From Pseudomonadota bacterium (GTDB lineage: Bacteria > Desulfobacterota > Desulfovibrionia > Desulfovibrionales > Desulfovibrionaceae), in the NCBI GenBank assembly GCA_018816865.1, contig JAHIUW010000020.1, positions 1 to 45,570 of the forward strand: a stretch of DNA of 45,570 bases, given 5' to 3'. This document shows, piece by piece, positions 1-45,570 of this stretch (its first letter is position 1; each line of letters starts with the position of its first letter). The notes beneath the pieces were generated by a model, which was given only the letters and a program-made list of their open reading frames with translations, had not been told where the DNA came from and ran no database searches. A program made the position numbers and the translations under genes.

Positions 1-60
1 ATGGCCTGTTCCAGGCAGCGAGGGCCAGAGCCAGGGGATACCGGAACGTGGAGAATTTTA

Positions 61-1404
61 TCACCATGGTCTACCTGATTGCGGCCCCGATTCAGGTCGT
101 GGTGGCTTCATGATTTCCACGTCAAACGACGAAGAACCAATACGGTTTAGACCCACCTCTAAATTAATCTGTTCATTCCCATCCATTGCAAATATCTTTC
201 TTGGCTTTGTGAAGCCGTTGCCCCCCTGGCTTTTGATCTCTCCATAGGCAACCTTTGCAAAGGCCTCTCCCGATTTCAAGACCACTTTTCTCATCTGCTC
301 ATAGTTCAGCGGACATTCACGGCGCAGGATCAGCATAAACACCAAAAGATAGATTTCTGCGGGATTGGCCTGATAGGCCCGGGCACCGGCGGCGGTGAGA
401 GCGGCGACCTGGGCCATGTCGCGCAGGCCCATCTCGAACTGCTTAGAAAAGTGTTCAAAGATGGTGATACCGACCTTGGCGAACTCTTCGGGAACATCTT
501 CACCTGCAAGATTGAACTCCGCCCAGAGGTACTGTGCGAAAATCGCGCGGTCAGGCTCGGGCAGGCGGTATTCCATGTCAACGAAGCGGCGCAGATAGCG
601 CCCTGCGGCCTCCAGTTCCAGTCCATAGAGGGCCTTGATGGCGTGGCTCAGGGACTTGTCCTCCAGGGCCAGGACAAAGACCACGCTCGGGACGCTGAAG
701 AGATGCTTGATGCGCTCCAGGACCAGCACGGCATAGTCCGGGCGGCAACGGTCCAGCTCGTCCACCATAATCAGCAGGGGGAAATCGGGGGTGGAAAGCT
801 CCTTGGCCAACTCTTCCAGCTGAATCCGAAACGTATGCAATATCTGCTTCTGCTTGATGTAGGCGTTGATACGTCCTGTCTCGGGTTTGCTCAGGGCCCG
901 TTCAGGGTCAATGTGACACTTGGATTGCACAACCTCGCTCGCGATACTCCACTTATTCTTCCAAAGAGTTGTGGCGGTGCTCTCTATGGCGCTGACCATG
1001 CTTCCTAAGCGTTGTCTCTTTGTCTTATTGAGCTTTGTCTTTTGGTCGTCCGCAAACTCGCAAATCGTGCCCATGAGGGCCACCAGAGGATCGTCCCCAA
1101 AGTCCGACTCCCAGGCATTGAACAGGATGCAGGGGCGCTCTTGCGTATGCACCAAGTCGTCGCGCCACATGCGCAGGAACATGCTCTTACCAAAGCCCCA
1201 GCCCGCGTTGATGGCCAGGACATAGGGCTTTTCGATGCCCGCAATGAATTGGGTCAGGGTTGCGGCGTAGTCCTTGCGCTGCAGCTTGTCGGAGGCCCAG
1301 GGTTCTTGGGGATCATAGCTCTCGGGGCGATCAAGGAGCTTGGGGATGACAGGACCTCCTGTCGGGGTGTGGCTGGAGTCCGGCAACTTGCGTTCGACGG
1401 TCAT
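61..1404 (-). CDS. KAP family P-loop NTPase
   Basis: A 447-residue protein with a Walker A motif (GWGFGKS, residues 68-74) and a Walker B motif (LIMVDELDRCRP, about 211-222), followed by a VFVLALEDK strand as in KAP NTPases (named for Kidins220/ARMS and PifA). Many KAP proteins carry transmembrane helices inserted between the Walker motifs. I see none here, so this is probably a soluble member. An AGGAGT ribosome site lies about 12 bases before the ATG. It is transcribed leftward on the integrative element, behind the CI-like repressor and away from the early operon. PifA and many island-borne KAP proteins act in phage exclusion, so a cargo defence role is plausible but inferred. Family assignment is firm, function unknown. 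Confidence 0.85.
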   Translation of the reverse strand: MTVERKLPDSSHTPTGGPVIPKLLDRPESYDPQEPWASDKLQRKDYAATLTQFIAGIEKPYVLAINAGWGFGKSMFLRMWRDDLVHTQERPCILFNAWESDFGDDPLVALMGTICEFADDQKTKLNKTKRQRLGSMVSAIESTATTLWKNKWSIASEVVQSKCHIDPERALSKPETGRINAYIKQKQILHTFRIQLEELAKELSTPDFPLLIMVDELDRCRPDYAVLVLERIKHLFSVPSVVFVLALEDKSLSHAIKALYGLELEAAGRYLRRFVDMEYRLPEPDRAIFAQYLWAEFNLAGEDVPEEFAKVGITIFEHFSKQFEMGLRDMAQVAALTAAGARAYQANPAEIYLLVFMLILRRECPLNYEQMRKVVLKSGEAFAKVAYGEIKSQGGNGFTKPRKIFAMDGNEQINLEVGLNRIGSSSFDVEIMKPPRPESGPQSGRPW

Positions 1405-1644
1405 GGGTTTGTCTCAACTCCTGGTTTTCTAATCACAAAAAGGTGTCTCCTCGCCCTGCTGGGGAGTCAAGACAGCAGGCCTACTCCCCCCTTCCTGACT
1501 ATAATTCGCCTCGGGAATACTCAATAACCGCAGGCATTAGACGCGCAAATCCCCGTCGCAGCCCGCGCATGGCGGGTGCGACCTCATCTGCCCGTATCAG
1601 AGTTTGGCCAGAAGAGACAACCCAGCAGAGGGGTTGGAGTTGGA

Positions 1645-2472
1645 TTATCCTGGACGCTGAGGACCGCTAGTCGGCGGCGGGCTGTCCTGGGTCGTGGTCT
1701 GTTTGTCCGCGTCCTCCAGCAGGCGGCGCAGGCCCAGGCGCAGGCGGTGGGCCTGGTCGGGCGGGGCCTGTTGCAGCAGGCCCCGGAGTTCCGGGGACTG
1801 GAGGACATCGTCCACGCTGTAATCGGCGTGGTCCTCGTGCACGTGGGAGGACTCGCGCACGGAGTCCACGTCCGAGTATTTGGTGGCGCCGCCCCCGCGT
1901 CTGCTGCGCAGCCAGGCGCGCAGCTCGTCCTGGATGTCCTGCTCGCTCATGCCGCAGGCTTCGAGCTCGGTGCGGATCTCGGCCAGTTCACGGCCGATGG
2001 AGGTGCCTGGCTCGGCGGGGTCAACGGCCTTGGCGGGCGAGGATGCGGCCTGCACAGGCGCGGCGGGGGTGCCATCCTCGGGCTTGGCCTGGGGAAGTCC
2101 ATGCAAGGACTCGTTGCGCCTGGCCCAGGCGGCCTTGATTTCGTCAGGACTCAACAGGGGCTGACCCACACCATGCAGCACGTACTCGGGGTTGATGCCG
2201 TATCTGGCAAACCATTCGTATTCCAGCACGATCCGCTGCGGGCCTTCCAGGTCCGGGAGCGAGCCCAGCTGCAGGGGATACGTCTCGCGATACATCTCCA
2301 CAAAGCGCCGCAATTGCCTGTCCGGGATCTCGCCCTTCTTTTTCCAGCCGCTGATGGACTGTGTGCGGATGCCCAAGAGATCCGCGAGATCCTTCTGGCC
2401 CGTGAGACCGAAACTCGCATAGATCCACTGCAAGACCGCCCGGATGCCGCCAGATTCCAAGGTGCTCGCCAT
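1645..2472 (-). CDS. CI-like phage repressor, HTH protein
   Basis: A 275-residue protein with an N-terminal helix-turn-helix of the phage CI type: KDLADLLGIRTQSISGWKKK (about residues 27-46), followed by PDRQL. The rest is a long, low-complexity Ala/Pro/Asp-rich region. I see no S24/LexA-type autocleavage Ser-Lys pair, so induction by RecA-stimulated self-cleavage is not supported. It is divergent from the HTH gene at 2603, and the gap between them holds a TTGACA promoter and a 13-base inverted repeat, the usual layout of a lysogeny switch. The role as element repressor is inferred from fold and position. Confidence 0.75.
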   Translation of the reverse strand: MASTLESGGIRAVLQWIYASFGLTGQKDLADLLGIRTQSISGWKKKGEIPDRQLRRFVEMYRETYPLQLGSLPDLEGPQRIVLEYEWFARYGINPEYVLHGVGQPLLSPDEIKAAWARRNESLHGLPQAKPEDGTPAAPVQAASSPAKAVDPAEPGTSIGRELAEIRTELEACGMSEQDIQDELRAWLRSRRGGGATKYSDVDSVRESSHVHEDHADYSVDDVLQSPELRGLLQQAPPDQAHRLRLGLRRLLEDADKQTTTQDSPPPTSGPQRPG

Positions 2473-2514
2473 TCAGCCTTCCGAATTATCTTCTCAGAAA
2501 ATGAATAAAAGTAG

Positions 2515-2553
2515 TTGACATTAGCTATGCGCCTTAATTATTAAGGCACATAG
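2515..2553 (+). promoter_or_regulatory. Early promoter and repressor operator
   Basis: A TTGACA -35 box (2515-2520) sits 17 bases before TTATTA (2538-2543). Overlapping the -10 is a near-perfect inverted repeat: CTATGCGCCTTAA (2525-2537), spacer TTA, TTAAGGCACATAG (2541-2553), with 12 of 13 bases paired. This is the expected arrangement for repression of the rightward early operon by the divergent CI-like protein. Confidence 0.7.
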
Positions 2554-2602
2554 TGAAGCTACTTACTTTACGTAGGCAACCCCAACGCACTTAAGGTAAG
2601 CA

Positions 2603-2899
2603 ATGACCCTACAGACCAAAGTCATCATCAGTCAAGACGAGCTGCCCCTGTGGCAGGAGCTGCTGCGCATCAGCGGCAGGCGGCACGAGACCCTGCTGGC
2701 CTTCTGCGCCCTGCACGGCCTGACCACCTCGGCCGTGGGCCGGGCCATCGACCTGCACCAGACCAATGTCTCGGGCATCTTCCGGGGGGTCCTGGCCCCC
2801 AGGCATCGCATCAACCAGATCAAAAAACTCGGGATACCCGGCTTTTTGCTGCCGGAGCCTAGCCGCGGCCGGGCCCGCAGCGTGGCCCGGGACTACTGA
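2603..2899 (+). CDS. Small HTH protein, Cro-like position
   Basis: A 98-residue protein, first gene of the rightward early operon. Residues about 33-60 (LLAFCALHGLTTSAVGRAID, then LHQTNVSGIFRG) look like a helix-turn-helix that reads DNA in the lambda-repressor fold. An AAGGTAAGCA ribosome site precedes the ATG. Its place opposite the CI-like gene, just after the operator, suggests a Cro-type or early regulatory role, which is inference. No specific family recognised. Confidence 0.65.
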   Translation: MTLQTKVIISQDELPLWQELLRISGRRHETLLAFCALHGLTTSAVGRAIDLHQTNVSGIFRGVLAPRHRINQIKKLGIPGFLLPEPSRGRARSVARDY

Positions 2900-2961
2900 T
2901 ACTCAGTATAGCCGAATTTTTTTCAGCTGCGCAACGTGTAAGCACAGAAAGGATTCACGTC

Positions 2962-3504
2962 ATGAGCCTGGAGCAGTTCAAAGCCATTCTGCGGACCATC
3001 GAGAGCTCCGAGGATCTGATGCAGTTCGTGGTCAAGTACGCGCCCAACGGGCGACGCGCCCGGGAGATCGCGGCGGCCATCGGCAAGGACCACCAAGTCC
3101 TGCTGAACGAGGCCAACCCGGCCAACGACAGCCACAAGTTCGGGGTGCAGCTGGTGCACCCGGTCTGTTGCCAGGCCGGGGCCATGAAGCTGTTGGCCAT
3201 GTTCCATGCCCGGGCCGCCGGGATGCACGCCGTGGACATGGACTCGGCCCGGGTGCGTCTGGCGCACAGGGAGCCCGGCCAGGTCATGGACGCGGTGCTG
3301 GATTCCATGGTGGCCCTGGGTCACGTGGCGGACACGGTGCGCGAGAAGCTGGGCGACGGGCAACTGACCCGGGCCGAGGCCAAGGCCATCAGCCACGCCA
3401 CCTGGGAACTCATCGAGGACCTGTTGATCCTGGACGCCGCGGCCAGCACGGCTGCGGGCCAGGATCCCTGGGGCGCGCCCAGTCAGACCGGGGCGCTGCC
3501 CTAG
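2962..3504 (+). CDS. Phage CP76/CII-like regulatory protein
   Basis: A 180-residue protein. The segment VLLNEANPANDSHKFGVQLV followed by a short helical stretch (about residues 49-90) resembles the phage regulatory family CP76 (CII-like), where an 'L-NP----HK' signature follows an HTH. The C-terminal half is helical and Ala-rich. An AAAGGATT ribosome site lies upstream of the ATG. Second gene of the early operon. Family call is from motif resemblance only. Confidence 0.6.
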   Translation: MSLEQFKAILRTIESSEDLMQFVVKYAPNGRRAREIAAAIGKDHQVLLNEANPANDSHKFGVQLVHPVCCQAGAMKLLAMFHARAAGMHAVDMDSARVRLAHREPGQVMDAVLDSMVALGHVADTVREKLGDGQLTRAEAKAISHATWELIEDLLILDAAASTAAGQDPWGAPSQTGALP

Positions 3505-3545
3505 CAAGCAACGGCCCGGGCCACGAACCCACAGCGGGAGGAACC

Positions 3546-3842
3546 ATGCACGCAATCAAGGATTTCCACGCGGCCGTGCAGGCCGCCAAGGAGCTGGCCC
3601 TGGCGGTCTATGCCTGCGCCGAGTGTGACGCAGAGCTGGCCCGGGAGATCATCCAGGCCCTTTCGCGGCTGGAGGCCGCGTGCCTGCGCCTGGAGGTGGC
3701 CCGGATGCGCGGCGCACGGATCCGTCAGCCCTGGCCTGGGCGGGTGATGCCCCCCATGGGTGATGCCTGGGCCGCAGGCATCGAGGCCTCACTGCCCAGG
3801 GGTGACCGCGACCAGGGAGAGGCCCCATGTCCGGCAGCCTGA
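3546..3842 (+). CDS. Small element protein, unknown function
   Basis: A 98-residue protein starting MHAIKDFHAAVQAAKELAL, mostly alpha-helical in its first 60 residues, then basic and Pro-rich. A GGAGG ribosome site lies directly before the ATG at 3546. The longer in-frame reading to the left is a shadow of the previous gene, so I start here. No recognised family. Its end overlaps the next small frame by 16 bases. Confidence 0.55.
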   Translation: MHAIKDFHAAVQAAKELALAVYACAECDAELAREIIQALSRLEAACLRLEVARMRGARIRQPWPGRVMPPMGDAWAAGIEASLPRGDRDQGEAPCPAA

Positions 3843-3979
3843 TGGCCCATCTCCGGACTGCGTTGCTGCTCCTGGCCCTGGGGGCGGGGATGTGCCCTGC
3901 GCATATCGCGCTACCCCGCCCCCAGCAGCCCCATTCAATGGGTCTGCTGCAAGGCCTTGCAGGGCAGCCAACCGCCTAG
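3827..3979 (+). CDS. Possible 50-residue membrane or secreted peptide
   Basis: A short reading frame of 50 codons overlapping the end of the previous gene. Residues 9-23 (LRTALLLLALGAGMC) form a hydrophobic segment like a signal peptide or single membrane helix, followed by a short polar tail. A GGGAGAGG stretch could serve as ribosome site. Its last 45 bases lie over the antisense Cys-rich gene. Too short to be sure it is translated. Confidence 0.35.
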   Translation: MSGSLMAHLRTALLLLALGAGMCPAHIALPRPQQPHSMGLLQGLAGQPTA

Positions 3980-4129
3980 GCGGCAGTCGTTCCTGCAGAT
4001 GGAATCGTTCTTCCCGAAAAGCTCCCCGGCCGGGGTCCAGGCAATGAAATAGCCCTGAGGCTTGTCCAGAAACTTGACGTGATAGGGACGAGCACAGTTG
4101 AGACAGTTACACGGCAAATCGGACATCAT
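3935..4129 (-). CDS. Small Cys-rich protein, zinc-ribbon-like
   Basis: About 64 residues starting MMSDLPCNCLNC. It has a CNCLNC cluster near the N-terminus and a CRNDC pair plus a further Cys near the C-terminus, a spacing suited to binding one zinc ion. GGGGAGGAA lies just before two adjacent ATG codons (4129 or 4126), a strong ribosome site that fixes the start well inside the longer open frame. It lies on the opposite strand within an otherwise rightward early operon. Family not recognised. Confidence 0.5.
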   Translation of the reverse strand: MMSDLPCNCLNCARPYHVKFLDKPQGYFIAWTPAGELFGKNDSICRNDCRLGGWLPCKALQQTH

Positions 4130-4146
4130 ATTTCCTCCCCAGGTTG

Positions 4147-4368
4147 ATGATGATGAACACAAAAAAGCATGACAGCACAGGGGCATATAAAAACATAGAA
4201 CCACCTATTCTGCATCTGCTCGTGCGCGCCGAGAACGCCCGTGGCCGCGAGATCACGGATCTGCGGGCCCATTTTTCCAACACCCGGGGGTTGCAGCATC
4301 TGCTGGAGCTGCTGCGGGCCAACGGCTGGCGCATCGTTTCCGTGCGCAGGGTCCAAACCTGGGGCTGA
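4147..4368 (+). CDS. Small element protein, winged-helix-like
   Basis: About 73 residues, with start codons ATGATGATG at 4147-4155 so the exact start is uncertain. The body (ILHLLVRAENARGREITDLR, then GLQHLLELLRANGWRIVSVR) has the helix-helix-strand pattern of a small winged helix. Divergent from the Cys-rich gene by under 20 bases, which leaves little room for its own promoter. No family recognised. Confidence 0.5.
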   Translation: MMMNTKKHDSTGAYKNIEPPILHLLVRAENARGREITDLRAHFSNTRGLQHLLELLRANGWRIVSVRRVQTWG

Positions 4369-4392
4369 GAAAAAACAAGGCAAGGAGGAATC

Positions 4393-4923
4393 ATGGCCAA
4401 GACACTGAATCGCATCGAGGATTGGGACGGGTTCATGCGCCGGGTAGGCGCATTCACGACCACGCACACCCAGGTGGAGCTGGCCGCGGTGCTGGGCATC
4501 CGCCAGTCCAGCATCAGCGACGCCAAGCGACGCCGGAGCTGCCCGGCCGACTGGCTGGTGAGCCTGCTGGGCCTGGGGGCCAATCCGGCCTGGATCCTGA
4601 GCGGCCAGGGGCCGAGATACATGGTCCCGTCCGAGGACGGGCACGCACCCCTGCAGCGCGAGGTGCTGGACGCCCTGCGCCCGCAGCCCGAGCCCGTGGA
4701 GGTCTCCGCCAGACTGAAAAACCTGCGCCGGGACGTGGAGCGGCTTTTGCCCGGGCAGAGGGTGGAGGTCTTGGTGCTACCCAGGCAACTGACCGACGAG
4801 GGCGGGCTCTGCAGCCTGTGCGGCTTTGCCAGCGGCAAGCATGCGCCGGGCTGTCTGCTGGGGCACGAATTGATGGCGCCCCGTCTGGACGGCTGGGAAG
4901 ACGCCCTGCCCCTGGGAGGTTGA
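4393..4923 (+). CDS. CI-type HTH domain protein
   Basis: A 176-residue protein with an N-terminal helix-turn-helix (TQVELAAVLGIRQSSISDAK, about residues 26-45) and the Trp-Leu pattern that follows in phage CI-repressor N-terminal domains (ADWLVSLLGLGANPAWILSG). The C-terminal half contains CSLCGF and later Cys-His residues (GKHAPGCLLGH), possibly a metal site. A strong AAGGAGGAATC ribosome site precedes the ATG. A second CI-like protein on the same element, perhaps an antagonist of the first regulator, but that is speculation. Confidence 0.65.
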   Translation: MAKTLNRIEDWDGFMRRVGAFTTTHTQVELAAVLGIRQSSISDAKRRRSCPADWLVSLLGLGANPAWILSGQGPRYMVPSEDGHAPLQREVLDALRPQPEPVEVSARLKNLRRDVERLLPGQRVEVLVLPRQLTDEGGLCSLCGFASGKHAPGCLLGHELMAPRLDGWEDALPLGG

Positions 4924-4927
4924 GGCC

Positions 4928-5173
4928 ATGCACAGCGCCCAGATCTGCGTACGGCTGAGGGCACGGCCCGGCGATCTGCTGGCCTGCGAGGGCTCGGGCA
5001 CCCTGCTGCAGCTTACGGCCGTGGGCGAGCGCGAGGTCCTGGCCAAGGGCTTGGCCGAGAAGGGATTCAGGTTCAGCGCGCCCGTGGAGACCCTATGGAC
5101 CCTGGCCGGGCGGGACTGGAAAAAGGTCAGCGCCGAGCAGGCCGAGGGCCTTGTGCGGGAGGGCCTGGGATGA
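4928..5173 (+). CDS. Small element protein, unknown function
   Basis: An 81-residue protein (MHSAQICVRLRARPGD...). It starts four bases after the previous stop behind a GGGAGG ribosome site, and its TGA overlaps the ATG of the next gene (ATGA), so the three genes are probably translated together. The pattern of short beta strands with a central Gly-Glu turn suggests a small beta barrel. No family recognised. Confidence 0.55.
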   Translation: MHSAQICVRLRARPGDLLACEGSGTLLQLTAVGEREVLAKGLAEKGFRFSAPVETLWTLAGRDWKKVSAEQAEGLVREGLG

Positions 5174-5817
5174 AGGGTACGGGCAGTGAGCAGGCGCGGC
5201 GGTTCGAGGCACGGCCCGTTGCCCGAGCCAGGGGGCGATTTGACGGCGCGGTGCGCTGCCGGACCCTGGGACGCGAGCTGCCCGGGCGCGAATGCCTGAT
5301 CCGCTGGGTCCATGCCCGCCGCCACGGTGGGCACTGCGGGGCCTGCCCGGCGGGATTCGAGATTTCCAGGCACCAGGAGGGGCAACGGGCCGAATCCGTG
5401 GCCCCTGCGAGCCCTACCCTGACCTCCCGGCCCGCGCGGGCCGAGGCCGCACCCTCTCCTTGCGGAGTGACGCCCAAAGCAGTGGCCCGGCCCGCGCCGC
5501 GCAGGGCAAAGATACAAACTAAGCCCAAGAAAAGGCCGCCTGGGCCTGCAAAAACATACAGGCCACAAGAGCTGTTGGCCCTGGCCATTGCCAGGGCCGG
5601 GCAGGGCAACGTCAGCGGCTGGATCGGGCTGGGGCTGCTGGTGGACGTGCGCTGGGGCCTGGACCCCGGGGCCGGGCGGGATGCCCAGGCACTGCGCCGG
5701 GAGCTGGAGACCCTGGGCCTGAGCGTGGCCCCGGCGGGGCCAGGACAGGTGCCGGGACTGAAGCTGGACCACGCTGCCAGGGCCTTTGTGGCCAGGCACG
5801 GACGGCGGGCGGCGTGA
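5170..5817 (+). CDS. Element protein, basic linker plus helical C-terminus
   Basis: A 215-residue protein in ATGA overlap with the gene before. Residues about 38-62 hold Cys and His residues (ECLIRWVHARRHGGHCGACP) that could bind metal. Residues about 70-130 are a Pro/Arg/Lys-rich linker, and the C-terminal 85 residues (RPQELLALAIARAGQGNVSG onward) are a mixed helical domain. Last gene of the early operon. I do not recognise a family. Confidence 0.5.
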   Translation: MKGTGSEQARRFEARPVARARGRFDGAVRCRTLGRELPGRECLIRWVHARRHGGHCGACPAGFEISRHQEGQRAESVAPASPTLTSRPARAEAAPSPCGVTPKAVARPAPRRAKIQTKPKKRPPGPAKTYRPQELLALAIARAGQGNVSGWIGLGLLVDVRWGLDPGAGRDAQALRRELETLGLSVAPAGPGQVPGLKLDHAARAFVARHGRRAA

Positions 5818-5843
5818 GGGAGGAAGCTATGAAAAAATCGTAC

Positions 5844-6098
5844 CTACCAGCCCTTGCTTGTGAGCCGATCATAAACTGGAGAAGAAACGATAAGATTGCG
5901 CCCAGACATGAAATTGCCTTCCCAAAGTTCGGCGTATCCATTGATATAATTCAATATCGATTCAATATAATCTTCGTCGAACTCGAATTCTTTAACCAGA
6001 TCAGAGATAGATACACGGAAATAGGAATCGCTCTCTTTGTAGCCATCAATCAGGAACTGGCGAACCGCATCAATGTCTCCGCGATCGAGGGTAGTCAT
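5844..6098 (-). CDS. Small acidic protein, unknown function
   Basis: About 84 residues, starting MTTLDRGDIDAVRQFLIDGY. It is acidic and helical (VKEFEFDEDYIESILNYING). AAGGAGA lies about nine bases before the ATG at 6098. An earlier ATG at 6104 would sit too close to it. The base composition is clearly AT-richer than the genes either side, unlike the overlapping plus-strand frame, which has no ribosome site. The product is unknown; small regulators near the integrase are common on such elements. Confidence 0.55.
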   Translation of the reverse strand: MTTLDRGDIDAVRQFLIDGYKESDSYFRVSISDLVKEFEFDEDYIESILNYINGYAELWEGNFMSGRNLIVSSPVYDRLTSKGW

Positions 6099-6178
6099 GG
6101 GCATTGTCTCCTTGTTGTTGAGGTGAAGAAAAACCAACTACGGAAGGCCTTAACATGGAGTTCCGTCTTTCTGCGACT

Positions 6179-6184
6179 ATTATA
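6179..6184 (-). promoter_or_regulatory. Possible -10 box for the gene ending at 5844
   Basis: A perfect TATAAT on the minus strand, about 80 bases before the ATG at 6098. No good -35 lies 16-18 bases upstream, so this is only a candidate. Confidence 0.35.
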
Positions 6185-6279
6185 TCTGACAGGTTATAAC
6201 GAAATCGTCGTCAGAGGGTCTCTTGCGCAGCATGGGGCAGAGATTTGCACCCCATCTGTTGACGACGGAGGGGTTTGCC

Positions 6280-6681
6280 ATGGCCTGCGCTGACACGCCC
6301 GTGAAGATTCAGGAACTTGAGGAACGCTTTGGCCGGCGCATCGAGCTGACCACCCTGGCCAGGTATCTGGGCGTTGCGCCCAACACCGTGCGCAAGTATG
6401 CTTCCAGGCTCGGGGGCATCGAGGTCACACCCGGCACCTGGCGGTTCTTTGACAAACGAGTGGAGCGATTCATCCATGGCAAGTATCTGCAAGAAACGCG
6501 GGGTTATGCGCGTGCGGGCGGCGGTCATGGTCCAGGGCAGGACCCGCAAGAAATGGTTCCCGGACGATTCCAGAACGTCCATGCGGGAGGCCATCCTCTG
6601 GGAGGAGCAGGCCCGAAAGGAGCTGCAGGAGATGATCCGGACCGATCAGCCGGCGACAACCGCCACGGGCTGCTCGGTTAA
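6280..6681 (+). CDS. HTH excisionase-like protein
   Basis: A 133-residue frame behind a strong GGAGG ribosome site. Residues about 19-45 (ELTTLARYLGVAPNTVRKYA) form a helix-turn-helix of the MerR/excisionase type, followed by GTWRFFDKRVERFIHGKYL, the wing expected in Xis and AlpA proteins. The last 68 codons overlap the integrase gene in another frame and read as low-complexity Gly/Pro, so the working protein may be only the first 70 or so residues. Its position directly before int fits a directionality factor for excision. Confidence 0.6.
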   Translation: MACADTPVKIQELEERFGRRIELTTLARYLGVAPNTVRKYASRLGGIEVTPGTWRFFDKRVERFIHGKYLQETRGYARAGGGHGPGQDPQEMVPGRFQNVHAGGHPLGGAGPKGAAGDDPDRSAGDNRHGLLG

Positions 6682-7693
6682 GATCCTCGACTGGCTCAAC
6701 GGACTCATGGACCGGTACGCGCGCACGTATGCAACCAAGACATACAAGGAAAAGCAGTCCTGCTTCAGGCGGTTTGTGGCCGCTGTGGGCCCCGAGGTCC
6801 CGGTGTTGGAGCTGATCACACCGGACCCTTTGGGCCTGCCGCTGCCCAGCCGGATCCTGCTGGACTACTTTGATGGGCGAGAGGATGCGGGCTCGGGCTA
6901 TGCCACCAACAAGGACCGCAAGAACCTGCGCAAGGCCTGGGAAGACGGGCCGCGGCTGGTTCCCAGGTTCCCGCGCATGGCCTTCAACCCCTTCGACGGC
7001 ATCGAGCGACGACGCGAGACCAGGCACAGGCGCTATGTGCCTGCGGCCAAGGACTTCTGGAAGGCGTTCGACGCGGCCGATGGCCAGGACCGCGTCCTGC
7101 TGCTGACCTTCCTGCACTTGGCGGCCAGGCGCGGCGAGGTCTTCTCCAACGGCGAGGACAAGCCCGGGCTTACCTGGGACGACGTGGACTTCGCCAACCG
7201 GGAGATCACCCTCTGGACGCGAAAACGCGTGGGGGGAGACCTGGAGGCCGACACCCTGCCCATGACCGACGAGCTGCGCCGAACGCTGCTCTGGTGGTGG
7301 GAGAACAGGCCGGCCAGGCGGGAGACGGTGTTCTTCTGCGTGACCATGCGCGACGATGGGCAAAAGCACGAGCGCTGGGGGCTGCCGTTCAGATCCAGGC
7401 AGAGGTTCCTGGGCAAGCTGTGCGAGCGGGTGGGCGTGAAGCCCTTCAGCTATCACGCGATCCGGCACTTCACGGCTAGGCACCTGCACGAGCAGGGCTA
7501 TCCCATTGGCTTCGTCCAGCGCATCCTGCGGCATCAGAACGAGAAGACAACGCGCGACTACCTGGAGAAGTTGGGCGTCACCACCATCCGCGAGACCGTG
7601 GAGGCGGGGATGCCCAGGGTAAAGGCTGGGGAGCTGCTCAAGTTCCCCGAGATGACAGCAACGAAAAAGGCCTCAGGAAGTGATAATTCCTGA
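6476..7693 (+). CDS. int: Tyrosine integrase of the element
   Basis: A 405-residue tyrosine recombinase. I start at the ATG at 6476 because MASICKKRGVMRVRAAVMVQ is a normal arm-binding domain start, while the longer frame to the left is a shadow of the HTH gene. A core-binding helical domain follows, then the catalytic domain with Arg in HLAARRGEV, Lys in TRKRVGG, His-Arg in SYHAIRHFTARHL, His in RILRHQNEK and the Tyr nucleophile in TRDYLEKLG. It lies 75 bases from the 3' end of tRNA-Glu, its likely attachment site. The stop codon is inside the terminator stem. Confidence 0.9.
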   Translation: MASICKKRGVMRVRAAVMVQGRTRKKWFPDDSRTSMREAILWEEQARKELQEMIRTDQPATTATGCSVKILDWLNGLMDRYARTYATKTYKEKQSCFRRFVAAVGPEVPVLELITPDPLGLPLPSRILLDYFDGREDAGSGYATNKDRKNLRKAWEDGPRLVPRFPRMAFNPFDGIERRRETRHRRYVPAAKDFWKAFDAADGQDRVLLLTFLHLAARRGEVFSNGEDKPGLTWDDVDFANREITLWTRKRVGGDLEADTLPMTDELRRTLLWWWENRPARRETVFFCVTMRDDGQKHERWGLPFRSRQRFLGKLCERVGVKPFSYHAIRHFTARHLHEQGYPIGFVQRILRHQNEKTTRDYLEKLGVTTIRETVEAGMPRVKAGELLKFPEMTATKKASGSDNS

Positions 7694-7701
7694 AGCCTTT
7701 T
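7667..7701 (+). terminator. Rho-independent terminator overlapping the end of int
   Basis: AAGGC-C-TCAGGAA, loop GTGATAA, TTCCTGA-A-GCCTT, then a T run: twelve pairs with one mismatch. The integrase stop TGA (7691-7693) is part of the 3' arm. Confidence 0.75.
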
Positions 7702-7724
7702 GTCCCCGGGATTTGTCCCCGGAA
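7698..7724. repeat. Short direct repeat between int and tRNA-Glu
   Basis: The 11-base word TTTGTCCCCGG occurs twice, 14 bases apart, between the integrase terminator and the tRNA. It could be an arm site for the integrase or excisionase. The GTCCCC core also resembles the tRNA end. Function is inference. Confidence 0.35.
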
Positions 7725-7767
7725 CTATGTGGTAAGGGCAACTGATACGTAAACCCTTTGAATTGCT

Positions 7768-7843
7768 TGGCGTCCCCAAGGGGGTTTGAACCCCTGCTGC
7801 CGACGTGAGAGGCCGGTGTCCTAGGCCACTAGACGATGGGGAC
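7768..7843 (-). tRNA. tRNA-Glu (CTC anticodon)
   Basis: The minus strand reads a complete tRNA: 5' GTCCCCA acceptor, D arm, anticodon stem CCGGC with loop CTCTCAC, T arm AGGGGTTCAAACCCC, 3' TGGGGAC, discriminator G and encoded CCA (7770-7768). The 3' end faces the integrase, as expected for an intact tRNA re-formed by an element integrated at its 3' end. Confidence 0.95.
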
Positions 7844-8280
7844 GCCCTGACGGGCGGGGTTTGCACCACGCCGCGGACCGTCTTTTTGCTGAATCACGCC
7901 CATATTGTCAATACCTTTTTATCATAGGGCGCCGTAATTTTCATCCCCCACCCTCGTCCAAGGGCCACGCAGGCCCCAAAAGAGACCGCACAACGCCCCC
8001 CACCACGCAATCTTTGCTCTTCTGGTTCCCCGCCTGCGTTCCAACACCCGCGTCTCGGCATCCTGTCGTCACCCCGGCATCCATCGCCAGCCGCGCACCC
8101 AACCCCCGTCCTGCCCCACGCCCCGGCCCGCTGATGTCCCCTTTGCCCCCACCCAACGGTCCGAGGGACAGGCGCAGGCCCGGCATCTTCCCCAGCGCCC
8201 GTCTTTTTCAACATGGTTTTCCAAACGCCCAAGAACTGCTACCGTCGCAAGAGACCCTTCCTCAATCCCTGCGAGGACCT
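7844..8280. other. Gap between tRNA-Glu and the hemerythrin protein gene
   Basis: 437 bases with no supported gene. A minus-strand TTGACA (7911-7906) upstream of the tRNA may be its -35 box, but the -10 is poor. The long open plus-strand frame through here is Pro/Arg-rich, with no ribosome site or conserved motif, and I treat it as non-coding. Confidence 0.6.
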
Positions 8281-10896
8281 ATGCCAGCAATCCGCAAGGT
8301 CGAAGTCACCCCCGGCGTCTACTGGGTGGAAATCCGCGACGCCGAGATGTTTATTCTGTGCGGCTGTCCGGCCGACAGCGTGAAGCATCTCATGAAGCGG
8401 GGGCTGATCATCCCCGAAGAAAAAAACGGCGTCCAGACCGAGACCGGCCCCAACGCCATCCTGCTCTCGGACACACTGATCCAGAACGGGTCGTTCTCCA
8501 ACCTTGCGGAATTCCCCGTGCTGCAAATGCTCTACCGCCAAGGCCTGATCCTGCCTGGGCACCCCAACAACACAGGCCAAAAGCCCCTGCTCATGGGCTC
8601 TGAACCTCAGGTCCAGTCGCAGCTGCGCTACATCCACCGCGGCAACTACGGCCTGCTCAGCGAGCGGGAACTGATCCAGGCGGGCCTTTCCCCAGCCAGG
8701 GCGCGGGCCGAGATGCGCTTGAAGCTGCGCTTTGCCTTCGGCCAGATCAAGCGCCCCGAGGAAATCCTGGACACCATGGCCATCGGCGAGGCCTGCGTCC
8801 AGATCAGAGGCGGAGTCGGGCTGTGCCGCCTGGCGCACAACCGCTACGAATTCTCCTATGAGGGCGAGACCGTGCAGGTGGACCTGAACCTGCCCAAGGG
8901 CATGCAATACGCCTCACCCTATCCCCTCTGCTACCAGGACGCGGGCCGCGGCTACTTCGACGTGATCCACTCCGGCGACGGCGACGGCTGGGACGTGAAC
9001 CGGCCCACCATGTCCAGCGTGATCATGTATCAGGGCGAGGTCTATCTGATCGACGCCGGACCCAATATCCAGCACACCCTGTCCGCGCTGGGTATCGGGG
9101 TCAACGAGGTCCGGGGCCTGTTCCACACCCATGCCCACGACGACCATTTCTGCGGCCTGACAGCCCTGATGCAGGCCGACCACCGCATCCTGCACTATGC
9201 CACCCCGCACGTGCGGGCCTCGGTGTCCAAGAAATGGGCCGCCCTGCTGGCCCGGCCCGAAAGCGAATTTGCCGCCTACTTCGAGCTGCGCGACCTGACC
9301 GAGGGCCGTTGGAACAGCGTCCAGGGGCTGGAGGTCAAGCCGGTGTTCTCCCCGCACCCCGTGGAGACCAACATCATGTTCTTCCGCACCCGCACCGATG
9401 GCCGGTATCAGACCTACGCCCACCTGGCGGACATCGCCAGCCGTAGCGTGTTGGACAGGTTCCTGACCGACGACGACAACGCCCCCGGCCTCTCTCAGCG
9501 GCTCTACAACAAGGTCTGGAAGGACTACCTGACCCGCGTGGACGTCAAGAAGCTGGACATCGGCGGCGGGCTGATCCACGGCCAGGCCGCAGACTTCAAC
9601 CAGGACAACTCCGCCAAGATCATCCTCTCGCACACGGCCCGCACCCTGGACGACCACGAGCGCGAAATCGGCTCGGGGGCCACCTTCGGCATGATGGACC
9701 GGCTCATCGAAGGCACCCAGGACTTTCTGCGCTCCCTGGCCTACCGCCACCTGCGACGCATCCTGCCCGTGGCCAGGGATCCTCAGCTGCGCATGCTCAT
9801 GAACGGCGAGATGGTCACCCTGAACCCGGAGACAATCCTCCTGCGCCGGGGGCAGCCCAACAAGGACGTCTACCTGATGGTCACGGGCGTTGTGGAACGC
9901 ATCGACAGCAAACAGGGCCTGGTCAACGAATGCTGCGCCGGGGCGCTGCTGGGCGAACTGTCCGGCCTGGCGGGTCAGCCCTGCGCGGCCACCTATCGCG
10001 CCCTGACCCATGTCCGGGCCCTGCGCCTGCCCGCCACCCTGCTCAAACGGGTCATCGAGGACAACAATCTGGGCGCCTATTTCGAGACCCTGCGCGTCTG
10101 GCGCGACTTCCTGCGCCAGACGTGGCTGCTGGGCGGGTCCACGTCTTCGGCGGTACAGGACAAGGTGGCAGGCAGCATGATGACCCTGACATTCAAACCC
10201 GGCCAGACCATCGGCCACGACAAGATCCCGGCCATCTATCTGATCCACGAGGGTCAAGCCGAGGTACACTACAAAAAGCGGATGGTTGAGGCCATCGGCC
10301 CCGGGGATTTCATCGGCGAGGGCTTCGTGCTCTTCGACACGCCGTGCATCACCACGGGGGTGGCGCTGACCGAACTCACGGCGCTGCACATCCACGCCGG
10401 TCTGCTGCGCGAGGTGCCCATCGTCCGCTGGAAACTGTTCGAGACCTTCCGGCGGCGCATGGAGGCCGTTGTGGAGTCCACAAAAACCGGGCAGAGCATC
10501 TTCACCTGGCGCGAGGAATACAGCACCGGCGTTCCCAGGCAGGACAGGGACCACCAGCAGCTGCTGGCCAAGGCCGACGAGGTCCATAGGCGGATCACCA
10601 CCCAGCAAGACAAACGGGACGTGGCCGAGGCCCTGGAAGAACTGATCCGCTACACCGCCGCCCACTTCGGCCGCGAACTGGGCTGGTACGAAGAGGAAGC
10701 GTTCCCGGAGCTGGAGCACCATCGCCTGCTGCACCGCCAACTACTGGAGGAAATCCGCACCAAGGCCATCCGGATCAAGGCGGGCATCCCCAACCCGGAT
10801 GTGGAGTTCGTGACCTTCTTCAAGAACTGGCTCATCGACCACATCATGACCGAGGACCGCAAGTTCGGACGGATGATGGAGTTCAAGCAGGGCTAG
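8281..10896 (+). CDS. MBL-fold/dual cNMP-binding/hemerythrin sensor protein
   Basis: An 871-residue multidomain protein. Residues about 1-200 are of unknown fold. A metallo-beta-lactamase fold follows with VYLIDAGPN and the metal motif HTHAHDDH (282-289), and later His residues (FSPHPVE, IILSHTA) that could complete the site. Residues about 500-595 and 630-730 are two cyclic-nucleotide-binding beta rolls (GELSGLAG; IGEGFVLFD). The C-terminal 130 residues are a bacteriohemerythrin (STGVPRQDRDHQQL, AAHFGRELGWYEEE, LEHHRLLH, WLIDHIMTEDRKF), which binds oxygen at a di-iron site. The start at 8281 follows a GAGGA site. An oxygen-responsive MBL enzyme, perhaps an oxygen reductase or hydrolase controlled by cNMP, is inferred. 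Confidence 0.85.
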   Translation: MPAIRKVEVTPGVYWVEIRDAEMFILCGCPADSVKHLMKRGLIIPEEKNGVQTETGPNAILLSDTLIQNGSFSNLAEFPVLQMLYRQGLILPGHPNNTGQKPLLMGSEPQVQSQLRYIHRGNYGLLSERELIQAGLSPARARAEMRLKLRFAFGQIKRPEEILDTMAIGEACVQIRGGVGLCRLAHNRYEFSYEGETVQVDLNLPKGMQYASPYPLCYQDAGRGYFDVIHSGDGDGWDVNRPTMSSVIMYQGEVYLIDAGPNIQHTLSALGIGVNEVRGLFHTHAHDDHFCGLTALMQADHRILHYATPHVRASVSKKWAALLARPESEFAAYFELRDLTEGRWNSVQGLEVKPVFSPHPVETNIMFFRTRTDGRYQTYAHLADIASRSVLDRFLTDDDNAPGLSQRLYNKVWKDYLTRVDVKKLDIGGGLIHGQAADFNQDNSAKIILSHTARTLDDHEREIGSGATFGMMDRLIEGTQDFLRSLAYRHLRRILPVARDPQLRMLMNGEMVTLNPETILLRRGQPNKDVYLMVTGVVERIDSKQGLVNECCAGALLGELSGLAGQPCAATYRALTHVRALRLPATLLKRVIEDNNLGAYFETLRVWRDFLRQTWLLGGSTSSAVQDKVAGSMMTLTFKPGQTIGHDKIPAIYLIHEGQAEVHYKKRMVEAIGPGDFIGEGFVLFDTPCITTGVALTELTALHIHAGLLREVPIVRWKLFETFRRRMEAVVESTKTGQSIFTWREEYSTGVPRQDRDHQQLLAKADEVHRRITTQQDKRDVAEALEELIRYTAAHFGRELGWYEEEAFPELEHHRLLHRQLLEEIRTKAIRIKAGIPNPDVEFVTFFKNWLIDHIMTEDRKFGRMMEFKQG

Positions 10897-11022
10897 AAAT
10901 GAGAGGAATGACCAGCCCGGAACCCGCTTCCAGGACAGGGCCAGATGAATGATCGGGATCTGTTGCTTTGCCCTGGGCCTTCCTTGACCCAGCAATTTTC
11001 GTTGCCCCTCTTCGAGACCCCA

Positions 11023-11517
11023 TCACCTACCGGAGAAACGCCTGTTGAGCGGACAGATCATGTTGTGGCAATGCCTGCAAAAATGCAGCAGCAGCCCCAG
11101 AATACAGCCCCCCGCCATGAGAACGTAGCCCCCGAATAGCAACGGGCTCGACAGCCAGAAGATCGGCGGGAGGAATGTTCCGGCAAACGCACCAATGAGG
11201 AGGGTCTTTTCTGCAAAGCCCAACGGTCCGGACCGATCGGAGGCAACGATCTTTCTGGCCAGTGAAGCAGGCAGGAAAAGACAGTCTCCAGCCTGGAACA
11301 GATGCGGGCATCGCGCACATATCGTGTATCGCATGAGCAGCGTAAAGCTGCCCAACGCATAGACCAGATACGCAACGGCAAAAATCGGGCGTACCAACCA
11401 CAGTGAATAGGCGGCGATGAATACCGACAGGTTGAACGTCACCTGAGCGAAGATTTTCTCACCCACACTGAAACCACCGACCTTTGCGCACGCTGTCTTC
11501 TCATTGTTCAGGCTCAT
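11023..11517 (-). CDS. Small inner-membrane protein with Cys pairs
   Basis: A 164-residue protein with about four hydrophobic segments (VTFNLSVFIAAYSLWLV; IFAVAYLVYALGSFTLLM; LLIGAFAGTFLPPIFWL; FGGYVLMAGGCILGLLLHF). Cys pairs follow the membrane segments (ICARCPHLFQAGDC and FCRHCHNMIC), which may bind metal or form disulfides. The ATG overlaps the stop of the ABC1-kinase gene (ATGA) behind AGGAGAGAAAAG, so it is translationally coupled to it. Family not recognised. A partner of the kinase in membrane lipid or quinone handling is a guess from the operon. Confidence 0.65.
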   Translation of the reverse strand: MSLNNEKTACAKVGGFSVGEKIFAQVTFNLSVFIAAYSLWLVRPIFAVAYLVYALGSFTLLMRYTICARCPHLFQAGDCLFLPASLARKIVASDRSGPLGFAEKTLLIGAFAGTFLPPIFWLSSPLLFGGYVLMAGGCILGLLLHFCRHCHNMICPLNRRFSGR

Positions 11518-12854
11518 CTTTTCTCTCCTCTCACTTGTGCACAGTCGAATTGCTCTCCACCACCACATTCATAGGGGTTGCGAAGCCGAACCGGACACTT
11601 GAAACGCTCATATAGGCGAAGCAGCCCATAGCGGGTCCGATCCAAAAACACAAAATCAGGATTCGCAGTAAAAGACTTGCGATGCTTGAACATCGTTTTA
11701 CTCAGTTCTCTGCCTTCGGCAATGAAGCCCGAATCCGCCCCAAAGTCGAAGCGCTCGGATTCATAAAGCCTGCCCAGCCAATTGCCAAAGCCGAAAGCGC
11801 ATTGCAGGATGGCCTCCTCCGTCGCCTCGTCGAGTTCTTCCTGGATGAAGTTCATTCTGCGCAGCTGGCTGAAGTATTCGTCTCGCTGCCCCGTGGACAT
11901 GATTCGGATCAGCTGACGATAATTCTCCACGAACTCCGCTGAGAAGGCCTTGACGCATCCGAAATCCACAAGGCCGACGCTCAGATCCGGCCCGATGATG
12001 TAGTTGCCAGGATTCGGATCAGCATGAATGCAGTGCAACTCATAAAAGCTCTGGATGAAAATATCGTTAAGCCGCCCGGCGACCACTTCGCGTTCATGAA
12101 CGTCGGGATTGGTCTCCAGCCACTTGTTCAGAGGCAACCCCTCGATCAGCGTTGCGCTCAGGATGGTGCCTGAGCACCCGGGGTGCCAGGGCTCGGGCAC
12201 CACGACCCCCTCCACATCCAGACGCTCCCGAAACCGGGACATGTTCCGCGCCTCGGCCTCGTAGTCGATCTCCTCCATGAGCCGGGCCTCGATTTCATCC
12301 AGAATGGGCCCTATGAGCACAAAGTCGGGCAGAGGCCGCAAGAGCCTCTTGATCAGCTGCATGTCGTCTTCAATGGTCCGATTGATACCCGGGTACTGGA
12401 GCTTCACAGCCAATGCCCTGCCGCCTGGGCCTTGTGCGGCGTGGACCTGGCCAAGACTGGCTGCGGCAAAGGCCTCGGCTTCGAAGGCCTCGAACACCTC
12501 CCCTGAAGCCTTGCCCAGGGCGTTGGACACGGCTTTGCTGGTCAGGGCCCGATTCATGGGCGGGACCTGATTGTAGGATTTCTGCAATTCCCTACAGACG
12601 GCCTCGGGAAACAGTTCCAATTCCATGCTCAGCATCTGGGCGACCTTGAGGGCCGTTCCCTTGAGCAGGCTGAGGCACGCAAAAACGGCCTGCGCGCTGG
12701 CTTCATCAAGCTTTTCCCGCGCGGCCTGTTTGGATTGTTTCGAAAGAAAGGGCTTCTTCGCGATGTAACCGAGAACACGCCCCCCGACCCCCACGGCAGC
12801 CTTGCCACCGATCACGCTGCGACGGAACTTACCCTTGGGTATCTGGTCGTTCAT
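11514..12854 (-). CDS. ABC1/UbiB/AarF-family atypical kinase
   Basis: A 446-residue ABC1-kinase (COQ8/UbiB family). Signature elements are present: KGTALKVAQMLS, the family KxGQ motif with Ala for Gly; the Ala-rich nucleotide loop AAASLGQVH; Lys in ALAVKLQYPG; the catalytic loop HADPNPGN; and LVDFG for metal binding. I start at the ATG at 12854 (MNDQIPKGK), eight bases after AAGGA and 26 bases inside the TetR gene. Family members act on or sense isoprenoid lipids and quinones. The TetR linkage here suggests a stress-inducible membrane-lipid role rather than core ubiquinone synthesis, which is inference. Confidence 0.85.
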   Translation of the reverse strand: MNDQIPKGKFRRSVIGGKAAVGVGGRVLGYIAKKPFLSKQSKQAAREKLDEASAQAVFACLSLLKGTALKVAQMLSMELELFPEAVCRELQKSYNQVPPMNRALTSKAVSNALGKASGEVFEAFEAEAFAAASLGQVHAAQGPGGRALAVKLQYPGINRTIEDDMQLIKRLLRPLPDFVLIGPILDEIEARLMEEIDYEAEARNMSRFRERLDVEGVVVPEPWHPGCSGTILSATLIEGLPLNKWLETNPDVHEREVVAGRLNDIFIQSFYELHCIHADPNPGNYIIGPDLSVGLVDFGCVKAFSAEFVENYRQLIRIMSTGQRDEYFSQLRRMNFIQEELDEATEEAILQCAFGFGNWLGRLYESERFDFGADSGFIAEGRELSKTMFKHRKSFTANPDFVFLDRTRYGLLRLYERFKCPVRLRNPYECGGGEQFDCAQVRGEKR

Positions 12855-13584
12855 TAAGCTCATCCTTGAAAGCCTTGGTGATGTTTTCCAGAGCGTCAAT
12901 CCCGTATCTGCAACTCTCGAGATGCGTGAGCACATGGTTCCTGAACAGGAACATGCAGATGTCATAGGCCTTGCTCACGACCCCGGCTTTGATCATGGCG
13001 CAAGCCAGCCCCATGGTCTTGTCAATGAGCGTGCTCGTTGCGGCGAACAACTCCGAATCATCCCTCAGCCAGTACGCCACGATGCCCAGAAAATAATCCC
13101 AGAAAAACCGCACCAGGACATCCTCGAACAGCTGCTCTTCAAGCTCTCCACTCTCTCGAGCCTGCTCAAAAGCTTGCTTTACCACCCCAAAAAAGCGCTC
13201 GCGCACCGGCTGAAGGGCCTTGGGATTTGGCGGCATGGAAAAAAAGATGCTCTTGAATGTTGCCTGGAGAAATTCGCGATCAGCCAGGCAGCCATCCAGA
13301 AACACCTCGAAGAAGGCCTGCAACCGCTCTTGGAGGGTGTATTTCTCCAGGTCCTTGGTTTTTTCATAGGCCGTCACCGCGGCAGCAAGCCTGTCCTCAT
13401 AATAGGCGTAGAGGATGGCCTCCTTGGTCGGGAAGTAGTTATAAATCGTGGCGTCACCGCAGCCGGCCCCGCGCGCGATTCCGCGCATGGTCGCCGCCTT
13501 GAACCCCTTCTCAATGACCAGGTCCACCGTTGAAAGGATAATTGCCTGTCGATTCTCGGTTTTTTTCTTCTGACTGATCTTCAT
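12829..13584 (-). CDS. TetR/AcrR-family transcriptional regulator
   Basis: A 251-residue protein with a TetR N-terminal DNA-binding domain (ILSTVDLVIEKGFKAATMRG, then IARGAGCGDATIYNYFPTKE, residues about 15-55) and a helical ligand-binding domain. GGAGGCGAGTC precedes the ATG. It heads the leftward operon with the ABC1 kinase, whose start lies inside its 3' end, and the membrane protein. The palindrome over its promoter (13655-13683) is the probable operator, implying autoregulation of the whole operon. The ligand is unknown. Confidence 0.9.
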   Translation of the reverse strand: MKISQKKKTENRQAIILSTVDLVIEKGFKAATMRGIARGAGCGDATIYNYFPTKEAILYAYYEDRLAAAVTAYEKTKDLEKYTLQERLQAFFEVFLDGCLADREFLQATFKSIFFSMPPNPKALQPVRERFFGVVKQAFEQARESGELEEQLFEDVLVRFFWDYFLGIVAYWLRDDSELFAATSTLIDKTMGLACAMIKAGVVSKAYDICMFLFRNHVLTHLESCRYGIDALENITKAFKDELNERPDTQG

Positions 13585-13654
13585 GACTCGCCTCCTTCCT
13601 CTGCTCTACCCCAGGAAAATGCGTTTAGCTGTCTATTAAAGCCATATTATTTGC

Positions 13655-13686
13655 ACTTAATGTATATCAGTTTCACATTAAGTCAA
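13655..13686 (-). promoter_or_regulatory. Promoter with TetR operator palindrome
   Basis: Perfect 9-base inverted repeat ACTTAATGT (13655-13663) and ACATTAAGT (13675-13683), 11-base spacer. On the minus strand the right half overlaps a TTGACT -35 box (13686-13681), and the left half overlaps the -10 region (TACATT, 16-base spacing). A repressor bound here would block transcription of the TetR operon. Confidence 0.7.
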
Positions 13687-13730
13687 ACATATTTTTCCTT
13701 CGGCCCGAATACCCCAAAAACAACACAGCA

Positions 13731-13764
13731 AAAGCCCCGAGCGCCAAGAGGCGCCCGGGGCTTT
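13731..13764 (-). terminator. Terminator of the leftward glycan operon
   Basis: AAAGCCCCGaGCGCC, loop AAGA, GGCGCcCGGGGCTTT: a stem of about 14 pairs with T runs on both sides, so it could work in both directions. It lies about 150 bases after the last leftward gene. Confidence 0.75.
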
Positions 13765-13915
13765 CTACAAATGTCCGGGACAAGAGTGCGCAGAGGGACA
13801 AGAAACAGCCCCCGCGCCTGGGGCTCGGGGGCAATGGCAACACAATGGCGCGATCATCCGGGGGGAGGAATCCGGCGGCGTTGCGCCAACCGGGGGGGGG
13901 CCAGGGCTTCCTGCC

Positions 13916-15163
13916 TCAGCTTTCCTCTTCCTTGTCGGACGGCTGGGGGGCCTGATGTTCCGCTTCTTTATTGAGCAGGCGACTGGCCTGACGATCCGCC
14001 TTCTGCGCGACAAACTCGTCGACCCACGGGGAACGCGAGATACCCACGGTGTCGTAGCGCCATTTCAGAAACGAGCAGACCTGGTACAGCCTGCCCAGGT
14101 CGGCGGCACCCAGCACGGGGAGCTGCATCAGCTCCAGCACTTCCCCGGTGGCCGCCTCGGCCTCGCGGATAATGGCCCGGGGGGGCATGAACCACTGGGC
14201 GTGGGAACTGTAGCGCAACGGCAGGTTGCGCCAGGGGATGTCCGTGCTCGGCTGGGCCAGCAGCGCGACTTCCCGCTTCTCATGCAGGGCGTGCACCGCG
14301 TCTTTGAGGCGGACAACGGCGGGTTCGGCCTCCTCCAGCGTCTCGCGCAGTCTGGCCAGGGCCTGAGAGTCCATCTCATCGTAATGATAGACCATATTGA
14401 AATCATTCAGGCAGCGGACAACACCACCGCCGCCGCGGCCGATCTGTGATCTGCAAAAGTCGTGGATCGTCAAGCGATGCTCATGCACGGCCACGCATTT
14501 GTCCAAGTACAGGGCGACATTACCACGCCGTTCCAGACGGTCGCCCAACTCCATGTCCTCCGCCCCGGCACCGAAATAGCCCTCGTCGAAATACCCGGCC
14601 TCGACCACGGCCGAGGTGAAGATCCCCAGATTGCAGGAATAGAAGCCCGAGGCCCCGTACAGCGACCCGGATTCCATGAGCGGAAAACGAAAGGACAGGT
14701 CGGTGTGTTCGAGCAGGCACCCGAAGGGCGTGCGCTGGTAATCGTCCGGAAAGGTGAACTTGCCCAGGATGGCGACGTTCTTGCCCCTGGTGATGTCCAG
14801 GGCCTGGGCGTGCATGGCCAACCCCGCCGGTCCAAGGATCGCGTCGTCGTTGAGGATGACCAGGGCCTCGGCCCGGGCCTCACGAATCAGCACGTTGCGG
14901 GCCTTGCCCGGCCCGCCGCATTCCGGCAGGCGGAACAGGCGCAACTCATACGGGGTCTTCAGTGCCTGAAGCCGCTCATAGGTCCCGTCGCTGGAGGCGT
15001 CGTCGCAGACCAGCACCTCGAACTGATCGGGGGGCAGCAGCTGCCGCGCCAGACTGCGCAGATTCATGACCACGATGTCCGCACGGTTGTGGGTGGGGAT
15101 GATCACGGACAGTTGCAGGGGTTTGGTCTCCTGAACCGGGTCCTTTGCGTGGCTCTCTTGCAT
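13916..15163 (-). CDS. GT2-family glycosyltransferase
   Basis: A 415-residue protein with an N-terminal GT-A domain of family GT2: LSVIIPTHNRAD (residues about 18-29), VCDDASSDGT, the donor/metal motif NDDA, and the acceptor-side acidic motif GAGAEDMELG. The C-terminal 150 residues are helical with no known domain. The ATG at 15163 follows AAGAAGAGA; longer in-frame starts read as low-complexity sequence. Last gene of the leftward operon, 29 bases after the TPR protein. It should transfer a nucleotide sugar to a surface glycan in the cytoplasm. Substrate unknown. Confidence 0.85.
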   Translation of the reverse strand: MQESHAKDPVQETKPLQLSVIIPTHNRADIVVMNLRSLARQLLPPDQFEVLVCDDASSDGTYERLQALKTPYELRLFRLPECGGPGKARNVLIREARAEALVILNDDAILGPAGLAMHAQALDITRGKNVAILGKFTFPDDYQRTPFGCLLEHTDLSFRFPLMESGSLYGASGFYSCNLGIFTSAVVEAGYFDEGYFGAGAEDMELGDRLERRGNVALYLDKCVAVHEHRLTIHDFCRSQIGRGGGGVVRCLNDFNMVYHYDEMDSQALARLRETLEEAEPAVVRLKDAVHALHEKREVALLAQPSTDIPWRNLPLRYSSHAQWFMPPRAIIREAEAATGEVLELMQLPVLGAADLGRLYQVCSFLKWRYDTVGISRSPWVDEFVAQKADRQASRLLNKEAEHQAPQPSDKEEES

Positions 15164-15192
15164 AGGGCGGGTCTCTTCTTGCAGCCTGAGGG

Positions 15193-16539
15193 TTAAAACG
15201 TGACCAAGGTCTCGTCGGAATCGTGCAGCCAATAGCCCGGGTCCACGGGGGCAAAATGCCGCGCCATGGCGGGGCCATGGCAAAACAACGGCATGGCCCC
15301 GCCCTTTGCGGGGCGGTTCAGGCAGAGGGCGATGGTCCCGGTCAGGAGCCGCAGATAGCCTGCGCAACCCGCATAGCCCAGGGCCATATCCGCGAACTCC
15401 GGGGCCAGCCAGGACAGGGCCATGGCTGCAAAGCGCGAGTTCGAGGTCCGGTTCCAGTTCATCTTATGGATGACGTGCAGCGCCACCGGTGAATAGCAAA
15501 AGGACCGGGGGAACCCGAGTTGCGTGGCCCAGGCCGGGAAAAAGACGTCCCAGGCCGGTTGTCCGAACACGAAGCCCGTGCGGGGCACGCGCGTGGGGAA
15601 CTCCTTTGGAAAGAAGAAAAAGTCGAAACCCGGCTCCAGAAGATGGCCATGGGTCGCATCCGCGGCCTGAATGTTGACCCGTGAGCCAAAAACAAAGCGT
15701 TCCCTGGCAGCCTCGGCAATCAGGGCCCAATCGGCCTCGCTGCCGCGCAGCACGATGTCCGCATTGACGATGCCGCAGACCTCTTGGCCCCTGGCCGCCA
15801 GCGCGTCCAGCAGGCTGTCCAGGTACTGGTAGTCCTTGCCGCATTCTTCCCTGGCGGTGTGCTCGCAGTGCACGAATTCAACCTCGGGATAGTTGGCTTC
15901 CAGCAAGGCGCTTTCGGCCTGCGTGTTCACGGAGATGACCTGAAAGCCGTAGCGCCGCCAAGAGGCCACGGCGGCCTGCCCTGTCTCCAGGTCGAACGGG
16001 GGGAGGCTGGTGGCAATGGCCACGGCAGGCATGACCGGGGCCTTGAGCCCTGCCCCTTTGGGCCGGATGCGCTGCTTGATGGTCTGAAAATTGATCTGGG
16101 CGAAGCTGTCCGCCGGTGCCGCCTGCACGGCCTGCCCCAGGAAGTCCAGGGCCGTTGCCAGTTCCCCTTTCTGCATCTGGGCGAAACCGAAGAGTTTGAG
16201 GGCCTCCACGTTGCGGCTGTTCCGCCCCAGGACGTTCTCCAGGACGGCCAGGGCCTGGTCCGTCAGCTCATAGGCCAGCATTTGGCGTGCATATTCAACC
16301 AGGCAGAGGTTGTTCCCCGGACGATGGCGGCACAACCGCTCCGCAGTACGCAGGGTGGCCTGGGCATCGCCGCGGGCGACCTGCGCCAGGATGGGCGCGA
16401 ACAATTCCTTGCTGTGCTCCCTGGGCCAGGACTCATCCGGGTCGCGCGTCACGTGCGCGGGAACATCGGCAAAAACCCTGTACACCGCCTTCTCGGTCTG
16501 CGCGACCGGCACGTACTCTCGCTGGGGAACCGTCTTCAT
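15193..16539 (-). CDS. TPR protein with orphan glycosyltransferase-like domain
   Basis: A 448-residue protein. Residues about 35-150 are helical repeats of the TPR type (LVEYARQMLAYELTDQALAV; ALKLFGFAQMQKGELATALD). Residues about 170-390 form a domain with SLPPFDLETGQAAVASW, CGIVNADIVLRG, VFGSR and GFDFFFF, then a WD pair. The same domain recurs inside the 1310-residue glycosyltransferase at 35323-39255. The NADI and GFDFFFF motifs suggest a GT-A-like fold with an NAD/NSD acidic site, but I know no named family. The start at 16539 is the second Met, with only a weak AAAGGCAG site. Confidence 0.75.
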   Translation of the reverse strand: MKTVPQREYVPVAQTEKAVYRVFADVPAHVTRDPDESWPREHSKELFAPILAQVARGDAQATLRTAERLCRHRPGNNLCLVEYARQMLAYELTDQALAVLENVLGRNSRNVEALKLFGFAQMQKGELATALDFLGQAVQAAPADSFAQINFQTIKQRIRPKGAGLKAPVMPAVAIATSLPPFDLETGQAAVASWRRYGFQVISVNTQAESALLEANYPEVEFVHCEHTAREECGKDYQYLDSLLDALAARGQEVCGIVNADIVLRGSEADWALIAEAARERFVFGSRVNIQAADATHGHLLEPGFDFFFFPKEFPTRVPRTGFVFGQPAWDVFFPAWATQLGFPRSFCYSPVALHVIHKMNWNRTSNSRFAAMALSWLAPEFADMALGYAGCAGYLRLLTGTIALCLNRPAKGGAMPLFCHGPAMARHFAPVDPGYWLHDSDETLVTF

Positions 16540-16622
16540 GAAGCTGCCTTTGTGAGTAAGACGTTCTTTTGCCGCAAGGGCCATGCGCAAACCGCCCAGG
16601 TTGGAATCATACGCATCGGCCC

Positions 16623-19199
16623 TCAGCTCCGCGCCAGGATGGCTTCGTAGACCCGTTGGCAGCAGTTGCCGTCACGCTGGGTGAAAAATCCCCTGGCACG
16701 GGTTTCATAGGGCTCCGCGCGCACGCAGCCTGCAGCCATGGCCCCATCGAGATGCGCCAACAACTCGGGCAGTTCGCAGGCCCGCGGCCCGAATCCGTCG
16801 CGCGCATAGTCAAAGTAGCCCTCGGTATACACATGTCCAGAAAAAAACGGCTGCCGCTCAGGAAACTGGTAGTGCATCACGGCCTTGCCGACATAGGCGG
16901 CCTCGATGGCCAGCGACGAATAATCCGTGACGATCATCCGGCTGCTGAGCAGGATGTCCTGGATGGACCTGAAGTCCTCGGAGCCCAGGAACGTGAACGC
17001 TCCCGCATTAGCAAACAGCGGCAGGAACCTCGAGACCTCCGGGTGCGGCATGAACAGCAGGCGATAGCCGTGCCTGGCGGCCATGGCGGCAAGCTCCTCG
17101 CTGCCCGTCACGGCGTTCCAGGCCTTGAAGTAACAGCTGTCCGCAAAGGCCTTGCCCTCCAGGTCCGGCAGTCCCGGCACATGGGCCAGGGACTTGCGCA
17201 GATGCATGCGCCAGGTGGGGCAGAACAGGATGACCTTCCCCGGCTTCTTGTCGGCAGCGCCCTGCAACAGCGCGTCGTGCCGCGGCAAGCCCGTGAGCAC
17301 GACCTCGCGCGGGGTGAACTTGTAGTCCTCGCCCTGGACGATGGAATCGAATTCGGGTTGCGTGCTCGTGACAAACAGATCCATCCGCTTCTGGTTCAGC
17401 CAGCGCGACAGGTTCTGGGTGATGATGCCGTGCTGCAAAAAGGCCAGTTTGTGCCCCGGAATTCCAGCCACTTCGCGCAGCCCAAGGGGATCGACCACAG
17501 GCGGGTCGATCTGCGAGCTGATCAACCAGGCCGCATGCAGCAAGGCGTAATGGTGCTCCTTGCTGTCGTGGGCCAGGAGTGCGAAGCCCTTGGCCGCCAG
17601 ACGCTGCCAGTCCGGAGAGCGCCTAGAAAGCACGAAATGGATTTTGATATCTGGAGCGTACTGCTGCATCCACTGATAGAGGTGCTCCGCATTGTCGTCG
17701 GCCTTGTGGATCCGGTCCATGAACAGCCAGCAGCCAGCGTAGCGCTCCGTCTTTGCAGGGGCTGCGGCCTCGTCCATGGTCTTGCGCAGCTTGGGCGGGA
17801 GCGATTCCAGCGGCGCATACCAGGCTCCGAGGATCTCCCGACTGCCCACCTGTTCGAACATCCTCCCGGCGCACAACACGGACACGGGATGGCCGTTGAC
17901 CATGAATTGCAGGGTGCCGGTGTCAGCAAGGGGGAACCAGAGCCGGGTCTCCACGAGCAGATCCTGACCCCGGAAGCTGTGGTGCATGACCTTGGACCAG
18001 CGGGGCTGCACCTGCCCCTGTTCCGTTTGCGCCGTTACCTGGGCTGCTGCCCCGCCATAGCAGGCCACGGAAAACTCCCGGCGATCCGCCGAAACCTCAT
18101 GGACCACCAGCGGGAAGCCGCCCAGGTCCACGTCCTTCAGGGTCGAAAGCATGGCCAGCCGGACCATCAGCGGCATCATCGGCAGGCCGGAGCTCAAGAT
18201 GGTGTCAGCCTCGATGAACCTGAACACCGTGCGCAACAGATCAAAGAACCTCTCCAGGGCGTCCCCGGGGAAGGCATGACTGATGACGTTGTCCAGCATC
18301 TTGCGAACATACCAATAGACATCATAAAGGACGGTATTCTGGACAAAGAGGGGCACGTAGCCCAGCTCGGACTGGTAGGTCCTGAGCAGCCCCAGATAGC
18401 CGTAGAGGATCTGGTCCTGGTATTTCTCCCCCCGCGACCAGCCCTGATCCACCAGGCTGTCGCTGCCGCTTCTCTTGCGGTAGAAATACAAGGCGTTCTT
18501 CAGGAAGGCTATCTTGTAGTTCTTGCATGACAGAAGATAGCGGTTCAGAAAATTACCATCCTCAAATGACGGCTTGATGCGCTCGTCAAAGACGATTCCG
18601 CTCTGGGCCAAGCGCTCGCGCTCCACAAAAAAATTGGTGGCCAGCTGGATGCATTCCGGCTCGACCATCAGGTCTGCGACACGCACATCCGAGCTGAACT
18701 TGTAGCCCAGGGGATGGCTGTCGTTGAGGGTATTGCTGTCTTCGGCATAGTACACCAGCCGTCCGGCAAGCATGGCCCCGTCAAAACCGCTGTCCAGAAA
18801 ATCCTTGGCCACCGAGAAATAGCGCTCAGAGACAAAGTCGTCGGCGTCGATAAAGGTCACCCAGCGCCCGCTTGCCGCGGCAAGCCCCAGATTACGGGCC
18901 GTGGCCACCCCTCCGTTTTCCTTGCGCAGCAGTGTGATGTTGCCCGGGTAGCGCTGCACCCAGCGCAGGATGATGTCCGCCGTCTCGTCCAGGGAACCGT
19001 CATCCACGACGATCAGCTGGATATGAGTCGCGAAATCCAGCTCCTGCTGCTCCAGGCTGCTCAGCATCTTCTCTATCCAGGGGGCGCAATTGTACGCGGC
19101 GGTGACAACGCTGAAGGCGAACTCCTGACTAGGGCGAGCAGATTCCTGAGCCGCTTTCAGGCTCGGGGCAGGGGAAACGTTCAGGGGCGGAACAACCAT
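16623..19199 (-). CDS. GT2 fused to CDP-glycerol glycerophosphotransferase-like enzyme
   Basis: An 858-residue two-enzyme fusion. The N-terminal GT2 domain (residues about 27-250) has FSVVTAAYNCAPWIEKML, VVDDGSLDET and FIDADDF. A 200-residue middle region has no recognised fold. The C-terminal 350 residues match the TagB/TagF family: FLQHGIITQ, VILFCPTWR, FMPHPE and IVTDYSSLAIEA. TagF enzymes add glycerol phosphate, or a related alditol phosphate, from a CDP donor. GGAGAATG lies eight bases before the ATG. First gene of the leftward operon, with a 270-base leader back to a sigma-54-type site. Confidence 0.85.
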   Translation of the reverse strand: MVVPPLNVSPAPSLKAAQESARPSQEFAFSVVTAAYNCAPWIEKMLSSLEQQELDFATHIQLIVVDDGSLDETADIILRWVQRYPGNITLLRKENGGVATARNLGLAAASGRWVTFIDADDFVSERYFSVAKDFLDSGFDGAMLAGRLVYYAEDSNTLNDSHPLGYKFSSDVRVADLMVEPECIQLATNFFVERERLAQSGIVFDERIKPSFEDGNFLNRYLLSCKNYKIAFLKNALYFYRKRSGSDSLVDQGWSRGEKYQDQILYGYLGLLRTYQSELGYVPLFVQNTVLYDVYWYVRKMLDNVISHAFPGDALERFFDLLRTVFRFIEADTILSSGLPMMPLMVRLAMLSTLKDVDLGGFPLVVHEVSADRREFSVACYGGAAAQVTAQTEQGQVQPRWSKVMHHSFRGQDLLVETRLWFPLADTGTLQFMVNGHPVSVLCAGRMFEQVGSREILGAWYAPLESLPPKLRKTMDEAAAPAKTERYAGCWLFMDRIHKADDNAEHLYQWMQQYAPDIKIHFVLSRRSPDWQRLAAKGFALLAHDSKEHHYALLHAAWLISSQIDPPVVDPLGLREVAGIPGHKLAFLQHGIITQNLSRWLNQKRMDLFVTSTQPEFDSIVQGEDYKFTPREVVLTGLPRHDALLQGAADKKPGKVILFCPTWRMHLRKSLAHVPGLPDLEGKAFADSCYFKAWNAVTGSEELAAMAARHGYRLLFMPHPEVSRFLPLFANAGAFTFLGSEDFRSIQDILLSSRMIVTDYSSLAIEAAYVGKAVMHYQFPERQPFFSGHVYTEGYFDYARDGFGPRACELPELLAHLDGAMAAGCVRAEPYETRARGFFTQRDGNCCQRVYEAILARS

Positions 19200-19481
19200 C
19201 GTGCATTCTCCAGCGTCGGCTTGCGGCCAACGGCTCTCACTATTCAAAAAAGGCCCATGGACAAGACAGGGCACATGCGTAGTTCGGTCCTGAGGACAGA
19301 AATCTGACACACAACCCTCAAGGCAATCCATGCCTGAGGGGAGGGCATGAATGATGGCCCTGAATCCACAGGAACCCGCGTGAGGTCATGGTTGCCGTCA
19401 GGCACGGGCGCCGCGGGCGCCGAGCACGGCAACAGGGAAAGCAACCCTCTGCTTTGTTGCTGAGCATCAGGTGAAGGACAA

Positions 19482-19497
19482 AGCAAGGAGGGTGCCA
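19482..19497 (-). promoter_or_regulatory. Sigma-54-type promoter, leftward
   Basis: The minus strand reads TGGCACCCTCCTTGCT. It matches the -24/-12 consensus TGGCACGnnnnTTGCW at 11 of 12 fixed positions, with the required GG-N10-GC spacing. It points to the GT2-TagF gene, whose start is about 280 bases downstream. Confidence 0.65.
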
Positions 19498-19597
19498 AGC
19501 ACGAGCCGCGCCGAGTTTTTGACGTGCCTGCGTGCCCGAGGCCCCGGGTCCTCTGCCGCCCCACATTGCCCCGGGCAGCGCCCCGGCCCCAAACGGG

Positions 19598-19613
19598 TGG
19601 CAAGCATATTGCA
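19598..19613 (+). promoter_or_regulatory. Sigma-54-type promoter, rightward
   Basis: TGGCAAGCATATTGCA matches the -24/-12 consensus at 11 of 12 fixed positions, with exact GG-N10-GC spacing. It points to the TagF-like gene starting at 19750. Confidence 0.65.
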
Positions 19614-19749
19614 ACTCTTGTCTCGCCACCCGGCTTTTGCCGGTCATGGACGCGAGAGGCAGGCCAGAGAGGGTATCACACAACGGAACCGGAGCCGTAG
19701 AGATCCGCTTCGCACCAGCAGGCGTAGCGAAGCGCACAGAGAATCAACA

Positions 19750-20943
19750 ATGGACATCTCCCCCCTGAAAAAACTGGTCCAACTGGCGGCCCGGACGACT
19801 CGTCGCCCGGATCTCGCCGTCTTCCCCGGGCGCTCCGAAGGCCGGTTCATCGACAATGGCAAATACGCCTTTCTGCACTGCCACAGGCACCTGCCGGAAC
19901 TCGACTGCCATTTCTTGACCACGGACCCGCGGGAGGCGCGCAAGCTCAGGGAACGCGGCCTGCCCGCGCTGCTCTTCGGCCAGGGGAACAGCCTCGAGGT
20001 GCTGCTGGAGGCCGGGCTGGTCATCAGCGACGATTTCTGGTGGAAGAACCACCCCGAGATCTGGGCGGCCCTGCATCCCGCCCGGACCATCCAAATCTGG
20101 CACGGTATCCCGCTCAAGGCCATCGGCCTCCCCGAGATCAATTCCAGCGTGAACATGACCCCGGAAAAGGCCAGTCACCTGACCTTCGGCTACACCGGCT
20201 ACGACTCCGTGGTCTCCACCTCGCCATTCTTTACGCAGCACGCCTTCAGGCCCGCCTTTGGCGCCGAGGACTTCCCGGAGCTGGGCTACCCCAGAAACGA
20301 CGCCCTGCTCCGCCGCCACGACGCCCTGGACATGATCAACGTGGACACCGCGCTGTACGCCCAGCTCGTCAAACGCCGCAAGCAGGGGAGCTCCGTGGTC
20401 TTCTACATGCCCACGTTCCGCGATCTGGGGAACAATCCCTTCCAGGACGGGGCCATGCGCCTGGAGGCCATGGACGCCTTCGCCCGGGAACACGATGTGC
20501 TCTTCGTGCTCAAGTTCCACCCCTATATCGACATCGACGCCCCGCGCCTGCCCGAAACGATCCTCCTGGCGGACTCCAAGAGTGACGCCTATCCCCTGCT
20601 CAGCCTCTGCGACGTGCTGGTCACGGATTATTCCTCGGTGTTCTTCGATTTCCTGCTGCTCGACAGGCCGATGATCTTCTACCCCTACGACTACGAAGAC
20701 TACACCACCAAGAACCGCGAGCTGCTGTTCGACTACGACGAGATGATCCCCGGGCCACGAGTGGATTCCGAGGCCGCCCTGTATGCTCAGATCCTGTCCG
20801 CCATCGCCGACGGCGACGCCCCGGGCCAGGCCCGCAGGGCCGAGATCCGGGCCATGGCGTTCAAGGACCCCGACGGCGACGCGGGGACCAGGTTGGGACA
20901 ATACATCACCCGATTCAACCAGAACAATGGAAGGTGCTCATGA
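19750..20943 (+). CDS. CDP-glycerol glycerophosphotransferase-family enzyme
   Basis: A 397-residue TagB/TagF-family protein. It shows IQIWHGIPLKAIGLP (the WHG motif), VVFYMPTFRD, VLKFHPY and VLVTDYSSVFFDF, then the end motif YDYEDYTTKNRELLFDYDEM, all typical of CDP-alditol phosphotransferases. The ATG at 19750 is the first that begins the conserved domain; the frame upstream reads as low-complexity sequence. Its TGA overlaps the ATG of the nucleotidyltransferase gene, so the two are coupled. It probably adds a phosphoalcohol to a surface glycan at the cytoplasmic membrane. Such enzymes are best known from Gram-positive teichoic acid synthesis. Confidence 0.88.
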   Translation: MDISPLKKLVQLAARTTRRPDLAVFPGRSEGRFIDNGKYAFLHCHRHLPELDCHFLTTDPREARKLRERGLPALLFGQGNSLEVLLEAGLVISDDFWWKNHPEIWAALHPARTIQIWHGIPLKAIGLPEINSSVNMTPEKASHLTFGYTGYDSVVSTSPFFTQHAFRPAFGAEDFPELGYPRNDALLRRHDALDMINVDTALYAQLVKRRKQGSSVVFYMPTFRDLGNNPFQDGAMRLEAMDAFAREHDVLFVLKFHPYIDIDAPRLPETILLADSKSDAYPLLSLCDVLVTDYSSVFFDFLLLDRPMIFYPYDYEDYTTKNRELLFDYDEMIPGPRVDSEAALYAQILSAIADGDAPGQARRAEIRAMAFKDPDGDAGTRLGQYITRFNQNNGRCS

Positions 20944-21641
20944 AGGCCGTGATACTTGCAGCAGGAGTGGGGAGCCGTCTGGGCCGCCCCTTGCCAAAGT
21001 CTCTTTCCGTCCTGCCCACCGGGGAAACCATCATCGGCAGGCAGATCCATGCCCTTTGGGAGGCGGGGGTCAGGGAGGTCTACGTGGTCGTGGGCTTCAA
21101 GAAAACCCTGGTCATGGAGCAGAACCCCGACGTCTTCTACCACTACAATCCCCTATTCTACCTGACCAACACGGCCAAGAGCCTGCTGGGCGCCGTCCGA
21201 CACCTGGACGACGACGTGCTCTGGCTCAACGGCGACGTGGTCTTTGACCGCTCGATCATCAAGCTGGTCTTGGCCTCGCAGGGCAACCGCATCTGCGTGG
21301 ACAAGAAACGCTGCGGCGACGAAGAGGTCAAGTATACCCTGGACGAGCGGGGAGCCATCAATGCCATCTCAAAGATCGTGACTAAGCCCCAGGGCGAGGC
21401 CGTGGGCATCAATCTGGTGCGCCGCGAGGACCTGCCCGCGCTGGTCAGGGCTCTTGAGACATGCAACGACCAGGATTATTTCGAAATGGGCCTGGAAATC
21501 ATGATCAACGCAGGCGTGACGATCCTGCCTCTGGACGTCTCGACCTACCGCTGCATCGAAGTGGACTTCGAAGAGGACTGGGACCACGCCCGCCGGATGT
21601 TCGCCCAGGGCTCAGCCGAGTCGCGGGTCCTGCTGGGCTAG
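20940..21641 (+). CDS. LicC-like sugar/alcohol-phosphate nucleotidyltransferase
   Basis: A 233-residue nucleotidyltransferase with the N-terminal signature MKAVILAAGVGSRLG, then PLPKSL and LNGDVVFD, as in LicC/RfbA-type enzymes. ATGA overlap with the TagF-like gene and a GGAAGG site before the ATG tie the two together. LicC makes CDP-choline and related enzymes make CDP-alditols, so the simplest reading is that it makes the CDP-linked donor used by the neighbouring TagF-like enzymes. The substrate cannot be read from the sequence. Confidence 0.8.
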   Translation: MKAVILAAGVGSRLGRPLPKSLSVLPTGETIIGRQIHALWEAGVREVYVVVGFKKTLVMEQNPDVFYHYNPLFYLTNTAKSLLGAVRHLDDDVLWLNGDVVFDRSIIKLVLASQGNRICVDKKRCGDEEVKYTLDERGAINAISKIVTKPQGEAVGINLVRREDLPALVRALETCNDQDYFEMGLEIMINAGVTILPLDVSTYRCIEVDFEEDWDHARRMFAQGSAESRVLLG

Positions 21642-21786
21642 GATAAATCACGCGCCGAGTCCACTGCCTCCAGGGCGGTTGTCCGCGGCGAGCGCTGTCC
21701 GGATGGCATCCGTGCCGACGTTTCAGACATTTCGGCGGCCGGAATGGCCTTCCGATCGCATGGATCACTTCAACAAGGTAAGACTA

Positions 21787-22440
21787 ATGAAAATTATCTT
21801 CATCCATATCCCGAAATGCGCGGGCCGCTCGGTCAATGGCGCACTGCTGCCCCGATTCCCCCAAGAGAAGACCCTCAAGGTCTGGAATCCGAAATTCGGA
21901 GCGGATATCGACGCCGCCGGCTTCAAGAATATGGACCTCAAGGCGATCACCCAAAAGGATCTGATCCTCGGGCACATCCAACTGGACATCGTCGTCGATA
22001 AGCTTAAGGCGTCCTTCAGCGAATACACACCGATCACCGTCGTGCGTGATCCCCTCGCCCGTGTCATTTCACTCTACCACTACATCAGAAGGACGAAATA
22101 CCATCTGCAACACGAACAGGTCTGCAACGTCAGTCTGCATGACTTCATCATTAGCCAGCCGGCGAACTATCAATCCAACTATTTGGTGCATAGCGACACG
22201 GTCAATACATATGAGTATCTCAACTCCATGGGAGTGAAAGTGTTTTCTCAACTTCACTTGCGTCATCTATTCAATTATGTTTCCGAACTATTTGGAGAAA
22301 ATGTTCCGGAATTGGCTGAAAACAAGAATCCGCAACGTGAAGGGATCGAGATCGATGAAGCGGCATGCGCTCAATTCATTGAAAGAAACAAACGCGACTA
22401 TATTCTTTATGAGCAGGTACTTGCCGACTATGCGGCCTAG
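21787..22440 (+). CDS. Sulfotransferase-family protein
   Basis: A 217-residue protein with the 5'-phosphosulfate-binding motif IFIHIPKCAGRSVNG (residues 3-17) and the 3'-phosphate-binding motif VVRDPLARVISLYHY, as in the Sulfotransfer_2 carbohydrate sulfotransferases that use PAPS. AAGGTAAGACTA precedes the ATG at 21787; the longer frame to the left has no ribosome site. The second half is AT-richer than the neighbouring genes, suggesting separate acquisition. It probably sulfates a sugar of the surface glycan. The sugar is unknown. Confidence 0.8.
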   Translation: MKIIFIHIPKCAGRSVNGALLPRFPQEKTLKVWNPKFGADIDAAGFKNMDLKAITQKDLILGHIQLDIVVDKLKASFSEYTPITVVRDPLARVISLYHYIRRTKYHLQHEQVCNVSLHDFIISQPANYQSNYLVHSDTVNTYEYLNSMGVKVFSQLHLRHLFNYVSELFGENVPELAENKNPQREGIEIDEAACAQFIERNKRDYILYEQVLADYAA

Positions 22441-22505
22441 CCGCTCCAACGGCAATTTCCTTGTCACAGTTATTCACGGCCACGATCTTCACATCAGGGT
22501 ATAGA

Positions 22506-23630
22506 ATGTCACTTGCGAGCATGATCAAAAAGACTCACCTGCTGAGGCCAAACGCTCTTCCAAATTCGTATAGCCTCGCGATTGTGTGCATCTCCAGCTA
22601 CCTGCAATCCATCCCTGAATCATTGCTGCTGAACGCAAAGACAATTTTCATCTTGCAGTACAAAGCTGATTGCCCAACTGCCGTCACCTTGTCCACCCCG
22701 AACAATGCACAGCATACGATCCCCGTACTCCCTTTCGACAAACTTCGTGACGAGATCGAATTCGACATCCTCTTTTTCCATCCTGAATTTTCGACCATGT
22801 GGCTGGGAGCCTCAGCACAACATCTGCGCGGATTGGGGATTGAGTCCTACTATATTTGGATGCCGACGCCACACAACCGAGGCATCTGCACGACTCATGA
22901 CTCCACGTATTACCCATCCAACAAAACAGCCCTTGACAATGTCTTTGATCGGCTTGCGGACGAAGTGAGCAGACGTATTTTTGCTTCGAGAATCCGCGCG
23001 TTGACGACGGGCAATATTGGCTACATCGAGTTGTCAGAGTATCCGCAGTACTTTCATCCACTCGTGCAGCCAAGCCTTGGGGATATCGTCATTGATGGAG
23101 GAGTGTCAGAAAACATCAACCAGCAGGCCGGCTTTATCAAGGCGGTTGGTGATACAGGGAAGATCTATGGGTTCGAGCCCGATCCCATCGGCTTCGAAAA
23201 AGCCCGGGAAAGCCTCAAGAAGCATGACGCAAAGGGAATTTTCCAGCTCATTCCCAGCGGGTTATGGCACAAGCGGGATACGCTGCACTTCGATCTCGCG
23301 GGGGACGGCACCCACGTCTCACACCAGGGCAGCCCCGACTCCTGCCCGTGCGAAGTAATCTCCGTGGATGAGTTCGTCGACGCCCTCTCCCTGAAAAAGG
23401 TCGACCTGATCAAGCTGGATGTGGAAGGCGCGGAAGTGAATGTCATCAAGGGAGCCATCAAGACCATCACCCGCTTCAAGCCCAAGCTGGCGATCTCGCT
23501 GTATCATGCGCCCAAGGATCTCTATTACATCCCCCGCCTGCTGTTGGAGCTCGACCCTCAGTATAAAATCTACATCGGCCACCACCACGCCTGTCTGTAC
23601 GAGACGATCCTGTACGCCAGAAGGCACTGA
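22506..23630 (+). CDS. FkbM-family methyltransferase with extra N-terminal domain
   Basis: A 374-residue protein. The C-terminal part (residues about 190-370) is an FkbM-type SAM-dependent methyltransferase: GDIVIDGGVSENINQQAG, YGFEPDP, and VDLIKLDVEGAEVNVIKGA. The first 185 residues (with FDILFFHPEF and YYIWMPTPHN) have no family I recognise. The gene is AT-richer over its first 600 bases. A weak AGGG precedes the ATG at 22506. FkbM enzymes O-methylate sugars in many surface polysaccharides. Last gene before the strong terminator at 23720. Confidence 0.8.
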   Translation: MSLASMIKKTHLLRPNALPNSYSLAIVCISSYLQSIPESLLLNAKTIFILQYKADCPTAVTLSTPNNAQHTIPVLPFDKLRDEIEFDILFFHPEFSTMWLGASAQHLRGLGIESYYIWMPTPHNRGICTTHDSTYYPSNKTALDNVFDRLADEVSRRIFASRIRALTTGNIGYIELSEYPQYFHPLVQPSLGDIVIDGGVSENINQQAGFIKAVGDTGKIYGFEPDPIGFEKARESLKKHDAKGIFQLIPSGLWHKRDTLHFDLAGDGTHVSHQGSPDSCPCEVISVDEFVDALSLKKVDLIKLDVEGAEVNVIKGAIKTITRFKPKLAISLYHAPKDLYYIPRLLLELDPQYKIYIGHHHACLYETILYARRH

Positions 23631-23719
23631 TGCCCCAAGCACAGAGAGTTTTTAAGAATTATTGCCCGCCTCAACCTAAAACTCCCCCACAGCAACCCAA
23701 GGCTTGAAGCCCACAACAA

Positions 23720-23754
23720 AAACCCCCGACCGCCAAGCTAGCGATCGGGGGTTT
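23720..23754. terminator. Bidirectional terminator
   Basis: AAACCCCCGA, inner CGC pairing with GCG around loop CAAGCTA, TCGGGGGTTT. The arms carry T runs on both strands, so it can end both the rightward glycan genes and the leftward tRNA-Lys. Confidence 0.85.
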
Positions 23755-23763
23755 GTTCTCATA

Positions 23764-23839
23764 TGGTGGGCCGTGTTGGGCTCGAACCAACGACTCTCTA
23801 CTTAAAAGGCAGATACTCTACCGACTGAGTTAACGGCCC
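23764..23839 (-). tRNA. tRNA-Lys (TTT anticodon)
   Basis: On the minus strand: acceptor GGGCCGT, D arm with AGTCGGTAGAG, anticodon loop CTTTTAA, T arm with GGTTCGAGCCC, 3' ACGGCCC, discriminator A and encoded CCA. All arms are complete. Confidence 0.95.
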
Positions 23840-23853
23840 ACGCGGGGAAGGTG

Positions 23854-23882
23854 TTGATATCGACGGGTCTGATTTCTGTCAA
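23854..23882 (-). promoter_or_regulatory. Promoter of tRNA-Lys
   Basis: The minus strand reads TTGACA (23882-23877), 17 bases, TATCAA (23859-23854), 14 bases before the tRNA 5' end. A good housekeeping promoter. Confidence 0.7.
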
Positions 23883-23969
23883 GCTAAATATAAGCATGAT
23901 CCCCGGTCACTGCAAGCGCGGCACGGCTCTCCCGCCCTGTAACAAGGGAGGTCGCGGCAACCCTGCGTG

Positions 23970-25247
23970 CTATTCGGGCGTCAGGATCTCCAAACCGCCC
24001 ATGTAGGGCCGCAGGGCCTCGGGGATGACCACGCTGCCGTCTGCCTGCTGGTAGTTCTCCAGCACGGCCACGAGTGTCCGGCCCACGGCCAGGCCCGAGC
24101 CGTTCAGGGTATGCACCAGTTCGGTCTTCTTCTCGCCCTTGCGCTTGAAGCGGATGCCTCCGCGCCGGGCCTGGAAGTCCTCGCAGTTGGAACAGGATGA
24201 GATCTCGCGGAATTTGTCCTGCCCGGGCAGCCAGACCTCCAGGTCGTAGGTCTTGGTGGCCGAAAAACCCAGATCGCCGGTGCACAGGTTGACCACCCGG
24301 TAGTGCAGGCCCAGGCGCTTGAGGATGGTCTCGGCGTGCTCGCGCATCTCTTCCAGGGCGGCGTAGGAGTTCTCGGGCTTCTCGAAGCGCACCATCTCCA
24401 CCTTCTGGAACTGGTGCATGCGGATCAGGCCCTTGGTGTCCTTGCCGTAGGACCCGGCCTCGGAGCGGAAGCAGGGGGTCCAGGCCGTGTACTTCAGCGG
24501 CAGGTCGTCCTCGGGCAGGGTTTCGTCGCGGTGCAGGTTGGTCACCGGCACTTCGGCGGTGGGGATCAGGTAATAATCCGTGCCCTCGAGCTTGAACAGG
24601 TCGGCCTCGAACTTGGGCAGCTGGCCCGTGGCGGTCATGGTCTCGCGGTTGACGATGACCGGGGGCATGATCTCCAGATAGCCGTGCTCGGTGGTCTGGA
24701 CATCCAGCATGAAGGACGCCAGGGCGCGCTCCAGACGCGCAGCCCAGCCGCGGTAGACCACAAATCGGCTGCCGGCCAGCTTGGCCCCGCGCTCGAAATC
24801 CAGCCCGCCCAGGGCGGTGCCCAGTTCCCAATGCTCCTTGGGGTCGAAATCGAACTCGGGGGCCTTGCCCCAGCGGAAGACCTCGGCGTTGTCGGAGTCG
24901 TCGCGGCCATCCTGCACGCTCGAATGCGGGATGTTGGGCACGGACACCAGCCAGTCGTTGACCTGTTCGTCCACAAGGCGCAATTCCTCGTCCAGGGCCT
25001 TGATGCGCTCGCCCACCTCGCCCATGCGGGCCACCAGGTCGGCAGCGTCCTCTCCGGCCTTCTTGCGCAGGCCCACGTCCTTGGACACGGTGTTGCGCTC
25101 GGCCTTCAGGGCTTCGGTCTCGGTGATCAACTCGCGGCGGCGTTCGTCCAGGACGCTGAAGGCGTCCACGTCCACCTTGGCCCGCCGGCGGGTCAGGGCC
25201 TCGCGGACCACATCCAGATTCTTTCTGATAAATTTGAGATCGAGCAT
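23970..25247 (-). CDS. serS: Seryl-tRNA synthetase
   Basis: A 425-residue class II synthetase of normal length. The N-terminal coiled-coil arm that holds the long variable arm of tRNA-Ser is present (residues about 30-100, [14 protein letters not shown]). Motif 2 ([20 protein letters not shown]) and motif 3 (near [19 protein letters not shown]) are intact, and the C-terminus has the usual [16 protein letters not shown] ribosome site precedes the ATG. It charges tRNA-Ser, and also tRNA-Sec, with serine, the first step of selenocysteine synthesis, which matters for the selenoprotein at 26853. Not otherwise linked to its neighbours. Confidence 0.97.
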
Positions 25248-25367
25248 CTATCCTCCAACCGCCGGGCGACCCCGGCCGGGTTCTTATTGATAACTGCCCG
25301 GAACGCGTCGTCCCGCTGCAACGGCCATCTATAGAGCTTCCGCCCCTGGCTTGCAAGTCGCCCCCGA

Positions 25368-25383
25368 CGGTACGGGGCTTGCA
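25368..25383 (+). promoter_or_regulatory. Possible sigma-54 promoter of glf
   Basis: CGGTACGGGGCTTGCA matches the -24/-12 consensus at 10 of 12 fixed positions, with GG-N10-GC spacing, 52 bases before the glf start. In GC-rich DNA a chance match is possible. Confidence 0.4.
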
Positions 25384-25435
25384 AACCTCATCAGCGGCGG
25401 CCTATTGTGGGCCAACAATCAGAGGGAGCACACGC

Positions 25436-26578
25436 ATGGACCTTTCCGGATTCCAGTACATTGTGGTGGGCGCGGGCCTGTTCGGGTCCACCGTGGCCGA
25501 GCGCATTGCCAGCCAGACCGGGCTTCCCGTGGCCATCCTGGACCGCCGGGGACACATCGGGGGCAACTGCCATTCCGCCACGGACCCGGAGACCGGTATC
25601 GAGTGTCATGTCTACGGCACCCACATCTTTCACACCAAGCGCCGCCGCGTCTGGGACTGGGTGACCCGCTTCACGGCCTTCAACAGCTACCGCCACAAGG
25701 TGCTGACCCGCCATGCCGGGCGCGTGTTCCCCATGCCCATCAACCTGACCACCATCAACAATTTCTACGGCATCGATCTGGCTCCGGCCGAGGTGGCGGC
25801 CTTCGTGCGTGCCGAGGCCGCGCGGGACCGGGTGGACGACCCCGCCAACCTGGAAGAGAAGGCCATCTCCCTGGTGGGCCGCCCCCTGTACGAGGCCTTT
25901 ATCCGCGGCTACACCCTGAAACAGTGGGAAACCGACCCCAGGAACCTGCCTGCCGAGGTCATCACCCGCCTGCCGTTCAGGCACAGCCATGAGGTGGACT
26001 ATTTCACCGACCCCTGGCAGGGCATTCCGCTGGACGGCTACGCTGCGATGTTCAAGGCCATCCAGGCCCACGAGAAGATCCACGTCTTCCTAAACATGGA
26101 CTATTTCAACCTGCGCGACGCGATCCCCAGGGGGGCCACGGTGATCTACACCGGCCCGGTGGATCGCTACTTCGACTGCCGTTTCGGAGAACTCTCCTGG
26201 CGGACCATCGATTTTGAACGCGAAGTGCACCCGGTGGCCGACTATCAGGGCACCGCGGTTCTGAACTACGCCGATCCCGACGTGCCCTGGACGCGCATCC
26301 ACGAATACCGCCACCTGCACCCCGAGCGCGACTACGGCGCAACCACAGTGACCTTCAAGGAATTCTCGCGCCGCGCCGCGGGCGGGGACGACCCCTACTA
26401 CCCGGTCAACACCCCGGCCGACATCGGACGCCTTGAGCAGTACGAACAGCTGGCCAAGGCGGAATCGAACGTGCTGTTCGGCGGGCGGCTGGGCGGCTAC
26501 AAGTACCTGGACATGGACACCACCATCCTCTCCGCTCTGGAGATGTTCGAGGGCGACATCAAGCCCCGGCACAGCTGA
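25436..26578 (+). CDS. glf: UDP-galactopyranose mutase
   Basis: A 380-residue flavoprotein with an N-terminal FAD-binding Rossmann motif (VVGAGLFGSTVAERI, residues about 9-23), LDRRGHIGGNCH, and the family signature HVYGTHIFHT. The active-site region with FPMPINLTTIN and KQWETDP, and the C-terminal GGRLGGYKYLDMD, are intact. It converts UDP-galactopyranose to UDP-galactofuranose, the donor for galactofuranose in surface polysaccharides. GAGGGAG lies before the ATG. It stands alone between serS and the peroxiredoxin gene, with its own terminator, and would supply the glycan loci on either side. Confidence 0.95.
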   Translation: MDLSGFQYIVVGAGLFGSTVAERIASQTGLPVAILDRRGHIGGNCHSATDPETGIECHVYGTHIFHTKRRRVWDWVTRFTAFNSYRHKVLTRHAGRVFPMPINLTTINNFYGIDLAPAEVAAFVRAEAARDRVDDPANLEEKAISLVGRPLYEAFIRGYTLKQWETDPRNLPAEVITRLPFRHSHEVDYFTDPWQGIPLDGYAAMFKAIQAHEKIHVFLNMDYFNLRDAIPRGATVIYTGPVDRYFDCRFGELSWRTIDFEREVHPVADYQGTAVLNYADPDVPWTRIHEYRHLHPERDYGATTVTFKEFSRRAAGGDDPYYPVNTPADIGRLEQYEQLAKAESNVLFGGRLGGYKYLDMDTTILSALEMFEGDIKPRHS

Positions 26579-26721
26579 TCCGACCGGGTGATCGGCGTTC
26601 ACGGACGATCCGCCGCAGGCTTTCCTTTCCGGGCATCCGGCGCGGTCTATTTATCGTGATCCGTCCTGCGTGGTTCTTCAGGCGCGGCCCTTCAGAAGCA
26701 CCAAGCCTCGCGTCATCCTTC

Positions 26722-26741
26722 GCCGCCCCAAGGCGGCTTTT
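26722..26741 (+). terminator. Terminator of glf
   Basis: GCCGCC, loop CCAA, GGCGGC, then TTTT. It lies about 145 bases after the glf stop codon. Confidence 0.7.
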
Positions 26742-26773
26742 CCTTGTCCATTGCTCCGTTGCCAAAACTTCAC

Positions 26774-26816
26774 TTGACCTCTTTTTAGGAATCAGTTCTA
26801 TTAATAGAGAACTGAT
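26774..26816 (+). promoter_or_regulatory. Peroxiredoxin promoter with palindrome
   Basis: A TTGACC -35 box (26774-26779) is followed 18-19 bases later by an AT-rich -10 region (CTATTA/TATTAA). A perfect 9-base inverted repeat, ATCAGTTCT (26791-26799) and AGAACTGAT (26808-26816), 8-base spacer, covers the -10. A repressor bound here would block the promoter. A peroxide-responsive regulator is a natural guess but the motif is not a textbook PerR or Fur box. Confidence 0.6.
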
Positions 26817-26852
26817 AAATCCATAGCCTTGCGCTATGTGAAGGAGGTCTCC

Positions 26853-27587
26853 ATGCCTGCGAAGAAGGAAAAAGAGATTGCCGTGGGTTGTGCACGGCCC
26901 ACGGGCGGCCCGGTGGGCGAAGCCCCCAGCGAGGAAGCGGCTGCCGCCGCGGCCCCTGCCGCCAGCCAGCCGTCCATGACCATGCGCCTGGGGCACAAGG
27001 CCCCGGATTTTGCAGCCCCGGCCTATCACAAGGGCCAGTTCACCAGCGTCAAACTGTCCGACTTCCTCGGAAAATGGGTGGTGCTGTGCTTCTATCCCGG
27101 TGACTTCACCTTTGTCTGAGCCACCGAAGTCTCGGCGGTCGCCGAGAAGTATGCCGATTTCCAGAAGCTGGGCGTGGAAGTGCTCTCCGTGAGTGTGGAC
27201 TCGATGTTCGTGCACAAGATGTGGGACGACCACGAGCTGTCCAAGATGGTCAAGGGTGGCATTCCCTTCCACATGGTCTCCGACGCCGGGGGCAAGGTGG
27301 GTTCGGTCTACGGCTGCTATAACCCCGAGGCGGGTGTGGAGAACCGGGGCCGCTATCTGATCGATCCCGACGGCGTGGTCCAGGGCTACGAGGTCCTGAC
27401 CCCGCCCGTGGGCCGCAACGTCAGCGAAACCTTCCGCCAGATCCAGGCCTTCCAGCTGGTGCGCAAGTCCAAGGGCAAGGAGGCCACCCCCTCGGGCTGG
27501 TCACCTGGCAAACAGACCCTGAAGCCCGGACCGGACCTGGTGGGCAACGTCTGGAAGGTCTGGAAGACCAAGCAGGCCTTTGAATAG
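26853..27587 (+). CDS. Selenocysteine-containing peroxiredoxin (UGA at 27117-27119)
   Basis: A 244-residue AhpC/Prx1-type peroxiredoxin only if the in-frame TGA at 27117 is read as selenocysteine (residue 89). The text before it ([13 protein letters not shown]) and after it ([11 protein letters not shown]) is the normal active-site region, where TFVCPTE becomes TFV-Sec-ATE. The frame continues 156 codons with all Prx features ([30 protein letters not shown]). The C-terminal motif that normally holds the resolving cysteine reads ATPSGWSPG, without Cys. The remaining cysteines are at 13, 79 and 155. GGAGGT precedes the ATG. A 35-residue Ala-rich N-terminal extension is unusual. It would reduce peroxides in the cytoplasm of an anaerobe. 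Confidence 0.92.
27130..27147 (+). promoter_or_regulatory. SECIS-like hairpin after the UGA
   Basis: TCTCGGC, loop GGTC, GCCGAGA: a perfect 7-pair stem whose four-base loop begins 17 bases after the UGA. Bacterial SECIS elements that bind SelB have a short stem just after the UGA with a GG/GU-type apical loop, as here. It is within the coding sequence. Confidence 0.75.
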
Positions 27588-27609
27588 CCCTAGGCTCAGA
27601 TGACAAAAC

Positions 27610-27641
27610 AAGCGGGCGCTTACCAAAGGAAGCGCCCGCTT
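27610..27641. terminator. Terminator of the peroxiredoxin gene
   Basis: AAGCGGGCGCTT, loop ACCAAAGG, AAGCGCCCGCTT: twelve perfect pairs 22 bases after the stop codon, followed by a T-rich stretch. Confidence 0.75.
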
Positions 27642-27757
27642 CTCTTCATTGTGATCCACAAAACAATCCATGAGGACAATAATCAAATGGAATGTGACTT
27701 AAATTAAGGCTCCTGCTCAATCAAAACGGTACGCGAGCCATGGGGGGTGATGGGGTT

Positions 27758-27828
27758 CCAAGGGGAGCTCAGGGGGACATTCGCGACCCAACCGCAGGTG
27801 GTCGCGCAGTCCCCCTCGGTCCCCTTGG
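27758..27828. repeat. Orphan 71-base hairpin
   Basis: Outer arms CCAAGGGGAGCTCAGGGGGA (27758-27777, then C at 27778) and GTCCCCCTCGGTCCCCTTGG (27809-27828) pair with few mismatches. Inner arms CGCGACC (27782-27788) and GGTCGCG (27800-27806) pair perfectly, around loop CAACCGCAGGT. It lies between a terminator and the 3' end of the DJ-1 gene, where no gene is expected. It could be a small non-autonomous repeat or a structured RNA. The 35-codon frame across it is not convincing. Confidence 0.6.
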
Positions 27829-27881
27829 TCCCGCCGAAGGCGTATAACCAACACCGCCAGCGGGAGAATCCAAGTCGGTTT

Positions 27882-28469
27882 TTAAGGTTCAATCGTCGAG
27901 CCCAGCACCTTCAGAAACGCCCGCATCCACTCGGGGTGGGCGGGCCAGGCCGGACCGGTCACCAGGTTGCCGTCCACCACCGCGTTGGAGAAGGTCCCGT
28001 TGGGGTCCACCCAGCAGCCACCCGCACGCTCGATGTCCGGGCGCACGGCGGGGTACGCGGTGCAGCTTTTGCCCTCCATGATCCCCGCGGCCACCAGCAC
28101 CTGCTGGCCGTGGCAGACGGCGGCGATGGGTTTCTTCGCCGCGGCGAAGGCCTGGACGATCTCGATAACCCGGGGGTTGAGGCGGATGTATTCCGGGGCG
28201 CGGCCACCGGGGACCACCAGGGCGTCGTACTTGGCCGGGTCCACGGCGTCGAAGTCGGCGTTGAGCGTGAAATTGTGCCCGGGTTTCTCGGAATAGGTCT
28301 GGTGCCCCTCGAAATCATGGATGGCCGTGGCCACCTGTTCACCCGCTTTCTTGCCCGGACACACGACATGCACGTCGTGACCCACCATGACCAGCATTTG
28401 GAATGGGACCATGACCTCGTAGTCCTCCACGAAATCACCCACCAGCATCAGGATCTTTTTCACAGCCAT
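27882..28469 (-). CDS. DJ-1/PfpI family protein
   Basis: A 195-residue protein of the DJ-1/PfpI superfamily (class I glutamine amidotransferase-like fold). The conserved nucleophile elbow is AVCHGQQVL (Cys about residue 115), preceded by [12 protein letters not shown] and an N-terminal [13 protein letters not shown] that carries the supporting Glu. Members include intracellular proteases, chaperones, glyoxalases and deglycases; sequence alone does not decide. AAGGAGAATCCAAG precedes the ATG. It converges on the selenocysteine peroxiredoxin, and both fit oxidative or carbonyl stress. Confidence 0.88.
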
Positions 28470-28811
28470 CTTGGATTCTCCTTGTGGTATATTGAAGTTA
28501 TATTTTTTAACTATTCTGCCCTATATATCAAAGGTGACAGAATGATTGCACCCCTTTTCCGGCAACCCAGGACAAAAAAACGACCCCCGGCAGCAGGACT
28601 GCCGGGGGTCGTTTTTTTTGGAAAAAGGAAGGGATTCAGTCGAAACAACGGAGCCCACGGGGGAATTAAGGCCGCTTACCCCGGACGGCTCGAAAACCGT
28701 GCTGACAAGGCACAAAAAGGCGGCACACCTAGGGCATAAGGTCTTGTAAGCTCGAAAACTCGCTAACAATTCACTTATCACCGTCAGCGCTGGAATTCCA
28801 GCCGTCCGAAA
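28470..28811. other. Gap upstream of DJ-1 and downstream of the TPR-GT2 gene
   Basis: 342 bases. The first 80 are AT-rich and should hold the leftward DJ-1 promoter, but no clean -35/-10 pair stands out. A strong terminator lies at 28574-28619. The rest holds two copies of GCTCGAAAAC (near 28688 and 28750) and no supported gene. Confidence 0.6.
28574..28619. terminator. Strong bidirectional terminator
   Basis: Seven A's, CGACCCCCGGCAG, loop CAGGA, CTGCCGGGGGTCG, eight T's. A near-perfect 13-pair GC stem with A/T runs on both sides. It serves the leftward TPR-GT2 gene, whose stop is about 190 bases away. Confidence 0.9.
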
Positions 28812-30449
28812 TCAAGAGTCGGCAATGACCGCCAGCTTGCGCCGTAGATCCTTGAGCACCGTGGCGTAGGACCGGGTGCGTATCTCGCGCACCGCACTGC
28901 CCGGATATTTCTTGTTCAGCTTGTAGTAGTTGCCGTCGATGCCGTAGGGCTTGTCGCGGTCGTTCCACTGGGCCCCGGTGTTGCGCTCGTGCAGGATGCG
29001 CAGATGGCCCTGATAGACAGGGGTGCGCCCCTTGGAGACCAGCATCAGGTCGTGCTCGGCGTCGTCGAATTGCGAGGGCGAGAATTGCAGGTCAAACCCG
29101 CCCATCTCATGCAACTCGGCCGTGCGAAACATGTGCAGGCAGCCCGTGACCGAGGTGCAGGGCCGCAGGTACGAGAACTGGCCATAGTCCAGCACGTCCA
29201 GGCACTGGCAGCAAAAGCCCACGCTGATGTTGTCCTCCTCGCGCGGGGCTCCGAGGAATTCGTCGGTGTGCTGCACGATATGCGGGCGCGAGCTGTCCAC
29301 CACACGGCAGCCCCAGACCCCGGCCTGGGGGTAGACCCGCTGGGCCACGCCCATGTAGCCCAGCCAATTTCCAGGCAGGGTGATGTCGTCGTCCATGTAG
29401 ATCACGTTGTCGCCCTGGCGCACGTCGGGCAGGTGCGCGAGCCAGTTGCGGGCCGCGGGCGCGCCCACGTTGACCAGGGTCGAGAGGCCCTCGAAACGTT
29501 CAGCCCCGAACCGTTCGGCCCAGGCGCGCACCACTTGGGGGGTGGAGTCCGTACTACCGTTGTCCAGGACCTTGATGCTCGCGTCACCCAGGTTAGACTG
29601 GGCCAGGGAGGCCAGGGTCTTATCCAGACTCGCGCCCTTGTTCCAGGAATAGAGAAGCAGGAAGGTCTGACCCTCGGGGTGTGGCCCCGCGGCATCGGCC
29701 TTGGTGAGCACGTCGTGCAGACGCAGCACAAGGTTGGTCTGCCAGGGTTTGGCCAGCACCGAGGCCCGCCACAGGGCCACGGCCCCGGCCCGGTCGCCGC
29801 CGCGCAACAGGCACTCACCCAGGCGCAGGTCCAGGCCGGGCCATTCCATGGTTGCGCGCAACGCACTATAGACCTCAAAGGCCTCGGTGGTGCGTCCGAG
29901 GTGGAACAGGGCATCGCCCTCGGCGTGCCTGGCGTAGACGGCGCAGGGGCCTGCCGGAAGCGTGCGCGCCATGGTCAGCAGCCACTCCCAATGGTTGTGC
30001 TCGCTGGCGCATTCGGCGGCCTGCCACCACCAGTGAAGATTCTGGGGTTCGCGACGCAATTCGGGCTCCACGGCCTCGCGCATGGCGTCCCCGCCTTGGG
30101 CCAGAAGCCCCTCGCGCCTGTCGCGCCAGCTGACCGGGCCGCGGAAGGTGTTGCCCATGGCGATGATTGCCTCGCGTTTGGCCGGGGACAGGATGCCCCC
30201 CAGGGCCTGATCCAGGCTGACCAGTTGGTGGGCCAGGGTCGGGTCGCCGGGGTCGGTGTCCCAGGCCTGATGCAGCTGGTCAAAGCCCACGGCCAGCAGC
30301 AACTCGCGGCCTCGGGCCTCGGGAACGGCGCCCCGCTCCATGAACTGGTTGCCCGTATGGATGCTGAAAAATTTGCCCGAGGTGCAGGTGGTCAGGAACA
30401 TGCCCAGGTCCGAGGGCAGCATGGGCCATTTCAGAGGCTGGCTACTCAT
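28812..30449 (-). CDS. TPR-like repeats fused to a GT2 glycosyltransferase
   Basis: A 545-residue protein. Residues about 100-255 are helical repeats of TPR type (WWWQAAECASEHNHWEWLLT; AEGDALFHLGRTTEAFEVYS). Residues about 262-500 form a GT2 domain with FLLLYSWNKGASLDKTLASL, VLDNGSTDST, the donor site YMDDDITLPG and the acidic SQFDDAEHD. The start at 30449 (MSSQPLKW) follows GGGAG by nine bases; the longer frame reads as low-complexity sequence. It overlaps the end of a 51-codon frame. The TPR-GT2 arrangement suggests a protein acceptor, for example a flagellin or S-layer protein, but this is inference. Confidence 0.82.
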   Translation of the reverse strand: MSSQPLKWPMLPSDLGMFLTTCTSGKFFSIHTGNQFMERGAVPEARGRELLLAVGFDQLHQAWDTDPGDPTLAHQLVSLDQALGGILSPAKREAIIAMGNTFRGPVSWRDRREGLLAQGGDAMREAVEPELRREPQNLHWWWQAAECASEHNHWEWLLTMARTLPAGPCAVYARHAEGDALFHLGRTTEAFEVYSALRATMEWPGLDLRLGECLLRGGDRAGAVALWRASVLAKPWQTNLVLRLHDVLTKADAAGPHPEGQTFLLLYSWNKGASLDKTLASLAQSNLGDASIKVLDNGSTDSTPQVVRAWAERFGAERFEGLSTLVNVGAPAARNWLAHLPDVRQGDNVIYMDDDITLPGNWLGYMGVAQRVYPQAGVWGCRVVDSSRPHIVQHTDEFLGAPREEDNISVGFCCQCLDVLDYGQFSYLRPCTSVTGCLHMFRTAELHEMGGFDLQFSPSQFDDAEHDLMLVSKGRTPVYQGHLRILHERNTGAQWNDRDKPYGIDGNYYKLNKKYPGSAVREIRTRSYATVLKDLRRKLAVIADS

Positions 30450-30597
30450 GGGACACCGCTCCCGTGCCGGACCGCCGGAGGATCTGCACACAGGCCTTGC
30501 CCAGCGCCTGCCCGCGCCGCAATTGGTCACCCTTGGCCTGCCGTTGCGGCCAGCCTTGCAGTCCATTGCCCATGATTCCCAGAGTGTCGTCTAACAT
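30442..30597 (-). CDS. Possible 51-residue leader peptide of the TPR-GT2 gene
   Basis: A short frame, MLDDTLGIMGNGLQGWPQRQ onward, rich in Gln, Arg and Gly. A perfect AGGAGG lies five bases before the ATG, the best ribosome site in the area. Its stop overlaps the start of the TPR-GT2 gene (ATGAGTAG), so translation would be coupled. No family recognised. Its existence rests on the ribosome site and the overlap. Confidence 0.45.
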   Translation of the reverse strand: MLDDTLGIMGNGLQGWPQRQAKGDQLRRGQALGKACVQILRRSGTGAVSHE

Positions 30598-30888
30598 CGG
30601 CCCTCCTGGCCCGTCGCCCCGGCGTCCCGCCGGTTCAGCGTCTCACAAAATCCGTTCTGCGGCCGCCCGCGGATAGTCCAAGGGCCCACCCCTCTGCCCA
30701 GCTCCTTGGGCACTGCCCGAGGTCGGAGCCGGGGCCCCTGTCAGGTCACGCCCCTTGCTCACGGCATGCGGCTGACACCAACCGTCAAACATCCGACGTC
30801 CACCCCAGATGCTGTGGACTGGATCATCCTTTTCCGATAGTTTCAAGCCACCGGATTACCCGGATAATCCCGCAGCCAAGGCTTGTTC

Positions 30889-31833
30889 ATGAAAAGCGCG
30901 CTCACGCCCACGGGACTCGCTGTCCTTGTCCCCTGCCATAACTGTGCCGAATTCATCACCGAATGCCTGGAGTCCATCCAGGCCCAGGACCTCGGCGGCT
31001 GGCGACTGCTGGTGGCCGACGACGCCTCCGAGGACGGCACAGCCGACATCGTCGCAGCCATCGCCGCCCACACCATGGACCCCAGGATCACGCTGCATCG
31101 GGGTGCGCCACGCGCCCACCTGATGGGCAACATCCTGGCCGGGCTGCGCGAGCTGGACCCGGGACCGGCCGAGGTCGTAGCCGTAGTGGATGGCGACGAT
31201 CACCTGCTGCCCGGCGCCCTGGCCCGGATCATGGAAGCCCACACCAAGGGCTTCGACCTGGTGTACACGGACATGCGCATCGACGGCAGCGAGGGCTCCC
31301 TGGGCGCGCAGCTGCTGGACACGCTGCCCCCGCGCCAGCAGTTGTGGTGCGTCTCGCACCTGCGCAGCTTCAAGGGCTACCTGCTGGACAGTCTGGCCGA
31401 CGACCTGTTCCGGGACGAAGGCGGCGAGTATTTCCGGGCCGCCGGGGACCTGTCCCTGTACCTGCCCCTGGCCGAGGCCGCAGGGCCGGGCAAGACCCTG
31501 TTCCTGCCCGAGAAACTCTACCGCTACCGGGTCCACGAGCGCTGCAACTTCAAGCACCGCCGCGCCGAGCAGCTGGCCAACAACGCCCTGATCCGCTCAC
31601 GCCCGCCCCTGGCCCCGCAGACCAACCACTTTGATTTCAGCGAGACCGTTACGGACCTGGACAAGCTCGGGCTGCGCGCCCTAGGCCAGGAGGTCCGCGC
31701 GCGCACCCCACGCCCCTATTCCGTCTGCCTGGAGCACGTGGTGGACGCGTCCCAGGCCGACTCCTGGCGGGCCTACCATAACCTGTGGATCGCCGAGGGC
31801 GTCTACCTGCGCGGAACAGTGGAGGGGCCATGA
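30889..31833 (+). CDS. GT2-family glycosyltransferase
   Basis: A 314-residue protein with an N-terminal GT2 domain: GLAVLVPCHNCAEFITECLE (residues about 10-29), VADDASEDGT and the donor site VVDGDDHLLPG. The C-terminal half lacks a clear second domain (PEKLYRYRVHE is the usual GT2 acceptor-side loop). AAGG lies eight bases before the ATG at 30889. It overlaps the CMP-sugar synthetase gene by four bases (ATGA), so the two are in one operon. The linkage suggests it may transfer a CMP-linked or other nucleotide sugar. Substrate unknown. Confidence 0.82.
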   Translation: MKSALTPTGLAVLVPCHNCAEFITECLESIQAQDLGGWRLLVADDASEDGTADIVAAIAAHTMDPRITLHRGAPRAHLMGNILAGLRELDPGPAEVVAVVDGDDHLLPGALARIMEAHTKGFDLVYTDMRIDGSEGSLGAQLLDTLPPRQQLWCVSHLRSFKGYLLDSLADDLFRDEGGEYFRAAGDLSLYLPLAEAAGPGKTLFLPEKLYRYRVHERCNFKHRRAEQLANNALIRSRPPLAPQTNHFDFSETVTDLDKLGLRALGQEVRARTPRPYSVCLEHVVDASQADSWRAYHNLWIAEGVYLRGTVEGP

Positions 31834-32525
31834 GCGAAAGCGACGCCCGCCCCGAGGTCCTGGCCATCATCCCCGCCCGGGGAGGGTCCAAAGGCCTGCC
31901 ACACAAGAATATCCTGCCGCTGGGCGGGATGCCGCTTCTGGCCTGGAGCATCCGCGCCGCCCTGGAGGCGACCCTCGTGACCCGGGTCGTGGTCACCACG
32001 GACGACGAACAGATCGCCGCCGTGGCCAGGGACTGGGGGGCCGAGGTGCCCTTTCTGCGGCCTGCGGAACTGGCCGAGGACCGCAGCAACATCCAGGACG
32101 GGGTCAACCATCTGCTGGAGCAACTACGGGCGCGCGAGGGCTACGTCCCCGACGCCTACTGCGTGCTCTACCCCACCCATCCCTTCCGGGCACCCGGGCT
32201 GGTGGACCAGCTGACAGCCCTATTGATCGAGACCCGCAGCAAGGTCGTCACCGTCAAGCAACTGGATACGAAGCCGTGCATCTGGTCCGTCCCGGCAGAC
32301 AAGGGTCACGTTTTCCTCACGACCGGCACAGCCAACACCAGCCTAAACGTCTACCGGCCCTATGGACTCTACGAGGGCAAGACCGTCAAAAGGCCAACAC
32401 AGCACTTTTGCCTGCATGTCATTGACGACCCCATTCAGATGATTGATATCGACACCAAAGAAGATCTGCGCTTGGCCAACGCCGTGCTGAAGGCAGGACT
32501 GTTTGACCATGGAGGCCAGCCATGA
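31830..32525 (+). CDS. CMP-sialic-acid-type cytidylyltransferase
   Basis: A 231-residue protein with the acylneuraminate cytidylyltransferase signature IIPARGGSKGLPHKNILPLG near the N-terminus, then VVTTDDEQIAAVA and VLYPTHPFR. Normal length for the NeuA/PseF/LegF group. ATGA overlaps at both ends place it in the middle of a tight three-gene operon behind GGAGGGG. It activates a nonulosonic acid or a related sugar such as Kdo as its CMP derivative. No synthase for such a sugar lies in the window, so the donor must come from elsewhere. Confidence 0.85.
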   Translation: MSESDARPEVLAIIPARGGSKGLPHKNILPLGGMPLLAWSIRAALEATLVTRVVVTTDDEQIAAVARDWGAEVPFLRPAELAEDRSNIQDGVNHLLEQLRAREGYVPDAYCVLYPTHPFRAPGLVDQLTALLIETRSKVVTVKQLDTKPCIWSVPADKGHVFLTTGTANTSLNVYRPYGLYEGKTVKRPTQHFCLHVIDDPIQMIDIDTKEDLRLANAVLKAGLFDHGGQP

Positions 32526-33562
32526 GGATCATCATCCCGGCAGTGCTTCACCCCGAGGAGTATCTGCACGGCTATCCCACCCTGTTCCAGGAACTGACCC
32601 TCCGATCGGCCCGGGTGGCCATGGCTGCGGCAAGACTGACTCCCCAGGACATCTCGGTGCATGTTGTGCACGACGCGCGGCCCAATGCAATTGCCCTGAG
32701 GCTGCGTGAATCCGGAGCGATCCTGACCACGATCAAGGCCGATGACAGTGAGACGACAACTATGCCCTTCCTGCCTCATGGCGCGAGCCTGTCCCTACAG
32801 TCCCTTGCCGCGCCAACGGCGCAGGACCCCGTGGCGATCCTCAACCCGCGCAACCCAGTCCTGGGCGTTCACGATCTTGACGAGGCCTTGGAACACTTCG
32901 CCAAGACCGACGTCCCGTGCCTACTGAGCGCCCTCCCTCCCGCTGACCATCCCTGCCAGGGAAAGGTCCTGCACGCCCTCGTGGCCCCATTTCGCCCCTT
33001 GGGCGACGGCGCCTCGCTCAGGCTCGACAAGCAAGACCGTCAGGTTGTCCTCCTTCAGAACCCGGCACCTGCACGGAGCCTGCTGGTGCTGATGTGGCAA
33101 GGTGGCAAGATCGTCCTGCCCCACGTCCCACCCAGACAGGGCCTCCAAACCACGTTCGTGCTGCCTCCCGGATACATTCTCCCCGACGCTGCACGCTGGG
33201 GACTGATCACCCCGGTGGCCGCTCCGGGCCCCGCACGATTCCTGCTGCCCTATTCCCCGGATGATGCCCCCTGGAATTGGGACCACCTAACGACGATGGT
33301 AACCGACACCCGAGGACGACGAATCGCAGGTCGGCAGGATTTCCCCAACCTGATGCAACCCGACGGCAGCCTTTGTCTCTTCAGGACGGCTATTCCCGCC
33401 TATTCGCGCAAGGACCCGCTTGTCCATGGCATCTGGGAATTGCCTTTGGAACGTTCCCTGCTGATCACGGACAGGCTCGCGCATCTGCGCTGGCAACTGC
33501 TGAAGGAACATGAACAAGAAGTGTCCCAGACGTCCAGCCCTCCGAGGCTCAACCCCCGTTGA
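32522..33562 (+). CDS. Unrecognised protein in the glycan operon
   Basis: A 346-residue protein coupled by ATGA to the cytidylyltransferase. It starts MRIIIPAVLHPEEYLHGYPT, has DPVAILNPRNPVLGVHDLDE in the middle and two Pro-rich beta-strand regions (PSLV-type segments near 180-240) further on. The ILNPRNPVL-DLDEAL region recalls the metal site of a GT-A nucleotidyltransferase-like fold, and the coupling to the CMP-sugar synthetase fits. No catalytic motif is certain. I do not know a family. Confidence 0.6.
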   Translation: MRIIIPAVLHPEEYLHGYPTLFQELTLRSARVAMAAARLTPQDISVHVVHDARPNAIALRLRESGAILTTIKADDSETTTMPFLPHGASLSLQSLAAPTAQDPVAILNPRNPVLGVHDLDEALEHFAKTDVPCLLSALPPADHPCQGKVLHALVAPFRPLGDGASLRLDKQDRQVVLLQNPAPARSLLVLMWQGGKIVLPHVPPRQGLQTTFVLPPGYILPDAARWGLITPVAAPGPARFLLPYSPDDAPWNWDHLTTMVTDTRGRRIAGRQDFPNLMQPDGSLCLFRTAIPAYSRKDPLVHGIWELPLERSLLITDRLAHLRWQLLKEHEQEVSQTSSPPRLNPR

Positions 33563-33582
33563 GGGTCGAAAGAAACCTCCAC

Positions 33583-33598
33583 TGGCGTGGTTCTTGCT
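33583..33598 (+). promoter_or_regulatory. Possible sigma-54 promoter inside the glycan locus
   Basis: TGGCGTGGTTCTTGCT matches 10 of 12 fixed positions of the -24/-12 consensus, with GG-N10-GC spacing. It lies in the 81-base gap before the methyltransferase gene and would start a transcript about 35 bases before its ATG. Confidence 0.45.
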
Positions 33599-33643
33599 AC
33601 CCTCCTTTCTCTTAATATTCACTCAAACAAGGTGTTGCCGAAG

Positions 33644-34414
33644 ATGTCCTCTCAGCTCCGCTTCTACAAAGACGTTGTCACAGCCAATGCGCATGGCCAG
33701 TCGGCCAAATGGTATCCTCCGGTCCTGGCCGGGGCACAGACGTTGTCTCGAAGCCTGTTCGACGCCTCCGTATATCGGGGCTGCGCTGACATTTTCGGGA
33801 AACTTTCCCCTGACGAATACGCCGACTTCATCGCCGGATTCATTGCCACGGGCGTCGAAACGCATGGCAAACACTGGCGCTATGCGGACATCTGCACGGC
33901 CCTCTTCAGCCTGAGTCGGTCCCTGTGCGTGGATTCGTATCTTGAAATCGGCGTACGGCGCGGGAGGAGCATGTCCATGGTGGCGGGGACACGCCCCCAG
34001 GCCAACATTGTGGGCTTCGACCTGTGGCTGGACAACTATGCGGGGTTGGAAAACCCTGGTCCCGACTTTGTCCGCCAGGAGATGGAACGCCTGGGATACA
34101 AGGGTGCCCTGGAGTTCATTTCCGGCAACTCCCACGAAACCGTCCCCGCCTATTTTGGGCAACACCCGGAAGCGACCTTCGATCTGATTACCGTTGACGG
34201 CGACCACAGTCCGGAAGGCGCCATGACCGATCTGCTGACCGTGCTGCCCCGGTTGCGCATCGGCGGGGCCATTGTTTTCGATGACATCGTACACCCGCAG
34301 CACACCTATCTGAAGGACGTCTGGAGACGATCCGTGTCCTCAAAAACAAACTTTTCGTCATACGAGTTCACCGACCTCGGGTACGGTGTGGCCTTCGCGA
34401 TCCGAAGGAGCTGA
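33644..34414 (+). CDS. Class I SAM-dependent methyltransferase
   Basis: A 256-residue protein with the Rossmann methyltransferase motif I YLEIGVRRGRSMSMV (about residues 102-116), the acidic second strand GFDLW, and TVDGDHSPEGAMTDL with IGGAIVFDDI, as in the cephalosporin-hydroxylase-like Methyltransf_24 group found in glycan clusters. The ATG at 33644 follows AAGGTGTTGCCGAAG; upstream frame reads poorly. Followed two bases later by the epimerase gene. It probably methylates a glycan sugar. Confidence 0.75.
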   Translation: MSSQLRFYKDVVTANAHGQSAKWYPPVLAGAQTLSRSLFDASVYRGCADIFGKLSPDEYADFIAGFIATGVETHGKHWRYADICTALFSLSRSLCVDSYLEIGVRRGRSMSMVAGTRPQANIVGFDLWLDNYAGLENPGPDFVRQEMERLGYKGALEFISGNSHETVPAYFGQHPEATFDLITVDGDHSPEGAMTDLLTVLPRLRIGGAIVFDDIVHPQHTYLKDVWRRSVSSKTNFSSYEFTDLGYGVAFAIRRS

Positions 34415-34415
34415 A

Positions 34416-35336
34416 ATGGAAACTCAGACCATCCTCGTGACCGGCGTGAACGGATTCATCGGCAGCCATGTGGCCCGCCTGCTCAGAAAGAACTGGCGGA
34501 TTCTGGGAATCGACACCAACTCCATCGACATCCACGGCACAACCGACAAATACTGCCAACTCGTTCTGCCCGATGCGGACATCGAGGGCCTGCTGCGCGC
34601 GGAAAAGCCCCTGGCCTGCCTCCATTTCGCCGGATCGGCCTCGGTGGGCCACTCCCTGGAACACCCATCTCATGATTTCCAGGCCGGTCCAGTGGCCCTG
34701 TTCCAGCTCCTTGACGCCATTAGGAAAACAACCCCCGATTGCGTGGTGCTCTTTCCTTCCAGCGCGGCAGTGTACGGGAATCCCAAGGCATTGCCCATCA
34801 CCGAGGACCACCCTTTGGCCCCCATTTCCCCTTACGGCCACCACAAACTCATCTCCGAACAGATTCTGAAGGAGTTCAGTTCGATCTACGGGCTGAACAG
34901 TGTCATCCTGCGGATCTTCTCCTGCTACGGCCCAGGCCTGAAGAAACAGCTGCTGTGGGATGTCTGCGAAAAGATCGACCAGGGCCGGTTGCAGTTGTTC
35001 GGAACAGGGGATGAAACCAGGGACTTCATCCACGTCGATGACGTGGCCCTGGCCATGGAGCACTTGCTGACTCATCAGGTCCACAACGGTGTGTTCAACC
35101 TGGCAGGAGGTGAACAAACCACCGTAAAACGGATCGTGCAACTCCTCGTGGAAGCCTCAGCCAAGCCCGGAACAACAGCCGAATTCAACCAGAATTCACG
35201 GCCCGGTGACCCCCTGCACTGGCAAGCCGACATCTCGCGCCTAGTCCAGACCGGCTTTAGGCCGCAGATCTCCTTGGAGCAGGGTGTCACCCAATACGCC
35301 GCCTGGTATACAAGGCAGATCCATGAACACAACTAG
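34416..35336 (+). CDS. NAD-dependent sugar epimerase/dehydratase
   Basis: A 306-residue extended SDR. It has the Gly-rich NAD motif VTGVNGFIGSHV (residues about 8-19), LHFAGSASV, the catalytic SSAAVYG and YGHHK (Tyr-x-x-x-Lys), and the late RDFIHVDDVA. AAGGAGCTGAA precedes the ATG. It converts a nucleotide sugar (4-epimerase or 4,6-dehydratase class), but the specificity cannot be read. Its stop lies 14 bases inside the next gene, so the two are tightly linked. Confidence 0.85.
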   Translation: METQTILVTGVNGFIGSHVARLLRKNWRILGIDTNSIDIHGTTDKYCQLVLPDADIEGLLRAEKPLACLHFAGSASVGHSLEHPSHDFQAGPVALFQLLDAIRKTTPDCVVLFPSSAAVYGNPKALPITEDHPLAPISPYGHHKLISEQILKEFSSIYGLNSVILRIFSCYGPGLKKQLLWDVCEKIDQGRLQLFGTGDETRDFIHVDDVALAMEHLLTHQVHNGVFNLAGGEQTTVKRIVQLLVEASAKPGTTAEFNQNSRPGDPLHWQADISRLVQTGFRPQISLEQGVTQYAAWYTRQIHEHN

Positions 35337-38300
35337 ATCCCCGAGGATCGGAATACCCTTCATCGCCGACTCCTGGCTGGGCGGTGTGAATTACGTCATC
35401 CATCTCTTTCTGGCGGGCCATGCCCTTCCCCAAGACCTCCGCCCCCGGCTGATCCTGGTGGTGCCTGAAAAGTTCCTCAAGGAACAGGCCGTCATCGAGC
35501 ACCAACGCATCCTGCCCCTGGCGGACAGCATCATCGCACGCACGGACAACCGGAAACTGGCCGAACAGCTTCTCGGACCTGGGGTCATTACCTGCGGCAG
35601 CGACGCAGAGCTTTTCGAACACATCGACTACCTTTTCCCCGTGCACAGCGATGTGCTCGAGGGCTGGCCCGCCGCTTCCTGGATTCCTGATTTCCAGCAC
35701 CGACGCCTGCCGCACTTTTGCCCCCGGGCCGAATTGGAAAAACGGGACGTCGTGGACCACATGGTGGCCGAGCGGGCCAGGCTCATCGTGTTCAGCAGCG
35801 AGGCCGCCCAGAGCGACTTCCGCCACTTTTTCCCGGAATCCCGGGCCATGGGCTCCATTCTGCATTTCACCACGATCCCCGAAGAGTCCTGGTACCAGGG
35901 CAATCCGGAAGAGACCCGCAGCCACTACGGCCTGCCAAAGCACTATCTGATTTGCTGCAACCAGTTCTGGATCCACAAGGACCACAAGACCCTGTTCAGC
36001 GCCATCTCGGTCATGAAACGGATGGGGCGGCCCATGCACCTAGTCTGCACAGGCCCCACGCACGACTATCGCCACAAGGGATACTTTGACGAAATCAAGG
36101 TCATGCTCAAGGTTCTGGGAATCGAGGAGCTGGTCCACATCCTGGGCCGCATCGACCGGGACGACCAGATCCAGCTGCTTCGGGGCAGTCTGGCCGTGGT
36201 GCAGCCCTCCCTTTTCGAGGGCTGGAGCACCGTGGTCGAAGACTGCCGCGTCCTGGGCAAGACCCTCTTTCTCTCGGACATCGACGTCCACCAGGAACAG
36301 GCCCCCGAACACGGCATCTACTTCAAGGCCGGCGACGCCGCGGACCTGACTCAAAAGATTCTGACCCATTCAAGGGCGCTGGGGGCCACCCAAGGCACGA
36401 CAAGAGAGGAAGAGGCGCGCCGCGACGCCTCCAAGCGCATTGGACTGTTCGGATTACAGCTCTTGCGCATCGCCAAGGAAGGCCTCAGGCTTTTCACCTC
36501 GTCGCCCGAGGCCCTGTCCAGCGCAGTCCAGGAGCCCCCGCGCCAGGAGACCCTAACTATCACGACCAGCATCGCCCCCAAGGGGATTGAGAAACAGCAG
36601 GCCGCCGTCCGCAGCTGGGTTGAACTGGGCTTTGCCGTCGAATCCCTCAATTCACCGGAGGAAATTCCCCAGGTCGCGCCACATTTCCCGGAAGTCCGCT
36701 TCGTCCCCGTGGCCCGGAACGCCAGGGAAACCTTGGGCAAGCCCTTGGTCTACCTCGATGACCTCTTCGCGCATTTCTCGGCCTCGGGCCGCTCCATCTG
36801 CGGGGTGGTCAACTCGGACATCATCCTGCGCGGCGCCGCCGACCTGACGCAGCGCCTGCGCGCCGAGGCCAAGGGCTGCTTCGTGTTCGGTTCGCGCCTG
36901 GACGTTGCCGACGAGCGCTCGACCCAGGGCAGGATGTACGACCAGGGCTTCGACTTCTTCTTCTTTGATCGCTCCGTCCTGCCCTTGTACAAACAGACAG
37001 AGTTCTGCCTTGGCGCCCCCTGGTGGGACTACTGGATCGCCTTTGTCCCCATCCTCGCAGGCATTCCCACCAAGCAGGTCCGCACGCCCACGGCCTACCA
37101 CCCGATGCATGAACTTGCCTGGTCGTGGAGCTGGTACGTCCGCCTGGCCCGGGAAGTGATTCGGGGGATCGAGATCCCCGGGCTCTCTCCGGAGATGATC
37201 CCTCTCGAAGGCTGGACCAACGAGAACCTCCAGCTGTGCCGGAACATCGCCGCCTCCGTGCTGGAACAGATACAGCGCTGCTCCCTGCCCCTGCATCTCG
37301 ACGAAGCCCAGGAAGCGGGGCGCAACGCCTTTGCCCGCTGGCCCCGGATCACCATTGTCACCCCGTCCCTCAACCAAGGCGGCTCCATCGAGAAGACCAT
37401 CCGCTCCGTGTTGGAGCAGGGGTACCCCAATCTCGAATACATCGTCATGGATGGCGGCAGCACGGACCAGAGCGTCGAGATTATCCGCAAATATGAATCG
37501 CGCATCGACCACTGGGAGAGCCAGCCGGACGGAGGCCAATCCGACGCCATCGGCAAGGGCCTTGCTTTGGCCAGCGGTGAAATCTTCAACTGGCTCAACT
37601 CCGATGACTGGCTGGAGCCCGGAGCCCTGCATCGCGTGGCCGAGGCCTGGCGGGAACACCCGCACGCGGCGGGCTGGGTGGGCGCCTGCCGGAGGATGGA
37701 CCCGGAAGGGAACGAGCTCGACGTCGTCTTTCCCAACAGCCTGGGGCGCTCCAACCTCGGCCAGAACTGGAACGGAAAGCAGATCTACCAGCCCGCGTGC
37801 TTCATCGACACCGCCCTGGCCAAGCGCTTTGGCGTGGACGCCGGGCTGGACTACTGCATGGACCAGGACCTATATTTCCAGATGTTAGAACAGGCCCCCT
37901 TCGTCTCCGGGAGAGGCGTCTGGGCCGGGGCGCTCATCCACCCCGAGGCCAAGACGACGGCCGACCGGGAGGGACTGTACCGGGAGGTCATCGAGCTCCA
38001 GCGCAGGCGGGGCTTCGCTGAAGGAGCCCAGGTGCGCGAGAATTTCTGCTTCCAGGGAGGGCTTCCCGGCTTCATCACGCCCGACGACATCAGGGCTCGC
38101 CTGAAAGACATGCACGATCCCGCCCAAGGCAATAGCTCGCACCTGAAAGGCCTGCGTGTGGCCGTGCTGAGCAACTTCCTGCCGCGCCCCGACGCTTCTG
38201 CGGCCAACCATCGTCTGCTCCAGGTCATCCGCCTGCTCCAGCAGGACGGGGCAGAGCTGGACTACTTCTACTTTTTCGAGACCAGCGAGGACGAACGCTA

Positions 38301-39255
38301 CGCGCGGGAACTCGGCCTGCCCGCCCGCAGGCTCGCGCCCTCGCCCCAGGCCGTGGTCCAGGCCTTTGGCGACACACCCCCAGACATCCTCTGGCAGAGC
38401 AATCTCTGGACGCCCGAGTTTATTGAACTCCAGACGCAAACGATGCTTGCCGTGCGCCAAGCGCACCCAGGCACGAAGATCTTCTTCGACACCATGGACC
38501 TGCACAGCCGCAAGCACATGCGCCGCCACCTGCTCTCCAAGGACCAGCAGGACCTGAAGACAGCACGCGAGTTCCTGACGCTGGAACGAGAGGCCTATCC
38601 ACGCGCGGACCGGGTCCTGGTCGTCTCCACACAAGAGCGCGAGGCCGTGCTGGCCGAAATCCCCGGTTGCGCGCCCGTCTCGGTGATTCCCAACATTCAC
38701 ACTCCCGTAATGCCGGCTGCGCCCATGCACGACCGACGGAACCTGGTCTTTCTGGGCAACTACAGTGTCAAACACAACGTCGACGCAGCGCGCAACTTCG
38801 TGAACAACATCCTGCCGCACATCCTCAAGTGCCGCGCGGACATCCGGCTGCATCTGGTTGGCCGGGACGCCGAAAGCAAGTTGGGGGATCTGCGCTCCCC
38901 GCATGTGCACCTCGTCGACTATGTCTCCGACCTGGCCGCGGCCCTGTCGCGCTACAAGGTCTTCGTCTGTCCCATGGCCTACGGAACGGGCCTGAAGGGG
39001 AAACTCGGCATGGCCGCTTCCGTTGGCCTGCCCATCGTGACGACCTCCATCGGCGCCGAAGGCTTCGGATTCACCGACGGGGTGGAGTGTTTCATTGCCG
39101 ACGACCATGAGGAGTTCGCCCTGAAGACGCTACAGGTGTACGACGACCGCGTCACCTGGAACAACTTCAGCCTGCAGGGCGTGCTCGCTGTGGCTGAGCG
39201 CTTCAGCCCCTGGGCAGTCTCGGCAAACCTCAGCGACCTGTGCAGGCAGCGGTAA
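35323..39255 (+). CDS. Four-module glycosyltransferase, 1310 residues
   Basis: A very long glycosyltransferase. Residues about 5-380 form a GT4-like GT-B module (HYLICCNQFWIHKDHKTLF, VVQPSLFEGWSTVVEDCRV). Residues about 410-625 are the orphan domain seen also at 15193-16539 (VVNSDIILRG, VFGSR, GFDFFFF). Residues about 676-860 are a GT2 module (ITIVTPSLNQGGSIEKTI, MDGGSTDQS, WLNSDDWLEPG). Residues about 940-1310 are a second GT-B module (VAVLSNFLPRPDASAANHRL, VFLGNYSVKHN, VCPMAYGTGLKGKL). It starts at ATG 35323 inside the previous gene. One chain with three or four sugar-transfer sites could build a whole repeat unit. Confidence 0.85.
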   Translation: MNTTRSPRIGIPFIADSWLGGVNYVIHLFLAGHALPQDLRPRLILVVPEKFLKEQAVIEHQRILPLADSIIARTDNRKLAEQLLGPGVITCGSDAELFEHIDYLFPVHSDVLEGWPAASWIPDFQHRRLPHFCPRAELEKRDVVDHMVAERARLIVFSSEAAQSDFRHFFPESRAMGSILHFTTIPEESWYQGNPEETRSHYGLPKHYLICCNQFWIHKDHKTLFSAISVMKRMGRPMHLVCTGPTHDYRHKGYFDEIKVMLKVLGIEELVHILGRIDRDDQIQLLRGSLAVVQPSLFEGWSTVVEDCRVLGKTLFLSDIDVHQEQAPEHGIYFKAGDAADLTQKILTHSRALGATQGTTREEEARRDASKRIGLFGLQLLRIAKEGLRLFTSSPEALSSAVQEPPRQETLTITTSIAPKGIEKQQAAVRSWVELGFAVESLNSPEEIPQVAPHFPEVRFVPVARNARETLGKPLVYLDDLFAHFSASGRSICGVVNSDIILRGAADLTQRLRAEAKGCFVFGSRLDVADERSTQGRMYDQGFDFFFFDRSVLPLYKQTEFCLGAPWWDYWIAFVPILAGIPTKQVRTPTAYHPMHELAWSWSWYVRLAREVIRGIEIPGLSPEMIPLEGWTNENLQLCRNIAASVLEQIQRCSLPLHLDEAQEAGRNAFARWPRITIVTPSLNQGGSIEKTIRSVLEQGYPNLEYIVMDGGSTDQSVEIIRKYESRIDHWESQPDGGQSDAIGKGLALASGEIFNWLNSDDWLEPGALHRVAEAWREHPHAAGWVGACRRMDPEGNELDVVFPNSLGRSNLGQNWNGKQIYQPACFIDTALAKRFGVDAGLDYCMDQDLYFQMLEQAPFVSGRGVWAGALIHPEAKTTADREGLYREVIELQRRRGFAEGAQVRENFCFQGGLPGFITPDDIRARLKDMHDPAQGNSSHLKGLRVAVLSNFLPRPDASAANHRLLQVIRLLQQDGAELDYFYFFETSEDERYARELGLPARRLAPSPQAVVQAFGDTPPDILWQSNLWTPEFIELQTQTMLAVRQAHPGTKIFFDTMDLHSRKHMRRHLLSKDQQDLKTAREFLTLEREAYPRADRVLVVSTQEREAVLAEIPGCAPVSVIPNIHTPVMPAAPMHDRRNLVFLGNYSVKHNVDAARNFVNNILPHILKCRADIRLHLVGRDAESKLGDLRSPHVHLVDYVSDLAAALSRYKVFVCPMAYGTGLKGKLGMAASVGLPIVTTSIGAEGFGFTDGVECFIADDHEEFALKTLQVYDDRVTWNNFSLQGVLAVAERFSPWAVSANLSDLCRQR

Positions 39256-39260
39256 ACGCC

Positions 39261-41183
39261 ATGCCCTCGGTCCAGCGCACATTCCCGACGAGCCCCCCCG
39301 ACCCAGAAACGCCCCTGTTTCTGGTCATGGGCGTTCCACGCTCCGGCACCACGGCCCTGGCCGACGCCCTGAACAGGCACCCGGCCATCCTCTGCGGCAT
39401 CGAACGCTTCGACTGGCCCCTGGCTCGGGCCATCTATCCCTTCGGTATCGAGGATTTCTTCAACCCCCAAGTGCCGGACACGAAATTCCACGAACGCAAC
39501 CTCGCCATTGCACAGTCCAAGACTTCCCTTGTGGCCCTGGGAAACAAAAAGCCAAGATACTACATTACCATAGCCTCCCTGCTCCAGCGGCAACCCGCCA
39601 GACTCATCTGGACCTACCGCAACCCGGCGCACACGGCGGCCTCCTGGAATGCCCGGGCCCTCAACAAGGAGGACAAGGGCTGGCAGCGGGGCATGACGGG
39701 GCTCTTCGCCTGCCTGGAATTCGTCCAGATGCTGCTGGCCTTCAGAAACCTGCCAGACCACACCGAGGCGTTGATGGTCGATTACGAGACCCTGTTCCTG
39801 GGAGACGACATGGGGGCCGTGCTGGGCTCGCTGTTCACCTTCCTGGGAGCCGAGGCCGATGCACAACTACTCTCGGACTTCGAGCGGCAGCAACAAGGCT
39901 ACGCGGACAAACTGAAGAAGAGACCACACCTGCTCGACGACTTCGAGCAGTCCTTTGTTGAGCGCCACGGACTAGGGGAATTGGACCCCCTGATGAACGG
40001 ACTGAAACTCGCCAGTCCCGGACAACTCCGCCCGCACATCGATGCCTTCCTGGAACGGCTGAACCGTTCTGATTTTCTCGATGACTGCCTGCATGCTCTC
40101 AAGCTCTACCCCGAAGCCCCGGCAGTCTCTTTTCTGCCAAGCTATCTCTCCACCCTGTTCACCAATGCCGGGGACGCGACCATCTTCGCCGCCCTGTCTG
40201 CTTCGCTCGGGGAGCGGGAGCATCGGCAGTTGGTGGATGCAATCCGGCAACAGGCAATGGGCGCGCACGCCGATGCAAAGGGTCCCACCCCGCCGGCACT
40301 GGACCTGCCCGGCCGCCTGCGCGCCATAGGCTGGGAGAACCGCGAAACCACCTATGCCGCAGCGCTGAAAACCTACTGGAGCAACCGGCCATCCCAGACA
40401 CCGGCCATCTCCGTGGTGGTCATCACCTGGAAACCGGACGAACGCGCCCTGCAGACCTTCCTCTCCCTGCAGGCCCAGCGCCAAGCCCTGCGCGATGAAG
40501 GCCGCAACATCGAAATCATCCTGGTGGACAATGGCTCCGACAACGGCTTTGCCCCGCAGCTGTATCCCCACGCAGACGCGCTCGCACGCCTGAAGTCCAA
40601 CACCGGGGCCTATTTCGCCCGCAACTTCGGCTCCGTCCTGGCCCACGCACCGCTGCTGCTTTTCCTGGAGGACGACGGCCTGCCCGAGCCCGACCTTGTG
40701 GCCGCCCATCTGCGCGAGCACGACCGCTTCGACCTGCTCATGGCCCGGGGGGTGTACCGCCCCCGCACGGACTCGCCCCTGAACCGCTATGCCGGGCACT
40801 ACTACCTGGGTGACGCCCCCTTTCCCCGCTTCTGCGACCTTGAAGGCAATGTCAGCATCCTGACAGAGGCCTTCCGCGAGGTGGGCGGCTGGGACGAGGC
40901 CATCTTCTTCGGCCACGGAGGGGTGGAGCTTTCCTGCCGCCTGTTGGCTCGATACGGCCAGCCGGAGCGGATGATCTACACACCGGGTCCTGTCCTGCAC
41001 CACGACTACAGCAGCAGCGAGGAACATCTGGCGCTCAAGCGCAAGCGCCAGGCCACGTCGAGGATCTACGTCGAGGCCAAGCACCCCGGACTCGATGCCC
41101 TTCTGGAGACCTGGCATCGGGAATTCCGGCACCTTGAGATCCAGCGGCGCTCCAGCGCAGCGGAACCAATAGCGAAGGAGTGA
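39261..41183 (+). CDS. Sulfotransferase fused to a GT2 glycosyltransferase
   Basis: A 640-residue fusion. The N-terminal 300 residues are a sulfotransferase with the 5'-phosphosulfate-binding motif FLVMGVPRSGTTALADAL and a candidate 3'-site TYRNPAHTAASWN. The C-terminal part (residues about 384-620) is a GT2 domain (SVVVITWKPDERALQTFLSL, LVDNGSDNG, FLEDDGLPEPD) with the acceptor motif GHGGVELSCRL. I start at ATG 39261, five bases after the previous stop; a GTG at 39240 is possible. It would add a sugar and a sulfate group to the same glycan. Confidence 0.82.
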   Translation: MPSVQRTFPTSPPDPETPLFLVMGVPRSGTTALADALNRHPAILCGIERFDWPLARAIYPFGIEDFFNPQVPDTKFHERNLAIAQSKTSLVALGNKKPRYYITIASLLQRQPARLIWTYRNPAHTAASWNARALNKEDKGWQRGMTGLFACLEFVQMLLAFRNLPDHTEALMVDYETLFLGDDMGAVLGSLFTFLGAEADAQLLSDFERQQQGYADKLKKRPHLLDDFEQSFVERHGLGELDPLMNGLKLASPGQLRPHIDAFLERLNRSDFLDDCLHALKLYPEAPAVSFLPSYLSTLFTNAGDATIFAALSASLGEREHRQLVDAIRQQAMGAHADAKGPTPPALDLPGRLRAIGWENRETTYAAALKTYWSNRPSQTPAISVVVITWKPDERALQTFLSLQAQRQALRDEGRNIEIILVDNGSDNGFAPQLYPHADALARLKSNTGAYFARNFGSVLAHAPLLLFLEDDGLPEPDLVAAHLREHDRFDLLMARGVYRPRTDSPLNRYAGHYYLGDAPFPRFCDLEGNVSILTEAFREVGGWDEAIFFGHGGVELSCRLLARYGQPERMIYTPGPVLHHDYSSSEEHLALKRKRQATSRIYVEAKHPGLDALLETWHREFRHLEIQRRSSAAEPIAKE

Positions 41184-41553
41184 TGCCCCGTCCGAGCCCA
41201 TGCCCGCTCCCCCTGCAAAACCGCACCCGACAATCGGAATGCAACTTGCAAAAACAATTAGGCGGCCATTAATCTTCCACCCGAGGGATGGGCCTGATCC
41301 ACTTCAACCGTACGGCCTTCGTGAACCACCCATCCGCCTCTGGTGGCTTCACGCTGCTGAAAGAGTGGACAAGCACGGAGATTTCGGATTCGCGGCCCAC
41401 GGGAACGCCCCGCGGCATGGAGAGCCTCCCAAGAAGAGGGCAGACATCAGGCCAACAAGATTGCGGCGGTTGGTGACGCTGTAGCGAAAGACGGCAATAG
41501 CTTCCAACCTCACTTTAGGGCAAACTCGACGACGAAGAGCAAAGGAAGGCTCC
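41184..41553. other. Gap before the GDP-mannose dehydratase gene
   Basis: 370 bases without a supported gene. A weak sigma-54-like site, CGGAATGCAACTTGCA (41235-41250), and a weak TTGCAA/TAATCT sigma-70 pair lie in the first 90 bases. The frames across it have no ribosome site and low-complexity products. Confidence 0.5.
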
Positions 41554-42699
41554 ATGAAAAAAGCATTGATCACGGGAGTGACGGGCCAGGACGGCGCGTA
41601 CCTCGCCGAACTCCTCCTGAACAAGGGCTACGAGGTCCACGGCGTCATCCGCCGCGCCTCGTCCTTCAATACTGACCGCATCGACCACCTGTATCAGGAC
41701 CCGCACGTCGACAACCTGCGGTTCATCCTGCACTACGGGGACCTGACCGATTCGACCAACATCATCCGAATCATGCAGGCCGTCCAGCCGGACGAAGTCT
41801 ACAATCTGGGGGCCCAGAGCCACGTCAAGGTCTCCTTCGAGACGCCCGAATACACGGCGGACACCGTGGGCATCGGCGCCCTGAGGATCCTGGAGGCCAT
41901 CCGCATCCTGGGCCTGGAAAAGAAGACCAAGTTCTATCAGGCCTCGACCTCGGAGCTCTACGGACTGGTCCAGGAGACACCCCAGACCGAAAAGACCCCT
42001 TTCTATCCGCGCTCCCCCTATGCCGTGGCCAAGCTCTACGCTTACTGGATAACGGTCAACTACCGCGAGGCGTATGGCATTTACGGCTGCAATGGCATCC
42101 TGTTCAACCATGAGTCCCCGGTGCGGGGCGAGACCTTTGTCAGCCGCAAGATCACACGCGCCCTGACCAGGATCATGCTCGGCCTGCAGCCCAAGATCTT
42201 TCTGGGCAACATGGACGCCAAACGCGACTGGGGCCACGCCAAGGACTATGTGGAGATGCAGTGGCTGATGCTACAACAGGAACAACCCAAGGACTATGTC
42301 ATCGCCACGGGCCGTCAATATTCCGTGCGCCAGCTGGTGGAGACCGCAGCCGGATTCATGGGCCTGTCCATCGACTGGCGGGGTAAAGGCGAGGCGGAGG
42401 TCGGTCTCATCGGCAACATCGACGAGGCCCGCTTCCAGGAACTGACCAGGGCCACCATCCAGGTCCGGGCGCCGAAGCCAGGCACCCCGATCATCGAGGT
42501 CGATCCGCGCTACTACCGGCCCACGGAAGTGGAGACTCTGCTCGGCGACCCCGGCAAGGCCCGCCGGGAACTTGGCTGGGAGCCCCGGATCAGCTTCGAG
42601 GACATGGTCCGCGAGATGGTCGCCTCGGACCTGATGCTCGCCGCCAAGGACAGACTCTGCCTGGACAACGGGTTTGGCACTTTTGATCACCACGAATAG
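41554..42699 (+). CDS. gmd: GDP-mannose 4,6-dehydratase
   Basis: A 381-residue extended SDR. It has [20 protein letters not shown] at the N-terminus, [24 protein letters not shown], the catalytic STSELYG and the Tyr-x-x-x-Lys in [12 protein letters not shown]. It also has the GDP-mannose dehydratase signature [19 protein letters not shown] and [17 protein letters not shown]. It makes GDP-4-keto-6-deoxymannose, the precursor of GDP-fucose, GDP-rhamnose and GDP-perosamine. No GDP-fucose synthase or aminotransferase lies nearby, so the end sugar is unknown. AAGGAAGG precedes the ATG. In NHESPVRGE the second residue after SP is usually Arg-Arg; here it is Val-Arg. Confidence 0.95.
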
Positions 42700-42820
42700 G
42701 GGCTGCCAACTTGGCCGAATGGCTAGGGCCCTGGGCCACTTCGCCCTCGGTCAGGGCCACGGCCAAGCGCAACCCCGTTGCGGGCATAAGAACCCTTAAC
42801 AATTTCAGTCCATCGGATGC

Positions 42821-43567
42821 ATGATGAAAAAAGTCCTCGTGTACACGCTCCATAAAGCGGCCTCCATGTTCATCCACAAGCTGAACGCCGAAATCGCCAC
42901 ATTTTTGGGAGTCAACTCCTGCTCGATCAACGGCGACCACTTTGCGGACGAAATCAGGAGGAACAGCTGGAAAACGGTCATCGCAACCCATGACGAGTGC
43001 GCCGTTTTCGGACCCATCCGCATGGGGGAGGCACTCCCGAATCTGCCCGACGCACCAGATGAGCACTCCATCGTCTTTCACGCCAGAGACCCCAGGGACG
43101 TCATCACCTCCCTCTTCTTTTCCTCGGTCTACAGCCACCCCATCATCAAGGATGTCTTCGATCCAGGGGAGCAGCAAAGAAAACAATGGCTTGCCGACGG
43201 GATCGACAACTTCGTCCTTAGCTACACGCAGGCCTGGAAGAAGAGATACGAATCCGTCATCGAGCTGCACCGCAGCCTCTCCCGTTGCAACCTGGTCAAG
43301 TATGAGGACATGGTCCTGCACTACGACCGCTGGCTCATGCAGTATCTCATGAGCTTCAAGCACCTCGCACCGCAGGAGGACATCCGCCTCCTGTTCGCGC
43401 ACTGCCTCAACAAATTCAGAGATGAATTCAAAATCGTCCCCGAGGATGTCCATCGCCACAAAAGGAAAATGGTCCCCGGGGACTACAAGGAAAAATTGGC
43501 CCCGGAAACCATCGTGGCGTTGAACACCGCCTTTGGACCCACACTCGAGTATTTCAATTATGCCTGA
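42821..43567 (+). CDS. Sulfotransferase-like protein
   Basis: A 248-residue protein with an N-terminal VLVYTLHKAASMFIHKL, in the place of the phosphosulfate-binding loop, and the 3'-phosphate motif HARDPRDVITSLFFS, as in the Sulfotransfer_1/3 families. The usual Gly/Thr loop (PKSGTT) is replaced by HKAASM, so PAPS binding should be checked. It starts at two adjacent ATG codons (42821 or 42824). It lies between gmd and a hexapeptide acyltransferase gene, so it probably sulfates the glycan. Confidence 0.7.
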   Translation: MMKKVLVYTLHKAASMFIHKLNAEIATFLGVNSCSINGDHFADEIRRNSWKTVIATHDECAVFGPIRMGEALPNLPDAPDEHSIVFHARDPRDVITSLFFSSVYSHPIIKDVFDPGEQQRKQWLADGIDNFVLSYTQAWKKRYESVIELHRSLSRCNLVKYEDMVLHYDRWLMQYLMSFKHLAPQEDIRLLFAHCLNKFRDEFKIVPEDVHRHKRKMVPGDYKEKLAPETIVALNTAFGPTLEYFNYA

Positions 43568-43615
43568 CGGCATGACGGACAGGCCGCAGCCAACGACCAG
43601 GAAAACGGATAAACC

Positions 43616-44296
43616 ATGAATTCCACTCCACACAATCCGACCCCGCTGGAGGCCCGGTTCCCCGACGTCAGTTTCGGGGACAACGTCCAAGTACTTGGGC
43701 TTGCCAACACTCGAATTGGCCCAGGCAGCGTGGTTGCCGACAACTGCTGGCTCAACGTCTGCGACAGAGACGACCAGCTTCGCCTAATCATTGGCCATAA
43801 CGTCCTCATCGGACGCCAGTCGTTCGTTTCAGCCGGAGGGTATCTGGAGATCGGCGATCATTGCCTGTTCGGCCCGCAGGTCTTCGTCTCCGACGCCGAC
43901 CATGTGGTGGAGAACATCACCCGCCCCTACAGCGAGCAGGGCTTCACCGCAGGGCGGGTCGTGGTCGAAGAAAACTGCTGGCTGGGCATCCACGCCGTGG
44001 TCACGGGCAACATCGTCATCGGGCGTGGCAGCGTGGTTGCCGCAAATGCCGTGATCAACCGGGATGTTCCACCCTTCAGCATCATCGCTGGGGTGCCCGC
44101 ACGGATCATCAAAATGTACAATCCGCGGACCAACGCCTGGGAGGAGGCCGCCACCGAACAGCAACGGGCGGACATCATGATGGCCCGCGAACAGAATCCC
44201 CTTCCATCCAGGGAGGAGTATCGCTTCATCCTGTCTAGGACCTCGAAACAGGCCAGACTCACCCCGCTACTCGCGGGGCGGGGGAGGTGCCTCTAA
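43616..44296 (+). CDS. Hexapeptide-repeat O-acyltransferase
   Basis: A 226-residue left-handed beta-helix acyltransferase of the WbbJ/NodL/galactoside-acetyltransferase type. The hexapeptide repeats run from about residue 35 to 165 (IGHNVLIGRQSFVSAG, IGDHCLFGPQVFVSD, IGRGSVVAANAVINRD), with the loop ADHVVENITRPYSEQG carrying the likely catalytic His. The C-terminal 60 residues are helical. It acetylates a sugar of the glycan from acetyl-CoA, trimeric in the cytoplasm. The gene is not overlapping its neighbours, and the last plausible glycan gene of this locus. Confidence 0.85.
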   Translation: MNSTPHNPTPLEARFPDVSFGDNVQVLGLANTRIGPGSVVADNCWLNVCDRDDQLRLIIGHNVLIGRQSFVSAGGYLEIGDHCLFGPQVFVSDADHVVENITRPYSEQGFTAGRVVVEENCWLGIHAVVTGNIVIGRGSVVAANAVINRDVPPFSIIAGVPARIIKMYNPRTNAWEEAATEQQRADIMMAREQNPLPSREEYRFILSRTSKQARLTPLLAGRGRCL

Positions 44297-44349
44297 CCCT
44301 TTTTTTCACACGCTATCACCCCCTGCAATCCTCTCCACAAAAAGCAGTA

Positions 44350-44801
44350 ATTCTGGGAAGCTGTCCGTCAGGCGGTACATGTGCTCAACGAGGACGTGCT
44401 GCCGAACTTCGAGGCCTACGCTGCTCGTGTCACGAAAGTCCTTTCGGACAACGGGCGTGAGTATTGTGGCAGGCCGGATGGGCACCCGTACGTGCTTTTC
44501 CAACAGCTGGAAGGCACCGAGCACCGCACCCAAAAGGCACGCAGATTGCCGAGCAAAGGCTTTGTGGAACGACTGCGCAGGACGCTTCTGGGCGAGCACT
44601 CCCCCATCAAAGGCCACCAGGAATGGTACGAGTCACTAAAGGAAATACAGATCGATCTGGATGGGTATCTGCGCCAGTAACCACCATAAGCGCACCCATC
44701 AGGGTCGGCACATGAACGGCACGACTCCGAACTAGGCCTTCCTGAATGGTCTGCCCAAAGATAAAAAGACCAAGAAAAAGAACACCAAAAACGCCGCCTA
44801 A
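44350..44801 (+). pseudogene. Decayed IS transposase (DDE, IS481/IS3-like)
   Basis: The C-terminal half of a DDE transposase. It shows AVHVLNEDVLPNFEAYAARV, VLSDNGREYCG (the second catalytic Asp) and FVERLRRTLLGEH (the catalytic Glu). The N-terminal part with the first Asp is missing, and a stop codon lies just before the readable part. Near 44676 the frame shifts (the conserved YNHHKRTHQGR follows in another frame), and a TAG at 44734 interrupts the tail, which ends in a Lys-rich KDKKTKKKNTKNAA. Clearly inactive. Confidence 0.8.
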
Positions 44802-44825
44802 AAATCACCCCGCCAAGAGCGGCAG

Positions 44826-44880
44826 TGTCAGGTGAATACTATCTCTGTACAGGCAATATCAGGTAAGTATTATCTCTGTA
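44826..44880. repeat. Two tandem IS-end-like repeats
   Basis: TGTCAGGTGAATACTATCTC (then TGTACA, 44826-44851) and TATCAGGTAAGTATTATCTC (then TGTA, 44857-44880) are two diverged copies at a 31-base spacing. They lie 25 bases after the transposase remnant, where an insertion-sequence end is expected. Two copies suggest nested or repeated insertion. Confidence 0.6.
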
Positions 44881-44974
44881 GACCTGCGGGGCACTTAAAC
44901 AGGTGATGAGCGACAAAAATCTAGCTGATGCGAAAACAACGCACTTATAATCATACAAGGTCGGATTTTCGCAC

Positions 44975-45436
44975 TTATTCGCAAACGAATTCATCAAGAT
45001 CAATATTGTATTTTAGTAACAGACGAGCAAGCATCTCAACTTCCTTATGTAAAAAGTGGTCTTTCCATTGTCCAATCTTTCCACTACGAACAAAACTACC
45101 TGTAAAAGCATGGCCTTTACGAACATGAATTGCATTTCCTGATTTAGCTTCCTCAATCCTTACCTGTTGTTGAGACGAAAAATCCATTGCTTTCTCTATG
45201 TTTTTTGTCGAGATAGGAAAATTTAACCACTGAAACAAAATGCGTAACACATCATAAGGATTAGAAAACAATGACTCATATGAGATACGCAGGACATTAT
45301 TTGAAATTTTTGAATAATCACGCATAAATGTATAATGTGGGATGTATAAAGTAAGGAGATGTTTCATGGCCAACTCAAATTTATCATCAATCACAAGTTC
45401 AGCTCTATCTGGACGATATTTATATGAAACCTAAAT
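44975..45436 (-). pseudogene. C-terminal fragment of a sulfotransferase
   Basis: A reading frame of about 150 codons (readable from YKYRPDRAELVIDDKFELAM; the first Met is at 45394) that matches only the C-terminal half of a bacterial sulfotransferase: VLRISYESLFSNPYDVLRIL, then GKIGQWKDHF near the end. The phosphosulfate-binding N-terminus is absent, and the frame is closed by a stop just upstream. The base composition is far AT-richer than the rest of the window, a sign of transfer. It lies next to IS remnants, so it is probably a broken gene. Confidence 0.7.
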
Positions 45437-45482
45437 CCGTGAAAAAGTTGCATTGAATATACAGTTTTGAAACATTTTGTGG

Positions 45483-45511
45483 TTGAAATAAATCAATGAT
45501 ACCGGTATATT
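45483..45511 (+). promoter_or_regulatory. Promoter of the gene at the right edge
   Basis: TTGAAA (45483-45488), 17 bases, TATATT (45506-45511). A good sigma-70-type promoter about 57 bases before the start codon at 45568. Confidence 0.6.
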
Positions 45512-45538
45512 GGACTTGCTTTTCCTGAATGAGTTTTT

Positions 45539-45553
45539 GCACCCATTGGGTGC
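45539..45553 (+). repeat. Short hairpin in the leader of the right-edge gene
   Basis: GCACCC, loop ATT, GGGTGC: a perfect six-pair stem ending just before the ribosome site of the gene starting at 45568. Confidence 0.4.
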
Positions 45554-45567
45554 GACAGGAGGTTGCA

Positions 45568-45570
45568 ATG
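45568..45570 (+). CDS. Start of a gene cut by the window edge
   Basis: Only the ATG lies inside the window. It follows AGGAGG with a five-base spacing, and a good promoter and a short hairpin lie upstream, so a gene begins here. Its product cannot be seen. Confidence 0.5.

Follow-up and report, generated by a model that had tools for sequence, protein, structure and literature searches.

A peroxiredoxin gene in the window (the whole stretch of 45,570 nucleotides that was analysed) has a TGA codon at the place of its catalytic residue, and its product lacks the C-terminal resolving Cys of typical 2-Cys peroxiredoxins. The locus raises two questions: whether the TGA is read as selenocysteine (Sec), and which thiol would then resolve the oxidized active site.

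The prxU reading frame and its in-frame TGA

The gene and the elements needed to read it are as follows.

26853–27587, + strand: prxU gene, 244 residues with one Sec codon read through (translation; NCBIfam and Pfam matches)
26840–26847, + strand: ribosome-binding site GAAGGAGG, 5 bases upstream of the ATG at 26853 (sequence, by eye)
27117–27119, + strand: TGA, codon 89 (Sec89), at the peroxidatic position; the single TGA in the frame

An earlier note on this DNA placed an in-frame TGA at 27117, at the peroxidatic site. This is borne out by a single 244-residue frame from 26853 to 27587, in which Sec89 is found in the context DFTFV-U-ATE, an AhpC-type peroxiredoxin site. The 156 codons that were counted past the TGA fit when the stop is included; the residues after U number 155 (90–244). 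The C-terminal motif ATPSGWSPG and the Ala after the active residue are both present as described. Ala in place of Pro is, however, the commoner state, since the residue after Sec is Ala in 192, Pro in 81 and Ser in 1 of 274 Sec forms.

Standard gene calling was expected to split the gene, and the mechanical list of open reading frames does give two pieces, 26829–27119 and 27174–27587. This split is the only point in favour of the reading that Sec is not made and that the TGA reflects a genuine stop, an error of sequencing or a pseudogene. The same codon is TGA in L010, a relative from the same genus with 92% identity (one same-genus genome was searched). A comparison of the window and L010 shows 7 synonymous and 3 non-synonymous codon differences before the TGA (codons 44–88), and 38 synonymous and 12 non-synonymous differences downstream of it, where third positions hold 44 of the 58 base differences. 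Change past the TGA is mostly synonymous, which argues against a stop, an error or a pseudogene. Further evidence against it is that codon 89 is TGA in 274 of 284 distinct family proteins, window included (TGC or TGT in the other 10), and that a SECIS element and sel genes are present. This reading is given hardly any chance.

Sequences compared

The loci were taken from the genome itself and a same-genus search, from class-search rows above the cut-off except the fragment G071, from new rows of a phylum search (five of which score under the cut-off), and from the best 80 among the 219 rows of a wider search. A total of 323 loci were scanned (L009–L038 and L058–L350), two of them without a record (L152 and L277); L039–L057 were excluded because they are not PrxU, except L039, which is the window again. 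The 322 records represent 297 distinct ones, and 284 after 13 ordinary Cys-type AhpC sequences (L026–L038) are dropped. Among the 284, the four sequences L273–L276 score under the family cut-off, and L025 contains a stretch of unknown bases. Alignment A1 consists of the window and 75 relatives, from 79 Cys-bearing sequences among 110 cluster representatives; it omits L120, L291, L333 and L346, three of them for a choice of ATG that gives a shortened protein.

Selenocysteine machinery and the SECIS element

The genome of the window is 3.64 Mb and 99.97% complete. The earlier note had made its Sec reading dependent on sel genes in the same genome, and these are found: selA (606.3 bits), selB (391.9 bits) and selD (345.1 bits), all above cut-off, together with a tRNA-Sec (76.3 bits, anticodon TCA). 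The selD gene (L054, G000:C21:41386–42303) also contains an in-frame TGA and probably encodes a selenoprotein.

27130–27147, + strand: SECIS hairpin, 18 nt, with a 7-bp stem and loop GGUC (fold and comparative pairing)

There are 17 nt between the UGA and the start of the loop, and both spacing and loop resemble those of the E. coli fdhF SECIS. The SECIS is accepted on the basis of the comparative pairing test; the single-sequence fold energy of the 53-nt stretch after the TGA is ordinary (z -0.14) and uninformative. Over the 274 distinct Sec members, window included, 95% of the cells at the seven stem positions are paired; for the 104 Sec rows that are cluster representatives the figure is 93%. 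Covariation in these representatives is found in the third stem pair (GC/AT/CG/TA), the fifth (TA/GC/AT) and the sixth (TA/GC/CG/AT). Of the 274 Sec members, 136 have the loop GGTC and 128 have AGTT. In controls the same stem positions are paired to 57% in the 10 Cys-type family members and to 53% in the 13 ordinary Cys AhpC genes, and the listed loop letters of the control Cys genes are neither GGTC nor AGTT. Other registers in the Sec set reach 83% at best, which represents the same helix opened by one pair; the next reaches 61%. Taken together, the sequence data make incorporation of Sec at residue 89 of the window PrxU almost certain.

Family, fold and distribution

Over residues 11–240 the protein scores 407.9 bits (cut-off 270) with NCBIfam NF040737.1 (peroxi_PrxU). 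The alignment covers positions 2–232 of the 233 in the profile, which spans the N-terminal extension. By this match it is a member of the PrxU family, sharing the peroxidatic Sec in TxxU and showing no difference in the family match, and the Sec peroxiredoxin part is already known. Pfam shows AhpC-TSA and a weak C-terminal match to 1-cysPrx_C. An AhpC/Prx1-type fold is predicted: the AlphaFold monomer has a mean pLDDT of 88.7, and Foldseek finds plant PrxA, human Prx2 and Salmonella AhpC at E values of 1e-21 to 3e-20. C51A structures of Prx4 (3tjf) are also among the fold matches.

PrxU was reportedly first described by Sohling in 2001, from Eubacterium acidaminophilum. Sec peroxiredoxins had been described by 2001 (cited in PMC13188914, PMC9312934), and these two reviews list them under the motif TxxU; the review passages concerned do not discuss their resolving residue. 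They are also counted in older surveys (PMC1794560, PMC1088965), and a split Sec peroxiredoxin gene with a SECIS is reported for Desulfococcus multivorans (PMC5109826).

Matches to PrxU above the cut-off are present in 68 of the 348 class genomes and in 129 of 395 genomes drawn from the phylum. Among the matches listed, metagenome bins labelled with other phyla (KSB1, Acidobacteria, Nitrospira, Aminicenantes and Spirochaetota) have it too, and the assignment is therefore unsure. No second place matching the window protein (P0001) at E <= 0.001 was found in its own genome, so this PrxU looks like the sole close AhpC-type peroxiredoxin there. The genome has five further matches to the AhpC-TSA domain model, too distant for the protein search.

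The missing C-terminal Cys and candidate partner thiols

27486–27500, + strand: TPSGW, residues 212–216, in the place of the resolving Cys (CPAGW) of typical 2-Cys enzymes
27087–27089, + strand: Cys79 codon, a conserved Cys on core strand E75–80 (alignment, model)

The claim that a normal resolving Cys is lacking is correct. Residue 212 is Thr, and the CPxxW that holds the resolving Cys of typical 2-Cys enzymes is not present. Column 212 is Thr in 219 of 283 family proteins and Cys in 35 of 284; at that place ACPAKW or VCPAGW is found in Cys-type paralogues from relatives. The window protein shares the fold and the PxxxTxxC/U active-site motif with the typical 2-Cys peroxiredoxins (AhpC, Prx1–Prx4), but it has Sec for Cys, no C-terminal resolving Cys and, instead, a conserved Cys in an N-terminal extension. 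The absence of a C-terminal resolving Cys is a likeness to the 1-Cys peroxiredoxins of the Prx6 type. These have no second conserved Cys, whereas the window protein has the further conserved thiols Cys13 and Cys79, and its next-best family matches after PrxU are AhpC-like.

Two internal partners had been proposed in the earlier note. Cys155 is rejected, as fewer than 5 of the 284 family proteins have a Cys there. Cys79 fares somewhat better in that it is conserved in 249 of the 284, but it lies on a core strand and is Tyr in the extension-bearing L339. Ten residues before Sec89, it could act as the resolving thiol through an intramolecular bond, and it is present in 238 of the 239 members counted as extension-bearing. 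Strand E75–80 is part of the confidently modelled core, which argues against such a bond, as does L339, where Cys79 is lost and Cys13 is kept. Cys79 is also found in 11 of 21 short forms that keep the C-terminal Cys, and thus does not simply replace that Cys. A resolving role for Cys79 is considered improbable.

The N-terminal extension and Cys13

26886–26921, + strand: conserved N-terminal block, residues 12–23, including GCARPTGG (column conservation)
26889–26891, + strand: Cys13 codon, the proposed relocated resolving cysteine (240 of the 244 rows that are not gapped in this column have Cys)

The proposals of the earlier note missed Cys13, the residue with this degree of conservation. The four rows with another residue in the column (L249, L254, L262 and L268) appear to be short forms for which the start codon was placed too far upstream. 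Conservation in the block is 80% at G12, 98% at C13, 74% at R15, 96% at P16 (233 of 243) and 78% at G19. The linker (residues 24–37) is variable, with the commonest residue at 16–38%. In alignment A1 Cys13 is invariant because the rows were chosen for having it. A count that is independent of the Cys gives 242 proteins with an N-terminal region of at least 30 residues; a Cys is inside this region in 241, in the form C..P/A in 236. Of the six long-N-terminus proteins that lack C..P/A, L318 and L338 have a variant of the motif, and L254, L264, L273 and L275 have no motif. A second conserved Cys, as in a 2-Cys type with a relocated resolving Cys, is thus present in the form of Cys13. In the AlphaFold monomer the Cys13 block is not docked and pLDDT is below 50 at residues 11–16; a contact with Sec89 is beyond what a monomer can decide.

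In L238 the active-site residue is Cys; the N-terminal Cys is retained and a C-terminal one is absent. On the tree L238 adjoins a Sec row (support 98), and it keeps 4 of the 7 hairpin pairs but not the loop. Its active-site codon is TGC, and the same genome (G619) also has a form with one TGA, L285.

The motif around Cys13 includes VGC, and a lipobox reading was rejected for the window protein only, as there is no hydrophobic stretch before the Cys. Among the long-N-terminus proteins, L073, L105, L109, L291, L295 and L333 have no charged residue before the first Cys. A hydrophobicity screen (13/14 residues) of the long-N-terminus proteins found none, but it is crude and missed stretches in L021, L120 and L333. 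By eye, the upstream in-frame sequence of these three begins with a hydrophobic stretch like a signal peptide, and the N-terminal Cys is kept; each of the three is in a genome with a second PrxU (G016, G282 and G665). They are possibly exported Sec peroxiredoxins.

Distribution of N-terminal and C-terminal Cys

The N-terminal extension and a Cys near the C-terminus tend to replace one another in the family. When proteins are grouped by N-terminal length, a Cys in segment 196–216 is present in 19 of 241 long-N-terminus proteins and in 36 of 41 short ones. When the extension is defined by the Cys column, the counts are 16 of 238 with the extension and 39 of 44 without it; with one row per 84% cluster, they are 8 of 81 extension-bearing and 24 of 27 short. 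L025 and the truncated L271b1 are left out of these counts, and L264, whose upstream Cys is outside the motif, is counted as short in the Cys-column counts and in the tree test. Fisher values of 2e-29 (all rows) and 3.6e-14 (cluster representatives) ignore relatedness and are not probabilities; with few independent evolutionary events they overstate the trade-off.

Segments 44–78 and 90–130 show no such Cys difference between the groups. Two segments are borderline, 80–88 (0 of 238 extension-bearing vs 2 of 44 short) and 131–195 (6 of 238 vs 4 of 44). Segment 217–244 has a smaller difference in the same direction (9 of 238 vs 12 of 44), so the signal is not confined to 196–216.

The Cys of the short forms is at position 212 in 21, at 213 or 214 in 4, at 200 in 11 and near 205 in 3. 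The forms with Cys200 and no Cys212 are L244, L246, L249, L251, L253, L254, L258, L259, L262, L263 and L266, eleven in all; their residue 79 is Tyr in nine and Phe in two. Cys212 is kept besides the extension in 14 Sec proteins.

L239 and L240 have no extension, show an in-frame stop and no motif upstream, and read ACPAGW at the C-terminal place. Their nearest neighbours after each other are extension-bearing rows, on branches that are not strongly supported, and the two represent an apparent natural swap of the N-terminal for the C-terminal Cys, as judged from these sequences. When the tree is built from sequence outside the extension, a number of short forms with Cys212 are early branches, and the extension arises inside the family. 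In this tree 45 of the 111 inner branches are weak and the outgroup is not on one side of a branch. The extension changes five times, which gives 2 independent pairs if only well-supported branches count and 5 if every branch does. On well-supported branches the pairs average 1.4 in the expected way, 0.0 in the opposite way and 0.5 with no difference, which is not enough for significance.

Five short proteins (L122, L247, L257, L261 and L264) have no C-terminal-segment Cys; a sixth, L271b1, is truncated there. The five show that a one-Sec route is possible in the PrxU family. In a true one-Sec enzyme an outside thiol (thioredoxin, a low-molecular thiol or sulfide) would reduce the Sec89 selenenic acid directly, and the Cys13 block would be only a docking peptide. 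These five relatives, which have neither the extension nor the Cys, point in this direction, and so does the weak C-terminal Pfam match, which is to a 1-Cys domain. Such a route leaves unexplained why the Cys is more conserved than the surrounding residues of the extension and why the short forms have a C-terminal Cys. It is judged unlikely for the window protein, with a chance that is still appreciable.

Human Prx4 has the typical 2-Cys fold and an N-terminal extension with Cys51, which is regarded as structural, between subunits or dimers. Cys13 could likewise form a structural disulfide between subunits or dimers, outside the catalytic cycle. The N-terminal extension common to both proteins and the presence of C51A structures among the fold matches are in accord with this. 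Prx4, however, retains its C-terminal resolving Cys, which the window protein lacks, and the trade-off would not be expected from a structural bond. A purely structural Cys13 is given only a small chance.

Proposed mechanism

The window PrxU is proposed to be a Sec-Cys peroxidase with its resolving thiol relocated to a flexible N-terminal arm, and to be reset by a thioredoxin-like protein. We hold this with moderate confidence, and the limit is set by the role of Cys13 and not by the incorporation of Sec. Sec decoding, the predicted fold, the absence of the classic Cys, the conservation of Cys13 and the trade-off are read from the sequences, and from these we infer every chemical step.

In the first step SelB and tRNA-Sec would insert Sec at UGA89, using the hairpin that immediately follows the codon, a step for which the sequence evidence is strong. 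The Sec89 selenolate, in the PxxxTxxU pocket, would then reduce peroxide and become a selenenic acid, as may be expected from the family. In the third step Cys13 of the same or the neighbouring subunit would swing into the active site and form a selenenylsulfide with Sec89. The arm that could allow this consists of the conserved 12-residue block and a variable linker of roughly 20 residues to the domain, and Cys13 would do the job of the C-terminal Cys in typical 2-Cys peroxiredoxins. Finally, the Sec89–Cys13 bond would be reduced by a thioredoxin-like protein; the genome has seven matches above cut-off to the thioredoxin model, of which L351 is the best.

A wider reading is that this single selenoprotein peroxidase family has repeatedly relocated its resolving thiol. 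The places used would be the flexible N-terminal arm, the classic C-terminal position, positions one or two residues beyond it, and two positions on or after the helix before it, near residues 200 and 205. This is a tentative proposal that we would not yet favour. If true, AhpC-type peroxiredoxins would have a separate class of resolving-Cys location in the N-terminal arm, and it may be the Sec at the active site that makes such moves tolerable.

A rare N-terminal location of the resolving Cys is mentioned in reviews for other peroxiredoxins. No description of one in PrxU was found among the titles and abstract starts listed from the open-licence literature; this scope takes in neither the 2001 paper on PrxU nor two reviews of peroxiredoxins, so the evidence for novelty is weak. 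Cys13 provides a concrete handle on the reduction route of PrxU, a family present in about a third of the phylum genomes drawn. If its role is confirmed, the resolving half of a peroxiredoxin can relocate to the opposite end of the chain. This would affect the classification of peroxiredoxins by Cys position, under which the window protein would otherwise be filed as 1-Cys.

Upstream region and other parts of the window

26786–26807, + strand: candidate PerR-like operator TAGGAATCAGTTCTATTAATAG, 22 bp, upstream of prxU (by eye)

The 22-bp stretch is identical in L010. PerR sites are listed for Desulfovibrio, e.g., AATAGGAATCGTTCCTGTT (PMC545781, Table 7), and the candidate operator resembles these by eye, with one extra base. 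Tentatively, prxU may be under peroxide control through this PerR-like element. A perfect 8-bp inverted repeat, TCAGTTCT/AGAACTGA (positions 26792–26815), overlaps the candidate operator and is not fully kept in L010.

Elsewhere in the window, positions 7861–10896 represent a frame of 1011 residues that by eye has metallo-beta-lactamase-like and cyclic-nucleotide-binding-like parts and a C-terminal hemerythrin-like part. An integrase-like frame (6374–7693, by eye) adjoins a tRNA-Glu at 7768–7843. The region 6374–7843 may be the border of an integrated element, at the window's low-coordinate end.
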